Shown here one piece after another: positions 1-64,000 of a DNA stretch of 64,000 bases. Origin of the DNA: Planctomycetota bacterium (GTDB lineage: Bacteria > Planctomycetota > Planctomycetia > Planctomycetales > Planctomycetaceae). Below the pieces are notes generated by a model. It was given only the letters and a program-made list of their open reading frames with translations. It made no database searches and was not told the DNA's origin. Location: assembly GCA_003388505.1 (NCBI GenBank), contig QQVO01000006.1:124001-188000 (forward strand). Direction: 5' to 3'. A program made the translations under genes and the position numbers. Within the stretch, counting starts at the first letter, position 1. Each line of letters begins with the position of its first letter.

Positions 1-507
1 AAAGAACCACTTGTGCAGATAGGGGTTGTCGAGTTTCCTCGCCACGATTCCCATCGGAAACCCGAACAGGCCGAAGGTGGCCGTGCTGACCTCCCAGTTG
101 CCGAAGTGTCCGCCGAGGATGAAGACGCGCCGGCCGGAACAGAGGGCCTCCAGCACCGGACGGCGGTTGCGGAAGACGATCACTTCGCGGCAGTTGGTGA
201 GCGTCATCTTTCGAGGGAGCTGCACGACCTCAGCCACCAGACGAAAGAGGTGCACCCACATCCCGTGGATTATCGCGTCGATCTGCCCCTCCGTGTATTG
301 ATCGCCGAATGAATTCCGGATGTTTTCCGCCGCGACCTCGTACCGGGACACACGGCGGATCGGCTTCCGCGTCAAGATCCACGCCATGCCCCGCGCGAAG
401 CCCACGGTCTGCCGCACCGACATCACCCCCAGCACGCAGGCGAACAGCCGAAACAGACCGTACTCGAGCAGATGTCGAAGATTCGTCAAGGACATCCCGG
501 AATCCAT
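1..507 (-). CDS. lysophospholipid acyltransferase (LpxL/HtrB-like), 3' end missing
   Basis: The frame runs off the left edge, so only the N-terminal 169 residues are visible. Residues 131-137 read GHFGNWE, which fits the HX4(D/E) catalytic signature of the lipid A/lysophospholipid acyltransferase family. A hydrophobic N-terminus (LFRLFACVLGVM) fits the usual inner-membrane anchor. By family knowledge these enzymes transfer a fatty acyl chain to lipid A or a related lipid at the cytoplasmic face of the inner membrane. The start at 507 is preferred; an in-frame ATG at 495 is the alternative, and neither has a strong Shine-Dalgarno sequence. Whether the substrate is lipid A or another lipid (as in ornithine lipid or polyene synthesis) cannot be told. 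The next gene downstream in the window is a serine hydrolase on the same strand but transcribed towards this gene. Confidence 0.85.
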   Translation of the reverse strand, partial: MDSGMSLTNLRHLLEYGLFRLFACVLGVMSVRQTVGFARGMAWILTRKPIRRVSRYEVAAENIRNSFGDQYTEGQIDAIIHGMWVHLFRLVAEVVQLPRKMTLTNCREVIVFRNRRPVLEALCSGRRVFILGGHFGNWEVSTATFGLFGFPMGIVARKLDNPYLHKWFF

Positions 508-548
508 TCTTGGTGAGGCGGGAGTCTCGTGGGGGACCGGGTTTCGTG

Positions 549-1745
549 TCAATCTCGGATTGCCGCCGCGGCGACAGTGGCGATGCGGCCGGCGAGACGG
601 TTGACGCTCCCCTTGCCGTCGGGATGAAGCCGGTTGCTCAGAAAGATGTAGAACAGGTCGAATTGCGGATCGATCCACATCGCGGTCCCGGTAAAGCCGC
701 CGTGTCCGAAGGCGCGATCGGAGAAGAGGTCGCCGCGGTTGGATGAGTAGCCGGTGCGAACGTCCCATCCCAACGCCCGCTTTCCGCCGGCCGGCAGCGT
801 GTGCGCGGCGGTCATCAGTTCGACGGTGTCCGGATTCAGAACGCGAATCCCCTCATACTGCCCTTCGCCCAGCAGCATCTGTGCGTAGATGGCCAGATCG
901 GCAGCCGTTGAAAACAGTCCGGCATGCCCGGCAACGCCGCCGAGGTGGTGGGCGCGGGGATCATGGACTGAGCCCCGGATCCATTCGCCGTCCCGCTTTT
1001 CCGTTGGCGCCGCGCGCCGCCGCAATTCCTGATCGGGCAGATAGCCCGTCTCGGTCATTCCCAGCGGTTCGAAGATCTGCTGCTGCGAGAATTCATGCAC
1101 GCTCTGTCCGCTGATCCGCTCCACGAGTTCCCCCAGTACGATGAAGCCGACGTCGCTGTAAATGAACCGCGTCTCGGGTTCGGCCCGCAGAGTGAGTCGA
1201 TGAATCCGCTCCCACGCGGCTTCGGGACCGTCGAGATAGTCCCGCAGCGCGTTGTCGGCAATCAGTCCTCCCTGATGCGTGAGCAACTGACGAACCGTGA
1301 CGCCTGCCTTGCCGTTGGCGGCGAACTCGGGGATGTGCTCGGCGACCGCATCATCCAGGCTGATCGATTCGTCTTCGACGAGTTTCATGACGCTCGTCGC
1401 CGTCGCGACCGGCTTTGTCAGAGAGGCCAGGTCGAAAACGGTATCGACCGTCATCGATTCGACCGTCGGTTCCACTTGCCGGCGGCCGAACGCCTTGAGA
1501 TAGACCACGACCCCGCCGCGAGCGACCAGCACCACCGCGCCCGGCATCTCGCCGCGATCGATCCCCTCGGCGACGATCGCATCGATGGCGGCCAACCGCG
1601 CGGCATCCATTCCTGCGGCCGCCGGAGCGGCGTCGGGAAGCGGCGACGGCTCTCGTGCACAGACGACGGCCACGTTCGCCAATGCAGCGGCAACGATCGC
1701 CAGTGCGCCCGGCGAGACTCGACAAGACGCGAGCGATTTTCTCAT
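549..1745 (-). CDS. serine hydrolase, class C beta-lactamase/esterase family
   Basis: This 398-aa protein begins with a basic, hydrophobic stretch (residues 1-30) that looks like a signal peptide. The nucleophile motif is SLTK at 108-111 (SxxK). A YSD at 196-198 stands where class C enzymes have YxN, and HGG at 348-350 replaces the KTG box. This is the pattern of the 'beta-lactamase-related' esterases and D-aminopeptidases rather than of true antibiotic-hydrolysing enzymes. It probably acts in the periplasm on an ester or peptide substrate that cannot be named from sequence. The preceding hydrophobic region and the ATG at 1745 fit a secreted protein. It sits 41 bp upstream of the acyltransferase start and may be co-transcribed with it. 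Confidence 0.88.
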   Translation of the reverse strand: MRKSLASCRVSPGALAIVAAALANVAVVCAREPSPLPDAAPAAAGMDAARLAAIDAIVAEGIDRGEMPGAVVLVARGGVVVYLKAFGRRQVEPTVESMTVDTVFDLASLTKPVATATSVMKLVEDESISLDDAVAEHIPEFAANGKAGVTVRQLLTHQGGLIADNALRDYLDGPEAAWERIHRLTLRAEPETRFIYSDVGFIVLGELVERISGQSVHEFSQQQIFEPLGMTETGYLPDQELRRRAAPTEKRDGEWIRGSVHDPRAHHLGGVAGHAGLFSTAADLAIYAQMLLGEGQYEGIRVLNPDTVELMTAAHTLPAGGKRALGWDVRTGYSSNRGDLFSDRAFGHGGFTGTAMWIDPQFDLFYIFLSNRLHPDGKGSVNRLAGRIATVAAAAIRD

Positions 1746-1845
1746 GCGGCCGAGCGTAATCGCTGACCGCGGCCGGTGTCGACTGAAGGCCGGGAACGGC
1801 GTTCTGTGAACTCGCGGCTGGTGATTTCAAATGCCAGCGGTTGAA

Positions 1846-2967
1846 TCAGTTGCGAGCCGGCTCGGAGACGCTGCTCGGAGACCCCATGAGGATCGCAACC
1901 CAGCGGCTCTCCTCGTTGCCTTCGAGTGCGATCTTGACCGCCATCGTGAGGGGGACGGAGATGACCATGCCGACCGGGCCGAGCACCCAGCCCCAGAAGA
2001 CCAGCGAAAGGAAGACGACCAGCGTCGACAGACCGAGTCCCCGGCCCATCCAGCGGGGCTCCAGAAAATTGCCGATGAACATGTTGACCGCCAGATAGAC
2101 GACCGCCACGATCACGGCCCGCTGCAGGTCGTGCTCGAGGAAGGAGAGCAACACGGCGGGAACCGCCGCGAGGATCGAGCCGATGTTGGGGACGAAATTC
2201 AGCAGAAAGGCGAGAAGACCCCACAGGACGGGGTAGGGGATGTTGAGCAGCAGCATGGCGACGGTAATCGCGCCGCCGGTGATGAGGCTGGTCCAGGTCT
2301 TGATGCCCATGTAGCGGCTGATCTGCTGAATGATGCGGTTGAGGTCTGCGGCGCCGTGGAGGCTGTGCGGGAAGGCCGCGCGGAGTTTTTCGGGCAGGGC
2401 GGTCGCTTCGACGAGGATGAAGGCGGTGGTGAGCAGGATGAGGAGCGCCCGGCTGAGCGTGCCGCTGAGGGTGCGGAGCGCGCCGGTGAAGTACAGCATG
2501 AAGTCGTCGGGCGACATCCAGCGGCTCCAGAGGCCGTTCAGGTCGACCACCTTGAGTTCCTGCAGCCAGGGTTGGCTTTCAATCCGGGCTTCAATGGCGG
2601 CGTTCCAGTCGCCGGTCAGTTGTTGGATGCGGGGGCCGTACGTCTGCGGCCAGTCGGCTGCGAATCGATTGGCCGTTCCGGCGACCGTTGTGGTGAGAAC
2701 GACGCCGGCGACGATAAAGATGGAGAGGACGATGACCATGCCGAGGCCGCGGGGGACGCCGCGGCAGCGGAGCCAGCGGAGGGGCGGGCCGCAGAGGATG
2801 GCGAGGAAGATGGAGAGCAGAAAGGGGGTGACGAGTTCGGCGGCGAGCTTGATGCCGGCGACGATGACGACCAGCGCGGCCAGACCGAGGAGCAAGCGGA
2901 ACATGCTGGCTGCTCCGCGCTGGGGATTGTGCGGAGTTGCGGCCGGCTGCGGGTTGGTGTCGCTCAT
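1846..2967 (-). CDS. AI-2E family membrane transporter
   Basis: The 373-aa product has the fold signature of the AI-2E/PerM family. It starts with two closely spaced membrane segments (FRLLLGLAALVVIVAGIKLA and LVTPFLLSIFLAILCGPPL), then a third (GMVIVLSIFIVAGVVLTTT), a long hydrophilic loop, and a C-terminal block of membrane segments with FVPNIGSILAAVPAVLLSF and FLEPRWMGRGLGLSTLVVFL. The last two match the conserved family core. I chose the ATG at 2967 (MSDTNPQ) because the 12 codons upstream are low in hydrophobic content and lie in a repeat-rich leader. Family members include the autoinducer-2 exporter TqsA and a sodium/proton antiporter, but most have unknown substrates, so no cargo is proposed. 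The gene is 100 bp upstream of the serine hydrolase start on the same strand. Confidence 0.9.
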   Translation of the reverse strand: MSDTNPQPAATPHNPQRGAASMFRLLLGLAALVVIVAGIKLAAELVTPFLLSIFLAILCGPPLRWLRCRGVPRGLGMVIVLSIFIVAGVVLTTTVAGTANRFAADWPQTYGPRIQQLTGDWNAAIEARIESQPWLQELKVVDLNGLWSRWMSPDDFMLYFTGALRTLSGTLSRALLILLTTAFILVEATALPEKLRAAFPHSLHGAADLNRIIQQISRYMGIKTWTSLITGGAITVAMLLLNIPYPVLWGLLAFLLNFVPNIGSILAAVPAVLLSFLEHDLQRAVIVAVVYLAVNMFIGNFLEPRWMGRGLGLSTLVVFLSLVFWGWVLGPVGMVISVPLTMAVKIALEGNEESRWVAILMGSPSSVSEPARN

Positions 2968-3018
2968 GGGGACATGATGGGCGCGGGGGATCGCGGATGG
3001 CAAGTTGGCGGTGGTTGG

Positions 3019-3050
3019 TTTTCAGTTTTCAGTTTCCAGTCTTCAGTTGG
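3019..3050. repeat. TTTTCAG-type simple repeat
   Basis: The stretch iterates TTTTCAGT/TTCCAGT/CTTCAGT with small changes. It lies just upstream of the AI-2E transporter start. Tracts of this type are scattered in intergenic DNA of planctomycetes and other bacteria; no function is evident. Confidence 0.6.
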
Positions 3051-3347
3051 GACGGAGGGGGGCGCGGGGTGTTTTGGGATTCGGGGGTGTTTTGTAGGGT
3101 TGCCCGGCGTTTTTGCGGGGAATCGGGGCAAGGCTGCAAGGCTTTGGGAAAAAGTGTGCCCTGCAGCGGGGGGGATTGCTGTTTGAGGAGGGATGGTCGA
3201 GGGCGGATGGCTGGTGGCTGGTGGCGGATGGCACATCGCCGGGACGTCTCTGGGGGGAAGGCTGGTTGGTGCTCCGTACGATGGTGGTTGGTTGCGCTGT
3301 GGGAGCGGAGGTTGGAGCGCCTTGGGGCTGTCAGCTACACACAAGTC

Positions 3348-3620
3348 GGCTGGGGCCCGCCGCGAGGAACCGGGCCCAGGGGATTCTCGAACAGGACACA
3401 GATTTTCACGGATTTGGCGGATCAGCACCGATTCTTTGGGGGTCTTCCTCCAGAGGCGGCAGGGCCGAGACCGCATCGATTCAGCGCGCATGGCGTCGAC
3501 ACGCAAGAAAGCAATCAGCGAAAACCGGTCCAATCCGTGGTCATCCGCGTTCCATTCGAATCTCTCGAAGAGTCACTCGATCGTGGATCGAGCGATGTGT
3601 GTAAACGACAGGGGATTAGG
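3348..3620. repeat. 270-bp dispersed repeat, copy 1
   Basis: This stretch is closely similar over its whole length to 54047-54322 in the same orientation. Shared landmarks are GGGGATTCTCGA, GGACACAGATTTTC, GGATTTGGCGGATCAGCAC, GAGACCGCATCGATTC, AAGCAATCAGCGAAAA and a final AACGACAGGG. No copy has a continuous conserved frame, so this is non-coding. A partial inverted copy lies at about 50883-50990. Confidence 0.85.
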
Positions 3621-4124
3621 GTCGGGCGTTCTCCAGCTTGCAGAGTTGGCTGCATTCCGGCGAGAATCGGCTGTCGTGACGGGGGCTCTACTCCAGCGGA
3701 TGACTCAGATAGTGTCCGAGAACCATCGCCGATTCATTCCCGTAATCGATCTGTTCGCCGGTCCGGGGGGTCTGGGGGAAGGGTTTGCTGGTCGGTTGCT
3801 GGGGGCGGAGGGACGAGAGTTGGCGGGGAGGGCGGGTTTCGGGATTGAATGCGGGTTGGATGTTCACCGTGGTAGGGTCTCCGCGATCGGTGTGGGACGG
3901 AGGATGATCGGGGATGGTTGCACGGGGTTGTGTGTGAGGCTTGAGTAATTGGAGGGAAGAGCCGACGCGCGAGTAGGTGAAGGGGCGGGGAGGCTAAGAG
4001 AAACCCGCCGTTGGAATTGATCCGTTTTGCGGCTCAAGGAGATGGGTTCGCCGGCCTCGTGGATTGTCGACGACGAAAGCATGATGTTGGGATTCGCACT
4101 GCTGGGCAAGCGAGCAGTGGCACC

Positions 4125-4376
4125 CTACGCCGTTAAACATTCGAAGACGTTGTATTGACGTAAGGTGTATAACAACAAGGTGTTGCAACGTAACCTTTGT
4201 TGCACTGAGCTGCGGCGAGCGTGCAGTTCGACCGAAGTCTGCCGAACGAAGAAAACCGTTGGACCAAAGCCAAGCAGAAACGTGAAAGTTCGAAAAACAA
4301 GGGGTGTCTTGGGCAAGACTCATTGAGATCAAACGACTTACGGCGAACACATGCCAAGAAACACTTAACGGCGTAG
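4125..4376. mobile_element. MITE-like element with 12-bp inverted ends and 9-bp flanking duplication
   Basis: The left end is CTACGCCGTTAA (4125-4136) and the right end is its exact reverse complement TTAACGGCGTAG (4365-4376). Directly outside each end stands AGTGGCACC (4116-4124 and 4377-4385), a perfect 9-bp direct repeat that looks like a target-site duplication. The flanking DNA is one of the CACTGC...GCAGTGGCACC palindromic repeats, so the element seems to have landed in a repeat. At 252 bp it has no room for a transposase and no frame with a known domain. The interior is poorer in GC than its surroundings and contains a near-perfect stem (CAACAAGGT around 4171 against ACCTTTGTTG around 4191). 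A non-autonomous element moved by a transposase elsewhere is the natural reading. Confidence 0.7.
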
Positions 4377-4550
4377 AGTGGCACCCGGCGTGAAACCCGG
4401 TCACGCGAATCGACCGCCGCGGGATTGCGACAACGTCGAGAGCAGAGTTCCGTCGCGGGACCGGTGAGTCCCGGAGAGTCACTACGAAAATCAACTCATT
4501 ACAGGAGCAGATCGTCGCAGAAGTCTCGGGTTATCGAGATGGCTGACTCT

Positions 4551-7500
4551 TCAGCGAGCATCCGGATCAGACTCATGTTCCTTCGACTGAATCAACTCCC
4601 TCAGACCATCCGCGGAAAGTACAACGCGGAATCCGATGTAGTAAGCCGTTTGCGCCGGGAGCCGAAATCCTGACCGGAACCCCCGTGGGGTGTAGTCAAA
4701 CGCTCCGCCGCGCGCGACCGTGGCTGCACCATCGACGACAGGATCGATCGACGGCGCGTCAGGGGTGACGGGATATCCGTCGGCGTACCAACCGTCGAAA
4801 CACAGTTCCCACAGGTTGCCGGTAATATCATAGAGGCCGAACGGATTCGGTCGCAGTTCACCGACGGCGTGTGTGCGTCCTCCCGAATTATCAACGTTCC
4901 AGCCGGCCTGATTGAGTTGTGCACTTTCATCGCCACACCAGAAGGGCGATTCCGTCCCGGCGCGGCACGCAAATTCCCATTCGGCTTCCGTCGGCAATCG
5001 ATAACCGTTTCCCGAGATTCTCGTCACGTATGGATCCGCCTGAAAGTAGTGAGGTCTGAGCTGCGCCATTCGCGTAAGAGTCTGGCAGAACGCTACCGCT
5101 TCGGCCCAGCTGATGCTTTCGACAGGAAACCTGCCGACATCAAGGCCTTCCACCTTTTCACTGAACGAGCCGGTTGGCGAAAACTGAGAGGGATTGGTTC
5201 CTGTCGCCGCCTCGTACTGCTGCTGCGTGACTTCGTACTTACCGAGATAAAACGGCTTCCGCAGGATTACTTCGTGCCGTGGTGCTTCTGAGCGCCCGGC
5301 TGCTTCTGAGATGACCCCACCCGTCGCGATGTAGCTCTCGATCTCATCCTCAGTATTGCCCATCGTAAACCGACCGGGCGGAATCAGCACGAATTCGATC
5401 CCGTTTCCATCGGTATAGGCGACTGGGAGACCAAGGTAGTCGGCCCACGCCTGCTGCAGCGATGCGGCCGCCGTCTTATCGAATGGGACCACGGCAATCG
5501 ACGGAGCATCTTCGGGAACGAGCGGTTCTTCTTCAACAGGCGGTAGTGGTGTGACAGTATCCGTATCGAGCAGTTCCTTCACCGCGTCAACCGTCAATGT
5601 CACACGAAATCCGGTAGCATAGAAGGCCGATGCCTTGTAGCGCATGGACGGGCTCACGGACCAGTCCCATGCCCCCCCTTTCGAGAGGCGTGTCGTGCGC
5701 GGAGATGTTGGGTCAACGGCCGGTTGGTCGCCATGTTCCGAGAGGAATCCGATCGGCAGACCGTCCTCACAGATCTCCCATACATTGCCGAGCATCTCGT
5801 GTAATCCGAACGGATTGGCAGACAATTGGGCAACCGCGTGAGATCGTTTTCCGCTGTTGGAGCTGATCCAGGCGTGTTGTTTGACTCGGTACACACCCGA
5901 GTCATCTTCGCCGAACCAGTACGTTGACTCCGTTCCCGCGCGGCAGGCGTACTCCCATTGGGCCTCTGTCGGGAGTCGATACCCGTTGCTACGCAAGAAC
6001 GTCACCGTGTCGCCGGACCGAAAGTAAACTGGAGGAATTCCTTCCCGCCGGCCCAAGTCATTGCAGAAGTCGATGCAATCGGCGTAGGAGACGTTCTCCA
6101 CCGGATGCCGGAAGGTATCCAGTCCGACGACTGAATCGGCCCCCTCGCCTTCCGCACAGAAATGGGACGGGTTGACCGCCATCACGTCCTGATACTGTTG
6201 CTGAGTGACCTCGGTGACGCCCAGATAGAACGGCTGGGTCAGGACCACCGGATGTGGAGGGTCTTCGCTCCCCGGAAAGCCTCCCTGCGTATATTTCTCG
6301 ATTTCCGCCTCGCTGCTCCCCATCAGGAATTCCCCCGGCGGGATCAGGCGGAACCGCATCCCGATGCTGTTTTCGAACTCCACCGGCACGCCGAGATGCT
6401 CGGCCCAGCCTTGTTGATGCTGCCGGGCCTGTTCGGCATCAAACGGTGCAATCGCCGGAGCGGGCGCGTCTTCGGGCCAACTGTAAGAGTTCGTCTCAGC
6501 CGTGGTTGCATCAATTGGTTTGTCTCTCAGTTGTTGCTTGACCGCATCCACCACCAATGCCACACGAAAACCAAAGCTGTTGGAACGGTAAGTCGAACTG
6601 TAGGAGAGGCGACTTGACGAACGGCAGTAGGGTGGAGCGAAGCCCCAATGGCCGCCGCGGAGCACGTGCTGGTCGTCGGTTAGGATTGGGCGAAATGGAT
6701 CGACGGCGACATTCTCCGCGAACTCTTCATAGAACGCCGGATCCCAACCGTCCTGCACCCACTCATACACATTGCCATGCATATCGAACAGACCGAACGG
6801 GTTCGCACTCAGTTCAGCCACGGCGTGAGTGCGACCGTCTGAGTTGCTTCCGAACCATCCGACCTGCCGCAGGTCGTCGTCGATGTCACCGCTCCAGACG
6901 GGGGTTGTCGTCCCGGCCCGGCAGGCGAATTCCCACTCTGCCTCTGTCGGCAGGCGGTAACCGGTTCCATTCAGCACTGTGACCGTTTCGTAAGCTCGAT
7001 AGTAGAACGGCTTCAACTCTTCCTGCTGACTCAGCTTCGTGCAGAATTCGGCCGCGTCATTCCAGCTTACCTTTTCGACCGGAAGGTTGCCGGTGTCCAT
7101 GTCGGCGACCTTATCCTTCCCTGCGCCGTCAGCAGAGAACTCTGATCGGTTGTTCTCCATCAACCTGACGTATTGCGATTGTGTCACCTCCGTCGTGCCA
7201 AGATAGATTGGCTGCGTGAGAATCACTTTGTGTTGTGGAGCTTCACTCTGAATCCACTCACGCCAGTCTTGGTCTTCGCCAGCAACTTCCAGAGCGTCTT
7301 CAATCTCCTCCGGCGTGCTCCCCATCAGGAATTCGCCCGGCGGGATCAGGCGGAACTTCATGCCGATCGAGTTTTCGTATTCGACCGGCACGTCGAGGTA
7401 CTCGGCCCAAGCTTCCTGATGCGCCTGCGCCTGCTCGGCATCAAACGGTGCAATCGCCGGCGCCGGTGCGTCGTCGGGCCAATGGTCGTGCCAGTTGTCA

Positions 7501-9140
7501 CCCGTTCGCACACCCGGTGAACGCGCGGTTGCCCGTGCACCTTCCAAGCTCATCCGCACGACGGTCCGTCCGTCGCGGGTAATGGAGACGAGTTCCTGCT
7601 TGACCGGCTGGCCGTCCTTGGTTGCGGCGACTTCGTACTCTCCGGGGCGCAGCGTCAGTTCTTCCACGCCGCCGCCGTTGATGGTGACCTCTTCGCCATC
7701 GATGGCGACCTTCAGGCCGGGATCGTCGGTTTCAATCACAAGCGTTCCTTCGCCCGTCGCCAGCCGGATGACGGTCTTCGCGATCTTGGTCACCCCGGTC
7801 GCTTCGGTGATTCCCAGACAGGCGAGCAACACCAGGGCCGCCGCTGCCACCTTCACGAGCGGTCGCTGCAGGACGGGTCGCGTCTGCCACGACCTGGCCG
7901 GCGCGACGGACTCATCCTGCCGCTTTGCAGGGGCCGGGATCTGCGGTGTGCGTCCGGCTTCCATGTCCGACAGGCACTGCGCCAGCAATTCGCTGACCTC
8001 TGTCGCCGATGCATAGCGGTGATCCGGGTCCTTGGCGTGCAGATGCGCGACGATCTCGCACACCCAGCCCGGCACTTCGGGGATCACTTCCTGGATCGGC
8101 CGTGGCGTGTCTTCCGTGACGCGCTTGAGAACTGCCATTGTAGTCGGGGCGCGAAACGGCGGCCGGCCGCTGAGCATCTGGTAAAGCACACTGCCGAAGC
8201 TGAACAGGTCGGCCCGCTGGTCGAGCTTCTGGCCTTGGGCCTGTTCAGGGGCCATGTACATCGGTGTGCCGGCGATCATGCCGCTCTGCGTCATGCTGGC
8301 GTCGTCAGCCGTGCGTGCCAAGCCAAAGTCGGTGATCTTGACGTGGTCGTTAACGCTGGTTTCCAGCAGGATGTTGCCGGGCTTAATGTCGCGGTGGATG
8401 AGATCCCGCGCGTGTGCAGCGGCGAGACCGTTGGCAATCTGCTGGCCGATTCGCAGAACGTCTTTGATGTCGAGCGGTCCGTGTTCGTCGAGACGCCGTT
8501 GCAACGTCTGTCCCGCAACGTATTCCATCACCAGATACGGAATCGGCTCGTCTTCGACCGCGTAGATGCCGACGACGTTGTCGTGTCGTATCGCGGCCGA
8601 CGAACGGGCTTCGCGGAGAAACCGCTTGCGGGCCGGGGACGTGGATGCCATCTCCGGCGAGAGCACCTTGATCGCCACGACGCGGTGCAGCTTTTCGTCG
8701 AATGCCTTGAGCACGATGCCGAAGGCACCGCGCCCGAGGACTTCCTCGATCTCGTAATGCGCCAGCCGTCCCAGCGAGCCTTCTTTCGTTGAAAATTGCA
8801 GAAAACCGAGTGGAATCTCGTCGGACCTGTCGTACTCTCCCTGAAGAATCGTTTCGGGACAGTTGACGTTTTGTTCTTCGGTGGTCCCATCAAAATAATC
8901 GTGTGGCGCGGCGTCCGGGCCGGTCTCGACTATCGTGGGCGACGGGTTTGCGGGGTCACCGGACATCTGCTGCATGACGGGCGTATTGAGGAACTGGCTG
9001 CGGCTCTCATGCGACGCCAGCAGCGCCTCAACTCGAGCCAGCAGTTCGGTATCCCCGGCGCACGCCGCCTGCAAGTGCGCCGCGCGCGCGGTGGGATCTT
9101 CGATTTCCAGAGCCGACAGAAAGAGTTCTCGTTCGGACAT
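4551..9140 (-). CDS. membrane Ser/Thr kinase with three FGE-sulfatase (SUMF1) modules
   Basis: This 1529-aa protein has five parts. Residues 1-60 are the acidic helical region common to planctomycete kinases. Residues 128-390 are a Hanks-type kinase with all key residues: GRGAFG loop 136-141, Lys158 (AIKVL), HRD 249-251, DFG 271-273 and APE 297-299. A single membrane helix lies at about 427-450. A PEGA-like beta domain follows (464-535). Three FGE-sulfatase/SUMF1 modules occupy about 590-865, 922-1185 and 1247-1515. Each module is introduced by a shared linker (DDAPAPAIAPFDAEQA, then a Gln-rich helix and LGVPVE). Typical module motifs are seen, such as IPPGEFLMGS, RLPTEAEWEFACRAG, NPFGL and GFRV. 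The three modules should face the periplasm. The ECF sigma gene 79 bp upstream is on the same strand. The catalytic Cys pair of true FGE is missing (see findings), so the modules more likely bind a ligand. Confidence 0.93.
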   Translation of the reverse strand: MSERELFLSALEIEDPTARAAHLQAACAGDTELLARVEALLASHESRSQFLNTPVMQQMSGDPANPSPTIVETGPDAAPHDYFDGTTEEQNVNCPETILQGEYDRSDEIPLGFLQFSTKEGSLGRLAHYEIEEVLGRGAFGIVLKAFDEKLHRVVAIKVLSPEMASTSPARKRFLREARSSAAIRHDNVVGIYAVEDEPIPYLVMEYVAGQTLQRRLDEHGPLDIKDVLRIGQQIANGLAAAHARDLIHRDIKPGNILLETSVNDHVKITDFGLARTADDASMTQSGMIAGTPMYMAPEQAQGQKLDQRADLFSFGSVLYQMLSGRPPFRAPTTMAVLKRVTEDTPRPIQEVIPEVPGWVCEIVAHLHAKDPDHRYASATEVSELLAQCLSDMEAGRTPQIPAPAKRQDESVAPARSWQTRPVLQRPLVKVAAAALVLLACLGITEATGVTKIAKTVIRLATGEGTLVIETDDPGLKVAIDGEEVTINGGGVEELTLRPGEYEVAATKDGQPVKQELVSITRDGRTVVRMSLEGARATARSPGVRTGDNWHDHWPDDAPAPAIAPFDAEQAQAHQEAWAEYLDVPVEYENSIGMKFRLIPPGEFLMGSTPEEIEDALEVAGEDQDWREWIQSEAPQHKVILTQPIYLGTTEVTQSQYVRLMENNRSEFSADGAGKDKVADMDTGNLPVEKVSWNDAAEFCTKLSQQEELKPFYYRAYETVTVLNGTGYRLPTEAEWEFACRAGTTTPVWSGDIDDDLRQVGWFGSNSDGRTHAVAELSANPFGLFDMHGNVYEWVQDGWDPAFYEEFAENVAVDPFRPILTDDQHVLRGGHWGFAPPYCRSSSRLSYSSTYRSNSFGFRVALVVDAVKQQLRDKPIDATTAETNSYSWPEDAPAPAIAPFDAEQARQHQQGWAEHLGVPVEFENSIGMRFRLIPPGEFLMGSSEAEIEKYTQGGFPGSEDPPHPVVLTQPFYLGVTEVTQQQYQDVMAVNPSHFCAEGEGADSVVGLDTFRHPVENVSYADCIDFCNDLGRREGIPPVYFRSGDTVTFLRSNGYRLPTEAQWEYACRAGTESTYWFGEDDSGVYRVKQHAWISSNSGKRSHAVAQLSANPFGLHEMLGNVWEICEDGLPIGFLSEHGDQPAVDPTSPRTTRLSKGGAWDWSVSPSMRYKASAFYATGFRVTLTVDAVKELLDTDTVTPLPPVEEEPLVPEDAPSIAVVPFDKTAAASLQQAWADYLGLPVAYTDGNGIEFVLIPPGRFTMGNTEDEIESYIATGGVISEAAGRSEAPRHEVILRKPFYLGKYEVTQQQYEAATGTNPSQFSPTGSFSEKVEGLDVGRFPVESISWAEAVAFCQTLTRMAQLRPHYFQADPYVTRISGNGYRLPTEAEWEFACRAGTESPFWCGDESAQLNQAGWNVDNSGGRTHAVGELRPNPFGLYDITGNLWELCFDGWYADGYPVTPDAPSIDPVVDGAATVARGGAFDYTPRGFRSGFRLPAQTAYYIGFRVVLSADGLRELIQSKEHESDPDAR

Positions 9141-9219
9141 GGACGGGGCCTCGACGGGTCGTTTGAGACGGGTTCTGCCTGCAATGCGCCCTTTGTGCCA
9201 AACTCACGCCAGCAATTCT

Positions 9220-9798
9220 TCAGATTTTCTCCGAATTGTGTTCAGCGCCGCGGATTTCCCGGTGCAACCAGGCCCGGGCCCACGCCCAGATGCGGTCGGC
9301 TGTTCTTGGAGAAACACCCAACATCTCCGCCGCTTCCGGGATCGAGAGCCCGGCGAAATATCTCAATTGAATGAGCTGAACTGCTTGTGCGTCTTCTGTT
9401 TCCAGCCGGTCCAGTGCCTCATCCAGTTCAATCAGATCCTCGTGAATCTCCGAAGCGACGACCGGAATCTCGTCCAGTTCCTCTCGCACTCGATCGCCAC
9501 CCCGTTTGAGGCGGCCCTTGCGGCGGGCTCCGTCGACCAGAATCCGCCGCATCGCCTCGGCCGCTGCGGAGAAGAAGTGCCCCCGGTTTTCGAAGTGCTG
9601 GGCCTGCTCGCGATCGACCAGCCGGACGTAAGCCTCATGCACCAGCGCGGTCGCCTGCAATGTATGATCCGGCGACTCCTGAGCCATCCGTAGTGCAGCG
9701 AGCTTGCGCAGTTCTTCATATACCAGCGGGAGCAACTGCTCCGCTGCCGATGGATCGCCCGACTCAATCTGCTGCAGAATCTGGGTGACGTCGCTCAT
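9220..9798 (-). CDS. ECF-like RNA polymerase sigma factor (TIGR02999 type)
   Basis: The 192-aa product has sigma region 2 (QLLPLVYEELRKLAALRMAQ, then TALVHEAYVRLVD and GHFFSAAAEAMRRILVDGAR) and region 4 (LRYFAGLSIPEAAEMLGVSP followed by RTADRIWAWARAWL). This is the planctomycete/acidobacterial ECF type that usually sits beside a large Ser/Thr kinase, as here. I start it at 9798 (MSDVTQIL), which matches the normal family N-terminus; the frame continues 37 codons upstream without similarity. It should direct transcription in response to a signal passed through the neighbouring kinase, which is inference from gene order. Confidence 0.92.
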   Translation of the reverse strand: MSDVTQILQQIESGDPSAAEQLLPLVYEELRKLAALRMAQESPDHTLQATALVHEAYVRLVDREQAQHFENRGHFFSAAAEAMRRILVDGARRKGRLKRGGDRVREELDEIPVVASEIHEDLIELDEALDRLETEDAQAVQLIQLRYFAGLSIPEAAEMLGVSPRTADRIWAWARAWLHREIRGAEHNSEKI

Positions 9799-10104
9799 GA
9801 CGACGTTCAGAATACGGTACCCAAGGGCAACACGCCATGATTTGCTGGTGAAACGACGTAGCGAGTCGATCTGATTCGACGCACGAATCGCATGGGTTCG
9901 ATCGCGCAATCAACTCGATCAATCTCGACGTCTACGAGCATTCGCCAACTCCATCCGGTGATCGCGACCGGGAGCATTTCGGAAAGTGTGGAACTCGCTT
10001 CAGGGAAACACGCCTGCCGCAGATTTTGATCGTGCGAAATCTGCTGAGGTCCTGCACATCGGAGCGAGGTCGCGCCCTTGTTCGATCATGAAGGCTGAAA
10101 CACC

Positions 10105-10400
10105 TCACACCGATTTTAATCGAATTCCTGCTGGTCCGGCCGGAAGCGGGTGTGGAGTTGGGGAGGGGTTGTTGAATCTGAGGCGGGGTGAGAGGACGGG
10201 GCGGTGGTTTTCGTCGAATGTGAGGAGGCCGCGGTCTAAGGTGCGGTCGTCGAGGGTGTTGAGGTAGATGCCGTTGGTGGGGTTGGGGCGGTGGGTCTTG
10301 TTGGCGCTCCGGGTGATGATGTGGCTGGGGGTGAGGAGTTGGGGGGTGACGCGGAGGCGCGACGTTGCAGAGGTTCGCGGAGGGGAGGGGGAGGAATTTG
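10105..10400 (-). pseudogene. remnant of an HNH endonuclease (restriction-type)
   Basis: Read on the minus strand, one frame gives LRVTPQLLTPSHIITRSANK and then NPTNGIYLNTLDDRTLDRGL, LTFDENHRPVLSPRLR and a stop at 10105-10107. The shape (xLL-x-SHII-x-W-x(6)-R-x-NP-x-NG-x-x-L-x-x-LHDRAFDRGL-x-T-x-D) is that of the C-terminal part of HNH restriction-type endonucleases. The His of LHD is Asp here (TLDD), and the N-terminal half is missing. Just upstream, the preceding segment (LCNV) is in a different frame, as if by a frameshift before LRVTP. Further upstream the frame is made of a dispersed repeat. I read this as a decayed gene, not a working nuclease. Confidence 0.65.
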
Positions 10401-10424
10401 CGGGTGGGTTGCACGGGCTCCGCG

Positions 10425-10500
10425 GCTGCGGACCAGAAAGGACGTCTACTCCGCGATGCACTGGCGAAGCCAGTGGCACCCGACCCGTCAATTCAGGATT
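10425..10500. repeat. CACTGGC/GCCAGTG palindromic repeat, copy 1
   Basis: The segment GGACGTCTACTCCGCGATGC, then CACTGGCGAAGCCAGTGGCAC and a CCGTCAATTCAGGATTG end, recurs in reverse complement at about 34461-34572, where the palindrome occurs twice. The CACTGGC-GAA-GCCAGTG core can form a tight stem-loop. It lies between the HNH remnant and the 3' end of the L-2-hydroxyglutarate oxidase gene. Confidence 0.8.
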
Positions 10501-10530
10501 GAGCAATCAGTCGCGCTTCGTCCTGTTGGG

Positions 10531-11784
10531 TCACGAAGTGCTTTGGGCCGGTGTTGAGTCCAGTTGCAGGGCGAGTTTGTCGGTGATCAGGCGGCCGATG
10601 TTGAGGGAGGCGGTTGCGGCGGGGGAGGGGGCGTTGAGGACGTTGATGATGCGATCGGACTCCTGGATGACGAATTCGTCGAGGAGTTCGCCGTTTGTTC
10701 CGAGGGCTTGAGCGCGCACGCCGGCCGGGGCGGGATCGAGGTGGTCTGCGCGGATTTCCGGGATCAGCCGCCCGAGCGCTTTGACGAAGGCCGCCTTACT
10801 CATTGAGCGGTGGATTTCTCCCAGCCCGGTTCGCCAGTATTTCGCGGCCAGCTTGAGAAAGCCGGTGTGAGTCAGAGAACCGGCGAGGTCGCGGGGGTTG
10901 AAGGAGGTTTTTTTGTACCCTTCTCGCGAGAATGCCAGGACGGCGTTGGGGCCGCACTCCACGCCGCCTGTGACGACGCGCGTAAAGTGGACGCCGAGAA
11001 AGGGGAATCGCGGATCGGGAACGGGATAGATGAGGTTGCGACAGAGGTGCTCCGCCTCCGGCCGGAGTCGGAAGTATTCGCCTCGGAACGGGACGATCTG
11101 CGCCGCCGGCTCTTGCCCGGTCGTGGCGGTGACGCGATCGGCGTGCAGGCCGGCGCAGGTGATGAGGCGTTCGCTCTCAAACTCTCCAGCCGTCGTGCGG
11201 AGCACGAGACCGTTCGGGCGGCGCTCGAGGGCAGTGAGTTTCGCCGAGAGGACGATGTTCGCCCCGGCCTCCTGGACGAGCCTGCCGAGACGGTTGCAGA
11301 CGCCGGCGTAATCGACGATGCCGGCGTCCGGGACGTGGATCGCTCGCATACCGGCCGCGTGTGGTTCAAGCTCCTTCAGCCGCTCCGGCCCGATCATCTC
11401 ACAGCGGACCCCATTGGCCTGGCCGCGCTCGAAGATGTTTTCAAGTCGGGGCAGTTCGCTCTCCTCGACGGCGACGATCACCTTGCCACAGACGTCGCAG
11501 GGGATGCCCTCCCGCTCACAGAACTCGACCATACGCCGGTTCCCCTCGCGGCAGTTGGTCGCGCGGAGCGAGCCGGGACGATAGTAGATGCCGGAATGGA
11601 GGACGCCCGAGTTGTGGCTGGTCTGATGCGCGCCGAGCCGGGGCTCTTTTTCGAGAATCGTCAGCCGCAGATCAGGAAATCTCTGCGTGATGCTGTAGGC
11701 GGTCGCCATCCCGATGATCCCGCCGCCGACGATCGCGACGTCGGCCCGCGAACCCCTTCCGTTGTCGCTGTGCGAAGGCGCCAT
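10531..11784 (-). CDS. lhgO: L-2-hydroxyglutarate oxidase
   Basis: The 417-aa protein starts with an FAD-binding dinucleotide fold (VAIVGGGIIGMATAYSI at about residues 16-32, with the acidic residue of LEKE at the end of strand 2). The family stretch SHNSGVLHSGIYYRPGSLRA follows, and later FRGEYFRL and GVHFTRVVTGGVECGPNAVL. These match LhgO (YgaF), which oxidises L-2-hydroxyglutarate to 2-oxoglutarate at the membrane and passes electrons to the quinone pool. Length is normal. Its ATG overlaps the stop of the adenosyltransferase gene by one base (TAATG), so the two are likely translated from one message. Confidence 0.93.
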   Translation of the reverse strand: MAPSHSDNGRGSRADVAIVGGGIIGMATAYSITQRFPDLRLTILEKEPRLGAHQTSHNSGVLHSGIYYRPGSLRATNCREGNRRMVEFCEREGIPCDVCGKVIVAVEESELPRLENIFERGQANGVRCEMIGPERLKELEPHAAGMRAIHVPDAGIVDYAGVCNRLGRLVQEAGANIVLSAKLTALERRPNGLVLRTTAGEFESERLITCAGLHADRVTATTGQEPAAQIVPFRGEYFRLRPEAEHLCRNLIYPVPDPRFPFLGVHFTRVVTGGVECGPNAVLAFSREGYKKTSFNPRDLAGSLTHTGFLKLAAKYWRTGLGEIHRSMSKAAFVKALGRLIPEIRADHLDPAPAGVRAQALGTNGELLDEFVIQESDRIINVLNAPSPAATASLNIGRLITDKLALQLDSTPAQSTS

Positions 11785-12365
11785 TACTTCGCCTGCTGAC
11801 GGGATTGGCCGGGAACCCAGAGGACGTCGCCGCCGGCCTGCTGATTGCAGGCCCGCGCGAGCACGAACAGCAGGTCGGAGAGGCGGTTGAGATAACGGGG
11901 AACTTCCGCATTAATCGACTCCGCATTAGCGAGCGTCCAGACGGCGACCTCCGCCCGGCGGCAGACGGTGCGGGCGACATGCAGCGCGGCGGCGGCGGCC
12001 GTCCCGGCGGGCAGGACGAAACTGGTCAATGGTTCGAGCGGCGCGTTCGCTTCGTCGATCCATGCCTCAAGCTGGCCGGTTTGTGCGGCGGCGACGCGCA
12101 GCGGCTCGTGGCTGGGAGGTTCGTCGGAGGGCGGCACGCACAGGTCGGCGCCGAGATCGAAGAGATCGTTCTGAATCGTTTGCAGCCATCGGTCGAACGG
12201 TTCCGGGAGCGGGCCCAAGAGCGCCACGCCGAGTTGTGAATTGAGTTCGTCGACGGTTCCATACGCGACAATGCGGGGGTGCGTCTTCGGAACGCGGGAA
12301 CCGTCGCCGAGGGAGGTTTTCCCCTGGTCGCCACCTTTCGTGTAGATTCGATCGAGTTGAACCAT
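11784..12365 (-). CDS. cob(I)alamin adenosyltransferase, PduO type
   Basis: The 193-aa protein opens with YTKGGDQGKTSLGDGSRVPK, the ATP-binding signature of PduO/MMAB-type ATP:cob(I)alamin adenosyltransferases. AYGTVDELNSQLG and VARTVCRRAEV near the C-terminus are also typical, and the length is normal. It makes adenosylcobalamin from cob(I)alamin and ATP, in the cytoplasm. Its usual client is methylmalonyl-CoA mutase or another B12 enzyme, none of which is in the window. It is the first gene of a two-gene unit with lhgO. Confidence 0.95.
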   Translation of the reverse strand: MVQLDRIYTKGGDQGKTSLGDGSRVPKTHPRIVAYGTVDELNSQLGVALLGPLPEPFDRWLQTIQNDLFDLGADLCVPPSDEPPSHEPLRVAAAQTGQLEAWIDEANAPLEPLTSFVLPAGTAAAAALHVARTVCRRAEVAVWTLANAESINAEVPRYLNRLSDLLFVLARACNQQAGGDVLWVPGQSRQQAK

Positions 12366-12433
12366 GCTTTCCGGCGTTTTCTCGGGGTGGAAGCAATCGA
12401 CAGGGTCGGCAGCACAACGCGCGTTGCATTCTT

Positions 12434-12592
12434 AACGCAAAGGCGCAGAGGCCGCAAAGGCGCGGAAAGTTCGGGGGCGGAAAAAGGTCATTCCACATCG
12501 GAACCCCGCGCCCAAGGAGAAGTTCGGGCATAAGGTGAATCGGCTCTCCAGAATTGTTTGCGATTCTCTGCGCCCTTCGCGCCTTTGCGTTG
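12434..12592. repeat. inverted pair of CGCAAAGGCGCAGAG repeats
   Basis: The left arm, about 12434-12466, reads AACGCAAAGGCGCAGAGGCC followed by GCAAAGGCGCGG. The right arm, about 12565-12592, is its approximate reverse complement (CTCTGCGCCC...GCGCCTTTGCGTT). The arms enclose about 100 bp. The same arrangement with unrelated interior sequence occurs at 56796-56945. It fills most of the gap between the divergent adenosyltransferase and permease genes, so it may lie in either 5' leader. Confidence 0.8.
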
Positions 12593-12721
12593 AAAACCGG
12601 GCGACGGAAAGCGCGCTTGGCACTCTCGATCCGAGCCCGAAGAGACCTTGACCAGATTACGCGGTTTCCCTGTAATCCCGCCCCCATCGAAGCGCTGATT
12701 CTCAGGGAGGAGTCCGTTCGC

Positions 12722-13837
12722 GTGACGACCCTCGATCGTTATCTGCTGTCGCGGTACTTCCACATTTTCGCGGTGTTTTTCGTCGCGATGATGGGATTGT
12801 ATGTCGTGGCCGACGGGTTTACGAACCTGGACGGATTCCAGGCGGCGGTCGGTAATGACGGGACCGGCGCGCTGGTCGCTTTGATGGGCCGGCATTATCT
12901 GTACCACTGCAGCCTGATGTTCAGCCTGACGGGGCCGACGCTGGCGGTGATGTCGTCGATGTGCGTTCTTGTGCTGTCGCTCAGGCACGGCGAAGTGCAT
13001 CCGGTTCTTGCGGCGGGCGTGCCGCTGTACCGCATGGCGGCGCCGTTGGTGGTCGGCGTGTTGCTGGTGAATGCATTGCTGACGGCGAACCAGGAATGGA
13101 TCATCCCGCGGATCTCACAGCACTTTGTCGGATCGCACGGCGACACGGCCAGTGACGCGCAGAAGGTTGAGCCGACTTACGACTCTCAGGGAATCTTCAT
13201 CGCGGGGAACGAGCTGTACCTCGATCGCCGGATGATTCAGGGCGCGAGATTTCTGATCCCCCGGAGCCTGGTCGAACAATCGATGACGTTGCGGGCGGAG
13301 GAGGCGCTGTTCCGTCCCGCCGTCGGCGGCGAGCCGGCAGGGTGGCTGCTGAAACGTGTGAGCGAACCGCTTGACCGAATCGTCCTGACGGAGGCCGGGC
13401 GGCAAGTGCTTTTTCCTCAGGAGAATGGCGAGGACGTCTTCATCCAGAGCGGGCTGACGTTCGACCAGCTCTACAACCGGAGCATGGGCTTCCGTTACCT
13501 CTCGACGGCGAAACTGCTGTCGAGGATTCGAAACCCGAGCGCCGGATTGGCGGTGAGGCGTTCGCAGATCATGCACCTGCACGAGCGGCTGACTCGGCCC
13601 GTGCTCACGCTGATCGGGCTGTTTCTCGTGATTCCGCTGACGGCCCGGCGGGAAAAGCAGAGTCTGGTGACGAACGTCGCCGTCTGCATGGGGGTCGTGG
13701 GCGTGGTCTATGCGGTGGCTCAAGGCATGCTGCTGTTTGGCAACACCGGTCTGATGCAGCCTGCGCAGTGCGCGTGGGCGCCGTTGATCGCGGGGGGCGC
13801 GCTGGCGACCTGGCTCTCCCCGCTGGCGCAGACGTAA
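12722..13837 (+). CDS. LptF/LptG-family permease (YjgP/YjgQ)
   Basis: This 371-aa protein begins TTLDRYLLSRYFHIFAVFFV, the normal N-terminus of YjgP/YjgQ permeases, and ends with three membrane segments (VLTLIGLFLVIPLTAR, VAVCMGVVGVVYAVAQGMLL, WAPLIAGGALATWLS). Between them is the beta-jellyroll-like periplasmic region. LptF and LptG form the membrane part of the ABC exporter that lifts lipopolysaccharide to the outer membrane with LptB. I start it at the GTG at 12722, which has an AGGGAGGA ribosome site about 12 bp upstream; the longer in-frame ATG start at 12554 would run through an intergenic repeat. No partner gene is nearby, so F or G cannot be told apart. Confidence 0.87.
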   Translation: MTTLDRYLLSRYFHIFAVFFVAMMGLYVVADGFTNLDGFQAAVGNDGTGALVALMGRHYLYHCSLMFSLTGPTLAVMSSMCVLVLSLRHGEVHPVLAAGVPLYRMAAPLVVGVLLVNALLTANQEWIIPRISQHFVGSHGDTASDAQKVEPTYDSQGIFIAGNELYLDRRMIQGARFLIPRSLVEQSMTLRAEEALFRPAVGGEPAGWLLKRVSEPLDRIVLTEAGRQVLFPQENGEDVFIQSGLTFDQLYNRSMGFRYLSTAKLLSRIRNPSAGLAVRRSQIMHLHERLTRPVLTLIGLFLVIPLTARREKQSLVTNVAVCMGVVGVVYAVAQGMLLFGNTGLMQPAQCAWAPLIAGGALATWLSPLAQT

Positions 13838-13896
13838 CCCGGATTATTCATGTCCACGGTGAGCACGCTGGCCGCGTGCGCTACGAATAATCCGGG
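13838..13896. repeat. CCCGGATTATTC-flanked GCACGCTG palindrome, copy 1
   Basis: CCCGGATTATTC at 13838-13849 and GAATAATCCGGG at 13885-13896 are perfect 12-bp inverted ends. Inside is GCACGCTGGCCGCGTGCGCTAC. It begins at the stop codon of the LptF/G-type gene, so it could act as a terminator or 3' stem-loop. A second, longer copy with the same ends lies at 15261-15373. Confidence 0.85.
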
Positions 13897-14058
13897 CTCG
13901 CGCGCAGTCGCCAGAGCCTTGCCCGGAGGGGTCGAATTGCGTCTCCGGCACGAATTCTGGAAACTTTCGACTTTCCGGAAAATAACCGACTCGCCTCGCG
14001 CATCCCTGAGCAGAGCCGTTCGCGCTGTGTGCGGTTCGAGGAAGGCTGACAAACAGAC

Positions 14059-14577
14059 GTGTCGTCGACGGAAGGTGAATCCAGGATTGACCCTGCGGCG
14101 ATTGACCGACTCTATGCAGAGCATGGCGCGGCGCTGCGTGGATTCCTGAGAGGCCTACTGCGAAACGACGACGCGGCTGCCGAGGCGCTGCAGACGGTTT
14201 TCAGTAGAGCGATTTCTCAAGGGGGGGACGTCGAGCCGGGCGCCATGCGGGCCTGGCTGTTTCGAGTGGCCTACAACGAGGCAATGGCAATCCGGCGGCG
14301 GCAGGGGGTCGAGAATCGGTCGCTTGCCCGATTGGCGCGGTCCTCGCCAAAGTTTCCCGAAACGCCGGAGGAGGCGGCGATCGGTTCCGAGTGGAAAGAA
14401 CAGATTCAGCAGGCGATGACTCGGCTGCCGGAAGAACAGCGGGATGTTGTGCGGCGGCGGATCTACGACGAGATGACGTTTGCGGAGATCGCCGAGACCC
14501 TGGGCGTGCCGTTGGGAACAGTGCTGACTCGCATGCGACTGGCGCTGAAGAAACTTCGCAAGGCTTTGACCGAATGA
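14059..14577 (+). CDS. ECF RNA polymerase sigma factor
   Basis: The 172-aa protein has sigma-70 region 2 (IDRLYAEHGAALRGFLRGLL, then AAEALQTVFSRAI and AWLFRVAYNEAMAIRRR) and region 4 (RLPEEQRDVVRRRIYDEMTF, AEIAETLGVPLGTVLTRMRL). The start is a GTG at 14059. The anti-sigma-like gene overlaps it by four bases (ATGA), a standard sigma/anti-sigma arrangement. Confidence 0.92.
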   Translation: MSSTEGESRIDPAAIDRLYAEHGAALRGFLRGLLRNDDAAAEALQTVFSRAISQGGDVEPGAMRAWLFRVAYNEAMAIRRRQGVENRSLARLARSSPKFPETPEEAAIGSEWKEQIQQAMTRLPEEQRDVVRRRIYDEMTFAEIAETLGVPLGTVLTRMRLALKKLRKALTE

Positions 14578-15161
14578 CCGGGATGCATGACGGCGAATCC
14601 GACGAACTGACTCTGACTGCGTTTCGGTACGTCGCAGGAGAGTTGAGTTCTGAGGAGCAGCGGACGTTCGAGTCGCTGCTGGAAGCAGATTTGGACGCTC
14701 AACAGGCGCTGGCGGATATCGTGCTGATTTGCGATGCGATTGTTGATTCTCCGGACGCCTTTCAGCCGCAGCGCGTGCAACGACGGGCGGCTTCCGGCAG
14801 GTCGCCGGGGCGAGCGCGTGGTTTCGCCGTCATGGCGGCAGTCGGTGCAGTTTTGGTCGTGTTGCTTGCTCTGTGGACGGGGTTTCCCACGGGTTTAGAT
14901 GTGGCGGGTGACGGCTCGACGGGTGTCACGCAAGGCGAGGAGGTTGATTCGATTGTTTCGATCTGGAGCCAACTGGGCGCTGCCGATGGCGACGACGGTG
15001 TGGCAGAGACGTTCGACGATCCGGATGAGGACGACCCGGGATCAGAAGACGCCGTGGAGGAATTTCCCGACTGGTTGATGTCCGGAGTTTCCGGCGACCC
15101 GGATGATTCCAACCTGCTTCCCGCACCGGGCGACGACGAACTCGAGGAAGATGAGAGTTAG
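14574..15161 (+). CDS. membrane anti-sigma-like protein
   Basis: This 195-aa protein has an acidic cytoplasmic N-terminus (LTAFRYVAGELSSEEQRTFE, the usual start of planctomycete anti-sigma proteins), one membrane helix near residues 82-100 (FAVMAAVGAVLVVLLALW) and a very acidic, Asp/Glu/Pro-rich C-terminal tail outside the membrane. I see no HxxxCxxC zinc motif, so it is not a ZAS-type anti-sigma by motif. The ATG at 14574 overlaps the sigma stop. The role as anti-sigma is inferred from position and layout. Confidence 0.75.
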   Translation: MTGMHDGESDELTLTAFRYVAGELSSEEQRTFESLLEADLDAQQALADIVLICDAIVDSPDAFQPQRVQRRAASGRSPGRARGFAVMAAVGAVLVVLLALWTGFPTGLDVAGDGSTGVTQGEEVDSIVSIWSQLGAADGDDGVAETFDDPDEDDPGSEDAVEEFPDWLMSGVSGDPDDSNLLPAPGDDELEEDES

Positions 15162-15260
15162 AAAAATTGCTCGACCATGTGTCCGCGTCGAGCGGTGTTC
15201 GGACTGTCGAGGACGAGAATCGGCGAGACAGATCGCCAACACTGATTCGCAAAGCGCTAT

Positions 15261-15373
15261 CCCGGATTATTCATGACGAGGGCCCGGTTCTGTATAAGTC
15301 TTTGCCAAAGATTTAGGTTATCGAAGAGTCAACGGTGACGCACGCTGGCAGCGTGCGCTACGAATAATCCGGG
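15261..15373. repeat. CCCGGATTATTC-flanked GCACGCTG palindrome, copy 2
   Basis: CCCGGATTATTC at 15261-15272 and GAATAATCCGGG at 15362-15373 bracket 89 bp that end in GCACGCTGGCAGCGTGCGCTAC. Together with the copy at 13838-13896 it encloses the sigma/anti-sigma pair. The GTAGCGCACGCTGCCAGCGTGCG core also occurs at about 39547 and 53707. Confidence 0.85.
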
Positions 15374-15460
15374 TTAAAGCAATGTCCGGGGGATGTGGTT
15401 CGGAGCGCGGTCGGGAGTTTGCCGTCGATGGGCGGCCTGTTCGATGAGGAAAGTTGTCTG

Positions 15461-16123
15461 ATGCGGCGCGGCTCGAAAATCGTGACAGTGCTTTTCGCCG
15501 GAGTCTGGGCGGCGGCCGCAATGTGCGTGTCGTCGTCAGTGGCGCAGCAGTCGGTCAAGCCGAATCTGGACGCGGACGAGGAACACGCGGCTTTGGAGTT
15601 CGCTCGCGACCATCATCCCGAGTTGGCCGACCTGCTCGATCAGCTTCGAGCGACGAATCCGAAGGGGTATCGAAACGCGATTCGCGAAGTGGCCCGCGAC
15701 CGGGCGCGTTTGGAGCGAATCGAGGAGCGGAATCCCGAACGCTACGAACTGGAACTCAAGGCGTGGACGATTGACTCGCGAATTCGCCTGACCGCGGCAC
15801 AATCGGTGATGGGTGATGCGGACGAAGCCCGCGTGCGCCTCCGCGATCTGCTGGTTGAACGGAATGTCGTCAAACTGGAGCTTCTGCGTTTCGAACGGCA
15901 GCGATTGTCCGACCGTCTGGAGCGAATTGACGCTTCCATTGAACGATTGGAGTCCGATCCTGAAACAACCGCTGATCGCGAACTCGACCAGTTGTTGCGG
16001 CGCGCGCGGAATCGGGTCGAGCAGGTGCAGCGTAAAGGCAATCGGAACACGAAGGTTTCCACCCCCGGAAACGACTCCAAGCGGCCTGCTCGTCAGGCGA
16101 AACAGCGAACGACGGACAAGTAA
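15461..16123 (+). CDS. secreted alpha-helical protein of unknown function
   Basis: The 220-aa product has a clear signal peptide (MRRGSKIVTVLFAGVWAAAA with cleavage near VAQQ). The rest is rich in Glu, Arg and Leu heptads, predicted as long helices or coiled coil (for example VRLRDLLVERNVVKLELLRF and LSDRLERIDASIERLESDPE). The tail is basic (KRPARQAKQRTTDK). I do not recognise a family. It ends 18 bp before the DUF1549 gene, so it probably belongs to that transcription unit. The start at 15461 has a GAGGAAAG ribosome site. Confidence 0.8.
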   Translation: MRRGSKIVTVLFAGVWAAAAMCVSSSVAQQSVKPNLDADEEHAALEFARDHHPELADLLDQLRATNPKGYRNAIREVARDRARLERIEERNPERYELELKAWTIDSRIRLTAAQSVMGDADEARVRLRDLLVERNVVKLELLRFERQRLSDRLERIDASIERLESDPETTADRELDQLLRRARNRVEQVQRKGNRNTKVSTPGNDSKRPARQAKQRTTDK

Positions 16124-16141
16124 GAACGGAAAACTGGATCG

Positions 16142-18820
16142 ATGATGCGTAACTCATTCCGACTAATTGTCACAGGATGCCTCGCGGCGACGCTCACTGC
16201 GCATGTCCGCGCCGAGGAGACCGTGTTGCCTCCCGCCTCGGAGCGATTTCAGGGTGCAGACATCGAAGAGACGCCCGATTTCCAGCGGCATCTCGTTCCG
16301 TTGCTGGGCAAACTGGGCTGCAACGGGCGGGCGTGCCACGGCTCGTTTCAGGGACGAGGCGACTTGCGGCTGTCTCTGTTCGGGTATGACTTCGAGATGG
16401 ACCACGCCGGACTGATCGACCGGGTGGACACTGACGATCCGGCGTCGAGCTACGCTCTGCACAAGCCGACGCTCCTCGAACCGCACGAGGGAGGACGGCG
16501 GATGGAGATCGGCGGTTGGGAATACAACCTGTTCCTGAACTGGATCAAGGGCGGCGCCCGGCCGGTTGCCGCGGACGCCCCCCAACTGGTTGATCTGGAG
16601 GTCTCCCCCGCGGAGCTGCGTTTCTCCAACGCTGATGAAGAACAGCAGTTGCGCGCGATCGCCGTCTGGAGCGACGGCACGCGGGAGGATGTGACCTGCC
16701 TCTCCCGGTATCAGACGAATGACGAGACGATCTGCGGGATCGATCAACAGGGACGGGTGACGTCGGGCGAAGCGGGCGACACGCACGTCGTCGTTTTCTA
16801 CGACAACGCGGTCGTCCCGATTCCGGTCATGCGTCCGGTCTCCGACCAGACGGGAGACCGGTATCCGCAAGTGGCCGCTCCCACTCGGGTTGATGAACTC
16901 GTCACCGAAAAGCTGGCGAAGCTGGGGATCGTACCGTCCGAATCGTGCACCGATGCGGAGTTCCTGCGGCGGGTCAGCCTGGACATCGCCGGGACGCTCC
17001 CCTCGGAGGCTGAAGTCCGGCAGTTTCTTGCCGACGAGTCTCCGGACAAGCGGTCCCGCAAGATCGACGAGTTGCTTGAGACGCCGGCCTACGCCGCCTG
17101 GTGGACGACAAAGCTCTGCGACTGGACCGGGAACAGCGATCAGCAACTGAACAACGTCTCCCCGGACCGGAATCGGCCGGCCCGCGACTGGTACGAATGG
17201 ATTCTCACGCGCGTTGCAGACAACACAGCTTATGACGATCTGGTGGAGGGGATCGTTGTGGCGACGAGCCGCGAGGACGGGGAGGACTACCGCGCCTACA
17301 GCGAGCGGATGAGCGCGCTCTATCACGCTGGTTCGGAAACCCGTTTCGCGGATCTGGACGGCCTGACCTACTACTGGGCGCGGCGGAACTTCCGCCAGCC
17401 GGAAGACCGGGCCATCGGATTCGCCTACACATTCATGGGCACCCGCATCCAGTGCGCGCAATGCCACAAGCATCCGTTCGACGTCTGGACTCAGAATGAT
17501 TTCCAGGAGTTTCAGCGATTCTTCACGCAGATCAACTACGCCCGAAACGGCAGCGACAGACAAGAGTACCGCGCGATGATCGAGGAACTCGGCCTCCAAG
17601 GCGAACGGGGGGGTCAACTTCGCCGCAAACTGCAGCAGGCGCTCAACGACGGCCAAGTCGTCCCCTTCCCTGAACTGGTCGTCCGGCGACCCGGCGCCAA
17701 CAACCGGCGGCGCCGAAACAGGCAAGCCGACAACCCACAGCCGCAGACGGCGCGGCTGCTGGGCAGCGCGGAAATCAACCTCACGGAGATCGGCGATCCC
17801 CGCACGGCGCTGATGGACTGGCTCCGTAACGACGAAAAGCAACTCTTCGCGAGGGCGTTCGTCAACCGGGTGTGGGCGAACTACTTCGGCCGCGGGATCG
17901 TGGAACCGACGGACGACCTCTCGAAAGCGAATCCGCCCAGCAACGGACCGCTCTTCGATTACCTGGCCGCTGGATTCGTCGAGAACGACTATGACATGAA
18001 ATGGCTGCACCGGGAGATCTGCAACAGCGCGACCTATCAGCGGTCGTGGCGTCCGAATGAAACCAACGCGGGAGACGAACGGAACTTCAGCCGCGCCGTT
18101 CCCCGCCGACTCCCCGCCGAAGCCGCCTACGACGCTCTGGTCATGGCGACCGCGAGCGACGACCGGGCTGAGACATTCCTGACGGACCTCAATGGACGGG
18201 CGCTGGCGATCCCCGGCGTTCCCCGCCGCAACCGCCGGAACGACGGTCCGGACTATGCGCTGACGATCTTCGGCCGCTCGCTGCGTGAAAACAACTGCGA
18301 CTGCGAGCGTTCCTCGGAAGCAAGCCTGCTGCAGACCGTCTTCCTCAGGAACGACGAGGCGACACTGGAAATGATTGATCGACCGGATGGCTGGGTGAAT
18401 CAGGTGACGAGACAGGTTTTCGGCAGCGACTCGCAGCCGCAGCAACGCCGCGATGGGAACAACGCCCGCCAACAACAGCGAAGGCTCGAGCGGTTGCAGA
18501 CGAACCTCAAGCGCGCCCAGGACCAGGGCAACGAGAATCGCGTGAGGCAAGTTCGCCGGCAGATCCGGGCGATCCGCCAGCAGATGGAACAGTCCGAACT
18601 CGTCGAAGTCGAACAGGAGTTCGAGGGCCAGACGATCGACGACGCGACGCTTGCGCAACTTGTGGAATCGGCATACCTGAAAACGGTCAACCGCAAACCG
18701 AACGACCATGAACAGCAGGTGTCTGCGGCCTTCGTGAAGGATGCGGACAACCCGATCGAAGGGCTGCGGGGACTGGTCTGGACGCTCATCAACACCAAGG
18801 AATTCATTGTCAACCACTGA
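16142..18820 (+). CDS. planctomycete cytochrome-like DUF1549/DUF1553 protein
   Basis: This 892-aa exported protein (signal peptide 1-25) has the order typical of planctomycete surface proteins. Near residue 60 is a CNGRACHG motif, a CX4CH variant of the haem-binding box. Next comes a bacterial Ig-like region (VSPAELRFSNADEEQQLRAI, VWSDGTREDVT), then DUF1549, which includes a canonical CAQCH followed by KHPFDVW, and then DUF1553 (FVNRVWANYFGRGIVEPTDD, LSKANPPSNGPLFD). An insert near 750-800 is a charged coiled coil. Function of the family is not established; roles in polysaccharide degradation or extracellular electron transfer have been suggested. The DUF1501 gene follows 59 bp downstream, its constant partner. 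Confidence 0.92.
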   Translation: MMRNSFRLIVTGCLAATLTAHVRAEETVLPPASERFQGADIEETPDFQRHLVPLLGKLGCNGRACHGSFQGRGDLRLSLFGYDFEMDHAGLIDRVDTDDPASSYALHKPTLLEPHEGGRRMEIGGWEYNLFLNWIKGGARPVAADAPQLVDLEVSPAELRFSNADEEQQLRAIAVWSDGTREDVTCLSRYQTNDETICGIDQQGRVTSGEAGDTHVVVFYDNAVVPIPVMRPVSDQTGDRYPQVAAPTRVDELVTEKLAKLGIVPSESCTDAEFLRRVSLDIAGTLPSEAEVRQFLADESPDKRSRKIDELLETPAYAAWWTTKLCDWTGNSDQQLNNVSPDRNRPARDWYEWILTRVADNTAYDDLVEGIVVATSREDGEDYRAYSERMSALYHAGSETRFADLDGLTYYWARRNFRQPEDRAIGFAYTFMGTRIQCAQCHKHPFDVWTQNDFQEFQRFFTQINYARNGSDRQEYRAMIEELGLQGERGGQLRRKLQQALNDGQVVPFPELVVRRPGANNRRRRNRQADNPQPQTARLLGSAEINLTEIGDPRTALMDWLRNDEKQLFARAFVNRVWANYFGRGIVEPTDDLSKANPPSNGPLFDYLAAGFVENDYDMKWLHREICNSATYQRSWRPNETNAGDERNFSRAVPRRLPAEAAYDALVMATASDDRAETFLTDLNGRALAIPGVPRRNRRNDGPDYALTIFGRSLRENNCDCERSSEASLLQTVFLRNDEATLEMIDRPDGWVNQVTRQVFGSDSQPQQRRDGNNARQQQRRLERLQTNLKRAQDQGNENRVRQVRRQIRAIRQQMEQSELVEVEQEFEGQTIDDATLAQLVESAYLKTVNRKPNDHEQQVSAAFVKDADNPIEGLRGLVWTLINTKEFIVNH

Positions 18821-18879
18821 CGCTCGGCCGTGCTCGCGGCGGAATCCAACTCAGAACAACTGTTAAAGGACATAACGAC

Positions 18880-20181
18880 ATGGCGCTTCACATGACTTGC
18901 GACGGGCTGCGGCGGCGAGATTTTCTCAGAGTCGGGGCGCTGGGTGCGAGCGGTTTGACGCTCGGGTCTTACCTGCGGGCTGCGGAGTCGGGCACTCTCG
19001 ACCGGCAGGCGCCGGCGACCTCGGCGATCTTCATCAACCTGCAGGGCGGTCCGACCCACATGGACACCTTCGACCTCAAACCGGAGGCGTCCGACGAGTA
19101 TCGCGGAGAGTTCAATCCGATTCAGACCAAGGTCGCAGGCATCGAAATCTCCGAACATCTGCCGCGCCTGGCCTCGGTGATGGACAAGTTCGTGATCCTG
19201 CGCGGCGTCTCCCATACGCTGGCGGCTCACCAGTTGGGCAGTGAATACATCAACACCGGGAACCGGCCGCTTCCCTCGCTCGAATTCCCCGGCTACGGCG
19301 CGGTCGTCACACGGGAACTCGGCGGACCCGACGGTCTGCCGCCGTTCGTTTCGATTCCCAACTCCGCTCAGAGAGCAGGGTATTTGGGCGTGAAGTACGC
19401 CCCCCTGCACACCAATGCGACGCCGCAACCCGGACGACCATTCACCGTACGCGGCATCTCGCTGCAGAACGGTTTGACGGTTGAAGACGTGGAGAAGCGC
19501 CAGAATCTGCTGGATGAACTCGATACGGCGTTTGCCGGATTCGAAAAGAACAGCCAGTTGCTCGACGGGTTGGACCGATTCTCACAGCAGGCGTATTCGA
19601 TGATCACCTCGCCGCAGGCGCGAGCCGCCTTCGACGTCGGCCGGGAGGATCCCGCGTTTGCCGAGAAATACGGAGAAACGCCGTTCGGCCAAAGCTGTCT
19701 GCTGGCGACCCGCCTGGTGGAGTCGGGCGTGCGTTTCGTGACCGTTTCCTCCGGCGGTTGGGACACCCATCGCGACAACTGGACGCGCCTGAAGGACAAT
19801 CTTCTGCCCCCGTTCGACCAGGGGCTGTCGGCCTTGCTGACCGGTCTGGAAGAGAAGGGTCTCCTGGAATCGACGACCGTGTTCGTCACCGGGGAATTCG
19901 GCCGCACGCCGAAGATCAACCAGGAACGCGTCGGCCGGGACCATTACCCGCGGGCCATGTTCATGCTGATGGCGGGCGGCGGAGTGGCCGGCGGCCGTGT
20001 GCTGGGCGCGTCCAACGAGAACGGCACCGAGCCGCTCGACGTGGCCTACTCTCCCGATGACGTCGCCGCCTCGTTCTTCCACACGCTCGGGATTGACCAT
20101 ACGAAGGAATACCACACGACCACGGGCCGTCCGGTGATGATCGTTCGCGACGGGCAGGTAATCGAGGAACTGGTTTCGTGA
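18880..20181 (+). CDS. DUF1501 (sulfatase-like) protein, partner of DUF1549
   Basis: The 433-aa protein starts with a Tat-type signal (RRRDFLRVGALGASGLTLGS). DUF1501 belongs to the alkaline phosphatase/sulfatase superfamily. The landmarks are FINLQGGPTHMDTFDLKPEA near residues 48-67, WDTHRDNW and TGEFGRTPKIN, which supply likely metal-binding Asp and His. A good ribosome site (AAAGGA) lies 9 bp before the ATG. Biochemical activity of DUF1501 proteins is not known. It is the downstream member of the usual DUF1549-DUF1501 pair. Confidence 0.92.
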   Translation: MALHMTCDGLRRRDFLRVGALGASGLTLGSYLRAAESGTLDRQAPATSAIFINLQGGPTHMDTFDLKPEASDEYRGEFNPIQTKVAGIEISEHLPRLASVMDKFVILRGVSHTLAAHQLGSEYINTGNRPLPSLEFPGYGAVVTRELGGPDGLPPFVSIPNSAQRAGYLGVKYAPLHTNATPQPGRPFTVRGISLQNGLTVEDVEKRQNLLDELDTAFAGFEKNSQLLDGLDRFSQQAYSMITSPQARAAFDVGREDPAFAEKYGETPFGQSCLLATRLVESGVRFVTVSSGGWDTHRDNWTRLKDNLLPPFDQGLSALLTGLEEKGLLESTTVFVTGEFGRTPKINQERVGRDHYPRAMFMLMAGGGVAGGRVLGASNENGTEPLDVAYSPDDVAASFFHTLGIDHTKEYHTTTGRPVMIVRDGQVIEELVS

Positions 20182-20212
20182 TGACCATCCTGCGTTGAGA
20201 GCGGCCCACGAG

Positions 20213-20240
20213 GCCCACGGATTGCAATCCGTGGGCTTTG
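20213..20240. terminator. stem-loop between convergent genes
   Basis: GCCCACGGATT (20213-20223) and AATCCGTGGGC (20226-20236) form an 11-bp perfect inverted repeat with a two-base gap, followed by TTTGCTT on the plus strand. It lies between the ends of the DUF1501 gene and the bpt gene. The T-run is short, so the terminator call is moderate. Confidence 0.55.
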
Positions 20241-20241
20241 C

Positions 20242-21003
20242 TTACTTGCGGAGCGGCGTTTCCTGCTCAGTGATCCACTCCGGTGCTTCGTCGTCGTCGA
20301 CGTACCGCGAGAGGATCTGGTGCGGACGAAAACGCGCCTTGTAGGACATCGACGGACAACCGGCGATGCAGTAGCCGAGGTAACAGAAGGCGCGCCCGGT
20401 CCGCCGGCAGAGGTCGATCTCGTGCAGTGCGGAGAACGTCCCCGGCCCGAGCGGCCTCCAGGCCGGATCGTGATAGAAGTAAATGCTCGACAAACCATCG
20501 GGAACCAGGTCGATCAGCCCGACGCCGACCAGCCGGTTGTTCCGCAGATACAGCATCTCGCGGGCCGATTCCCACTGGCCGGCCAAAAACGAATCGGCAT
20601 AGTCGTCGATGGTCGTGTGGCTCGGCCGCCAGCCGCGCCGCTCGGTCATGTCTTCATGCCAGGCGTTGTACAGACGGACGTGGTCGATCGTCACTGTGGG
20701 CCGCCGGATGAACACATTGACGTCGGCGTTTCGTTTCCGGCAACGGCGCTGGCTCTTGGTGGGAGTGAAGCGCGCCACGTCGACGCGCAGACTGCGGCAC
20801 TTCGTGCAACGGGGGCACGCCGGGCGAAACAGGTGACAGCCGTGCCGCCGCCAGCCACGTCGCAGCATTTCCCCCAGCGCCGTTTCGCTCATCCCCGCGC
20901 TGATGCGGTAAACGAGTGAGGCGGTTTCCTCGGGCAAGTAGGAACAGGGCCGCTGCGGTTCCGTGATGGAGGGAGACAGGAAATCGAGTGAAACGTCCTT
21001 CAT
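20242..21003 (-). CDS. bpt: aspartate/glutamate leucyltransferase (Bpt)
   Basis: The 253-aa protein fits Bpt/Ate1-type aminoacyl-tRNA-protein transferases. The N-terminus has CSYLPEETASLVYRI, then GWRRHGCHLFRPACPRCTKC with RSLRVDV. The C-terminal GNAT-like half has HDPAWRPLGPGTFSALHEI and CYLGYCIAGCPSMSYKARF. The enzyme adds leucine to N-terminal Asp or Glu of proteins, marking them for the ClpS/ClpAP N-degron pathway, in the cytoplasm. The ATG at 21003 (MKDVSLDF) gives the family length; an upstream in-frame extension is non-conserved. It faces the PPK2 gene head to head. Confidence 0.93.
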   Translation of the reverse strand: MKDVSLDFLSPSITEPQRPCSYLPEETASLVYRISAGMSETALGEMLRRGWRRHGCHLFRPACPRCTKCRSLRVDVARFTPTKSQRRCRKRNADVNVFIRRPTVTIDHVRLYNAWHEDMTERRGWRPSHTTIDDYADSFLAGQWESAREMLYLRNNRLVGVGLIDLVPDGLSSIYFYHDPAWRPLGPGTFSALHEIDLCRRTGRAFCYLGYCIAGCPSMSYKARFRPHQILSRYVDDDEAPEWITEQETPLRK

Positions 21004-21183
21004 TCCGGCATTGTATCGACTGGCCCGGTCGGTGGCAGAACTCGCGGCGTCGCCCCGGACGCGATCCGCCGAGACTGGCACTTCGCATCGCTGCGGTGCA
21101 AGATGGCCGATGGCTCACCGCGTTGCGGAGGCGGAGAGTTTGACCTTCCCCGATCTACCTTCCTGACGACAGCAGGTATCCCC

Positions 21184-22080
21184 ATGCCCCATCGCCATCG
21201 GCTTGACCACGCGCCGTTCACCGTCCAGCCGGGGCAGCGCGTGAGGCTGAAGGACTACGATTCGCGAGAGACCGCCGGCTTCAAGAACAAGTCGGAAGCG
21301 AAAAAGGCTCTGCTGGAGGACGTTTCACTCCTGGCGGAGATGCAGCAGTTGTTGTGGGCGGCGAAGGAATACTCTCTGCTGATCGTCTTCCAGGCGCTTG
21401 ACGCCGCCGGCAAAGACGGCGCCATCCGGCATGTGATGTCGGGAGTGAATCCGCAGGGTGTGGACGTGTACAGCTTCAAAGCGCCGACGGAGGAGGAACG
21501 CTTGCATCACTTCCTGTGGCGGCCGGCCAAAGTCATGCCGGCGCGGGGGCGGATCGCGATTTTCAATCGTTCCTACTACGAAGAGGTGCTCGTGGTTCGC
21601 GTCCATCCCGAATGGCTGGAGCGGCAGTGGGTGCCGCCCCGGTATCGCGGCGGACATTACGAGGAGTTATGGCCCGAGCGATTCGAAGAAATCAACGCCT
21701 TTGAACGGCTGATGTCCGAAAACGGAGTCGCCATTCTCAAATTCTTCCTCAACGTCTCGAAGGCCGAGCAGAGAGAACGGTTCCTCGAACGCGTGACCGA
21801 TCCGGAGAAACACTGGAAGTATTCGGCCGCCGATCTCCGCGAGCGAGGTTACTGGGACATGTACCAGGCGGCCTACGAGGACATGCTGAGCCACACCAGC
21901 ACGAAGCACGCGCCGTGGCACGTCATTCCGGCCGATCGCAAATGGTTCACCCGCGCCTGCGTCGCCGACATCATCGCCGCAAAGATCGAATCACTCGACT
22001 TGAGCTATCCCACCGTCAGCGAGGAAGAGCACAGCGCCATTGAAGCGGCCCGGCGTCAACTGGAAGCCGAAAGCGACTGA
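21184..22080 (+). CDS. polyphosphate kinase 2 family protein
   Basis: The 298-aa protein has the PPK2 Walker A region (VFQALDAAGKDGAIRHVMSG near residues 63-82), Walker B/lid residues (FNRSYYEEVLVVRVHPEWLE) and WKYSAADLRERGYWDMYQAA, followed by HVIPADRKWF. This is the one-domain 'PPK2 family polyphosphate:nucleotide phosphotransferase' form. It transfers phosphate between polyphosphate and nucleoside mono- or diphosphates in the cytoplasm; class and nucleotide preference cannot be fixed from sequence alone. The ATG at 21184 (MPHRHRL) is chosen over an extension into the leader. Confidence 0.93.
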   Translation: MPHRHRLDHAPFTVQPGQRVRLKDYDSRETAGFKNKSEAKKALLEDVSLLAEMQQLLWAAKEYSLLIVFQALDAAGKDGAIRHVMSGVNPQGVDVYSFKAPTEEERLHHFLWRPAKVMPARGRIAIFNRSYYEEVLVVRVHPEWLERQWVPPRYRGGHYEELWPERFEEINAFERLMSENGVAILKFFLNVSKAEQRERFLERVTDPEKHWKYSAADLRERGYWDMYQAAYEDMLSHTSTKHAPWHVIPADRKWFTRACVADIIAAKIESLDLSYPTVSEEEHSAIEAARRQLEAESD

Positions 22081-22099
22081 CGTCTCTTTGTTCGCACGA

Positions 22100-22804
22100 T
22101 TACTCGATCTGCAGGACGCTCTTGATTCGGGGCCAGACGGTGGTCCGCGCCTCTTCGTAGGCGTCGAGGTCCTCCTGTGCGCCCGATTGCGTAAAATCGG
22201 ACAACGCAGTCGCCTCGCGTTTGAGCAGTTCGAAGATCTCGACGATGTCGTCGATCGCCTCCTTGTCTGATTCGACGATGTTCGATTTCTGCACCGTCTT
22301 GAGGTGCTCGATGGCGACCTCGGCGAGACTGATCGTTTCCTGCATCAGCTCGCGGGTCTGCTCACCGTCGTAGTTGTCGTTGGCATAGCCGTCGGCGACG
22401 GCGCCGATGTAGGCATAGGTGGTGTAAATGTTCTGCCCGGCGAGCACCCCGATCGTCACAAGCCACGGATCGTCGTCGGGACCGTCGTCCGGGGCGGCCT
22501 CGTCGTCAGGAGGACTCGGCCGGTCCGGCGGGGAGTCGTCGTCGACCAGCGAGACCCGTCGCTTTTCGATCCAGCCTCGTTCACCTTCGGCGTTCTCAAC
22601 CCACAGCCACTTCCCCTGGACCATGCGGACCGTCAGCCGGTCTCCCTTCGCTGCGGTGGCGACGACCTCGTTTTCCACCTTCAGGTCGACTTTCGCCGTG
22701 GGAGTGACGACGTCACCTTCATCTTGAGCGAATGCAACGCTGCCGCAGGACAGAATGAGCGCCATCGCGAAACAGACGCGAGGCATCCGATCCAGAGAAA
22801 TCAT
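22100..22804 (-). CDS. secreted SH3-like domain protein
   Basis: The 234-aa protein has a signal peptide (CFAMALILSCGSVAFAQ, about residues 11-27). Residues 35-90 look like a bacterial SH3 domain (DLKVENEVVATAAKGDRLTV, ending in EGERGWIEKRRVSL). An acidic Pro/Asp linker follows, then a helical C-terminal half without a known domain. Such SH3 domains often bind cell-wall peptides or act as adhesion modules. The gene converges on ppk2 with a 19-bp gap. The start at 22804 avoids a 54-codon upstream extension that crosses an intergenic repeat. Confidence 0.78.
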   Translation of the reverse strand: MISLDRMPRVCFAMALILSCGSVAFAQDEGDVVTPTAKVDLKVENEVVATAAKGDRLTVRMVQGKWLWVENAEGERGWIEKRRVSLVDDDSPPDRPSPPDDEAAPDDGPDDDPWLVTIGVLAGQNIYTTYAYIGAVADGYANDNYDGEQTRELMQETISLAEVAIEHLKTVQKSNIVESDKEAIDDIVEIFELLKREATALSDFTQSGAQEDLDAYEEARTTVWPRIKSVLQIE

Positions 22805-22936
22805 GTCAAACCTCCGTGGTGGGGATTGCTCGGCGCCGTCAAGCAGCGCGGAAAGACAGGGACGGCGCTTTGAGGCAAAGCTGTGTTGTGCCATTTCGAA
22901 CGGTGAAGCGCGTGCAGCAGATTCCTCGTCGTGGCC

Positions 22937-22968
22937 ATCCGACTCGGCGGAGCGAGCCGGCGACACTG
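22937..22968. repeat. ATCCGACTCGGCGGAGCGAG repeat, copy 1
   Basis: This short palindromic unit (CCGACTCGGCGGAGCGAGCCGG) recurs near 51049-51082 and 60702-60737, each time after a GTGCAGCA-type box, and in a diverged form near 58838. It ends just downstream of the 2-hydroxyacid dehydrogenase stop. Confidence 0.75.
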
Positions 22969-22978
22969 GTTGCGGTCG

Positions 22979-23971
22979 TCAGTTCACAACATTCCGCGGG
23001 GGCCGGCCTTCCAGCACGCGGAGGCAATTTTCGCTGCCCTTGATCCGCATCTCTTCCAGTCCCTCTTCACAGTAAAACGCCGTATGGGGATTCACGATGA
23101 CCCGATCGTGCGCGGGGTGCTCCGGATCGCGCCACGCCCGGATCAGCGGATTGTCGTCTGCGGGAGGTTCTGTTTCCAGCACGTCGATCCCCGCCCCGGC
23201 CAGTTGTCCGCCGACGATGGCCTCCGCGACGGCCTGCACGTCGACGACGCCTCCCCGCGACGTGTTGACCACGAAACCGCCGCGCCGCATCTTTGCGATC
23301 GCACTGCTGTCGATGATGTGACGCGTCTCCTCGGTGAGCGGGCAGTGCGGGCTGACGACGTGCGCCATTCCGAGCAATTCCTCCAGCGTCTCGACGCGGC
23401 GCACGCCGAGCGACTTGTCCCGCCCGTCGGGCACGTAGGGATCGTAGTAGACGACGTCCATCCCCAGCGCCTTGGCGCGGAGCGCAGCGGCGGTCCCGAT
23501 TCGGCCCAGTCCGATGATCCCGAACACCCGGCCTCTCAGGCGGTGCACGGGGCGGATCTGGGTGTAGCTCCATTCGCCCCGGCCGCGCTGCAGTCTCCGG
23601 TTCAGGAAGTTGATGCCCCGCATCAGCGAGAGCGTCATGCCGATTGCCGAATCGGCGACCTCTTCCGTGCCGTAATCGGGAACGTTCGCCAGTGGGATGC
23701 CCTTGCGGCGGGCCGCCGCGCCGTCCACGTTGTCGTAGCCCACGCCGCACCGCACGATCAGTTTGCACCGCTCCAGCCGCTCGATCGTCTCCGCCCCGAT
23801 GCTGATGCAGTGATAGACCATCATCGCATCGGCGTCTTCGATGCGGCCTTGAAGATCCTGCTCGGAAGCAGCGGCCAGCGCCTCCACGTGCGCCGCGCCT
23901 CCCAGAACGTTGAGTTCATGTTCCAGGTCGCCGCCGATGAAGTCGGTGACCACCACCCTGGGCCGCGCCAT
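22979..23971 (-). CDS. D-2-hydroxyacid dehydrogenase (CtBP-like)
   Basis: The 330-aa protein has the NAD-binding fold VFGIIGLGRIGTAAALRAKA and the family catalytic set: Arg in VVNTSRGGVVD, Glu in GIDVLETEPP and His in NPHTAFYCEE. The Tyr/Asp-rich DVVYYDPYVPDG fits the CtBP/phosphoglycerate dehydrogenase-like branch. It reduces a 2-keto acid or oxidises a D-2-hydroxy acid with NAD(H) in the cytoplasm; the substrate is not predictable. No neighbour suggests a serine pathway. Confidence 0.92.
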   Translation of the reverse strand: MARPRVVVTDFIGGDLEHELNVLGGAAHVEALAAASEQDLQGRIEDADAMMVYHCISIGAETIERLERCKLIVRCGVGYDNVDGAAARRKGIPLANVPDYGTEEVADSAIGMTLSLMRGINFLNRRLQRGRGEWSYTQIRPVHRLRGRVFGIIGLGRIGTAAALRAKALGMDVVYYDPYVPDGRDKSLGVRRVETLEELLGMAHVVSPHCPLTEETRHIIDSSAIAKMRRGGFVVNTSRGGVVDVQAVAEAIVGGQLAGAGIDVLETEPPADDNPLIRAWRDPEHPAHDRVIVNPHTAFYCEEGLEEMRIKGSENCLRVLEGRPPRNVVN

Positions 23972-24063
23972 GCCGTCTTCTCCCCCACGCCTTGCCGGTT
24001 GTTCTCGGTTGAAGCGTCACATTGTTGCCGATACGGGTCGCGGCGGGGAGTGAGGGACAGTCA

Positions 24064-24093
24064 TCCGGGGGCTGACGCCTCCCGGCTCGCCGG
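24064..24093. repeat. CCGGGGGCTGACGCCTCCCGG repeat at a stop codon
   Basis: The unit runs up to the stop codon of the DUF1501 gene that ends at 24094. The same unit lies in the same position next to the GspK-like gene (27484-27514), twice in tandem at 25591-25655, and in diverged form at 49383-49410, 52618-52643 and 60450-60480. Confidence 0.8.
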
Positions 24094-25521
24094 TCAGGCT
24101 GAGTAGAGCGGCTCGATCGGCCGGCCGTCGCTGATGTGCAGTTCCTGGCCCAGCGGCGTGAAGTATTTACCGTGGGGATCGATCCCGAGCGCGGAAAAGA
24201 TCGTCGCGATCACGTCCCACGGGGCGTACCGCTCACCGGCCGGATAGGCGCCTTGCTCATCGGAGGCGCCAACGACTCCTCCCCGTTTGACGCCCGCGCC
24301 CGCCGCCGCGATGGAGTAGACGCTGGACCAGTGCTTGCGACCGGGAGTCGCGCCCGCGAAACGGGGTTCCAGCGCCACCCGCGGGGCGCGGCCGAACTCG
24401 CCCATGCACAACACCAGCGTCTCGTCCAGCAGGCCCCGTTCGTCCAGGTCTTCGATCAGCGCCGAAAAGCCCTGGTCGAAGCGAGGCAGAAGCTGTTGCC
24501 GGAGTCCGTAGAAGATGTCGTTATGCGTGTCCCAGCCCCACTCGTCGATTTCGTCAAAAGCGGTGTCCTGTCCCCGGTTCGTGTGATTCCAGAACACCGT
24601 CACCAGCGGCGCGCCGGCCTCCACCAGTCTGCGCGCCAAGAGACACGCCTGGCCCGAACGATTGCGTCCGTAGCGATCGCGGAGCGACTCCGGCTCCGCC
24701 GACAACTGAAACGCGTCCCGCATGCGCGGCTCGGCCAGCATCCGAAACGCCTGGTCGTACAGCCCGGATGAGTCGGACAGAACTCCCGCCTGCTCCGCGC
24801 GACGCTCAAACCGGTCGAGCGCGCCCAGCAGCGTCTCCCGCGAGCGAAGGCGGACGGCGGGCATCTCCGGCAGCGGGTCGAGTTCCGGGACGACGACCTC
24901 TCCGGCGCTGACGTCTCCCAGCGTAAACGCGTCATACTTCTTGCCCAGAAGTCCCCCGAATTGCCCCGGCGCGGGCGTGCTTGGCACGAGATTCGGCCCG
25001 TTCAGGTGGATGGCGGTGTGCAGGAACTCCCGCGAGGGTCGCACTCTCTTCAAGACCGAACTGTAGCAGGGCGGATCTTCAGGAGACGGCGGCGGATTCG
25101 ACGTGCGCTGTCGATGATAACGGCCGGTCAGCGCGAGATGGACCGCCGAACCGTGATCCAGATCCTCGTGCGACATGCTTCGCAGGACCGTGAAGCGGTC
25201 GGCCACGGCCGCGATGCGGGGCACATGTTCGCAGAAACGGACGCCCGGCACTGCCGTCTCGATCGAGGCGAAGTCTCCCCGGATTTCCGCCGGCGCCAGC
25301 GGCTTGGGGTCCCACAGATCGATCTGGCTCTGCCCCCCGCTGGCAAAGACGACAATCACCGACCTGGCGCGACCGAATCCCAGCACCTCGTCGCCGCTGC
25401 CCCGCGCAGTTCGCGGCCCGGCCAGGTGTCCCAGCAGGCCGGTCGCGCCGCCGAGTCCGCCGAGGCGCAGCCATTCCCTGCGGGACCATGAGCGGCCGTG
25501 TTGACTGAGGAATCGCAGCAT
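24094..25521 (-). CDS. DUF1501 protein, unpaired
   Basis: This 475-aa protein has a Tat-like signal (SRREWLRLGGLGGATGLLGH) and the DUF1501 core: VIVVFASGGQSQIDLWDPKP, EDLDHGSAVHLALTGR, WGWDTHNDIF and CMGEFGRAPRV. The metal-ligand positions of the sulfatase/alkaline phosphatase superfamily appear to be kept. Unlike the copy at 18880, no DUF1549 partner lies beside it. It is probably exported folded; its substrate is unknown. Confidence 0.92.
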   Translation of the reverse strand: MLRFLSQHGRSWSRREWLRLGGLGGATGLLGHLAGPRTARGSGDEVLGFGRARSVIVVFASGGQSQIDLWDPKPLAPAEIRGDFASIETAVPGVRFCEHVPRIAAVADRFTVLRSMSHEDLDHGSAVHLALTGRYHRQRTSNPPPSPEDPPCYSSVLKRVRPSREFLHTAIHLNGPNLVPSTPAPGQFGGLLGKKYDAFTLGDVSAGEVVVPELDPLPEMPAVRLRSRETLLGALDRFERRAEQAGVLSDSSGLYDQAFRMLAEPRMRDAFQLSAEPESLRDRYGRNRSGQACLLARRLVEAGAPLVTVFWNHTNRGQDTAFDEIDEWGWDTHNDIFYGLRQQLLPRFDQGFSALIEDLDERGLLDETLVLCMGEFGRAPRVALEPRFAGATPGRKHWSSVYSIAAAGAGVKRGGVVGASDEQGAYPAGERYAPWDVIATIFSALGIDPHGKYFTPLGQELHISDGRPIEPLYSA

Positions 25522-25590
25522 TGTTTTTTTCGTAGAACAGGTTTTTGACCTGCTGCTTCAAACTGTTCGGCTGCACACGGTGGCAGGAGT

Positions 25591-25655
25591 GATCCGGGGA
25601 CTGACGCCGCCCGGCTCGCCGTCATCCGGGGGGTGACGCTCGCCGGCTCGCCTGG
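25591..25655. repeat. two tandem CCGGGG-CTGACGCC repeats
   Basis: Two copies of the unit seen at 24064 stand head to tail between the DUF1501 start and the DUF1559 terminator. The first reads GATCCGGGGACTGACGCCGC and the second CATCCGGGGGGTGACGCTCG. They do not encode anything recognisable. Confidence 0.75.
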
Positions 25656-25687
25656 GGTTGACGATAGCACAAGTTGGGGCGCGCAGC

Positions 25688-25722
25688 AAAAAACCGCGGC
25701 GGCCGGAATTGGGCCGCCGCGG
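25688..25722 (-). terminator. intrinsic terminator of the DUF1559 gene
   Basis: On the minus strand an 11-bp perfect GC stem (arms at 25712-25722 and 25694-25704) with a 7-base loop is followed directly by six T residues (25693 to 25688). It starts 30 bp after the DUF1559 stop. This is the clearest Rho-independent terminator in the window. Confidence 0.88.
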
Positions 25723-25751
25723 CGAAAGACCCATGCCGGTGGAACCGGCGA

Positions 25752-26933
25752 TCAGAAGCTGTTGTCGCTCAGGATGTCCTGCCCGAACCGCTCGCCGCCG
25801 GAGGAGACGAGGCGAATCCAGACCGTGTCATCGATCGACTGCGAGATCGACCGGCCGTGGCCGTCCATAAAGAACGTGTTGACGACACTCGGGTGCAGCG
25901 ACGCCGGACGCGGACGCCGACCGTCTGTGGCAGTCGCCAGATTCGAGTTGATCTGCGATTCGGAAAGATCAGCATCCGCCGAAAATGCGATTGTGCCGTA
26001 TCCCAACGCGGTGCGCTTCTCACCCGGGGAGTCCGGTCCGAGCCCGTTCGCTGTGCTGGCGCTGTCGACCTGATTCGCGTTGCTCCCCTCGTCTTCAAAC
26101 GGCACGACAAACGCCATCCCGCCAATGTTGGGATCATCCCATTCCGTGGCCTGGATGTTTTCCGTCAGGATGATTGTGCTTGACGTTCCGTCCGGAACGC
26201 GATCGATCGTCGAGCGATAACTCCCCGAACCGAACTCTTGCCAGAGCAGGCCCGTCGCCTGCGTGATGTCGTTGTCATCGGGAAGCGGGCCATTATAGTC
26301 GTTGAAACTCCAATCGTAGCCCGTCGAAGAACCCGAACTCGGGATGATCCCGCCGGCAATATGCACGCCGTTCAGTGGTGTGCCGTTGTCAACCAGATTA
26401 TTCCAGTGAGTCCGAGTCGTGTATCCGGCGTTGGCGACGAACGACAGTGTGCCGCCTTGCTGTTCCGACGGGTCGTCCGGACAGGTGAAGACCTTCAGAT
26501 TCACGTTGTCCCCGAGAAAAATGGGGTCGTTGGCGGAGCCGCCGCCGGCCAGCGTATTGGGAACCACCGTCATGCGGTCGAACAGTCCCTGCTCTTCGAC
26601 AAACGGCAGCAACTGAATGCACCAGTTCGCACCGACGAGTGTTGCAGTCCCGCCAATATCCCGGTAAGTCCGAATCGCTGAACTGGACCCGGCATTCGTC
26701 ACCAGGTACGGCAGCCGGCCGTTGTTGGCGGTCGCGTACGTCTGGAAGGCCGTGCTCACGTTCTTCATGTTGTTGAGGCACTCGGCGCGGCGGGCCGCCT
26801 CGCGGGCGTTCTGGATGGCGGGCAGAATCAGGGCCGCCAGGACGGCGATGATCGAGATCACCACCAGAAGTTCGATCAGGGTGAAGCCGGCGCGGCCGCG
26901 CGGCTTCGCAACTTGAGTTCGTCTCGCTTGCAT
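25752..26933 (-). CDS. DUF1559 prepilin-like protein
   Basis: The 393-aa protein starts with a short basic leader and the type IV prepilin signal [21 protein letters not shown], with Glu at position 5 of the mature form. The following [17 protein letters not shown] and the C-terminal [18 protein letters not shown] (the H-X9-DG box) identify DUF1559, one of the most expanded families in planctomycetes. A prepilin peptidase should cleave after Gly. Function is not established; a surface or pseudopilin-related role is assumed. It lies next to the pilus/secretion-like locus but has its own terminator. Confidence 0.93.
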
Positions 26934-27514
26934 GGGTCTTTCTCCAATGTGCCGGATTGGCGGCAGTTCCAATGATCGCCGGCTGCATGCCGGCGCAGCT
27001 TCAAGTTTCGCCGGCTGCATGCCGGCACGCCTACAGTGATTGCCGGTCGAAGTCCGGCACAACGAATTGAATGTTCTCGCTCGCCCCGCTTAAAGAGTCA
27101 CAACCAGTCAGTGCCAGCCTGCCTGCTGTGATTCGCATCAGATCACGCAACAACGAGCGGGCCACTTGTTGCAGGTTGAATCAGTCGAGACTCGAGGTTT
27201 CCTTCATTATTGCGTGCCCCAGCCGTTTTCTGAAAGCAAAACCGCACACAAACCGTTTGATTTCAAAAACTTGCCTCACAATTGACGCTTCTGCTGTTGC
27301 TGGAAATGCAAGTATCAGGCCAAACGGCCGGAACGAGGAAAAAAGAACGGCAGAAGTTCTTTCTCAGGCAGGGGTTGCACGCTCCCACGGCGCACAACCT
27401 CCCCCGTCAGTGACTGAAACGCGGATGATGGGGCTGCATTCACAGGCGTTTTCGGGTTTTCGGGCGTTTTTTGGATTCGGATATCCGGGGGCTGACGCCT
27501 CCCGGCTCGCCTGG
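26934..27514. other. gene-free gap with GCCGGC-TGCATGCCGGC palindromes
   Basis: Between the DUF1559 start and the GspK-like stop I see no gene. At about 26978-27055 a GCCGGCTGCATGCCGGC palindrome occurs twice with a third variant. The middle part (27060-27400) is lower in GC and unremarkable. The end (27484-27514) is a CCGGGGGCTGACGCCTCCCGG repeat that touches the next stop codon. Confidence 0.6.
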
Positions 27515-30500
27515 TCAGGGCAAGCGCTTGCGGTGAATGACGAACTTCCGCCAGTCGAAGCGTCCGGGGACGGCGTCGGTCGGGTCGGTGTCGATATACG
27601 CCTCCTCCAGCCGCGACATGTCGATGACCAGGAAGTCCCGATGGCCGGAGATGTCCTCGATGCGGGCGCCGATCTGGACCACATTGGGGAAATTCACGGC
27701 GTCGGGCTGATGCGCCTCGAAGAACTCAAAGCCGACCCACATGAAGAACACGTGCGAGCGGTTGGTTGAGTTGTTGGCAATCTTGCACAAGAGCCGGTTA
27801 CGGGTGTGGAAATCGACGTTGTCCGTCCCCACGTCGGCCGTCCCACGGGCTTCGAAGAGTTGCAGGCTGTTTAACGCGCCCGCTTGCAGGTGCGGCCTGA
27901 GAATCGTGTCCCGCAGGCTGTGGTCGGGCGAATTCGGGTTGATGTATCCCATGCCGCGGAACGGGTGGGAGCCGGGGACGCCGGGCAACGGCAGGTTGGA
28001 GAAGACGTCGAGACCGTCGCGGGCCACGAGCAATTGCTGGAACCAGTTGCGGCCGGCGTCGTAGCCGTCGTCGCTCGGGAAGGTGTTCACGAAGTCCGGC
28101 AGGTCGCCCGAGCCGGTTCCGAAACGGCGGATCTGCGGATCGTCAATCAATCCGGCGAGAACCGGGTCGTGCCGCAGCGTGTTGAGGTTGATATGCCCCG
28201 GCGTCCGGCGCAGCAGGGCCATGCGGTCCTGAATCTCCTGATGCGAGCGGGAAGGAATCTCGACGAATTCCAGCAACCGGTAGAAGCGATTCACACCGAT
28301 CGTGTTCCCCGAACCGTCGTCAAAGCCTTGCGGCAGCAGGAATCTCGCTGATGCGGCCGTATGTCCCGTCATAGTCGGCGGAGTACCAGCCTCAGCCAGA
28401 TTCCATGCCGGGCCTCCCTGATTGAGATACACCCAGGGCAATGCCGACGACTGTTCGCGATGACCGTAAAGAGGGATGGACAGCAGTTCATACACTGAGG
28501 AGAAATCACGGTCGAAGTGCGGTTGCCAGACGCTAAACGACTCTCCGGTCCTCCGTAACTCTGAATTTGCCGCGTGCCGCCCAACTGCCGATGGATACCC
28601 AATCGTGTGTGCTCGTCCTGGGTAGCTTGTTCCATCTGAATAGGTCACACCAATCGTGGGAGTTCGACCAGACGTATGTCGAGGCGTAAACGGTTCGTCC
28701 CATTCGGTGCTTTCTGTATTCTGCACCGCAGTCGAGAGTCCACTGCTGGTTTGAAATCTGACCGGGTCGACAGTCATTCGGTCGACTTCAATCCAGTCGT
28801 CATCAGACTGAGCGATATCACCATGGCCGTGCAGTGTGCGGCGACGCTGAAGAACCACATCAAATGGTACGGCGGATTCGTTGACCTGAACGAGTGTCCC
28901 CACCGGATCCCCCGTTCCGCTATCGCGCCGTATCGTTAAGTTAAAGTGACCCTGATGATCCGCTCCACCAGCATCGGAATAGCTCACGTCAAGGTCCGCC
29001 ATAATCGGAGGGTGATCGTTTTGCTCATCCGTGGGCAGCGTCATGTCGCTGTCGAGCTGACTGTATGGGACGACTGCGTTGAACAGACCGTCGCTGTCGA
29101 AGTCGACATACAGCGTTGACGAACGCCGCTGACCCATGTTCGTGCCCTGCGGAACCACAACGGTATCGTCATGCATCGCAACGACAAAATTCTCGCCGGG
29201 CCCGATGTCGCTTGCTGGGTCTAGGAATTCAAGTTCTGCATCGCTTGGAGCGGTCGGCGATCCGACAGGCTGGCGAATGATACGCCAAGTATCGTCGTCG
29301 AGCGGAACAGTGAACGGCGTGGCGTTACGCAGTTCGATATACAGGAAATTGCGCTCGTTATCTTCGTCGTCCCAGAACGTGTCCGTATTGTTCATGCCTG
29401 CAGGGAGTCTCTCAGTCTGCACCCAAAGCACTTCGCTGAACGTGAGTTGTTGGGCTTCGACTCCGTTGACAACCTGATTTGGCGTATCCCAGCCGTTGCG
29501 CAGGTCAATGTCGTATTCAAAACGTGTGATGACGTTGTCTCGATCGAGCGCGTCCACGTAGTTGACGGCAAACTGCGCGAACTCGCGCAACCGATCGGGA
29601 ATGCCGTCGCTGTCTTGTTCTTCGCTGTACGCGTCATTGAGGATGTCCAGGTTGTCCCGGCCAGCCAGCGTGTACAGTAGAACGTAGATGTCCCGCGCCA
29701 GTCGCTGGCGGTCGTAGCGGGCCCACCACTCTTGAGCCACCGGATCGCTCGCGATCGCATTGAATGCGTACGGTGTGGCAGCACCGTTATCATGCACCAT
29801 CGCCGGTACGGTCGAACCCGCACCGCTGCCGGGAAAGTCCGGATGCGGCACGAGATTGCGGAACTGCGGATTAGCATTGGCGTCGAATGCACCGTAACCA
29901 TCATACGGAGCGTTATCGTCCGAAAGAATGCGGTTTAGATTTAGCCTTAGACGGGCCGCCCTCCGGTTCGCTCCGATGTTGTCGTTCGTCGAGTCTTCCG
30001 ACTTCAAGAGCAACCGGACTTCAGGGCGGAATGGATCGTATCTCTGACCTGCACGAGTGTCCGGAGTTCCGTCATAGAATTCTGGAGGGAATGCTTCTAC
30101 ACCGGGTGGAGTCTCAAAGTCACCAGTTCCAACCGCCCATGATGTATATTCCCATACCGATCGGTCGGCACCGGAGTTTTGCGCGACAACCGGCGTTGCG
30201 GAGAACTCACGGCGGTCCCAGCTTTCGGTCGTGAACTGTTTGCGGATATCCCTCGCAACGAGGCTGTCGCGGAGGTTGAAGGAGGCGAGTTCGGCCAAGC
30301 GCGACTGCCCGCCGCTTCGCTGGAAAGCGGCGTCGGAGAAGTGCAGAAACTCATTCTCCGCCGGATCGAACGGAGCGTCGTCCTCGGCCTGGAGCGGGAA
30401 ATTCGATTCGAGAATGATCTCGTCCCCTTCGTCGGTCAGTCCGTTCACCGCCCCCGGCTGCAGCGCGCTGGCGATGGCCGTGCGGTATGTTTCGACGCCA

Positions 30501-32356
30501 TGGATCGGCCCGCCGCCCGACTCCTGGTTCTGCCAGTTGGCATCGTATTCCGGCCACGTGCTGGGGTTATTCGCGATCGGGTTGTTGGCCAGGTAACGTT
30601 CTGCGCCGTTCGGCGCCGATCCGCTGTTGCGGTCGAGGTAGAGGCCGAAGCCGCGGTAGTCGAGCGGATGCACGAATGGCGGGACGACCAGGTTCTGCAG
30701 GTCGGCGTCCGAATAGGGGTAACCGCCGTACGGGTTCGCGTTCGGGCCGATCGAGGCGATCGCGTCAAGGTCGTCATCGGCGCCGGTCGTGCCGGGCAGC
30801 GGAATTGAAGACGTGCTGAAATCGAGCAAACCCGGTTCTCCCCAGCGGCCCGTTTGCGGACCGCCGACAAGAATCCGCAGCAGTTCCATGTTGGAGGACG
30901 TCATCGTTTTCTCGGTCGTATCAGCGCCGCCTGTGAAATACGTGACCGGGTCGAAACCGAACTGCGCTCCATGGCTGCCGAGCGCATATGACAGATAGCT
31001 CGCATTGAGATGGTCGGGATTCTGAGGCTGCGCGGCCAGCGCCCAACCGGGATTGACCTCGGAGACCGACAGGCCCAGGTTCGACATCGTCATCGGCAGC
31101 GCGGAGCCGAGCGGATGGCTCAAGCCGTTCGTGTAGTTCGGGTTGAACAGCAGATCGGCCGAACCGTGGGCGTTGAGATTCAGCAGGGCGTCGGCGTCGA
31201 CAATCTTGACGTAATAGAGCGGGACCGCCTGCCGGCCGTCGGCGAGATTGATGATCGGGTGATCGAGGTCCAGCCAGATCGAATCAAGAATTCCGTCGCC
31301 GTCCGCGTCGACGTCGTACTGTTCCGGCTGGCCGGGCCCCGAGAAGATCCCGGCCGTTCCCGCGCCGAAGTCGAAATCGGCGATGATCCGGTTCCGATCG
31401 CCGCTCCGGGCGGCTGTGCCGATCCCGCCGGTGAACAGATAGCGCTGCGGAGTCAGGGACGTATCGAGCGTTCCGTTCTGGTTGAAATCCTCGCCCGGAT
31501 CAAGGTTCGTGTCGTTGTCGAGATCCTCGTTGACGAAATACCGATGCTCAAAATGCGGCCGAAACACCTGCCGCCTCGTATTTGCATCGGTGTACAGGTC
31601 GCCGAACCCGTTGGCCCGCTTTCGCGGGAAGAGTTGCGGCCGGAAATAGGACGGGATCAGCACGCGGCGGGGCGGCGTCGTCGGCAGCACGGCTTCATAG
31701 GCCAGCGGCAGGCAGTTGACGTCCGGATAGGTATAGCCGGCGTCGGTCTCGAGCGCCCCGATGCCAAGCGGATCGGTGCTGAAGTCGTAGGTCGAACCGC
31801 CGTTCGCCGTGGCGCTGAGGTTCAGGATGAAATTGTCCTGATCGGGATTCGTTGTCGAGAGGACGCCGTCGTAATCCAGGGAGAAACCCGCGACGTCGTT
31901 CGTGCCGTCCGGCGGACTGCTGATGTCGAGATTGATGTCCGGGATGCCGTCAGGAGGGGCCAACCCCGTGCTGTTGTCGACGTTGTCGACGTACCGGATC
32001 GTGATCCCCGACCCCGAGTGCGGATTGACGTCGCTGGGAATCCCGTTGATGTTCACATGCCCGACGACGTGCGCCAGCAGCGTCCAGCGGTTGCCGAACA
32101 GCGCGCTGTCGGTGTACTGCGCCGGCGTGCTCACGAGGAATTGTTGCAGTCCGTGGTCCAGCACGGGGTCGGGGTCGACTTCCAGATCCCCGGCGTCGTT
32201 GAACCTCTCGGCGCTTTTGCGGGCCTGGTCGCTCCAACTGAAAAAGAAAATCCCCAGAAACGTCAGCGCCGCCAGGAGCGAGAGCACGACGACGATCACC
32301 GCGCCCCCCTGGCGGGGGGAGTGGGTGGTGGGTAGTGGGTAGTGGGTCGGTCTCAT
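27515..32356 (-). CDS. giant GspK/PilX-like pilus or secretion protein
   Basis: The 1613-aa protein opens with a short leader and GGAVIVVVLSLLAALTFLGI, the hydrophobic N-terminus of PilX/GspK-type minor pilins, which lack the usual Glu5. GspK proteins are normally about 300-350 aa, so this is five times larger. The bulk is a large Asp/Asn/Pro-rich extracytoplasmic region with no recognised enzyme domain. It holds several EF-hand/TSP3-like loops, such as DVDADGDGILDSIWLDLD, DPGEDFNQNGTLDT and QDSDGIPDRL, that probably bind calcium. The C-terminus has VNFPNVVQIGARIEDISGHR. It closes the pseudopilin gene series, the usual place of gspK. The leader (MRPTHYPLPTTHSP) is encoded by a simple repeat, so the start may be further in. 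Confidence 0.75.
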   Translation of the reverse strand: MRPTHYPLPTTHSPRQGGAVIVVVLSLLAALTFLGIFFFSWSDQARKSAERFNDAGDLEVDPDPVLDHGLQQFLVSTPAQYTDSALFGNRWTLLAHVVGHVNINGIPSDVNPHSGSGITIRYVDNVDNSTGLAPPDGIPDINLDISSPPDGTNDVAGFSLDYDGVLSTTNPDQDNFILNLSATANGGSTYDFSTDPLGIGALETDAGYTYPDVNCLPLAYEAVLPTTPPRRVLIPSYFRPQLFPRKRANGFGDLYTDANTRRQVFRPHFEHRYFVNEDLDNDTNLDPGEDFNQNGTLDTSLTPQRYLFTGGIGTAARSGDRNRIIADFDFGAGTAGIFSGPGQPEQYDVDADGDGILDSIWLDLDHPIINLADGRQAVPLYYVKIVDADALLNLNAHGSADLLFNPNYTNGLSHPLGSALPMTMSNLGLSVSEVNPGWALAAQPQNPDHLNASYLSYALGSHGAQFGFDPVTYFTGGADTTEKTMTSSNMELLRILVGGPQTGRWGEPGLLDFSTSSIPLPGTTGADDDLDAIASIGPNANPYGGYPYSDADLQNLVVPPFVHPLDYRGFGLYLDRNSGSAPNGAERYLANNPIANNPSTWPEYDANWQNQESGGGPIHGVETYRTAIASALQPGAVNGLTDEGDEIILESNFPLQAEDDAPFDPAENEFLHFSDAAFQRSGGQSRLAELASFNLRDSLVARDIRKQFTTESWDRREFSATPVVAQNSGADRSVWEYTSWAVGTGDFETPPGVEAFPPEFYDGTPDTRAGQRYDPFRPEVRLLLKSEDSTNDNIGANRRAARLRLNLNRILSDDNAPYDGYGAFDANANPQFRNLVPHPDFPGSGAGSTVPAMVHDNGAATPYAFNAIASDPVAQEWWARYDRQRLARDIYVLLYTLAGRDNLDILNDAYSEEQDSDGIPDRLREFAQFAVNYVDALDRDNVITRFEYDIDLRNGWDTPNQVVNGVEAQQLTFSEVLWVQTERLPAGMNNTDTFWDDEDNERNFLYIELRNATPFTVPLDDDTWRIIRQPVGSPTAPSDAELEFLDPASDIGPGENFVVAMHDDTVVVPQGTNMGQRRSSTLYVDFDSDGLFNAVVPYSQLDSDMTLPTDEQNDHPPIMADLDVSYSDAGGADHQGHFNLTIRRDSGTGDPVGTLVQVNESAVPFDVVLQRRRTLHGHGDIAQSDDDWIEVDRMTVDPVRFQTSSGLSTAVQNTESTEWDEPFTPRHTSGRTPTIGVTYSDGTSYPGRAHTIGYPSAVGRHAANSELRRTGESFSVWQPHFDRDFSSVYELLSIPLYGHREQSSALPWVYLNQGGPAWNLAEAGTPPTMTGHTAASARFLLPQGFDDGSGNTIGVNRFYRLLEFVEIPSRSHQEIQDRMALLRRTPGHINLNTLRHDPVLAGLIDDPQIRRFGTGSGDLPDFVNTFPSDDGYDAGRNWFQQLLVARDGLDVFSNLPLPGVPGSHPFRGMGYINPNSPDHSLRDTILRPHLQAGALNSLQLFEARGTADVGTDNVDFHTRNRLLCKIANNSTNRSHVFFMWVGFEFFEAHQPDAVNFPNVVQIGARIEDISGHRDFLVIDMSRLEEAYIDTDPTDAVPGRFDWRKFVIHRKRLP

Positions 32357-32446
32357 GATCGTTTACCAATTCCGGCCCGCACCGGAAGGATGGCTGTTGG
32401 CTTATGACTCTTGGCCAATAGCTAATGGCGATTAGCTATCAGCTAG
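32357..32446. repeat. GCTAATGGCGATTAGCTA-type low-complexity repeat
   Basis: The gap between the GspJ-like and GspK-like genes is built of near repeats of TTGGC/TAGCTA/AATAGC. A related tract lies at about 34405-34458 just outside the GspJ-like start. The adjoining 32320-32350 is a GGGTAGTGGGTAGTGGG tract that encodes the GspK-like leader. Confidence 0.65.
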
Positions 32447-34366
32447 TCATTCCACAAACGAGTGAATCAGGGTCACTTGTCGATGCTGGTCGCTGCCGGG
32501 GTCACGGAAACGGACGGTGATGCGGATCTGCTCCAGGCCGATGCGGTTGTCGAAACATTGCCAGACGACGTCGCCGTCGCGAACGATGGCGCCGGGTTCG
32601 CGGGGCCATTCGGGTTCTTTGCCTCCACTGGTGCCGCCGTTGACGACGATATAGCCGTACGAAAAGTTCGGTGGACTCAGTCCCGCGTCCGGAAAGAGCA
32701 CCAGCCCCGGAGTGGCCGGGGTCGTCGCGGCCCAGGTGACGACGTTGGGATTGGGCGCGCCGCCGGTGGTTGTCGGCGAGACCTGCAGGGGGCTGAACGG
32801 CGGCGCGTTGCCCGACACCGGATGCCAGGTGTCGAACACGCGATTGCCGCCGGACGGCAACGGCCCGTAACCGGGATTCCGGTTGCCCCAACTGGTATTC
32901 AGCCCGCCGACTCCCGACTGCGTAAAAAGACCTAAGCCGGTGCCGTTTCCGAGATTGACCCAGGCCCCGTCGTCGAGGACGCCGTTTCCGTTGCGGTCTT
33001 CGCCCGAGTCGATCGTTCCGTTGTTGTTGACGTCTTCGTGATACCCGGCGTCCCAGACCTCGATGTTGAACGCCTCGGCCCCGGTGAGCAGGATGTCTTC
33101 GCCGGCCCGCGCGCCGCCGGCGTACTGCGAGACGGTGCGGTCGACGTTGAGCGTGAGGTCGGTCCGCTGCATCGGATGCTGCGCGGCCGGCGCGTCGAAC
33201 CCCGGCCACAGGAAATTCGCGTGCGACGTCTCTTCGTGCGTGTAACGTCCGAGGAAGGCGGTCGGGTTGCCGCTGCCGTCGAGCGCGAACTCCAGCGGGC
33301 GCCCGCTGCGGAAATAGAATCCGTAGCGGTTGACCGGGAAGGCGATCGGCCGGTTGCCCAGGCCGAGCGTGTTGTCGAGCGAATCGAGCCCGTGGAACCG
33401 GAAGCTGAATCCGTCGGTCGTCTCGTCGTCGATCATCCCGTTGGAGTTCGCGTCGTTGTTCCAGACGCGCGTGCCGGAATAGTCCCAGTCGTTGAGGAAC
33501 GAGTTGCCCGGATAGGGCTGGTCGAAGACGGCTGTGAACTCGCCGCCCGTTCCGGAGACGCCCTGCGTCGGCTGCGTGCTGAAGGGGGGCGAACCGCTCG
33601 AAAGGGGATCCCTGAGCAGCAGGACGCGGCGGTGGAGCTTGTCCCCCCGCATGAAGTAGACGATTTCGGCCGCCCGTGAAATCCCCGCCCCGTTGCCGAC
33701 ATTGCCGTCGTCGAAGTCGGGCTGATTGCGATGGCCGGCCCCCAGGTTCACGGCCCGGCCGAAGAACGGGGTCTGCACCGAATCGGCGACCACGGCGTCC
33801 CGCTGCGATTCTTCCAGAAAGACGACCAGGTGCAGCACGTCGTCGGTGTCGTCGAACGGGTCGTTTTCGGAGATATAGAAGAACCCGCGCTGCCGCGCAT
33901 CGGGCGTGTCGCCCGGCCCGAGCGGGACGATGCCCCGCGGCGAGACCGAAATCCCGTCCAGCCGCGCGTTCTGGTTGAAGTCTTCTTCGGGATCGTAGGG
34001 ATCAAAACTGCCGCTGCCGTTGGCGTCGAACTCGCGGAGCACGGTGGCGATGGCGCCGCGGGCGGGCGAGGCGCGGAAGACCAGCTTCTGCAGATCGCCC
34101 CGCAGCGTGGTGGTGACGGTGCGGGCCTTGGCGTCGTTGTTGGAGAGGCCCCGCTGGTCGGTGAGCGTCCCCACCGCCGCCTCGAACACCTGGGCGAAGA
34201 GCAGCATGATGAGCATCACCAGCGCCGTGGCGACGAGCATTTCGGCCAGTGTGAAGCCGGGGTTGGTCGAGGGGCGAGAGTCGAGGGTCGAGGGACGGAA
34301 GGCACGGCGGGGGCGGACCGGGGGGGCGGTTGCCGGGGTTCGCCTTATGTTCCTCGCGTGTTGCAT
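32447..34366 (-). CDS. GspJ-like prepilin, enlarged
   Basis: The 639-aa protein has a prepilin signal NPG|FTLAEMLVATALVMLIML starting near residue 37, with Glu at mature position 5. ARTVTTTLRGDLQKLVFRA after it matches the GspJ/PilW style. GspJ is normally about 200 aa, so most of this protein is extra. The extra part is rich in Asp/Asn loops such as DPEEDFNQNARLDG, DANSNGMIDDET and DSGEDRNGNGVLDDGAW, similar to EF-hand/TSP3 calcium sites. The leader before the signal is long and contains RPSTLDSRPST, encoded by a simple repeat. It lies between the PilV-like and GspK-like genes, as gspJ does in type II loci. Confidence 0.82.
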   Translation of the reverse strand: MQHARNIRRTPATAPPVRPRRAFRPSTLDSRPSTNPGFTLAEMLVATALVMLIMLLFAQVFEAAVGTLTDQRGLSNNDAKARTVTTTLRGDLQKLVFRASPARGAIATVLREFDANGSGSFDPYDPEEDFNQNARLDGISVSPRGIVPLGPGDTPDARQRGFFYISENDPFDDTDDVLHLVVFLEESQRDAVVADSVQTPFFGRAVNLGAGHRNQPDFDDGNVGNGAGISRAAEIVYFMRGDKLHRRVLLLRDPLSSGSPPFSTQPTQGVSGTGGEFTAVFDQPYPGNSFLNDWDYSGTRVWNNDANSNGMIDDETTDGFSFRFHGLDSLDNTLGLGNRPIAFPVNRYGFYFRSGRPLEFALDGSGNPTAFLGRYTHEETSHANFLWPGFDAPAAQHPMQRTDLTLNVDRTVSQYAGGARAGEDILLTGAEAFNIEVWDAGYHEDVNNNGTIDSGEDRNGNGVLDDGAWVNLGNGTGLGLFTQSGVGGLNTSWGNRNPGYGPLPSGGNRVFDTWHPVSGNAPPFSPLQVSPTTTGGAPNPNVVTWAATTPATPGLVLFPDAGLSPPNFSYGYIVVNGGTSGGKEPEWPREPGAIVRDGDVVWQCFDNRIGLEQIRITVRFRDPGSDQHRQVTLIHSFVE

Positions 34367-34460
34367 CGTAACGCCGCTCGCTTGCCCGTCTAGCTTTGTT
34401 GGGTGTTGATTGTTTGCTGTTGGCTGTTAGCTATTGGCTATGGCTATTGGCACTAGTGGT

Positions 34461-34572
34461 TGTGCAATCCTGAATTGACGGGTTGGGTGCCACTGGCTTT
34501 GCCAGTGCATCGCGGAGTAGACGTCCTTTCTGGTTCGCACTGGCGTAGCCAGTGGCACCCGTCAATTCAGCC
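34461..34572. repeat. CACTGGC/GCCAGTG palindromic repeat, copy 2 (double)
   Basis: Two palindromic cores (CACTGGCTTTGCCAGTG and CACTGGCGTAGCCAGTG) flank a CGCGGAGTAGACGTCCTTTC segment, with AATTGACGGG-type ends inverted at both sides. It is the reverse complement of the copy at 10425-10500 over the shared part. Confidence 0.85.
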
Positions 34573-34605
34573 TGGATGTACCACTAGTCTCTCGACCCTC
34601 GTTTC

Positions 34606-36219
34606 TTACAAGTCATACACATCGACGATCCGTTTCATCAGCATCGCGCGGCCGACCGGCGCGGGATTGTTCGAGGAATCGGCCTGTGTTGTCTGCCGGA
34701 CCGGGCTGTCGAGCGTGATGAGTGCAAGATGCGGATCCTGCGTCTCATCAACGACAACCGATCGAATCCGATACCACTCAACATTGCGCGCATCGAACAG
34801 AAACGCGCCCGGCTTCAGAAACGGATCAGGCTCATTCAAGGGATCGGGTGAGCCCGGAGCCGGATTCCATCCCACGGACGCCATCGTCGGATTCCAGGCG
34901 ATCAACACCTGGTCTGGGCCAATGCCGTCCACACCGTTCAGGCCGTCCAGATCAACCTGCGGATTGCCGAAGTTGGCGTAGTACAGATGCTCGTCCTCCG
35001 CTGAAAAGCCGCGGCGGAAGACGACCGCCATTTTGGCGTCGGTGCGGCCGTTGGCGTCCTTCTTGACCGTGATAAACCACGAGTAGCGGCGGTCGAACGT
35101 CTCGATCCGGGCGGTACCGACGACCGGGTTGCCGCTTCCGTCGCGTGGAAACCGCGCCGGAAACGGCTGCGTCGACGACCACTCGACGGTCCGTGCGGCG
35201 GGAATCACGTTTGTGATCGTCCGCGCGACGTGCTGCACGCCGTCGACCGAGGTGAACACGATCCGGCTGGGCGTGCCCAGGATTCCGTTGAGAACCACCG
35301 CACCCGGGAAGACGACCGATCCGTCCGTCGGTCCGGTGGGGTCGGCGTCGGTCACGGTGTCGGGGGTCGCCTCCACGATCGTCTCCCAACTGTCGGGGAG
35401 CGTGGTGGCGGCGGCGGCGGCGGCTTCGGTATTCAGCCCGCCGTTGATGCGCAGCAGGGCGAACGGGTCCCCGGCCGATGCGAGCGAGGCGCCGATCCCC
35501 GTCGAGACGTCGGTGCGATTTCCGAACTCGATCGAGGACGCATAGCCGTCACCTCCTGCAACCGCCCAGCCGAGGGGATCGACGACATAGGCGCGAGGAG
35601 AGAAAAGCGGAACGATGCCGCCCAGATTCGTAGGGTCGTCGTGGGGGACCTGCTCATTCGGGTCAGGGTCAATCGCGACAGCCGGCAGCGGCGCCCAGGT
35701 GGCGAAACCGTTGCCCTGGAGATTCACGTCGCTGGTCGGTCCCGTCAGGCTCCACGCCGGTTCGATCTGCCCGGAGACGCCGTTGGGCGGATTCCCCGAC
35801 CCGTCCTGAGCGTCGACGCAGATAAACCACAGGTTGGGCGAGGGATGCTGGCTGCCCGGCTTGATCGTCGGGAGGACGATGTCGCCGATTGTGTATGCCG
35901 TGTTCGGCTGCCAGAAGCCGCGGAATCGTGAATTGACGCTCGGCGACGCACTCGGCGGCGGCAGATGCGTGTTGAGGGTGATCGGGCTCGAATGGAACGC
36001 CTCGGTCGAGTTGAACTTGAGGATCTTCGACTGCGTGTGATTGTGTGCGCTGACCGCCTGCAGGATTGAGAGCGGAAACAGCGTGAGCACGCTGATTACG
36101 CCGACCGCCAGGATCAACAGCGACATCAGGACTTCAGTGAGCGTCGCGCCCATGCGGGTCGTCGGGCGGGCACTGCCGGGCGAGCCGGGAGTGGTGCGCC
36201 TGTCTCTGCGGCCGATCAT
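34606..36219 (-). CDS. GspI/PilV-like prepilin, enlarged
   Basis: The 537-aa protein carries a prepilin signal RMG|ATLTEVLMSLLILAVGVI with Glu at mature position 5; ATLTEVL with a GVISV end is the PilV/GspI style. The remaining 490 residues have no recognised domain and are rich in Pro, Asp and Gly. GspI/PilV proteins are usually 120-200 aa. The start ATG overlaps the stop of the upstream GspH-like gene by four bases, so the two are translationally coupled. Confidence 0.83.
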   Translation of the reverse strand: MIGRRDRRTTPGSPGSARPTTRMGATLTEVLMSLLILAVGVISVLTLFPLSILQAVSAHNHTQSKILKFNSTEAFHSSPITLNTHLPPPSASPSVNSRFRGFWQPNTAYTIGDIVLPTIKPGSQHPSPNLWFICVDAQDGSGNPPNGVSGQIEPAWSLTGPTSDVNLQGNGFATWAPLPAVAIDPDPNEQVPHDDPTNLGGIVPLFSPRAYVVDPLGWAVAGGDGYASSIEFGNRTDVSTGIGASLASAGDPFALLRINGGLNTEAAAAAATTLPDSWETIVEATPDTVTDADPTGPTDGSVVFPGAVVLNGILGTPSRIVFTSVDGVQHVARTITNVIPAARTVEWSSTQPFPARFPRDGSGNPVVGTARIETFDRRYSWFITVKKDANGRTDAKMAVVFRRGFSAEDEHLYYANFGNPQVDLDGLNGVDGIGPDQVLIAWNPTMASVGWNPAPGSPDPLNEPDPFLKPGAFLFDARNVEWYRIRSVVVDETQDPHLALITLDSPVRQTTQADSSNNPAPVGRAMLMKRIVDVYDL

Positions 36220-37280
36220 CGGGCCTCCCTTCCCCGCTGGGCGTAGCGGAACGGGAAGTCGGCCTGCAGGTCGGCGCCTGGATTGCCGTTGGAATTATCA
36301 AGGTTGTCGGTGAAGTCCACCTGCGAGACGGTCACCTGGCCGGTTTGCGTGTAGAGCGTAAACAGATACGGCTCGTGCTCCGGGACGTCGGGCGGGCTCG
36401 CCGGGACGATCGGCAGCGCCTGGCTGCCGCCGTTGGCCGGGTGATTGGGGAACAGCCCCCGCGTGAGTTCCACGTCGGAAAGCGTGGTGACATACAGGTG
36501 CACCAGCCCGGCCGCGCTTGTTGCTCCGGTCGGGTTGCCGCGCGAATCAAAAAAGATATCGAGCGAGGGGATCCGGCTCGCGGCGCGGTCGATCACCGTC
36601 CCCCGCTCGAGCGAGATCGGTTCGGTATTGGGGAGGATTGCCGGGGCGAGTTCCAACCGGTAGGGCATGTTGATAGCACGCCCATCGCCATCAGGATCCG
36701 GCTGCGGAGCATACTTCCCAAGGTTGGTATCCCAGGCACTCGGTGCATAGTGACCGGACACAACAACCTCATTTCCGGAGACCGCCGTAATGTAGTACCA
36801 GTTCCCCGTCCCGGCGGGAACTTCGATCCGCGATCCGGAGCCGAGCAGGTTGCGCTGCACCAACCGGTTCCATTTCCCTGACGACGTATTAGTGAATCGC
36901 CAGAGATTGCTGATGCTGTCGTCAAAATCGACGTTCACGAATCCGGTGTCGTGCCCGGTCGCTCCGATGTAGACCAGGCTGTCGACGACGAACGGGTCGT
37001 CGGCGCGGGGGATCAACCGGATCCCGCGCACTTTGCCGTCGGTGATGGCCCGCGAACGGGCGCCTTCAAAGTATGACTGGACCAGCCGGGCGGAGGCGTT
37101 GAGCCGGTCTCCGTCGTCCTGCCGGAACGCGGCGACGACGATCGTGGTCAGGATCACCATGATCAGGATCGCCACCAGCATTTCGACGAGCGTGAACCCG
37201 GCGCGTTGCCCGGCGAGGCCGGGTTCGCGGCGAGCGTTTGCTGTCTGGAATGTGAGGGAGCGCATCAGTCGTTTCCTCAC
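36216..37280 (-). CDS. GspH/FimT-like prepilin
   Basis: The 354-aa protein has a 26-residue leader then RAG|FTLVEMLVAILIMVILTT. DRLNASARLVQSYFEGARSR AI is the typical helix of GspH/FimT proteins, split here at the Arg. Asp-rich loops follow. A shorter start at Met6 (37265) is possible, but the first ATG overlaps the previous stop by four bases and is kept. It is second of three tightly coupled prepilin genes. Confidence 0.87.
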   Translation of the reverse strand: MRKRLMRSLTFQTANARREPGLAGQRAGFTLVEMLVAILIMVILTTIVVAAFRQDDGDRLNASARLVQSYFEGARSRAITDGKVRGIRLIPRADDPFVVDSLVYIGATGHDTGFVNVDFDDSISNLWRFTNTSSGKWNRLVQRNLLGSGSRIEVPAGTGNWYYITAVSGNEVVVSGHYAPSAWDTNLGKYAPQPDPDGDGRAINMPYRLELAPAILPNTEPISLERGTVIDRAASRIPSLDIFFDSRGNPTGATSAAGLVHLYVTTLSDVELTRGLFPNHPANGGSQALPIVPASPPDVPEHEPYLFTLYTQTGQVTVSQVDFTDNLDNSNGNPGADLQADFPFRYAQRGREAR

Positions 37281-38353
37281 CGTTGCCGGTTCGTGATGTT
37301 GTCGTACAGGAGGTCGAGCGCCGCTGTATCGCCGATGCCGGTCGCAAGCGGAAGCGCCAGTCTCGCGAAGCCGGTAGCAGTGGGTTCGTTGAGGCCGAGA
37401 TTTTCATCGGGACCAGCAGAAACAATCAATGGCACGTGGTAGGTATCGAGAGTGTGATAATTCGTTTCGTCAAATGGCACAGCCAGGTTCGCGGTGCCCA
37501 AATCGAATGCCGTGTTGAAGAATCCATTGGAGATCGCCGCAGACAATGCGCCTGTCTGATCGTCAGGATCAATGTTGAGCCAGTTGCTGTAGTAGTCGAA
37601 CGGCATGGGCAATGTTGGGCCGCCCGGTTCGATGACGCTTGGCATCAATGGCTTGGCGGTTGCTTGAAACATGGGGAGATCAATATCGGCTCCTGGACCG
37701 TCCGGCCGTATAAGCCGCGTCGTCCAATTATAGAATCGAAGCGGGCTCCCCCACTCATCAACGAATTCAGGAATCCCGTCGTTGTCGGTATCGTGGACAT
37801 GCTCCACTGGGACGCGGTCAATGCCGAGCGCCGGCCCGCCGAAAACCGTCCCTTCAGTGAGGCTGAGGTACAATAGTTCTGAACTCTCGGTCTCCGGCTG
37901 GTGATTTCCTGGTGAAGTCAGATTCGACAACCACACGGCATAGAGCGGAGCGTCGTCGCCGCCACCGGCCTGCTGATCGAATCCCCAAAGATCCTCGACA
38001 CGCTGCGGGAAGGCCGCGCGAAATCGATCCTTACGCACCATGATCTCAGCGACTTCAAGCGAGACCGCTGGGTCTGCAACCGGTTTGTTTGTGTCGTATG
38101 CAAGCTTAAATCGCTGTGCTTGAGAAGTGAGATTCAGGCGGCCGAACGTCTCCACGCGCTGCTGCAGCATCGAATCAAGCTGGCGGATCGTGGTTCGCGT
38201 CGCCTGGATGCGGGCCTCCTTCACCGAGTCGCCCATCACCGCCACGCTGATGGCGATCATCGCCGCGATGATCAGGATCACCACGAGCAGCTCGACAATC
38301 GTAAAGCCGGCGCGCCGCGGCGTCTGCTGCGCTCTGTCTGTCACCGGCTGCAT
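37277..38353 (-). CDS. prepilin-like protein
   Basis: The 358-aa protein has the signal RAG|FTIVELLVVILIIAAMIA with Glu at mature position 5 and then a charged helix (VKEARIQATRTTIRQLDSML). The C-terminal part has no recognised domain. It overlaps the GspH-like gene by four bases and starts 61 bp after the previous prepilin gene. It is a pseudopilin or minor pilin of the same machine; the exact class is unclear. Confidence 0.88.
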   Translation of the reverse strand: MQPVTDRAQQTPRRAGFTIVELLVVILIIAAMIAISVAVMGDSVKEARIQATRTTIRQLDSMLQQRVETFGRLNLTSQAQRFKLAYDTNKPVADPAVSLEVAEIMVRKDRFRAAFPQRVEDLWGFDQQAGGGDDAPLYAVWLSNLTSPGNHQPETESSELLYLSLTEGTVFGGPALGIDRVPVEHVHDTDNDGIPEFVDEWGSPLRFYNWTTRLIRPDGPGADIDLPMFQATAKPLMPSVIEPGGPTLPMPFDYYSNWLNIDPDDQTGALSAAISNGFFNTAFDLGTANLAVPFDETNYHTLDTYHVPLIVSAGPDENLGLNEPTATGFARLALPLATGIGDTAALDLLYDNITNRQR

Positions 38354-38414
38354 GATTTGTCTCCCGAGGGTCTGTCCCGTCCGGTTTTGATGCGGGGCTG
38401 CGGCGCGATCGAAC

Positions 38415-39434
38415 TCAGTTCAGTCGCCCGCCGGCGAAGTTTGTGATGTTGTCCCGCTCGAACGAACGGGTGGACGGAATCGTCTCGCCGTCGTACTCGC
38501 CCCCCGTGCCGTACTCTGTGTCGTAACCGGGCGAGATGATCTGATAGGTGTGCGGGTTGTAGGGCACCGTGGACGTCGTGGATGGGTTTCCGTCGTCCTC
38601 CAGATAATGCACCGTCAGCCCCACGATCTCGTCGTCGATGTCGCCGGGATTCCCATTGCGCCCCCAGGGCTGGTAGCCCTTGCCGTCGTAGCTGCTGAGG
38701 TAGATATATGGATTGCTCTGGCCGGAGAGCGGATCGAGATACTCAGGCATCGACTCGTCCGGGTCCGGCGCTGCGGAGGCGACGTCGCGGAGTAGCCCGG
38801 TCAGGCCGCCGTCAAAATCTTCGAACAGCGGTCCCTCCCGATTGCCGCCCCGCGCGAACGGATTGTTCGGGTTCGAGGAAAAACCGAGCGGATTCCACCA
38901 CTCGATCGGGTCTCCGGCGGACATCCCTGATCGGAGGTTTCCCTGGGCATTGACGACGTTTGTCTCACAGACTCCACCCAGGAAGAAAACGAGACATTCT
39001 GCGCCGTTTAGAATCAGAAAGTCGTCCGTGTCTCCGTCGCCGTTGATGTCCCGTGACGCGGCGAAGTTGAAATCAGGCCACATCTGGCGAATCAGCGCGC
39101 GGCTCGCGATGCGATGTCCGTCCGTCAGACCGGACGTCGTATCGGTGTTCCAATCCGGGTCGCCCACACCCGCCCCCTGTTCGTACAGAACGATAAAGCT
39201 CGGCGGATCCATGCCGTAGCGCCCTTTGAACTGGGCGATCGCTCCGTTGAAGCTGCCGATCTCGGCGACCACCTCCGCTTCCCGGGCGGTGCGCATCGCC
39301 ACCTGAATCGCCGGCAGCAACAGGGCGACCAGGATGCTGATGATGATCACGACCATCAGCAGTTCGATGATCGTGAAGCCTCCGCGGGTCGGTTGCGTCG
39401 CAGGCTGGCTGGAGGGGCGAAGTCTGTACATCAC
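38415..39434 (-). CDS. prepilin-like protein, first of the series
   Basis: The 339-aa protein has the signal RGG|FTIIELLMVVIIISILVALL with Glu at mature position 5, followed by RTAREAEVVAEIGSFNGAIA. This looks like the GspG/major pseudopilin style at the N-terminus, but the body is larger than GspG (about 140 aa) and includes an Asp-rich loop (INGDGDTDDFL). It is the first prepilin after the GspF gene, the usual place for gspG. Confidence 0.87.
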   Translation of the reverse strand: MMYRLRPSSQPATQPTRGGFTIIELLMVVIIISILVALLLPAIQVAMRTAREAEVVAEIGSFNGAIAQFKGRYGMDPPSFIVLYEQGAGVGDPDWNTDTTSGLTDGHRIASRALIRQMWPDFNFAASRDINGDGDTDDFLILNGAECLVFFLGGVCETNVVNAQGNLRSGMSAGDPIEWWNPLGFSSNPNNPFARGGNREGPLFEDFDGGLTGLLRDVASAAPDPDESMPEYLDPLSGQSNPYIYLSSYDGKGYQPWGRNGNPGDIDDEIVGLTVHYLEDDGNPSTTSTVPYNPHTYQIISPGYDTEYGTGGEYDGETIPSTRSFERDNITNFAGGRLN

Positions 39435-39862
39435 GAACTCCCGGGGACGGTCCGCTCTGGGCGCGGACGCGCGTGGGGGACAAGGGACTGGTTTGTGTTA
39501 CGAACGTGCCGAATCTTGTTGTCCTGCGCAAATTCTTGCGGTGGCCCGTAGCGCACGCTGCCAGCGTGCGTCAACCGCCTCTGCGATCAGCAGGACGCAC
39601 GCAAGGCTGCGTGCGCTACGGGGTTGGTTGCGGCCGGAGGCCGCGCTGGGCTGCTCACGGTGTCTTCGACGGTCTTTCGCCGCGACTGCTGCGGACTGCA
39701 TCACTCTCTGGTGCAGATCGCTGCAAGCGTGCTGCGTCGTCCGTCGGTTCGGTAATCGGTTTCGGTTCCTCTTCACTCTATTTCACTCGAACGCACGTGC
39801 CGTGCCGCGGGGCGGCGATCTCGGTGGTCTTTCGTGGTGCGAATCATCGACGCCCGTATGGC
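39435..39862. other. gap with GCACGCTG palindromes, no gene
   Basis: At about 39500-39538 is a GAATCTTGTTGTCCTGCGCA box and at 39545-39630 two GCACGCTGCCAGCGTGC/GCACGCAAGGCTGCGTGC palindromes, both also found at 53658-53783 in the same order. The rest shows nothing recognisable. The repeat splits the GspF gene from the prepilin series. Confidence 0.75.
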
Positions 39863-41116
39863 TCAGGTCAGCGACTGCAGCAGCGCGATCAGCGGCATGA
39901 ACAATGCGAACACGATGAAGCCCACAATGCCGCCCAGCACCACCACCATCACCGGTTCCAGGATGCTGACCAGCGCGTCGACCAGCACGGAGACTTCTTC
40001 GTCGTAAACGTCGGCGACCTTGTAGAGCATGTTGTCGAGGGCGCCGGTCTCCTCCCCGACGTCCACCATGTTGACCACCATGTCGTCGACGATCCGCGTC
40101 TCCTTGAGCGGCACCGCCATCGATTCACCTTCGCGAATCGACGCATGGATGTGATCGAACGCCCGGCGGAACACCTCATTGCCCGCCGTGTCCCGCGCAA
40201 TCGTGAGCGCCTCCAGGATGGGCACGCCGGACGCAATCAGCGTCCCGAGCGTTCGACAGGTTCTGGCGACCGTCGATTTGGAGATAATCTTCCCGATGAT
40301 GGGTATCTTCAGCGCGATGCGATCGCAGATATAAGCGCCGGTGCGGTTTTTCTTGACGATCTTGACGAACAGGAACACGCCGACAGGGATGGCCGGGATG
40401 AGATACCAGTAGGCGACGACCCAGTCGCTGATGGCGATCAGCATGATCGTGGCGCCCGGGAGCGGCACCTCGAAGCCTTCAAAGATTTCCTTGAACTTGG
40501 GAATGATCCACTTCATGATTCCGCCGACGATCAACGTGGCGACGGTGATGACCACCGCCGGATAGATCATCGCGCCCTGGACTTTTCGCTTCAGGCTTTG
40601 GGCCCGCTCCTTGAACTCGGCGAGCCGCTGGAGAATCACTTCCAGGGCACCGCCCGCTTCGCCCGCCTTGACCATGTTCACGTAGAGATTGTCGAAGGCC
40701 TTGGGCTGTTTCGCCATCGCCTCGGAGAGCGTGTTCCCCGATTCGACGTCCTCGATGACGCCCATCAGCGAGTTCTTCAGCGGGCCCGGTTTCGACTGGC
40801 CTTCGAGAATTCGCAGCGACCGGAGAATCGGCAGCCCCGCGTCCTGCAGCGTGGAGAGCTGGCGGGTGAAGATGGTGAGCTGCTTCGAGCGGACGCCTCC
40901 GAGCGACATGGCCCGCCTCTTGCGCGGGCCGCGGGCCTGGGTCTTCGCGTCGGCCTTGGTCTTCTCCTTCTTGCGCCGGCCCTTCTCCTGAATCTTGGTG
41001 ACGTAGAAGCCGCGCTCCTTGATCATCGTCTGCGCTTCGGCTTCCGAAGTGGCTTCGATGGTGTCCTTCACCTCGAGCCCGGTGTTGTCCATCGCCTCGT
41101 ACTGAAAGGTCGGCAT
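39863..41116 (-). CDS. GspF/PilC-type inner-membrane platform protein
   Basis: The 417-aa protein has the two repeated GspF domains. Landmarks are FTRQLSTLQDAGLPILRSLR and RTLGTLIASGVPILEALTIA, three membrane segments (AMIYPAVVITVATLIVGG, WVVAYWYLIPAIPVGVFLFV and the C-terminal VMVVVLGGIVGFIVFALFMP), and GEETGALDNMLYKVADVY. It forms the platform on which the GspE/PilB and PilT ATPases act. A GGAGAGAAG ribosome site precedes the ATG. A basic Lys/Arg linker (about residues 45-65) is longer than usual. Confidence 0.95.
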   Translation of the reverse strand: MPTFQYEAMDNTGLEVKDTIEATSEAEAQTMIKERGFYVTKIQEKGRRKKEKTKADAKTQARGPRKRRAMSLGGVRSKQLTIFTRQLSTLQDAGLPILRSLRILEGQSKPGPLKNSLMGVIEDVESGNTLSEAMAKQPKAFDNLYVNMVKAGEAGGALEVILQRLAEFKERAQSLKRKVQGAMIYPAVVITVATLIVGGIMKWIIPKFKEIFEGFEVPLPGATIMLIAISDWVVAYWYLIPAIPVGVFLFVKIVKKNRTGAYICDRIALKIPIIGKIISKSTVARTCRTLGTLIASGVPILEALTIARDTAGNEVFRRAFDHIHASIREGESMAVPLKETRIVDDMVVNMVDVGEETGALDNMLYKVADVYDEEVSVLVDALVSILEPVMVVVLGGIVGFIVFALFMPLIALLQSLT

Positions 41117-41223
41117 CGCTTCTCTCCAAAGGCCTGCAGGGAGTTCTCAACAGCCGGCGGGCGGCGGGCGGAAAATGCATCCGAAGGACGTTGTTCCCGG
41201 CCACCGCGGCTGTCCGCTCCCGT

Positions 41224-42936
41224 TCAGTCCAGGTCCTCCATTACGGTTTCGCGGACGACTTCATCGATCGTCGTCACGCCGTCAAAGATCAAACGGAGCC
41301 CCGCCTCACGCAGCGTGGTCATCCCCTGCGTGCGGGCCATGTTTCGCATGTCGTCCACCGACCCGTCCGAGGTAATCATGTCGCGGATGTCGTCGGTGAT
41401 GTCCATCAGTTCGTAAATTCCGGTGCGGCCCTTGTATCCGGAGTTGTTGCACCGCTGGCAGCCCTTGCCGTAATAGAACTTGTACTGCCGCGCCTGCTCG
41501 ATCGGCAGTTGCAGTTCCATCAGGAGTTCGTCGCTCGGTTCGAATTCGGTGCGGCACTCCACGCAAATCCGCCGGACCAGCCGTTGGGCGAGAATCGCTT
41601 CCACGGTGGCGGTGATCAGAAACGGCGGCACGCCCATGTCGCGCAAGCGGGTGATGCCGGTGGGCGCGTCGTTCGTGTGCAGCGTGCTGAAGACGATATG
41701 CCCCGTCAGCGCGCTCTGCACGGCGATTTCGGCCGTCTCGTAGTCGCGGATCTCGCCCACGAGGATCACGTCCGGATCGTGCCGCAGAATGGCGCGCAGC
41801 ACGTTGGCGAACGTGACGTCGATGTCCGGATTCACCGGCACCTGCACCAGACCTTCGATGTCGTATTCGATCGGGTCTTCGGTGGTGATGATTTTGGTTT
41901 CGATGTCGTTGATTTCGTTGAGGGCGGAATAGAGCGTCGTCGTCTTTCCGCTCCCGGTGGGCCCCGTCACGAGCACGATGCCGTTGGGCCGGCGGATCAT
42001 CGTCCGGAACCGCCCCAGCGTGTTGGGGTCCATGCCGATCTTGTTGAGATCGAGCTGCACCACGGTGCGATCGAGCACCCGCATGACCACCGACTCGCCG
42101 AACATTGTGGGCAGGACGCTGACCCGCAGGTCGACCGGATTGCCTCCGACGTTGAGTTCGATGCGGCCGTCCTGGGGCAGCCTCCGTTCGGCGATGTCGA
42201 GTTCCGCCATCACCTTGATCCGCGTGATGATTGCGTTCGCCAGGTGCCGCGGCGGCGGGACCATTTCGTACAGCACGCCGTCGGCCCGGACGCGGATCTT
42301 GAATTCGTCCTCAAACGGCTCGAAGTGGATGTCGCTCGCCTGGTCCTTGATCGCCAGCAGCATCACCATGTTGAGCAGCTTGCGGATCGGCTGCGTTTCG
42401 GCGAGTTCCTCCTCGCCTCCCAGGTCGAACCCCCGCGCCAGTTCCTCGGCGTCCTCGCCGTCGAGGTCGTCGAGCGAGGAGATCACGTCTTCGATGCTGT
42501 CTTCCCGGGCCGCGTAATGGCGGGAAATGCACGACTCCACCGCCTGCAGCGTGGAAACGGCGCCGCGCACGTCGTAGCCGAGGAAGTTGCGCAGATCGTC
42601 GAGGGCGGCGACGTTTTGCGGGTCGGCCATGGCGACCGTCAGGACGTCGTCTTTCAGCGAGATCGGCATGATCTTGTAGATGCTGGCCATCGTCTCGGGG
42701 ACGAGTTCGAGCACCTTGGGAGGAATGTTCGTCTCGTCGAGATTGACGACCGCCATCCCCCACTGTTCCGCGAGCGCTTCGGTCACCTGTTCCTGGGTAA
42801 TCAGCCCCAGGCGGACGGCCACCTGGCCGATCACCTCTCCGGGACTCTGTTTCTGCTCTTCGAGCACGTCCCAGAGCTGGTCCTCGGTGATGTGCCCGAG
42901 GTCGACCAGAATCTGTCCAAGCCTGCGTTGTGCCAT
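41224..42936 (-). CDS. GspE/PilB-type assembly ATPase (second copy)
   Basis: The 570-aa protein has a GspE N-domain (about 1-150), Walker A GPTGSGKT at 325-332, the VGEIRD box at 393-398, His box HIVFSTLHTND, and the four-Cys zinc site C458/C461 and C493/C496. These are typical of PilB/GspE extension ATPases. It powers pilus or pseudopilus extension from the cytoplasmic side. It shares domain layout with the ATPase at 44749 but is clearly a separate, diverged gene. It lies between pilT and the GspF gene, with 50 and 107 bp gaps. Confidence 0.95.
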   Translation of the reverse strand: MAQRRLGQILVDLGHITEDQLWDVLEEQKQSPGEVIGQVAVRLGLITQEQVTEALAEQWGMAVVNLDETNIPPKVLELVPETMASIYKIMPISLKDDVLTVAMADPQNVAALDDLRNFLGYDVRGAVSTLQAVESCISRHYAAREDSIEDVISSLDDLDGEDAEELARGFDLGGEEELAETQPIRKLLNMVMLLAIKDQASDIHFEPFEDEFKIRVRADGVLYEMVPPPRHLANAIITRIKVMAELDIAERRLPQDGRIELNVGGNPVDLRVSVLPTMFGESVVMRVLDRTVVQLDLNKIGMDPNTLGRFRTMIRRPNGIVLVTGPTGSGKTTTLYSALNEINDIETKIITTEDPIEYDIEGLVQVPVNPDIDVTFANVLRAILRHDPDVILVGEIRDYETAEIAVQSALTGHIVFSTLHTNDAPTGITRLRDMGVPPFLITATVEAILAQRLVRRICVECRTEFEPSDELLMELQLPIEQARQYKFYYGKGCQRCNNSGYKGRTGIYELMDITDDIRDMITSDGSVDDMRNMARTQGMTTLREAGLRLIFDGVTTIDEVVRETVMEDLD

Positions 42937-42986
42937 AACTGCGGAATTTCAGGTCCAGGGAGTCGTGAGCGTTCGTGAATCGCCCG

Positions 42987-44129
42987 TTATTCGAAATCGT
43001 CGTCGTCTTCCCAGTCGCCGTCCTCGTCATCCTCCTCGTCGTCTTCTTCCTCAAAGATGCCCTTCTTCGCATTGACGATCCGAGCCTTGAGCTCTCCCGG
43101 CTGGTTTGAGCGGACAACCACATCGCGTTCCTGGCACAGCCCCTTTCGCCAGAGGTCGTACAGGGCGTCGTCCAGCAATTGCATGCCGTACTTGCGTCCG
43201 GTTTGGATCGACGAGTTGATACGGTAGGTCTTCGCTTCGCGAATCAGATTGGCGATCGCGGGCGTCACGACGAGCAGTTCGTAAGCCGCGACCAGGCCCT
43301 TCGGCTCGCGGGGCAGCAGCGCTTGGGAGAGAATGGCGATAATCGCCACCGAGAGCTGCGTCCGAATCTGTTCCTGCTGGTTGGTGGGGAAGACGTCGAT
43401 GATCCGGTCGACGGTGCCCTGGGCTCCGGTCGTATGCAGCGTTCCGAACACGACGTGACCGGTTTCCGCAGCCGTAATCGCGGCGGAAATCGTGTCGAGG
43501 TCCCGCATCTCGCCGACCAGAATCACGTCCGGGTCCATCCGCAGCGCGCGGCGCAGCGCCTCGGGAAACGACGGGACGTCGACGCCGATCTCCCGCTGAT
43601 TGATCGTCGACTTCTTGTGCTGGTGGTAATACTCGATGGGGTCTTCGAGCGTGATGATGTGATGGCCTTCATGGTCGTTGATGAAGTTGATCATGCTGGC
43701 CAGCGAGGTGGTCTTGCCGCTGCCGGTCGGTCCCGTCACGAGGAACAGGCCGCGGGGACGCGTGATCAACTCTTCGATGACGGGGGGCAGGCCCAACTGC
43801 TCGAAGGTCAGAAACTCGTTGGGAATCCGCCGCAGCACGAGGCCGATGTGCCCCCGTTGCTTGAAGACCGCAACGCGAAATCGCGCCTTGTCGCCGAAGG
43901 CGAACCCGAAGTCGGTCCCGCCCACTTCCTGGAGTTCCTGCTGATTGCGCTCCGGCGTGATGCTCTTCATCAGTGAGACGGTGTCGTCCGCCTCGAGCGA
44001 CTTCGTTTCCAACCTGACCATGCGTCCGCCGAGTCGCACCACCGGGGGTTGCCCGGTCGTGATGTGCAGGTCGCTCGCCTTCTCGCGAACGACCGTCTCC
44101 AGCAGCTTGTCAATCTGCAGAAACGCCAT
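42987..44129 (-). CDS. pilT: PilT-type retraction ATPase with acidic tail
   Basis: The 380-aa protein has the PilT N-domain (LLETVVREKASDLHITTGQP), Walker A GPTGSGKT at 133-140, VGEMRD, the His box HVVFGTLHT and VDRIIDVFPTNQQEQIRTQL, a PilT signature. By family knowledge PilT retracts type IV pili. The last 21 residues contain 18 Asp or Glu, a tail I do not know from other PilT proteins. An AAGG ribosome site precedes the ATG. No zinc Cys site is present, which separates it from the two GspE/PilB copies. Confidence 0.95.
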   Translation of the reverse strand: MAFLQIDKLLETVVREKASDLHITTGQPPVVRLGGRMVRLETKSLEADDTVSLMKSITPERNQQELQEVGGTDFGFAFGDKARFRVAVFKQRGHIGLVLRRIPNEFLTFEQLGLPPVIEELITRPRGLFLVTGPTGSGKTTSLASMINFINDHEGHHIITLEDPIEYYHQHKKSTINQREIGVDVPSFPEALRRALRMDPDVILVGEMRDLDTISAAITAAETGHVVFGTLHTTGAQGTVDRIIDVFPTNQQEQIRTQLSVAIIAILSQALLPREPKGLVAAYELLVVTPAIANLIREAKTYRINSSIQTGRKYGMQLLDDALYDLWRKGLCQERDVVVRSNQPGELKARIVNAKKGIFEEEDDEEDDEDGDWEDDDDFE

Positions 44130-44748
44130 AATGCAACCTTAATAGCGGGTCATGGCCCGAGCGCCGGAATGACCCGCGCGCTTCCGCGGTCCGATCAGTA
44201 TGTCCTGGGCAATCACGATGCGTCACCACTTACGCGGTATTGAACGAATGGCAATCACGGCACGATCCGTCCCTTCCGAAGAGTCGTTTCAATCGCAGAG
44301 CCCTGCCGAGACGATCGGGAACCCCGGAAAAAAGTCGGTGACTGATGGATCAGAATCTGGAAATGCAAAGATCAAGAAATGACGGCGAATCGCGATCGGC
44401 CCCTTGAATGTACCGGCATTATTCGGCGTCGAATTCGTAATGTTCAACCAAAGCCCGGCGAATGCACGGCTTCCGGACAACGCCTGACAACGCCTCCCTT
44501 CGCCTGGGCCCGCCGCGCGCGTCCCGCAGCCCGCCCCGAATCCGGACGGAATGAGCCTGCGAGCATCTCCACAATCACGCTCGACAGGAGCGGCGGGAGG
44601 GCGCCGACTCTCCGGCGCGAATCCTCCGGTGCAGTCTCCCGGCCGATCGCCGGCGATCAGGCATCGGCTGGAGGTGAATTCCGCCCGTAAGCTGCGTGCC
44701 CTGCTTTCCCGATTGTCGATCATGAATGCCTGCTGCGGCAGATGCGGT
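44130..44748. other. gene-free gap between two ATPase genes
   Basis: No frame on either strand has domain features or a plausible start with ribosome site. The dispersed repeats common elsewhere are not obvious here. It may hold a promoter for pilT and the genes after it. Confidence 0.5.
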
Positions 44749-46449
44749 TCAGTCGCTGCCCGTCTTGAGACGATACGCTTCCGCGAGTGTCGTGATCCCC
44801 GTAAGTGATTTGTCGGCAGCATCTTCCACCAACGTCTTCATTCCGAACAGCCGCGCCTGGCGACGAAGATTCTGCGTCGGTTCGCTGCGAAATGTCATCT
44901 CTCGCAAGACGGAGTTCATCAGCATCAGTTCAAACACAGCCTTCCGCCCGCGGAAGCCGGTGTGCTGGCAGTGCTTGCACCCCTGGCCCCGCATGAACCG
45001 GGCGCCGCTGAGTTGGTCCTCGGTGAATTCAAAGGGCTGCATCTCGCTCGCATCGGGCTCGTACGGCTCCCCGCATTTGGAGCAAACGACCCGCACCAGC
45101 CGTTGGGCCATGATGGCCATCACGCTCGATGCGACGAGAAACGGCTGGACCCCCATGTCAATGAGACGTGTAATAGATCCGGGCGCATCGTTTGTATGCA
45201 GCGTACTGAATACCAAGTGTCCAGTCAAAGATGCCTGAATTGCCATCTCTGCCGTCTCCGCATCGCGAATCTCACCCACGAGGATCACGTTCGGTGCCTG
45301 CCGCAGCATGGCGCGGATGATGCGGGCGAAATTGAGCCCGATCGCGCCCCGCACCTCCACCTGATTGATGCCCGGCAGGTAGTACTCGACGGGGTCCTCG
45401 GCCGTAATGATCTTGCGGTCCGGCCGGTTGAGTTCCCCCAGTGCGCTGTAAAGGGTTGTCGTTTTCCCGCTTCCGGTCGGTCCGGTGACGAGGAAGATTC
45501 CGTTCGGACGCCGGATCACATTCTGGAATTTGCGGTAGTTTTCCTCGCTGAATCCGAGGTTTCGGATGCCGATCTTGATGTTGTCCCGGTCGAGAATCCG
45601 CAGGACGATCGCCTGGCCGTGCTGGGTCGGCAGCACGCTCACCCGCAGGTCGAAGTCCCGTCCACCGGTGCGGGTCTTGATGCGGCCGTCCTGCGGACGC
45701 CGTTTCTCGGTGATGTCGATCCGGCCCATGACTTTCAAACGGGACACCAGCGCCGGCAGCAACCGCTTCGGAGGACTGTCCCGCTCGATGAGCACGCCGT
45801 CGATGCGATACCGGATGCGGACCCGGTCTTCGAACGGCTCGATGTGAATATCGCTGGCCCGCATGTTGACCGCTTCCTGAATGATCAGGTTGACCAGCTT
45901 GATGATCGGGGAGTTCTCGTCCTCTTCGGCCGCCGTCTCGGCGGAGGAGAGTTCGGACTCCGTGAAGTCGATCGCGGTTTCGGTGAACTCGATCAGCACT
46001 GAATCGACCGATTCGGTGGTGCTCTGCCCGTAATGCCGGTTGATCGCCGCCAGGATCTGATCCTTGGTGGCCATCAGCATGTCGACGTCGCGGTTCAGGA
46101 TGAACCGCAACTTCTCGACGATTTCGAAGTTCATCGGATCGGTGACGGCGACGGAAAGCCGCTCGTTCTCGAATCCGACCGGAATTACGATGTTCTCGCG
46201 GGCGACCGACTCGGGGACCATCTCGATCACCGATTGCGGGATTTCCTTGTCGTCAAGGTCGGCGAAGCCGAAGCCGAATGCCTGCGCTTTCGCTGCAGCG
46301 ATCGCTGCCGAGTCGACGTACCCGAGTTTGACGAGCGCATCCTCGGTGGCGATGCCCATGCTCGCCGCCATCTCTTCGGCTTCCTTGAGTTGATCCTCGC
46401 TGATCGTTCCGTTGTCAACAAACTGACGCAGCCAGTCGCGTGGAGCCAT
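44749..46449 (-). CDS. GspE/PilB-type assembly ATPase (first copy)
   Basis: The 566-aa protein has a GspE N-domain (1-140), an acidic linker (ESELSSAETAAEEDENS), Walker A GPTGSGKT at 323-330, VGEIRD at 391-396, the HLVFSTLHTND box, and zinc Cys pairs C456/C459 and C491/C494. An AGGAG ribosome site lies 7-12 bp before the ATG. It is the first gene of the minus-strand machine locus. Having two such ATPases with one PilT suggests two extension motors for one platform protein. Confidence 0.95.
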   Translation of the reverse strand: MAPRDWLRQFVDNGTISEDQLKEAEEMAASMGIATEDALVKLGYVDSAAIAAAKAQAFGFGFADLDDKEIPQSVIEMVPESVARENIVIPVGFENERLSVAVTDPMNFEIVEKLRFILNRDVDMLMATKDQILAAINRHYGQSTTESVDSVLIEFTETAIDFTESELSSAETAAEEDENSPIIKLVNLIIQEAVNMRASDIHIEPFEDRVRIRYRIDGVLIERDSPPKRLLPALVSRLKVMGRIDITEKRRPQDGRIKTRTGGRDFDLRVSVLPTQHGQAIVLRILDRDNIKIGIRNLGFSEENYRKFQNVIRRPNGIFLVTGPTGSGKTTTLYSALGELNRPDRKIITAEDPVEYYLPGINQVEVRGAIGLNFARIIRAMLRQAPNVILVGEIRDAETAEMAIQASLTGHLVFSTLHTNDAPGSITRLIDMGVQPFLVASSVMAIMAQRLVRVVCSKCGEPYEPDASEMQPFEFTEDQLSGARFMRGQGCKHCQHTGFRGRKAVFELMLMNSVLREMTFRSEPTQNLRRQARLFGMKTLVEDAADKSLTGITTLAEAYRLKTGSD

Positions 46450-46994
46450 TGCAGCCGCTCCTGATAGGATGTCGAAGGGTCAAACGGGAAGTGCGAACCG
46501 TATTGTCCATTCCGGAGTGGGCGCGTCAATCAAGTTCCGGGACGACGTCGGGTTTCGGCGATACGAGACGAGCGTTCCGGACCCTGGATTGCTCGTTCAC
46601 GAACCACGCGATCGGCGTTGCCGGTAGACCCTGCCGCCGCTGCAAGTCCCTCGCCGACGCGGTTCTCGCCCTGCGATTGGTCGGGACGCAACCCGTCCGG
46701 AATCGACTTTCCAGAGAAAGTGTCGCATCCGGTTTGTGAAATTTTTCCTCTCCCGCCGCCGCAGTGGCGTGTCCTCCAAATGATGACAAGGTGTGGCCGG
46801 TCTGACGACGAAAAAACCAATGCAATCGGCAGATTTTGCGGTTTTCCTTGGGTTCTGTCATTGGCATTCGGTTTGCAGAATCGATTCCTCCCCCTCTCCG
46901 AAGACACCGTCAAGGGCTCCGGAAATCTGCGGCGATGCCTCGTCATGTGTATGATGCGTCGACCCCTCCATCTGCTGACAGGAAGGCAGTTGTT
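46450..46994. other. divergent intergenic region
   Basis: This gap separates two divergent genes, the first ATPase of the machine locus and the YXWXXGXW-repeat protein, so it should hold promoters for both. I recognise no gene, no repeat family and no regulatory motif with confidence. Confidence 0.5.
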
Positions 46995-49370
46995 ATGAGT
47001 TCCCTCGTTGCTCGCTCATGCCGCTCGTCTCTGATCCCGTTGGCCGCGTCGGCGTTCTTCATGCTGACCGTTCCGGGCAGGGCCTACGCACAGGACGCTC
47101 CGATCATTCCACCCCCTCCGGTTGCGGCGGAAGACAAGACAGGTTCCGCAGAGGTCGACGAGCCGGAAGCTCTCACACGGGGACCCGTGCATGAGGCGTT
47201 CGCCGAACAATACAACGCCGATCCCGAAGCCGGACTGGTGATCCCCAGGCAACCCCCCGAGGAAATCGACGAACTCCCCCCGGACACCATGCCCGAAGGG
47301 AACAACGTCGAGTGGATTCCGGGCTACTGGGGTTGGGACGATGAACGTGAAGACTTCCTGTGGATCAGCGGCCTGTGGCGGGACATCCCTCCGGGCCAGC
47401 GCTGGGTGCCGGGCTACTGGTCCGAAGCCGAGGGAGGTTTCCAGTGGACTTCCGGGTTCTGGATGAATGAATCGACTGCGGAACTCGACTACCTTCCGCA
47501 GCCCCCCGCCAGCCTGGATGCCGGACCGAACATCGACTCGCCCGGCGAGAACTACTTCTGGGTGCCCGGCTGTTGGACGTACGCCGACGATTACCGCTGG
47601 CGGCCCGGGTACTGGGCGCCGGTCTACGACGACTGGGTCTGGGTTCCCGATCGTTATTCGTGGACGCCGTACGGATACGTCTACTGCCCGGGATACTGGG
47701 ATTACCGGCTGCCGCAGCGCGGCGTCCTCTTCGCGCCGGTCTATCACAGCCATTGGGGACACTGGCGCTCCCGGTATTCGTTCTTCACCCCGGGCTTTGC
47801 GCTCGACGTCGGCCCGCTGGCGCTCCATCTGTTCGTTCGCCCCGCGTACCGGCACTACTACTTCGGCGATTACTACGACCCGATCTACAATTCGGGATGG
47901 GGGATGATCCCCTGGTATGACCTGCACTACGGCGGACGCTTCCGGCGCCACCGCTACGACCCGTTGCTGGTGTTCTATTCGAGCTACCACCGCCGGCATC
48001 ACGGCATCAACTACCGCAACCGCCTCTCGCGCTGGAACCGGTATTTCCGCGACCACAAAGACCACCGGCCGCCTCGCACGGCGCGGGCGCTGGCGGATTT
48101 CGAGCGGCGGCACGGGCGCGACGACCGGGCCCGCCAGGTCGTCAAGAACGTCCGCTTGAGCCGGGACTTCAACGAGTACGTCCGGGAGAAGCGGGACGAC
48201 GACGACCGGCGGTTCGTCCGGCTGGATGACGACGATCGCAAGAACCGCAACCGGGAGTCGCGCCGCATCAAGGATCTTTCTCACCTCCGTCGCGACCAGG
48301 AAAAACATGACCGGAGCAACCGAGGTCCAGACGTCGCCGATTCAAATGATCGGGATCGCTCCGGGCAGCGCGGTCGAAACAACGACCGCGACCGTAGCGA
48401 GGCGACCAAGGACAGCAACGACCGGGACCGCTCGTCTCGACGTAAATCGATCCGTCTGCCCACTGTGGCCGACAATGACGACCGCCGAGGCGACCGCGAT
48501 CGCCGGCCCCGTGTGAAATCGCCCGACGTGCCGGGAGTGGCGACCGACACCGGCGGCAACAACAGAAATTCGCGAACCGATCGGGGATCGCGAAGCGACC
48601 GGGACTCCGGTGATCGCAACTCGCAGTCGCGAACCTCACGCGATCGGTCCAACGATGGAGACCGCAAGCGAAGCAACGACGACAACGACAACAACTCACG
48701 ACAGCCGCGACAGGTTGAGCGCGGCCGCCCGAGTGCGACGCCCACGCCCGTCCCCGACGGCACGCGCTCGAAGTCGGACCGGGGTTCCGATCGCGACCGT
48801 TCCCGGTCCACCGACCGCGGCAGCGATCGCAAGCAGAACTCCGGCAACGATCGCTCCCGGTCGACGAATCGGGGGTCGAACGACAACCGCTCGAGTTCTC
48901 CCGTTCCGCAGTCGCGTTCGGGCGATCGCAGCAGCCAACCCAAATCAACGAATCGCGGATCGAACAGAGACCGCTCCTCCAGTTCACCTTCACCGCAGTT
49001 CCGGTCGAACAACCGCAGCAGCCAGCCCAAGTCGACGAATCGAAGTTCGAACTCGTCCCGTTCGACCGAACGCGGGTCCAGTTCGTCCCGCTCGAACAAC
49101 CGGGGCTCCTCCTCGCGCTCGAGCAATCGGGGTTCGTCGTCGCGTTCAAGCAATCGGGGTTCCTCGTCGCGTTCAAGCAACCGGGGTTCGTCGTCGCGTT
49201 CAAGCAACCGGGGTTCGTCGTCGCGTTCAAGCAACCGGGGTTCGTCGTCGCGTTCGAGCAACCGGGGTTCGTCGTCGCGTTCGAGCAACCGGGGTTCAAG
49301 CTCGTCAAAGTCGAGCCGCGGCAAGTCGAGTTCCGGAAAGAGTGGCGGATCCCGGAGGAAGAACAAGTAG
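46995..49370 (+). CDS. secreted YXWXXGXW-repeat protein with Arg/Ser-rich tail
   Basis: The 791-aa protein has a signal peptide (LIPLAASAFFMLTVPGRAYA). Residues about 90-280 hold a series of short YXWXXGXW-type units: VEWIPGYWGWD, FLWISGLW, QRWVPGYW, FQWTSGFW, YFWVPGCW, YRWRPGYW, YVYCPGYW. A Tyr/His/Arg-rich part follows, and from about residue 390 to the end the protein is almost only Arg, Ser, Asp, Asn and Gly, with stretches like DRDRS and STNRGSN. Seven perfect NRGSSSRSS units close it. The tail is strongly basic and likely disordered. The Trp/Gly/Tyr units recall those in proteins tagged 'YXWXXGXW repeat', common in planctomycetes. A role in the cell surface or matrix is a guess. The start at 46995 is the only one giving a signal peptide. 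Confidence 0.88.
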   Translation: MSSLVARSCRSSLIPLAASAFFMLTVPGRAYAQDAPIIPPPPVAAEDKTGSAEVDEPEALTRGPVHEAFAEQYNADPEAGLVIPRQPPEEIDELPPDTMPEGNNVEWIPGYWGWDDEREDFLWISGLWRDIPPGQRWVPGYWSEAEGGFQWTSGFWMNESTAELDYLPQPPASLDAGPNIDSPGENYFWVPGCWTYADDYRWRPGYWAPVYDDWVWVPDRYSWTPYGYVYCPGYWDYRLPQRGVLFAPVYHSHWGHWRSRYSFFTPGFALDVGPLALHLFVRPAYRHYYFGDYYDPIYNSGWGMIPWYDLHYGGRFRRHRYDPLLVFYSSYHRRHHGINYRNRLSRWNRYFRDHKDHRPPRTARALADFERRHGRDDRARQVVKNVRLSRDFNEYVREKRDDDDRRFVRLDDDDRKNRNRESRRIKDLSHLRRDQEKHDRSNRGPDVADSNDRDRSGQRGRNNDRDRSEATKDSNDRDRSSRRKSIRLPTVADNDDRRGDRDRRPRVKSPDVPGVATDTGGNNRNSRTDRGSRSDRDSGDRNSQSRTSRDRSNDGDRKRSNDDNDNNSRQPRQVERGRPSATPTPVPDGTRSKSDRGSDRDRSRSTDRGSDRKQNSGNDRSRSTNRGSNDNRSSSPVPQSRSGDRSSQPKSTNRGSNRDRSSSSPSPQFRSNNRSSQPKSTNRSSNSSRSTERGSSSSRSNNRGSSSRSSNRGSSSRSSNRGSSSRSSNRGSSSRSSNRGSSSRSSNRGSSSRSSNRGSSSRSSNRGSSSSKSSRGKSSSGKSGGSRRKNK
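49098..49304 (+). repeat. 27-bp tandem repeats encoding NRGSSSRSS
   Basis: Seven consecutive 27-bp units and a partial eighth are in frame with the gene. Units differ at synonymous positions only (AAC/AAT, TCG/TCC, TCA/TCG), which suggests the protein repeat is under selection. The two central units are identical and adjacent, as expected for recent slippage or unequal exchange. Confidence 0.9.
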
Positions 49371-49382
49371 TGGCGGTCGCAT

Positions 49383-49410
49383 CGGCGGGCTGACGCCGCG
49401 CCGCTCGCCT
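49383..49410. repeat. diverged CGGGCTGACGCCGCGCCGCTCGCC unit
   Basis: A variant of the unit at 24064 lies six bases downstream of the DUF1501 stop (stop at 49417 on the minus strand) and 12 bases after the stop of the convergent YXWXXGXW-repeat gene. It may serve as a shared 3' stem-loop. Confidence 0.7.
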
Positions 49411-49416
49411 TGATGA

Positions 49417-50808
49417 TCACGCCAGCAGGTCGGGAACGACTTCGCCGACAGGCACAATGCGGTGCGGCCGGTCGGTGGGATCATAAACCAGACCGTCATG
49501 GGGCACGCCAAGGGCGTGGTAGAGCGTGGCGATGATGTCGCCCGGAGTGAGCGGTGTACCGGCGGGATAGGCGCCGGTTTCGTCGCTGGTTCCGTAGATC
49601 AGGCCTTCCTGGAAACCGCCGCCGGTCAGCATCAGCGAGTAGCACCAGTTCCAATGGTCGCGGCCCGCGTTGGCGTTGATCTTGGGCGTGCGACCGAAGT
49701 CGCCCATCACGGCGACGATCGTTCTCTCCAGCATGCCGCTCTCCGACAGGTCGTCGAGTAGCGCGCTCCACGCGGCGTCGAGCGGGGGCAGGAGGTCGTT
49801 TCGCAGTTTGCCGAAGTTGTTGCCGTGCGTATCCCAGGTGGCGTTGGCGTCGGGCGCCCAGGAGACGGTGACCAATCGGGTTCCCGCTTCGATCAGACGC
49901 CGCGCGAGCAGGACGCTCTGGCCGTAAATGTTGCGCCCGTATCGTTCGCGGACCTCGGCCGTCTCATCGTTCAGATGAAACGCCTGCTGCGTGTCGGGCG
50001 AGGTGAGAAGTTCCAGCGCCCGCTGTTGAAAGCGCGACATGGAACCCGCGGCTCTCACACCGGCGGCGGTCTGCAACCTCCGGTCGAGCGATTCCAGCAG
50101 TCCCTCCCGGGCGGAAAGCCGCGACTCGTTCACGTCGCCGACGAGCGTGAGTTCGGGCACCGCGAAGTCGTCCGCATTGGGATCGCGCGTTACGAACAGA
50201 GGATCCCACGACGCGCCCAGGAAACCACCAAAGAACCCCGGCTGCGGCGGCCCGCCGGCGCCCTCTTTCGTAACGTACGGGAGGTGCACGAACGGCACGA
50301 TCGTCTGTTGCGGTGGACGGAACATCGACAGCACGCTCCCCGGCGCTGGATTGTCCGTCGGGCGGGCGCCGCCACCGAGTTCGCCGCGGTCGTGACCGGT
50401 CAGTGCGCAATAAACCGCGGCGGCGTGAGCGTTGTTCACACTGTGATGCATCGACCGCACGACCGTCGACCGGTGCGCGTGCCGGGCGGTGTTGGGGAGC
50501 AGTTCGCCCATCTGGTAACCGGGGAGCGACGTGGCGATCGGCGAAAACTCACCGCGAATCTCGGCCGGCGCATCGGGCTTCATGTCCCACATGTCGAGGT
50601 GGGGCGGCCCGCCGTTGAGGAACAGAATAATGCAGTGGTCGGCCCGCGGCGGCGGAGCGGATGCCTCGTGCCGGGCTGCGAGCAAGCGAGGCAAAGAGAG
50701 CCCTGCCACTCCCAATCCTCCGAGCTGCAGCGCATGCCGCCGCGTGATCGTGATGCCCGGTATTCGGATTGGAGAGGTCTGTTTTGGCACGAGCGATTGT
50801 TCCGGCAT
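49417..50808 (-). CDS. DUF1501 protein, unpaired
   Basis: This 463-aa protein has a Tat-type signal (TRRHALQLGGLGVAGLSLPR) and the DUF1501 core: CIILFLNGGPPHLDMWDMKP, HHSVNNAHAAAVYCALTGHD, ATWDTHGNNF and VMGDFGRTPKINA. Start at 50808 (MPEQSLVP) is chosen because the 18 codons before it lie in intergenic sequence and lack a signal-peptide-like pattern. It stands alone without a DUF1549 gene beside it. Confidence 0.92.
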   Translation of the reverse strand: MPEQSLVPKQTSPIRIPGITITRRHALQLGGLGVAGLSLPRLLAARHEASAPPPRADHCIILFLNGGPPHLDMWDMKPDAPAEIRGEFSPIATSLPGYQMGELLPNTARHAHRSTVVRSMHHSVNNAHAAAVYCALTGHDRGELGGGARPTDNPAPGSVLSMFRPPQQTIVPFVHLPYVTKEGAGGPPQPGFFGGFLGASWDPLFVTRDPNADDFAVPELTLVGDVNESRLSAREGLLESLDRRLQTAAGVRAAGSMSRFQQRALELLTSPDTQQAFHLNDETAEVRERYGRNIYGQSVLLARRLIEAGTRLVTVSWAPDANATWDTHGNNFGKLRNDLLPPLDAAWSALLDDLSESGMLERTIVAVMGDFGRTPKINANAGRDHWNWCYSLMLTGGGFQEGLIYGTSDETGAYPAGTPLTPGDIIATLYHALGVPHDGLVYDPTDRPHRIVPVGEVVPDLLA

Positions 50809-50882
50809 GGTGCAGTTCGACTGCCGCAAATGGTAACATATCGTGCATCGTCGATGGGTCAAAACCGGTAGAACAGGTTTCC

Positions 50883-51082
50883 CACCCTGTCGTTGACATA
50901 CATCTCTCGATCCCCGATTGAGTGACTCTTCGAGGGATTCGAATGGAACGCGGATTCGACCGATTTTCGCTGATTGCTTTCTGTGCTACTAACGGTAGGA
51001 ATCTTCGTGTGGTGCGCAAATTTCGGGTGCAGCAAGTTCTGCGTCATGGAAATCCGACTCGGCGGAGCGAGTCGGCTACATT
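50883..51082. repeat. repeat cluster: partial 270-bp repeat, ACTAACGGT box, ATCCGACTC unit
   Basis: Segment 50883-50990 is the reverse complement of the right part of the repeat at 3348-3620. It is followed by ACTAACGGTAGGAATCTTCG at about 50990 and the ATCCGACTCGGCGGAGCGAG unit at 51049. The same box-then-unit order is seen at 60650-60737. A GGCTTCCTTCGCTTCGCTCA block (about 51097-51130) completes it. Confidence 0.8.
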
Positions 51083-51236
51083 GTTTGAGGAATGGACCGG
51101 GGCTTCCTTCGCTTCGCTCAGTCCAGCCCCGGCCACCCATTTGAAATGTCTGTGACTGACAGGTTTCCAACCGAATCGCGACCTTCCCGCACGCCAAGAC
51201 CGACACTTAACCCGCGCAACGATCGGAGCCAACAAC

Positions 51237-52568
51237 ATGGCGCTCAACCAAGCCGCTCGCACAACCGACCCCAATCGCCGCGACATTCTGAAATCGACCG
51301 CCGGTGTGGCCGGAGCGTCGATCGCGATGTCGGCGCTGTCTGCCAGCCGGGTCATGGGCGCCAACGAGCGGATGCGGGTGGCCGTGATCGGGACCGGCGG
51401 ACAGGGGCAGGCGCACGTGCGGAGTTGGGTTGAACACGACAACGTCGAGGTCGCGAAGGTGTGCGACGTCGATGAAAAGCGGGCGGCCGACGCGGCCGGT
51501 CTCGCACCCGGAGCCGAGGCGGTCAGCGACCTCCGCGCCATTCTTGACGACGAATCGATCACGGCCGTCTCCATCGCGACGCCCGACCACTGGCACACGC
51601 CGGCCGCTCTGCTTGCACTGGACGCCGGCAAGCACGTCTACGTCGAAAAGCCCTGCTCGCACAATGTCCGCGAGGGACGGATGCTGGTCGACAAGCAGCG
51701 CGAAACCGGGCTGGTCGTCCAGCACGGAACACAGACCCGCAGCAGTGAAGGTCACATGCAGGCGTTCCGGATGCTCCGTGAAGGAGTGATCGGCGACGTG
51801 CTGATCGCCCGCGCGTGGAACGTGCAGTTCCGGGGTAGCATCGGCAAGGCGCAGCCGAGCGATCCGCCGTCCGGGTTCGATTACGACGCGTGGGTCGGAC
51901 CCGCGCCGTTTGTGCCGTTTCAGTCGAACCGGCATCATTACACGTGGCATTGGTGGTACAACTTCGGCACGGGCGACGCCGGCAACGACGGCGTGCACGA
52001 AATCGACATCGCCCGCTGGGGCCTCGGCGTCGACACGCAACCTTCACAGGTGGCGGGGATCGGCGGCAAGTACTTCCACGACGACGATCAGCAGTTTCCC
52101 GACACGCTCAACGTCGTCTTCGAGTATCCCGGAGACGGCTCGGTCGGGCAGAAGAAGCAACTCATCTTCGAGATGCGGCTGTGGTGCACGAACTACCCGG
52201 AAGGCGTCGACAACGGCGTCGAGTTCATCGGCTCGAAGGGGCGGATCTTCATCAGCAAGCGGGGCAAATTCTTCCTGCTCGCCGGTCGCAACGAGCGCAT
52301 GGACCAGAAGCCGGAGGGAGCGCTGGCGGCCAGCGTGGCCGCGCACCAGCGGAACTTCATCGACGCCATCAAGGGCCAGGCGGAACCGCACGCCGACGCG
52401 CTGACGGCGCATCTCTCGTCGTCGCTCTCGCACCTGGCGAACCTCACCGCGCGGACGGGCCGGTCTTTCTCGTTCGATCCGGAGACCGAGCAGGCTGGCG
52501 AGGAAGACGTTGATCGCCTGCTGGCGCGGGAGTACCGGGAAGGTCACTGGGCGGTGCCGCGAGTCTAA
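51237..52568 (+). CDS. Gfo/Idh/MocA-family oxidoreductase, Tat-exported
   Basis: The 443-aa protein has a twin-Arg signal (RRDILKSTAGVAGASIAMSA) followed by the NAD(P)-binding fold RVAVIGTGGQGQAHVRSW. EKPCSHNVREGRMLVDKQ contains the conserved EKP Lys, and WWYNFGTGDAGNDGVHEIDI supplies the later catalytic His region. It most likely acts on a sugar or sugar-like compound in the periplasm with a bound nicotinamide cofactor. Tat-exported members are abundant in planctomycetes. Substrate unknown. Confidence 0.93.
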   Translation: MALNQAARTTDPNRRDILKSTAGVAGASIAMSALSASRVMGANERMRVAVIGTGGQGQAHVRSWVEHDNVEVAKVCDVDEKRAADAAGLAPGAEAVSDLRAILDDESITAVSIATPDHWHTPAALLALDAGKHVYVEKPCSHNVREGRMLVDKQRETGLVVQHGTQTRSSEGHMQAFRMLREGVIGDVLIARAWNVQFRGSIGKAQPSDPPSGFDYDAWVGPAPFVPFQSNRHHYTWHWWYNFGTGDAGNDGVHEIDIARWGLGVDTQPSQVAGIGGKYFHDDDQQFPDTLNVVFEYPGDGSVGQKKQLIFEMRLWCTNYPEGVDNGVEFIGSKGRIFISKRGKFFLLAGRNERMDQKPEGALAASVAAHQRNFIDAIKGQAEPHADALTAHLSSSLSHLANLTARTGRSFSFDPETEQAGEEDVDRLLAREYREGHWAVPRV

Positions 52569-52572
52569 CGAG

Positions 52573-52675
52573 GCAGTGCCTCGGACCTCCGAGCTTTCCG
52601 GTAGAAGGGCACAACGGCGGGCTTACGCCTCGCCGCTCGCCTGGAAAGAACCTTGACTCAACTGCAACGACTTCG
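52573..52675. repeat. about 100-bp repeat inverted at 60425-60530
   Basis: It holds a palindrome CGAGGCAGTGCCTCG, GAGCTTTCCGG, GGCGGGCTTACGCCTCGCCG and AAAGAACCTTGACTCAA, all found in reverse order and orientation at 60425-60530. It starts right after the stop of the Gfo/Idh gene. Confidence 0.85.
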
Positions 52676-52868
52676 GGGAACAAAGTACGCCAATCCTCAC
52701 GTCTCACAAGGCGCATCAATGTGTAGCGGGAGTCGTCGGACTTCCGAGAGTTTTCATGCCCGTTCGTCCGAAGTCTCGCGACTTCGGCTACCTGTTCGGC
52801 GTGCACCGAATCGGCTCGGCAGGAGCCTCGCTTTCCCGAGATGTCTGTTTTGACTGCGGTGTGATCCG

Positions 52869-53150
52869 ATGCACGACGATCAGGAACAAAGCCACCGCGT
52901 TGCCCTCGTCGGCGGTCCGCTCGACGGCTGGCCGGTCGAGATTCGCGGCCGCCTGCCGGACCGGTTGCGGCTGCCTTACAGCCGGGCGATGCTGGAACTC
53001 GCCGGCCGATCTCCCGAGCACGGAGAGTGGCAGGGGATCGAATTTCCAGGCGAAGCGGAAGCGGACGGCGTGGCGGTGTATTGTAAAGTGAGCGGCGGGG
53101 GCGAGGGCGGGGAGGTCGTCCGCTACCGATACACTCGTGACGATAGCTGA
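52869..53150 (+). CDS. small protein of unknown function
   Basis: The 93-aa product has VALVGGPLDGWPVEIRGRLP near the N-terminus, a pattern seen in small proteins from many bacteria and phages, and a short C-terminal beta-like part (VVRYRYTRDDS). No signal peptide, membrane segment or catalytic motif is visible. It is plausible as a real gene because codon use matches its neighbours and it is free of the repeats that flank it. Confidence 0.55.
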   Translation: MHDDQEQSHRVALVGGPLDGWPVEIRGRLPDRLRLPYSRAMLELAGRSPEHGEWQGIEFPGEAEADGVAVYCKVSGGGEGGEVVRYRYTRDDS

Positions 53151-54342
53151 GTTCTGAACCGATTTGCACAGCAGGCAATGAGGCAGACTCTCACCGAAGC
53201 ACGAACGGGGTTGCTCTTCGTGGGTAGGATTGGCCGGATGGCGGAAGCTGGAGCGACCAAAGGAAGTGATGCCCCGGTCACGGTCAGCACTGAATCGACC
53301 GGGGCTTCCCTCGCTGTGCTCAGTCCAGCCCTTAGCGTTACCCACAATTTCAGATCAGTGAACAACCACGGAATGCACGGAAGCCACGGAAAATGGCCAC
53401 GAAAAACACAAAGAGACCCAACGGTGGTAAACCACGAAGACACAAAGGACACCAAGCCAACGGTTCGGGCCAGCCCTCGGACCTGTCGGTCATCGGAATT
53501 CCCTTTCGCTGACCCTTCTTGGTGCTCTTTGTGCCTTTGTGGTTGTCTAATCGAGCACTCGAATGCGAATTGGGCTGGCAGAATTTGCGCACCACACGAT
53601 GATTCTTACGGTGAGTAGCACGAAACAGAGACGATCTCGCGGCTTTACTTTTTTTGCTACTAACGTGCAGAATCTTGTCGTCCTGCGCAAATTGTCGCGT
53701 TTGTCCGTAGCGCACGCTGCCAGCGTGCGCCGGCCGCCTCTGCGATCAGCGGCACGCACGCAAGGCTGCGTGCGCTACGGCTTTTTGTGTTTCTCGTGGC
53801 AATCCTGTCGCATGGTTCCAAGACCACGGGTGACAGGTTCACTTCATTGCGGCGATAAGCCGCCGGGACTTCCGAATGATCCGGTGGTTCGCTGCTCTCA
53901 AGTGCCAGGCAAATTGTGGGTCACGACAAGGGGCTGGAGCGACCAAAGGGAGTGAAGCCCTTGTCGTGGGAAGTGTTCGTCCGCAGTCTCACAACTTCGG
54001 CGACACGACCGGGGCTTCCTTCGCTTCGCTCAGTCCAGCCCCGGCCACCCGGCTGGGGTCCGGCCCCGATAAACCGGGCCCTGGGGATTCTCGATTAGGA
54101 CACAGATTTTCGCGGATTTGGCGGATCAGCACGGATTTTTCCGGGGTGTTCCTCAAGAGGGGGCAGCGCCGAGACCGCATCGATTCGGCGCGCATGGCGT
54201 CGGGCGCAAGAAGGCAATCAGCGAAAATCAGTCCAATCCGCGGTCATCCGCGTTCCATTCGAATCTCTCGGAGAGTCGCTCGAACGGAGATCGTAGAGCT
54301 GTGTGTCAACGACAGGGATTGAAGACCTGTCGGAAGAACGTG
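53151..54342. other. 1.2-kb island of modular dispersed repeats
   Basis: No frame here is a gene. Recognisable modules in order: a GGAGCGACCAAAGGAAGTGA stem-loop and a TCCCTCGCTGTGCTCAGTCC block (53240-53335), inverted AAAGACACAAAG/CTTTGTGCCTTTGTGG arms (53375-53555), an inverted ATTTGCGCACCACACGATGA box (about 53575-53620), the direct GAATCTTGTCGTCCTGCGCA box (53658-53698), two GCACGCTG/GCACGCAAGG palindromes (53705-53783), a second GGAGCGACCAAAGGGAGTGA stem-loop and TCCTTCGCTTCGCTCAGTCC block (53930-54046), and the second 270-bp repeat (54047-54322). Confidence 0.8.
54047..54322. repeat. 270-bp dispersed repeat, copy 2
   Basis: It matches 3348-3620 over its whole length with small changes. 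It ends 21 bp before the start of the Maf gene, so the ribosome site of that gene lies at its border. Confidence 0.85.
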
Positions 54343-54996
54343 ATGGCCCATCCCACCGGATCAATCATTCTCGGTTCGCGCTCGCCTCGGCGACTGGAGT
54401 TGCTGAGCCAGATCGTTCCGCGCGAAGCGATCCGCGTCGTTCCGCCCCGTGATGCGGAGGAAGCCGGGTTCGATGGCCTTGCGGACTGGAGCGAAATCGA
54501 AACCCGGCTCGTCGAGATCGCACGCGCCAAGGCCGCAGACGTCCTCGCACAAGTCGCTCAGGGCAGCGACTGGTCCGCCATACTGACGGCCGATACGACA
54601 ATCGTCGGAACGTCCGCGGATGGCAACCTGCACGTGCTCGGCCAACCGCCGGAGGCAGGCGACTGGCAGAAGGTGGTGAGCGGCTGGTTTCAGACGTATT
54701 ACTTCGGCAAGACGCACGCGGCGCTGACGGCGGTGTGCGTTGCGGCGCGAGACGGCGGGATCGAGAGCCGGGTTGTGCGGACCGACGTCGCGTTCGCGGC
54801 CGACGGAACGGCGTGGCTCAACTGGTATCTGGAGACCGGCGAACCGGTCGGCAAGGCGGGAGGCTACGCGCTGCAAGGGGCGGGGAGCCTGTTCGTGGAG
54901 CGGATCGAGGGGAGTCCGAGCAATGTGGTGGGCCTCCCGCTGCGGGAAACGGCGGAGATGCTTGATGCGATCTTGAATGGCGGCTTTTCCGGTTGA
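54343..54996 (+). CDS. Maf-like nucleotide pyrophosphatase
   Basis: The 217-aa protein opens with SIILGSRSPRRLELLSQIVP, the Maf SxSPRR phosphate loop. TADTTIVG carries the catalytic Asp and VGKAGGYALQGAGSLFVERI the third family motif (KAGxYxIQGxG form). Maf/YhdE enzymes hydrolyse dTTP, UTP or modified nucleotides to monophosphates in house-cleaning. The ATG at 54343 (MAHPTGSI) is the only start outside the repeat. Length is normal. Confidence 0.93.
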   Translation: MAHPTGSIILGSRSPRRLELLSQIVPREAIRVVPPRDAEEAGFDGLADWSEIETRLVEIARAKAADVLAQVAQGSDWSAILTADTTIVGTSADGNLHVLGQPPEAGDWQKVVSGWFQTYYFGKTHAALTAVCVAARDGGIESRVVRTDVAFAADGTAWLNWYLETGEPVGKAGGYALQGAGSLFVERIEGSPSNVVGLPLRETAEMLDAILNGGFSG

Positions 54997-55066
54997 GCTG
55001 CTTGAACATAGAATGAGACCGTCGCGGTTAGTCGGCATTCCGCATCAGCCGCCGAAACGAATTGAG

Positions 55067-55345
55067 ATGAAGACCTTTTTTGTGGACAGCCGGTCTGGGC
55101 GAATCAGCCTGGCGGAGTTTCTACGATCCGTGGACGAGGGCGTGACTGAGATTCGCCGCCATGACGGACGGCATGCCGCAACACTCCAATTGGCAGCGGG
55201 CGAGCAGGAATTCGACTACTCCTCATACATACCGGACGCGATTCAGGCCGTCCAGAACTACCTGGACCGTGGGGCGGACCGAAAGCCGGGCGTTACGACG
55301 CAGCAGTTGTTCGATACTCTCAACCAGCTTGAGGCGAGCGGATGA
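55067..55345 (+). CDS. putative antitoxin of a small two-gene unit
   Basis: This 92-aa protein (MKTFFVDSRSGRISLAEFLR) has a mixed beta-then-helix layout and a conserved-looking EQEFDYSSYIPDAIQAVQNY helix. No DNA-binding motif is certain. The next gene starts inside its stop (ATGA overlap at 55342-55345), which is typical of type II antitoxin-toxin pairs. I do not recognise the family, so the role is inferred from size and overlap. Confidence 0.5.
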   Translation: MKTFFVDSRSGRISLAEFLRSVDEGVTEIRRHDGRHAATLQLAAGEQEFDYSSYIPDAIQAVQNYLDRGADRKPGVTTQQLFDTLNQLEASG

Positions 55346-55626
55346 GTGCGCGTTTCACGGTCACCTGGGAGGACGACCTCATTCGCGATGTCGCCGAACG
55401 CTGGCTGAAAGCGTTCAAGGACGAGCGGAGGCGGCTGACAGGGATCGCCAATCGGATCGACCGCGACCTGCGCTACGCGCCCCAGCGGCGCGGCTTCGCA
55501 GTCTCGGAGAACTCGGGGCTCAGGCTGTGGCGCGTGCCCGATGCAGAACCACCCGCGCTGGCGGTCAGCCACGTCCGCTCCGATGATCGCATCGTCAACG
55601 TTCTGCAGATCCTCTTGCTCCCCTGA
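55342..55626 (+). CDS. putative ParE/RelE-like toxin
   Basis: The 94-aa protein has a layout that fits the RelE/ParE fold: helices (LIRDVAERWLKAFKDERRRL, TGIANRIDRDLRYAP), then a beta-rich C-terminus with SGLRLWRVPDAEPPALAV and DDRIVNVLQILLLP. The final hydrophobic strand VNVLQILLL is common in this fold. No catalytic residues can be assigned safely. It overlaps the preceding small gene by four bases. Confidence 0.5.
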   Translation: MSARFTVTWEDDLIRDVAERWLKAFKDERRRLTGIANRIDRDLRYAPQRRGFAVSENSGLRLWRVPDAEPPALAVSHVRSDDRIVNVLQILLLP

Positions 55627-55645
55627 GACGCTTGCCGCTTCCATC

Positions 55646-56725
55646 ATGAGTTTGCCGCAATGCCCAGTTGAGCGCAAACCGACGTCGATTTGCATCGGTG
55701 CCCGCGAGATTCCTTCCCGATATTTCCTCGCGCCGCTGGCCGGATATACACAGCTTGCGTTTCGCATGGCGGTGCGCGAACTGGGCGGACTCGGTCTCGC
55801 GACGACCGATCTGGTGCAGGCGACGATGCTGCTCTCCGGCCGCCGGAAGTCGATGGACCTCATCGCGACGACGCCCGCCGATCGCCCCCTCTCCATCCAG
55901 ATCTTCAGCGGCAAACCGCGTGAGCTGGCCCGCGCTGCAAAGTGGCTGGAGGACCACGGCTACGAAGGAGTCGACATCAACATGGGCTGCCCGATGGCGA
56001 AAGTGAACGGGCAAGGAGGCGGCGCGCGGCTGATGTGCGACACGGAAGACGCCTGCAGGACGGTCGCGGGCGTCGTGAATGGGGTGCAGATTCCGGTCAC
56101 CGTGAAGATGCGTCTCGGATGGGACGCGGACCGCATCACGGCCCCGGCCCTGGCCCGCGAGTTTGAACAGTTGGGGATTGCCGCCGTCACAATTCACGGG
56201 CGAACCCGTCAACAGGGATTCCACGGACGAGCCAGCCTCGACGGCATTCGCGCGGTCGTGGAAGCGGTTGAGGGGATACCGGTCGTCGGCAATGGAGACG
56301 TCCGCACGCCGGCCGACGCGCTGCGGATGCGGCGCGAAACGGGCTGCGCGGCCGTTGCGATCGGCCGCGGGGCGATGCTCGATCCCTGGATCTTTCGAAG
56401 ACTGGCTCTGATCGAATCGGACGAAGCCGGCAGTACCAACGCAGACCCGTCGCCGGAGGAACAGATTGACTTCCTTGTGCGGCACTTCACGCTGATGGAA
56501 CAGCAGCATGCGGGTTATGCGTGCATCCTGTTTCGCAAGTTCGCGGGCTGGTACGGGGCCCGGCTCGGCATCCCGGAAGATCTGGAAGACCGGCTGCGGC
56601 GTTTTGAGTCGGCCGGTGAGTTCTCAGAGATCGTCGAGCAGATCCGCGCACGCCACGGACAGCGTGAGTCTGCAACTCCGACCGCGCTCGTCAAGACGCC
56701 GAACGGTCCGAATGCGCTGTGGTGA
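55646..56725 (+). CDS. dus: tRNA-dihydrouridine synthase
   Basis: The 359-aa protein has the Dus signature: FLAPLAGYTQLAFRMAVREL, NMGCPMAKVNGQGGGARLM with the catalytic Cys, VTVKMRLGWD and TIHGRTRQQGFHG, then GNGDVRTPADALRM. Dus enzymes use FMN and NADPH to reduce uridines in the D-loop of tRNA. Start at 55646 (MSLPQCP) follows the toxin-like stop by 20 bp; the longer frame overlaps that gene. The exact Dus subclass is not assigned. Confidence 0.94.
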   Translation: MSLPQCPVERKPTSICIGAREIPSRYFLAPLAGYTQLAFRMAVRELGGLGLATTDLVQATMLLSGRRKSMDLIATTPADRPLSIQIFSGKPRELARAAKWLEDHGYEGVDINMGCPMAKVNGQGGGARLMCDTEDACRTVAGVVNGVQIPVTVKMRLGWDADRITAPALAREFEQLGIAAVTIHGRTRQQGFHGRASLDGIRAVVEAVEGIPVVGNGDVRTPADALRMRRETGCAAVAIGRGAMLDPWIFRRLALIESDEAGSTNADPSPEEQIDFLVRHFTLMEQQHAGYACILFRKFAGWYGARLGIPEDLEDRLRRFESAGEFSEIVEQIRARHGQRESATPTALVKTPNGPNALW

Positions 56726-56795
56726 TCCGGGAACTCCCCTCTTCCCCGCGAGCGATTCCGTGTCGCCTCCCAAGCGACTTGCGTGGGGCGGGGGC

Positions 56796-56945
56796 TCACG
56801 CAAAGGCGCAGAGACGCGAAGGAGACTGCGGGAATCCGTCTGAACCGGACACTTCAACATACGGAACTCCGGACATGGGAAATCGCAGTTCGCCACTTCA
56901 CGTCGTCATACGCGCGTCCCTTTGCGCCTTCGCGGCTTTGCGTGA
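56796..56945. repeat. inverted pair of CGCAAAGGCGCAGAG repeats, second set
   Basis: The left arm (CACGCAAAGGCGCAGAGACG, 56796-56823) and right arm (TTTGCGCCTTCGCGGCTTTG, 56917-56945) are inverted and about 95 bp apart. This is the same geometry as 12434-12592, with an unrelated interior. No gene lies here between dus and the GntP-type gene. Confidence 0.8.
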
Positions 56946-57135
56946 AAGATCCGTTCACGTCCGACTCTCGGCGTGCAGCCGCTGAGTGGTGAGGCGGAAA
57001 GCCCAGCGTCAACGGCGCACCACCAATCGATGCGCGTCACCGTGCTGATCCGGTCCAATCCGCGCCGCTTGATACCGCGCACGCATCCCCGCACAATGGC
57101 CGCTTCCCCGTTGCCTTTTGTGGAGCGCGCCGCCG

Positions 57136-58824
57136 ATGACGTCGATCTGGGTGACTCTCGCCGTATTACTCTCCGGTGTCTGCGTTGTTGTGGGCGGCGT
57201 GCTCTGGATGCGGCTGCATGCGTTTCTCGCTCTGACGCTCGGCGCACTCGTGGTGGCCGCGCTGACGCCGGCGGGCGCGATCGAGCGGTTCAATGTGCGA
57301 CGCCTGTCGGTGAATGTCCTCGATTTTGATCCGACTGCTGAAACTCTGATCCTGAAGGGGAAACCCTCTGCGGGACTCGGCCCCGGCACGGTGCTGGAAA
57401 TTGCCGATCTGACGGCCGCGGACGGCCATCCTGCGCTGCTCGGCCAGGTCGTGATCGAGGAGATTCTGCCGAAAACGACAGAGGACAAGGAAGACCGTGT
57501 GCTCGCAATTCGACAGGGCGAGTGGTCAATGGCCGGTCTCGATCCCGGTTTCGACGGACTCGCAGTCATTGATCCAATCGATTTTGGCAGGGCCGTATCG
57601 ACGTCGAAACAAACGATCGGCGAACGCGTCGCAGAAGGCTTCGGACGAACCTGCGCCGGGATCGGGATTCTGATCGCGTTGGCGGCCATCATCGGCAAAT
57701 GCCTGCTCGACAGCGGCGCCGCCGACCGGATCGTGCGGACGGCGCTGAAGTGGTTTGGTGAACCGGGCGCTCCGGCGGCCTTCATGCTGAGCGGATTTCT
57801 GCTCGGAATCCCGGTGTTTTTCGACACGGTGTTCTATCTGATGATGCCGCTCGGCAAGGCGCTGCGTGTGCGGACGGGGCGCAACTACCTGGTCTATGTG
57901 CTCACGATCGTCTGCGGCGGGACGATGGCCCACTCCCTGGTGCCGCCCACGCCGGGGCCGTTGTTCGTCGCCGATGAACTCGGCGTCAGTCTCGCGACGA
58001 TGATCGTCGGCGGAGGCATCGTCGGTCTGGCCTGCGGCACGTTTGGATACGTCTACGCCACCATCGCCGGGAAAATCTGGGATCTGCCGCTCCGCGACAC
58101 GGGCGAAGTCTCTCTGGAAGAGCTGAGCGCCGCCGCCGAGGTCGACGAGCGCGAACTCCCGCCGCTGTGGCTGTCCCTAGCGCCGATCCTGCTGCCCGTG
58201 CTGTTGATCATGGCCAACGCGGTGACGGAAACGCTGGGTCATTCTCCCCACTGGCTCCAGACCCTGGGCAACAAGAACATCGCACTCGGCATCGCGGCGG
58301 CCGTGGGGCTGTTGACGTTGGTCTGGCAGAAACGGCAGTCGCGGCGCGAACTGGCGAAAGGGGTCGGCGTGGCGCTCGAAAGCGGCGGCGTCATCATCCT
58401 GATTACGGCCGCCGGCGGGGCCTTCGGGGGCGTGCTCCGCGAGACCGGCGTGGCGGAACTGATTCGCGACCTGCCGCGGAGTTCACCGGCGATGATCTGC
58501 GTGCTGGCGTTCTTCATCACGACCGCGATTCGAACGGCTCAAGGATCGGCGACGGTCGCCATGATTACGGCCGTCGGCGTCCTCTCCGGGTTGGCGAAGG
58601 GGGGTGAGCTTGGCTTCCATCCCGTTTATCTGGCGCTCGCCATCGGCTGCGGCTCGAAACCGATCGCCTGGATGAACGACAGCGGTTTCTGGGTGATCAC
58701 CAAGATGAGCGGAATGACCGAAGGGGAAGGCCTCAAGTACATCACCCCCATGACCGCATCGATGGGCCTGGTCGGCCTTTTGATGGTCGTTATCGGCGTT
58801 ACACTCTTCCCGATGACGCCGTGA
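57136..58824 (+). CDS. GntP-family permease with an N-terminal insert
   Basis: The 562-aa protein has the membrane pattern and motifs of gluconate permease-type transporters, including LLGIPVFFDTVFYLMMPLGK, HSLVPPTPGPLFVADELGVS, and near the end GCGSKPIAWMNDSGFWVITK. Family members are near 440-450 aa. The surplus is an insert at about residues 50-160 with beta-rich, soluble-looking sequence (SVNVLDFDPTAETLILKGKP, GPGTVLEIADLTAADGHPAL) between the second and third membrane segments. It should import a sugar acid with a proton. Start at 57136 (MTSIWVTL) gives a membrane N-terminus. Confidence 0.9.
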   Translation: MTSIWVTLAVLLSGVCVVVGGVLWMRLHAFLALTLGALVVAALTPAGAIERFNVRRLSVNVLDFDPTAETLILKGKPSAGLGPGTVLEIADLTAADGHPALLGQVVIEEILPKTTEDKEDRVLAIRQGEWSMAGLDPGFDGLAVIDPIDFGRAVSTSKQTIGERVAEGFGRTCAGIGILIALAAIIGKCLLDSGAADRIVRTALKWFGEPGAPAAFMLSGFLLGIPVFFDTVFYLMMPLGKALRVRTGRNYLVYVLTIVCGGTMAHSLVPPTPGPLFVADELGVSLATMIVGGGIVGLACGTFGYVYATIAGKIWDLPLRDTGEVSLEELSAAAEVDERELPPLWLSLAPILLPVLLIMANAVTETLGHSPHWLQTLGNKNIALGIAAAVGLLTLVWQKRQSRRELAKGVGVALESGGVIILITAAGGAFGGVLRETGVAELIRDLPRSSPAMICVLAFFITTAIRTAQGSATVAMITAVGVLSGLAKGGELGFHPVYLALAIGCGSKPIAWMNDSGFWVITKMSGMTEGEGLKYITPMTASMGLVGLLMVVIGVTLFPMTP

Positions 58825-58913
58825 GTTGATCGACCGGAGTCGGATTCGGCTCGGCAGAGCCTCGCCCCACTGCGATACTGGGTTCCCTGGGAGCCGAATC
58901 CGCTCTTGCGGGA

Positions 58914-59843
58914 TTATTCGTCGCCGCGGGAGAGTTCCTCGACGGTCTCCTGCAGCTTCTCGAGTTGGCTCTTCAGCTCGTCGATCTGTTCCTGGAGCTG
59001 TTGCGCGTTGTCCGCCCGAGCTTCACGCAGCAGGATGCCGGGGCCGATCGCCTCGAATCGGAACTGTCCGGGGCGGGCGCGAAAGTCCTGGTCATTCATC
59101 CGGTGACGCCGCAGCCATTTCATCGCCCGCCGGCCTTCCGGACCGATCCCAGACACATCGACGGAGAGCGCCGCCGGCAGGTCCAGGTCTTCCCGTTTCG
59201 CCGGCGTGACTTCGAGCGTCTGCTCTTCACCGGCTCGAATGATGGTGAGCGAAAGCGGAGTTTCTTTCGCGTCCTGCACGGCGTCGAACAACTGCGCGAG
59301 TTTAGTCAGTTCCTGATCCCCGATGCGGACCAGAACGTCATGCTGTTGCATGCCGGCCTCGGCTGCGGGAGAACCGTCGACGACCGTCCGCACGACCAGC
59401 CCTTTCTCTCCGAGTCTCAGTTGCGAGCGCAGCGTGTCGTCAGCCGGGTCGCAATGGAGGCCGATCATGTAGTCGCCCGCGGCGAACTCCGGTTCCGCTG
59501 GAAAGAATCCGCGGGGGCTCGCGTCTTCGTCGTGGTGAAATCGTCCCGGACCGCGAGGCGACATTTTCACGCGGGGGCCCAGGAAGTCCTTCGGGAAACT
59601 GCGGCCGAAGTCGAACTCGCGCTTTTCTCCGTCCGGACCGATGACGATGATCTTCCCCTCCACGCGGACGTCGTCGCCTTCAGTGGGCTCTTCCGCCGCC
59701 GCCGCCGCGTCTTCGTCGGCCGCCGCGGCTTTCTGCTGCGGCGCCTCATCGTCGGCCCGCAGGCTTGATGATTGAAACATGGAAAGCGCCGCGGCCACAG
59801 CCAGCCCGCCGCACATCCGCCAGAGACTTCGCTTGATCAACAT
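58914..59843 (-). CDS. secreted PDZ-domain protein with C-terminal coiled coil
   Basis: The 309-aa protein has a signal peptide (MCGGLAVAAALSMFQSSSLRA). An Ala/Glu-rich linker and a region with DGEKREFDFGRSFPKDFLG follow. A PDZ domain lies at about 140-225 (LGEKGLVVRTVVDGSPAAEA and VLVRIGDQELTKLAQLFDAV). The last 40 residues form a heptad coiled coil (QLQEQIDELKSQLEKLQETV). No protease domain is present, so it is not a DegP-like enzyme. In planctomycetes such PDZ proteins often follow ECF sigma genes. The start at 59843 is chosen by the signal peptide. Confidence 0.85.
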   Translation of the reverse strand: MLIKRSLWRMCGGLAVAAALSMFQSSSLRADDEAPQQKAAAADEDAAAAAEEPTEGDDVRVEGKIIVIGPDGEKREFDFGRSFPKDFLGPRVKMSPRGPGRFHHDEDASPRGFFPAEPEFAAGDYMIGLHCDPADDTLRSQLRLGEKGLVVRTVVDGSPAAEAGMQQHDVLVRIGDQELTKLAQLFDAVQDAKETPLSLTIIRAGEEQTLEVTPAKREDLDLPAALSVDVSGIGPEGRRAMKWLRRHRMNDQDFRARPGQFRFEAIGPGILLREARADNAQQLQEQIDELKSQLEKLQETVEELSRGDE

Positions 59844-59918
59844 CTCGTTGCTCCTGTTGGAACGGTTAGAATCGGTGCGGCCCTCGGGGGGATGCCGCGC
59901 CATGAACTGAGCCAAGAA

Positions 59919-60212
59919 TCACAAACCCGCATACCGCACCTGCACGGTATCGACCGGCGCCGCCACGCGCCGGCCGTCGTCGAGTGGGACCGAATAGAAC
60001 TTCCGATGGTGATCGAGATCGTAGCCGTTCTGCGAAAACGCCGAACGAACCTCCCGGGGAATCCCATTCTCCGCGTTCCAGTATTCGTCGCCCAGACGGA
60101 TGCGAACCACTTTTCGCAGCCAGCCGTCGTGTCGGCGCAGCACGTCCGGCCAGTCGATCGCAGCGCGATGATCGGCAACGGGCGTCCTGCATGAGGGCGA
60201 GTCGTCGGCCAT
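59919..60212 (-). CDS. 97-aa protein resembling a truncated sigma factor
   Basis: Residues 20-42 (DWPDVLRRHDGWLRKVVRIR then LGDE) look like the first helix of a planctomycete ECF sigma factor region 2. The rest of region 2, the linker and region 4 are missing. The C-terminus instead reads RKFYSVPLDDGRRVAAPVDT with VQVRYAGL, a pattern I cannot place. The simplest readings are a small gene of unknown family, or a fusion left by deletion of most of a sigma/anti-sigma pair. The PDZ gene starts 75 bp downstream. Confidence 0.5.
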   Translation of the reverse strand: MADDSPSCRTPVADHRAAIDWPDVLRRHDGWLRKVVRIRLGDEYWNAENGIPREVRSAFSQNGYDLDHHRKFYSVPLDDGRRVAAPVDTVQVRYAGL

Positions 60213-60742
60213 ATTCAGTGCCAGCGGCACTTTCCGGGGCGGCGTCTGGTCGCGTCATTGCCTGCGTTTACGGCCCTTGACGCCGCCAGAACCATGACAA
60301 GAAGTTCAACCCGTTCTGGAGTGAGAGTTGCCGCACCGCGCGGTCTCCGGGTGAGAATTCTGGAGTTTTCTTCCCATGAGACGAGTCACCGGCGGGAAGT
60401 TTAGGTTTCTTTCTTCCTGGAAGTTGCTGCGCTTGAGTCAAGTTTCTTTCCAGGCGAGCGGCGAGGCGTAAGCCCGCCGATTCGGCCTCCGGAAAGCTCG
60501 CATGGTGCGAGGCACTGCCTCGTCAGAGCAATTCATGTGGCGCTCACCACAAAGACACGAAGAACACCAAGAGCCGTCAAGCAAGTTGAAATGGAGAATC
60601 AGACAGAGTCGAGGACCGGTCGAGCGGCCTGACTTCGTGTTACTAACGGTGAGAATCTTCGCGCGGTGCGCAAATCTCGCGTGCAGCATACTCCACGTCG
60701 TGGACATCCGACTCGACGGAGCGAGTCGGCTACCTTGCGCCG
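60213..60742. repeat. repeat cluster: inverted 100-bp repeat, AAAGACACGAAG, ACTAACGGT box, ATCCGACTC unit
   Basis: Within this gene-free gap, 60425-60530 is the reverse complement of 52573-52675. ACCACAAAGACACGAAGAAC lies at about 60547. The TTACTAACGGTGAGAATCTT box starts near 60649 and the ATCCGACTCGACGGAGCGAG unit near 60708, ending just before the purB stop. Confidence 0.8.
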
Positions 60743-62173
60743 TCAGACCCGCACTTCGTCTGCATCGCCGGAAAGATCGTCGGCGAAACGACTTCGGATC
60801 GGTTCGACGGTTTCCGCGACGAACCGGTCGACCTGTTCCGGGGCGCGCCCGACGAACCGCCGGGCGTCGGTGGCCCCGCTCAGGTCGACTGCCGCAAAGG
60901 CTGGATCGGCGGCGAGGCGATCGAGCAGATCATTCGGCCGGCCGTGCTCTTTCACTTCGCGGGCGGCGTCCTGGCTGTGCGTGCGGATCCGCTCGTGCAA
61001 CTCCTGGCGGTCCCCGCCCGCCTGCACGCCCGCCATCAGGATCTCTTCGGTCGCCATGAAGGGCAACTCTTCGGCAAGCCGGCTGCTGATGACGTGGGGG
61101 TAGACGACCAGTCCGGCGGCAATGCTGCGGTAGAGAATGAGGACCGCATCAATGGCCAGGAACGCTTGCGGGAGAGACAACCGCCGATTCGCGCTGTCGT
61201 CGAGCGTGCGTTCCATCCATTGTGTGGCGGCCGTTTCATCCGCGTTGGCGGCGAGCGAGATCGCGAACCGGGCCAGCGCGCACATCCGCTCGGAGCGCAT
61301 CGGATTTCGCTTGTAGGCCATGGCCGATGAGCCGATCTGCTCCTTGCCGAACGGCTCCTCGATTTCCTTCCGGCTCTGGAGGATGCGCAGGTCCATGCCC
61401 GCCTTGTGAGCCGACTGACCGACGCCCGAGAGCGCGGCCAGAATCTGCGAGTCGACTTTGCGCGAGTAGGTCTGACCGGTCACCGGCCATGTTTCGGAAA
61501 ACCCCATCTTCTCGGCTACCATCCGGTCGAGCGCTTCCACCTTGGCGTGATCGCCGCCGAAGAGTTGCAGGAAGGTGGCCTGCGTACCGGTCGTGCCTTT
61601 CACGCCGCGGAACTTGAGCGATCGCAGTCGATGCTCGACTTCTTCGAGGTCGATGACCAGGTCCTGGCACCAGAGACAGGCGCGTTTGCCGACGGTCGTC
61701 GGCTGCGCCGGTTGCAGGTGGGTGAAGCCGAGGCACGGCAGATCGCGATGCTCGGCGGCGAAGCGGCCCAGTGCGTCGATCACGCGGACGAGGCCCCGCC
61801 GGACGTGTTGCAGTGCGGCGCGAAGCTGGATCAATTCGGTGTTGTCGGTGACGAAGCAACTTGTCGCGCCGAGATGGATGATCCCGCCCGCGTCCGGGCA
61901 CTGGTCGCGGTAAGCGTGCACGTGGGCCATTACGTCGTGCCGCAGGCGGCGCTCGAAGTCGGCCGCCTTGTCGAAGTCGATGTCGTCGGTGCGGGCCCGT
62001 AACTGCTCGATCTGCGCCTCGGAAATGTCGAGCCCGAGTTCACGCTCCGACTCCGCGAGCGCCACCCATAATCTGCGCCAGGTGGAATGCTTGCGCTGAT
62101 CGGAAAAGATCCCGCTCATCTCGCGGGAGGCGTAACGGGTGTTGAGCGGATTCTGGTAGATGTCGCGGGACAC
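60743..62173 (-). CDS. purB: adenylosuccinate lyase
   Basis: The 476-aa protein carries the fumarase/aspartase superfamily signature [20 protein letters not shown] near residue 283. [20 protein letters not shown] and [19 protein letters not shown] supply the catalytic His regions. It acts twice in purine synthesis, on SAICAR and on adenylosuccinate. Length and order match the longer PurB form found in eukaryotes and many bacteria. It stands alone between repeats. Confidence 0.96.
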
Positions 62174-62634
62174 GAAGTTGACTCCGACTGGTGCGTGAAT
62201 GCTCCGTTATATCGGAGACGATGGTCGATGGTCGATGGCTCGTGGCTCGTGGCCGATAGCGGATGGCTGGGGGATTGCGGCTCGTAATTTCTCGTCGTTC
62301 TCTGGTCGTTCGTGAGCGGGGAACCTCGGCAGCCTGTGGCCGTAAACTGATCCCCACGGTTTGCGAGCAATTCGACAGAGTGGTCACGAGAAGCCCGCAA
62401 CGCAACAAGAGGCAAGCGGCGATGTCTCTGCCACTGGGCTCTGCCACCCCACCCCGCTTTCCAGCGTTCAATAAGGCAACCGCAAAGGCACAACGATCAC
62501 GAAGCAGCGTCAAGAAAGACGTCTTCGTGAGTTGGTGAACGCCAGAAAATTGGCGAGAATGCGACTTAGTGTGCTTTGTGGTTGATTACACGGACTCGTA
62601 TTGTCCCGGACCGTGGATCGAAAGGGAGACGGTG
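62174..62634. other. repeat-rich gap with GGTCGATGGTCGATGGC tract
   Basis: At 62220-62275 is a low-complexity tract of ATGGTCGATGG/GGCTCGTGGC/GCGGATGGC units, related in style to 3188-3235 and to 34260-34295. Around 62478-62590 are GCAACCGCAAAGGCACAACG and GTGCTTTGTGGTTGATTACA, inverted arms of the AAAGACACAAAG family. No gene. Confidence 0.65.
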
Positions 62635-63240
62635 ATGCTGCGATTGATCCTTGGTGGTAGTCTGGCGGTGTTGGCAGCCGGGATGGCTGACGCGGGCGAT
62701 CCTCCTTCGATTCAGATTGAGGCGCCGCGGGAGTGGCGGGCGGAGACGATCGAGTTGCCGCCGGGGTTTGCGCCGGACATGAAGCTGAAGGGTGTGGAGG
62801 AGATTCGCTTCGCGCCGGGGATGCTCCAGGCCGATTCGGATTCGTTCTTCTCGTACTTCCTGGTGTTCGCGCTGCCGGAGCAGAAGTCGCTGGACGAGGA
62901 GACGCTGCAGCGGGAGTTGCTGGTCTACTACCGGGGACTCGCGTCGGCGGTGGCGGGTGGGAAGAACGTGGAGATCGACGTCGACAAGTTCACGTTGGAG
63001 CTTGAGAAGGTCGAACCAGAAGATGCTGACGACGCGCCGCGGGAGTGGACCGGGACGCTGAAATGGGTGGAGCCGTTCGTGACGGTGAAGGCGCAAACGC
63101 TGCGGTTCGACATTCAGACCGGGACGCTCGAAGGCGGCGAGGGGGTGTACATCACGATGTGCGCGAGCCCGGCCGATCGGGAAGCGGACATCTGGCAGGA
63201 ACTGCATTCGGTGCGGGAGACGGTGGAGTTTAGAGAGTAG
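62635..63240 (+). CDS. secreted protein of unknown function
   Basis: The 201-aa protein has a signal peptide (MLRLILGGSLAVLAAGMADA) and a compact body with IELPPGFAPDMKLKGVEEIR, SDSFFSYFLVFALPEQ and FDIQTGTLEGGEGVYITMCA. I do not recognise a family. The start at 62635 has an AAAGGGAGA ribosome site. A longer in-frame start at 62569 lies in a repeat and breaks the signal peptide. Confidence 0.8.
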   Translation: MLRLILGGSLAVLAAGMADAGDPPSIQIEAPREWRAETIELPPGFAPDMKLKGVEEIRFAPGMLQADSDSFFSYFLVFALPEQKSLDEETLQRELLVYYRGLASAVAGGKNVEIDVDKFTLELEKVEPEDADDAPREWTGTLKWVEPFVTVKAQTLRFDIQTGTLEGGEGVYITMCASPADREADIWQELHSVRETVEFRE

Positions 63241-63279
63241 TTGGATTCGATCCCGCGACGTTCTTGCCCGGTTGGGATT

Positions 63280-63358
63280 CGCACTGGCGAGACGCCAGTG
63301 GCACGTGGCGCACGGGCTTTGGATCGCACTGCTGGGCAAGCCGGCAGTGGCACGCATC
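63280..63358. repeat. two CACTGGC/CACTGCTGGGC palindromes
   Basis: TTCGCACTGGCGAGACGCCAGTGGCAC and GCACTGCTGGGCAAGCC with GGCAGTGGCACGC stand in tandem. The second type is also the target of the MITE-like element at 4125. They lie between the secreted protein and the lipoprotein gene. Confidence 0.8.
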
Positions 63359-63372
63359 GGAGGATCACATCC

Positions 63373-64000
63373 GTGAACCGTTTCCTCACGAGCATGACCC
63401 GCTGGATCGGATTGTTTGCGCTGGTTTCCGGCTTGAGTATGCTCGGTTGTACGGGTGGATCTCCGGCCGAACAAGCGGCCAGGCAAGTCGCGACGCAATC
63501 GAATGACGCGGCTCAGCCGGAGGATGCGCGCCGGCAAGCTGCGAAGCCCGACGACGCTATCGCCCGACTGCGTGCCGTTGAGGGCGTCGTCGTCGAGCGA
63601 AGCGAAGGGGACGTTCGCGTATTTCTCCTGGAAGACGACAGCCTGTGCAGAGATGAAGATCTCAAGTTGATCAAGGAATTGACGGATGTGAAAGAAGTCC
63701 AGCTTGCGGGCGGATTCATCAGCAATCATGGTTTGGAAAACATTCGCGACCTGGAACAGCTTGAAACACTGTGGATCACTGGGACGAATGTCGACGACGG
63801 CGGATTGGCTCACCTGACGACGTTTCCAGAGTTGACCGATTTACGGTTGTATGACCGGCAGAGGCCCACCGCAGTCACAGGCGTCTCGACGTACCTGTTG
63901 ACTGACCACGGGTTGGCGCACCTGTCAAAGCTGAAAGCGCTGGAGCGACTGACGCTCGTGGGCGGCGATTTCACTGACGCCGGCATGGAGCATCTCCGCG
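63373..64000 (+). CDS. LRR-containing lipoprotein, 3' end missing
   Basis: The frame starts with GTG at 63373 and is open to the right edge (209 codons visible). Residues 8-26 form a lipoprotein signal (LFALVSGLSMLGC), with Cys26 as the likely lipidated residue; the -3 Met is a weak lipobox position. An Ala/Gln-rich spacer follows. From about residue 85 are leucine-rich repeat-like units (LKLIKELTDVKEVQLAG, LENIRDLEQLETLWITG, LAHLTTFPELTDLRLYD, LAHLSKLKALERLTLVG). Such cell-surface LRR proteins are common in planctomycetes; a protein-binding role is likely. Confidence 0.82.
   Translation, partial: MNRFLTSMTRWIGLFALVSGLSMLGCTGGSPAEQAARQVATQSNDAAQPEDARRQAAKPDDAIARLRAVEGVVVERSEGDVRVFLLEDDSLCRDEDLKLIKELTDVKEVQLAGGFISNHGLENIRDLEQLETLWITGTNVDDGGLAHLTTFPELTDLRLYDRQRPTAVTGVSTYLLTDHGLAHLSKLKALERLTLVGGDFTDAGMEHLR

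Follow-up and report, generated by a model that had tools for sequence, protein, structure and literature searches.

A planctomycete kinase with three FGE-fold modules that probably acts on an adjacent ECF sigma factor

Gene order and domain anatomy of the locus

We analyzed a 64,000-nucleotide stretch of planctomycete DNA, called the window here (contig 3, 124001-188000), and scanned the genome it comes from (6.78 Mb, 78 contigs). One unbroken reading frame on the minus strand (4551-9140) encodes a kinase of 1529 aa. A gene for an ECF sigma factor lies 79 bp upstream of the kinase start on the same strand. We took the sigma gene to begin at the ATG at 9798, in a frame that is open as far as a TTG at 9909. 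Neighboring genes in the window include Pfam matches to PSCyt2/PSD1, DUF1501 and DUF1559, which are hallmarks of planctomycetes. A 1613-aa reading frame (27515-32356, minus strand) matched nothing in Pfam at 0.01 or in PADLOC at 0.001, and frames of 639 and 537 aa (32447-34366 and 34606-36219) gave no Pfam match at 1e-5.

Table 1. Positions in the window of the sigma gene and of the parts of the kinase gene
Feature	Position	Strand	Evidence
ECF sigma gene (Sigma70_ECF / Sig-70_X6)	9220..9798	-	PF07638 4.1e-67; TIGR02999 2.5e-63, above cut-off
Thr50 codon of sigma, in QATA (DAED place of sigma2.2), proposed phospho-switch	9649..9651	-	Thr kept in 18/18 and 39/40 relatives
N-terminal four-helix domain, aa 1-60, proposed sigma docking	8961..9140	-	AlphaFold helices; co-occurrence with sigma
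Hanks-type Ser/Thr kinase, aa 129-379	8004..8756	-	PF00069 8.5e-50; motifs
Single transmembrane helix, aa 424-446	7803..7871	-	Kyte-Doolittle 19-residue mean up to 2.16
PEGA-like juxtamembrane stalk, aa 447-545	7506..7802	-	PEGA 15.4 bits, sub-threshold
Linker and FGE-fold module 1, aa 545-870	6531..7508	-	PF03781 2.1e-45, 155.9 bits; best solved match TvpA 2y3c
Linker and FGE-fold module 2, aa 885-1192	5565..6488	-	PF03781 1.2e-36, 127.1 bits; no active-site Cys
Linker and FGE-fold module 3, aa 1203-1516	4593..5534	-	PF03781 1e-40, 140.5 bits; no active-site Cys
Direct DNA repeat, 183 nt, 82% identity, copies 6298-6480 and 7300-7482, starts of modules 1 and 2	6298..7482	-	

From its N-terminus, the protein consists of a helical domain, a disordered segment (residues ~65-106), a Hanks-type kinase domain, a transmembrane helix, a PEGA-like stalk and three FGE-fold modules (Table 1). 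An earlier note on this DNA had described a kinase with intact catalytic residues, and the Lys, Glu, HRD, DFG and APE motifs are indeed all present (GRGAFG, VAIK with K158, E177, HRDIKPGN, DFG, APE). K158, E177, H249, R250, D251, N256 and D271 are invariant in a 60-row kinase alignment. The single membrane helix that the note proposed is the sole hydropathy peak of the protein (aa 423-446; 19-residue mean above 1.6). HMM searches found both the Pkinase and the FGE-sulfatase domain above cut-off, the latter (1.5e-120) in three separate stretches that each exceed the PF03781 cut-off of 23.3 bits, so that no claimed module is missing. A similar helix-forming segment opens each of the three, in keeping with the conserved linkers noted earlier. 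The PEGA-like domain stands only as a resemblance, as its score against PEGA (PF08308) falls short of the cut-off of 20.8 bits. AlphaFold left the stalk unmodelled, with a pLDDT of 28-47 by blocks of ten.

The sigma factor and the N-terminal domain of the kinase

The window sigma reads QATA in place of the acidic sigma2.2 motif, with the Thr at position 50. Threonine is invariant at this position in 18 of 18 aligned kinase-linked partner sigmas. It also occurs in 39 of 40 sigmas drawn from a Pfam-profile list, which were chosen among the matches listed to spread over 17 genomes, none of them the source genome. The sole exception of the 40 (L234:1546-4781) has a DEED motif, and the kinase downstream has one FGE module and no N-terminal domain of this kind. 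A further 80 sigma-selected loci were left out of this count because the motif was among the patterns used to find them. Named relatives of the window sigma are mostly from Planctomycetota, with some from Verrucomicrobia and one labeled Armatimonadetes, and no solved structure matched it at 0.001. These relatives and the neighboring genes named above assign the window to the Planctomycetota.

We compared this pair to characterized kinase-sigma systems. In ECF43 pairs, DAED is replaced by STTA or QTTA and the adjoining kinase phosphorylates the second Thr (excerpts of PMC8999054 and PMC13147305). Kinase-linked groups beyond ECF43 that include planctomycete members are ECF59, 61, 62 and 217 (excerpts of PMC8999054). 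The window pair shares two ECF43-type features, an uncharged sigma2.2 with Thr and an adjacent kinase, a likeness of motif and gene order. In the PknT-EcfP system of Vibrio parahaemolyticus, a sigma without DAED is activated by Thr phosphorylation at the same motif position as we propose here, but phylum and stimulus (polymyxin) are different (PMC8999054, excerpts). PknS of Xanthomonas citri is likewise a membrane kinase adjoining an ECF43 sigma, EcfK, with Thr at the sigma2.2 switch (PMC13147305, excerpts; structure 9eed). The words sulfatase and formylglycine are absent from the PknS-EcfK text (PMC13147305), whereas the window kinase has an FGE ectodomain. By analogy with these pairs, the window kinase probably phosphorylates the neighboring sigma and thereby switches it on. 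The phosphosite could differ from Thr50, since a T51A variant of EcfK is reported to be functional in vivo and a linker site, T106, to be important (PMC13147305, excerpts).

The first 60 residues of the kinase are predicted to form four helices (3-11, 16-26, 31-52 and 55-59) followed by a disordered tether. The mean pLDDT is 96-97 for aa 1-40, 87 for aa 41-50 and 69 for aa 51-60. No Pfam family matched this 55-aa domain above cut-off in three examples. Its profile found PknS (9eed, residues 11-55) as the best PDB match, with a weak E of 0.017 against 0.54 for the next. The first 81 residues of PknS are invisible in the crystal and predicted to form three to four helices and a flexible linker (PMC13147305, excerpts). 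Our literature search, which included excerpts of that paper, found no statement of a role for these helices, and "docking" does not occur in the text covered.

The N-terminal domain and the sigma family occur together. In a draw of 59 genomes, both were found in exactly the same 18, and neither was found in the other 41 at the thresholds used (sigma family E <=1e-30, N-terminal domain E <=1e-3). At most 46 and 109 first-look candidates per genome were scored in these two scans, so per-genome counts are lower bounds, and weaker members may have been passed over. Kinases were present in all 59. The source genome has at least two sigmas of the family, at least two N-terminal domains and 61 Pkinase matches. 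Among 37 kinase-selected reading frames of at least 300 aa (three of 40 were shorter and left out), the N-terminal domain is present in 20, and 18 of these have a sigma of the family upstream, in one case 1228 bp away; L061 and L084 have the domain and no adjacent sigma. Only 319 bp could be viewed upstream of L072. Some sigma match lies upstream of four of the 17 kinases that lack the domain (L053, L065, L066 and L069_3), and the sigmas upstream of L066 and L069_3 show acidic stretches.

Sets selected in other ways gave comparable tallies. For 82 scorable kinase frames out of 85 in the sigma-selected set, 66 had both elements, two a sigma without the domain, eight the domain without a sigma within 600 bp, and six neither. 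In the Pfam-drawn set of 38 kinase frames, 23 were adjacent to the sigma and had the domain, and three were adjacent without it (L205, L211 and L234); of those non-adjacent by our limits, eight had the domain and four had neither. Viewed from the sigma, a kinase lies beside it within the limits set in 63 of 79 sigma-selected and 24 of 38 Pfam-drawn cases. The 14 Pfam-drawn sigmas that remain comprise five with an N-terminal-domain kinase elsewhere or overlapping beyond the limit (L203, L214, L215, L218 and L224), two with a kinase lacking the domain (L235 and L236) and seven with no kinase. Seven plasmid records from four phyla also carry a sigma and a kinase. Our first profile gave the N-terminal domain a score in five of them (4e-17, 1e-11, 2e-5, 0.014 and 0.11) and did not find it in L168 and L173, for which a second profile gave 0.3-0.9.

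We asked which part of the kinase diverges along with which part of the sigma, using distance matrices for 83 kinase-sigma pairs and Mantel permutations, an approach that corrects only partly for descent. Region 4 was defined as the last 70 alignment columns of the sigma and region 2 as the first 90. The N-terminal domain correlated with region 4 (r 0.379; partial 0.368 with kinase and region 2 controlled for), a value reached in 0 of 1000 permutations, and its correlation with region 2 was 0.044. The kinase domain correlated with region 2 at 0.249 and with region 4 at 0.202 (partial 0.137), and kinase windows of the same size as the N-terminal domain reached at most 0.241 (partial 0.166) against region 4. 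When only distant pairs were kept, the N-terminal domain fell to 0.208 against region 4 and the kinase lost both correlations (-0.072 and 0.016). A run with 87 pairs gave a similar picture. These correlations suggest that the N-terminal domain docks on sigma4 and that the kinase may phosphorylate sigma2.

In five of 13 kinases without the N-terminal domain (L052, L056, L057, L082 and L085), the N-terminal end instead includes an HxxxCxxC stretch. It resembles the signature of zinc anti-sigma domains, and such kinases possibly represent a second kind of sigma coupling.

The FGE-fold modules

A CxxxxC pair that follows GG in the last third of FGE forms the catalytic copper site. None of the three modules has a full copy of this pair. 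The corresponding regions read GGHWGFAPPYC in module 1, which retains only the second Cys, GGAWDWSVSPS in module 2 and GGAFDYTPRGF in module 3. Two free-standing FGE proteins from the source genome keep the pair intact (L001 GGSFLCNDVYC and L002 GGSFMCSDTYC), and that of L001 aligns with the pair in the FGE structure 6s07. In a tally that counts overlapping fetches of one gene (e.g., L002 and L072), the pair is missing from 58 of 59 kinase-fused modules and from 38 of 41 modules outside a kinase frame. The one kinase-fused module that keeps it (GGSWDCNTSLC) belongs to L218:3873-6713, a kinase with the N-terminal domain.

In both sequence and predicted fold, module 1 lies nearest to TvpA, the Treponema denticola variable protein. 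Sequence searches gave TvpA (2y3c) at 1.6e-31, PorK at 4e-13, PvdO at 5.8e-13 and FGE enzymes at 8.7e-11 or weaker. Foldseek placed TvpA first for the predicted fold (2.6e-19). VIA-align comparisons, which span module 1 only (model residues 137-422), gave Z 32.3 for TvpA (rmsd 2.2, 251 aligned), 28.9 for PvdO and about 24-26 for the FGE structures 2q17, 6muj and 6s07. TvpA is reportedly diversified by a retroelement and is not known to be fused to a kinase. The FGE enzymes have the fold in common with the window modules, which lack their copper-site Cys pair. The missing pair, together with the nearness of module 1 to TvpA in sequence and predicted fold, suggests that all three modules are probably non-enzymatic binding modules. 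Their arrangement could not be read from an AlphaFold model of the ectodomain, which had a pTM of 0.49 and a partly poor module 2.

The earlier note placed the modules outside the inner membrane. The charges flanking the helix are indecisive, with four Lys/Arg on the N side and three on the C side, and the positive-inside rule is thus uninformative. A different Cys pair is common to all three modules and to 48 of 59 kinase-fused modules; it may form a disulfide, which would agree with extracytoplasmic modules. In planctomycete kinases with a single membrane span, the SUMF1 domain usually lies in the periplasm (PMC11032199, excerpts). From the single helix, the Cys pair and this published location, we infer that the modules lie outside.

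We examined whether the modules arose by internal duplication. In a tree of 45 modules, with 22 of 42 inner branches drawn open for lack of resolution, module 1 joins modules of kinases from other genomes (a 7-row clade, 97/98), apart from modules 2 and 3. Constraining modules 1-3 to a single clade lowers the log-likelihood by 39.8 (p-AU 0.030), which is moderately strong evidence only. A recent triplication of one module as the sole origin is thus disfavored, and a pairing of modules 2 and 3 is not rejected (p-AU 0.375). Neighboring modules are duplicates in other proteins of this tree (L056, 100/100; L063, 100/99). At fourfold sites, identity was 319/583 within proteins and 1602/3659 between proteins for module starts, and 374/1005 and 1956/5766 for module middles (22 pairs in 12 proteins against 150 random between-protein pairs; the pairs are not independent). 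The greater sharing of silent sites at module starts within proteins hints at local recombination or gene conversion through the linkers. Identity between modules was 408/1100 (0.371) over the last 50 aligned residues, 1122/1870 (0.600) at the start and 2035/3781 (0.538) in the middle. Between different proteins, in the same order, it was 2531/7500 (0.337), 6987/12750 and 11562/25374. The last 50 residues presumably correspond to the end that varies in TvpA.

The source genome has 15 PF03781 matches, counted as 12 genes, and four kinase-FGE fusions (the window kinase, L072, L073 and L074), one of them with three modules. We counted arrays in 18 genomes: eight from the same family (G000 and seven picked for good matches) and ten further relatives. 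Frames with three matches occurred in three of the 18, which agrees with the earlier view that such tandems are less usual; they are uncommon yet recurrent. All five lie in the eight same-family genomes (G000:C3, G011:C477, G011:C516, G032:C13 and G032:C201). The kinase of G011:C516 sits in another, overlapping frame, and G032:C201 begins at a contig end. The ten further relatives had no three-match frame and two two-match frames, G008:C592 and G012:C752, the latter without a kinase. L087 (F1-120-MAGs210) combines sigma, N-terminal domain, kinase and three modules, and L174 resembles a three-module array with its kinase in a second frame that overlaps it. No array longer than three modules was established; L119 has four profile matches, only two of them longer than 180 residues, and its contig ends there.

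The view in the earlier note that SUMF1 kinases are known in a few bacteria is contradicted by a published survey, in which SUMF1 ranks third in abundance among accessory domains of planctomycete kinases and occurs in almost all species (PMC11032199, excerpts). A cytoplasmic kinase, one transmembrane helix and an outer SUMF1 domain is therefore an already published architecture that is common in the phylum. We found no description of tandem SUMF1 copies in excerpts of that paper or in the open-license papers searched, and those excerpts mention neither non-enzymatic modules nor a sigma partner. What differs here is probably a SUMF1 receptor kinase with three non-enzymatic modules that is wired to a phospho-switch sigma.

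A proposed receptor and competing explanations

We scanned the ectodomains of nine other kinases that share the N-terminal domain. WD40 repeats occur in L061, L062 and L076, LRR in L069, and a 3-keto-disaccharide hydrolase domain with PD40 and LRR in L071; no family was found above cut-off in L068, L080, L083 and L084. The cytoplasmic part of the window kinase is 65% identical to that of L071 and 71% to that of L067, which has two FGE modules. With varied ectodomains on similar cytoplasmic parts, the FGE array looks like one interchangeable sensor among others on a conserved platform coupled to sigma.

The earlier note proposed a receptor kinase with a triple lectin-like sensor. This is still the best reading of the anatomy, but it overlooked the sigma partner and the N-terminal domain, which indicate the probable destination of the signal. 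In the model we propose, three non-enzymatic, TvpA-like modules of C-type-lectin fold would bind ligand outside the cytoplasmic membrane, perhaps several ligands or a repetitive one, for example a surface polymer or a polysaccharide. Binding would alter the pairing or conformation of the kinase through its one membrane helix. The N-terminal four-helix domain would hold the partner sigma by region 4, and the kinase would phosphorylate Thr50 in the QATA of sigma2.2. Phospho-Thr50 could then provide the missing negative charge, allowing the sigma to bind RNA polymerase and turn on its regulon. We consider it reasonably probable that the protein is a ligand-gated transmembrane receptor Ser/Thr kinase that holds and phosphorylates its own ECF sigma. 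More tentatively, the N-terminal domain may be a dedicated docking domain that grips sigma region 4, retains the sigma at the membrane pending receptor activation and marks a class of kinases. Sigma switch, docking domain, kinase and helix would then form one chassis for interchangeable sensors, FGE arrays included.

The sigma could instead be a mere neighbor of a kinase with many substrates or an envelope target, with modules that serve adhesion or scaffolding and sense nothing. SUMF1 kinases without a sigma neighbor exist (L048, L052, L056 and L057), so the modules do not require the sigma arrangement. We nevertheless consider this explanation unlikely, as the QATA sigma, gene adjacency and the N-terminal domain coincide in most cases examined and across genomes, and proteobacterial pairs are reported to act by phosphorylation (PMC8999054 and PMC13147305, excerpts). 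Defense models from PADLOC matched the window kinase by kinase-domain resemblance only (best 25 of 35 families).

Two further explanations concern the modules themselves. They could be active enzymes, formylglycine-generating or other SUMF1-type oxidases, tethered to the kinase to mature sulfatases, for example, in which planctomycetes are rich. By Pfam family and fold they belong with SUMF1, and models for EgtB, PvdO, OvoA and SenA match, all below cut-offs, which shows that the fold can carry other active sites. This reading is very improbable given that modules 2 and 3 have lost both copper-site Cys and module 1 has lost the first, that separate FGE proteins with an intact pair exist in the same genome, and that module 1 has a variable protein, and not an enzyme, as its nearest solved relative; we reject an active FGE on the absent pair. 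That same relative could point to a target of a diversity-generating retroelement (DGR), or to a defense receptor with hypermutated modules. The end that varies in TvpA is the least conserved between modules, and a figure legend on DGR targets lists Pkinase as one of its domain abbreviations (PMC10907252, excerpt). However, conservation is lowest at this end between different proteins too, and a search of the 78-contig assembly for RVT_1 and template copies found no such retroelement. The only RVT_1 match of the genome (L046:1288-2811, contig 17) best fits the PADLOC models RT_other, RT_outgroup (retron) and RT_XIII. No template-like copy was seen; six other matches to module DNA span 38-80 bases at 74-88% and lie inside other FGE genes. 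We regard a DGR target or hypermutated receptor as the least credible of these explanations.

Sigma-coupled reception remains our preferred reading. Many planctomycetes have dozens of kinases, very few of which, to our knowledge, have an assigned output. If the N-terminal domain and QxTA jointly mark sigma-driving kinases, sequence by itself would reveal the output of such a receptor, and its sensor, for instance the triple FGE array, could be tested with a sigma-dependent reporter. The SUMF1 domains of these kinases, 58 of 59 of which lack the Cys pair of the enzyme here despite the family name, would also gain a function.

A second ECF-like sigma is encoded in the window (14059-14577, plus strand; Sigma70_r2 and r4). 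The reading frame that follows it (14391-15161) has one hydrophobic stretch by eye and is possibly its anti-sigma partner.
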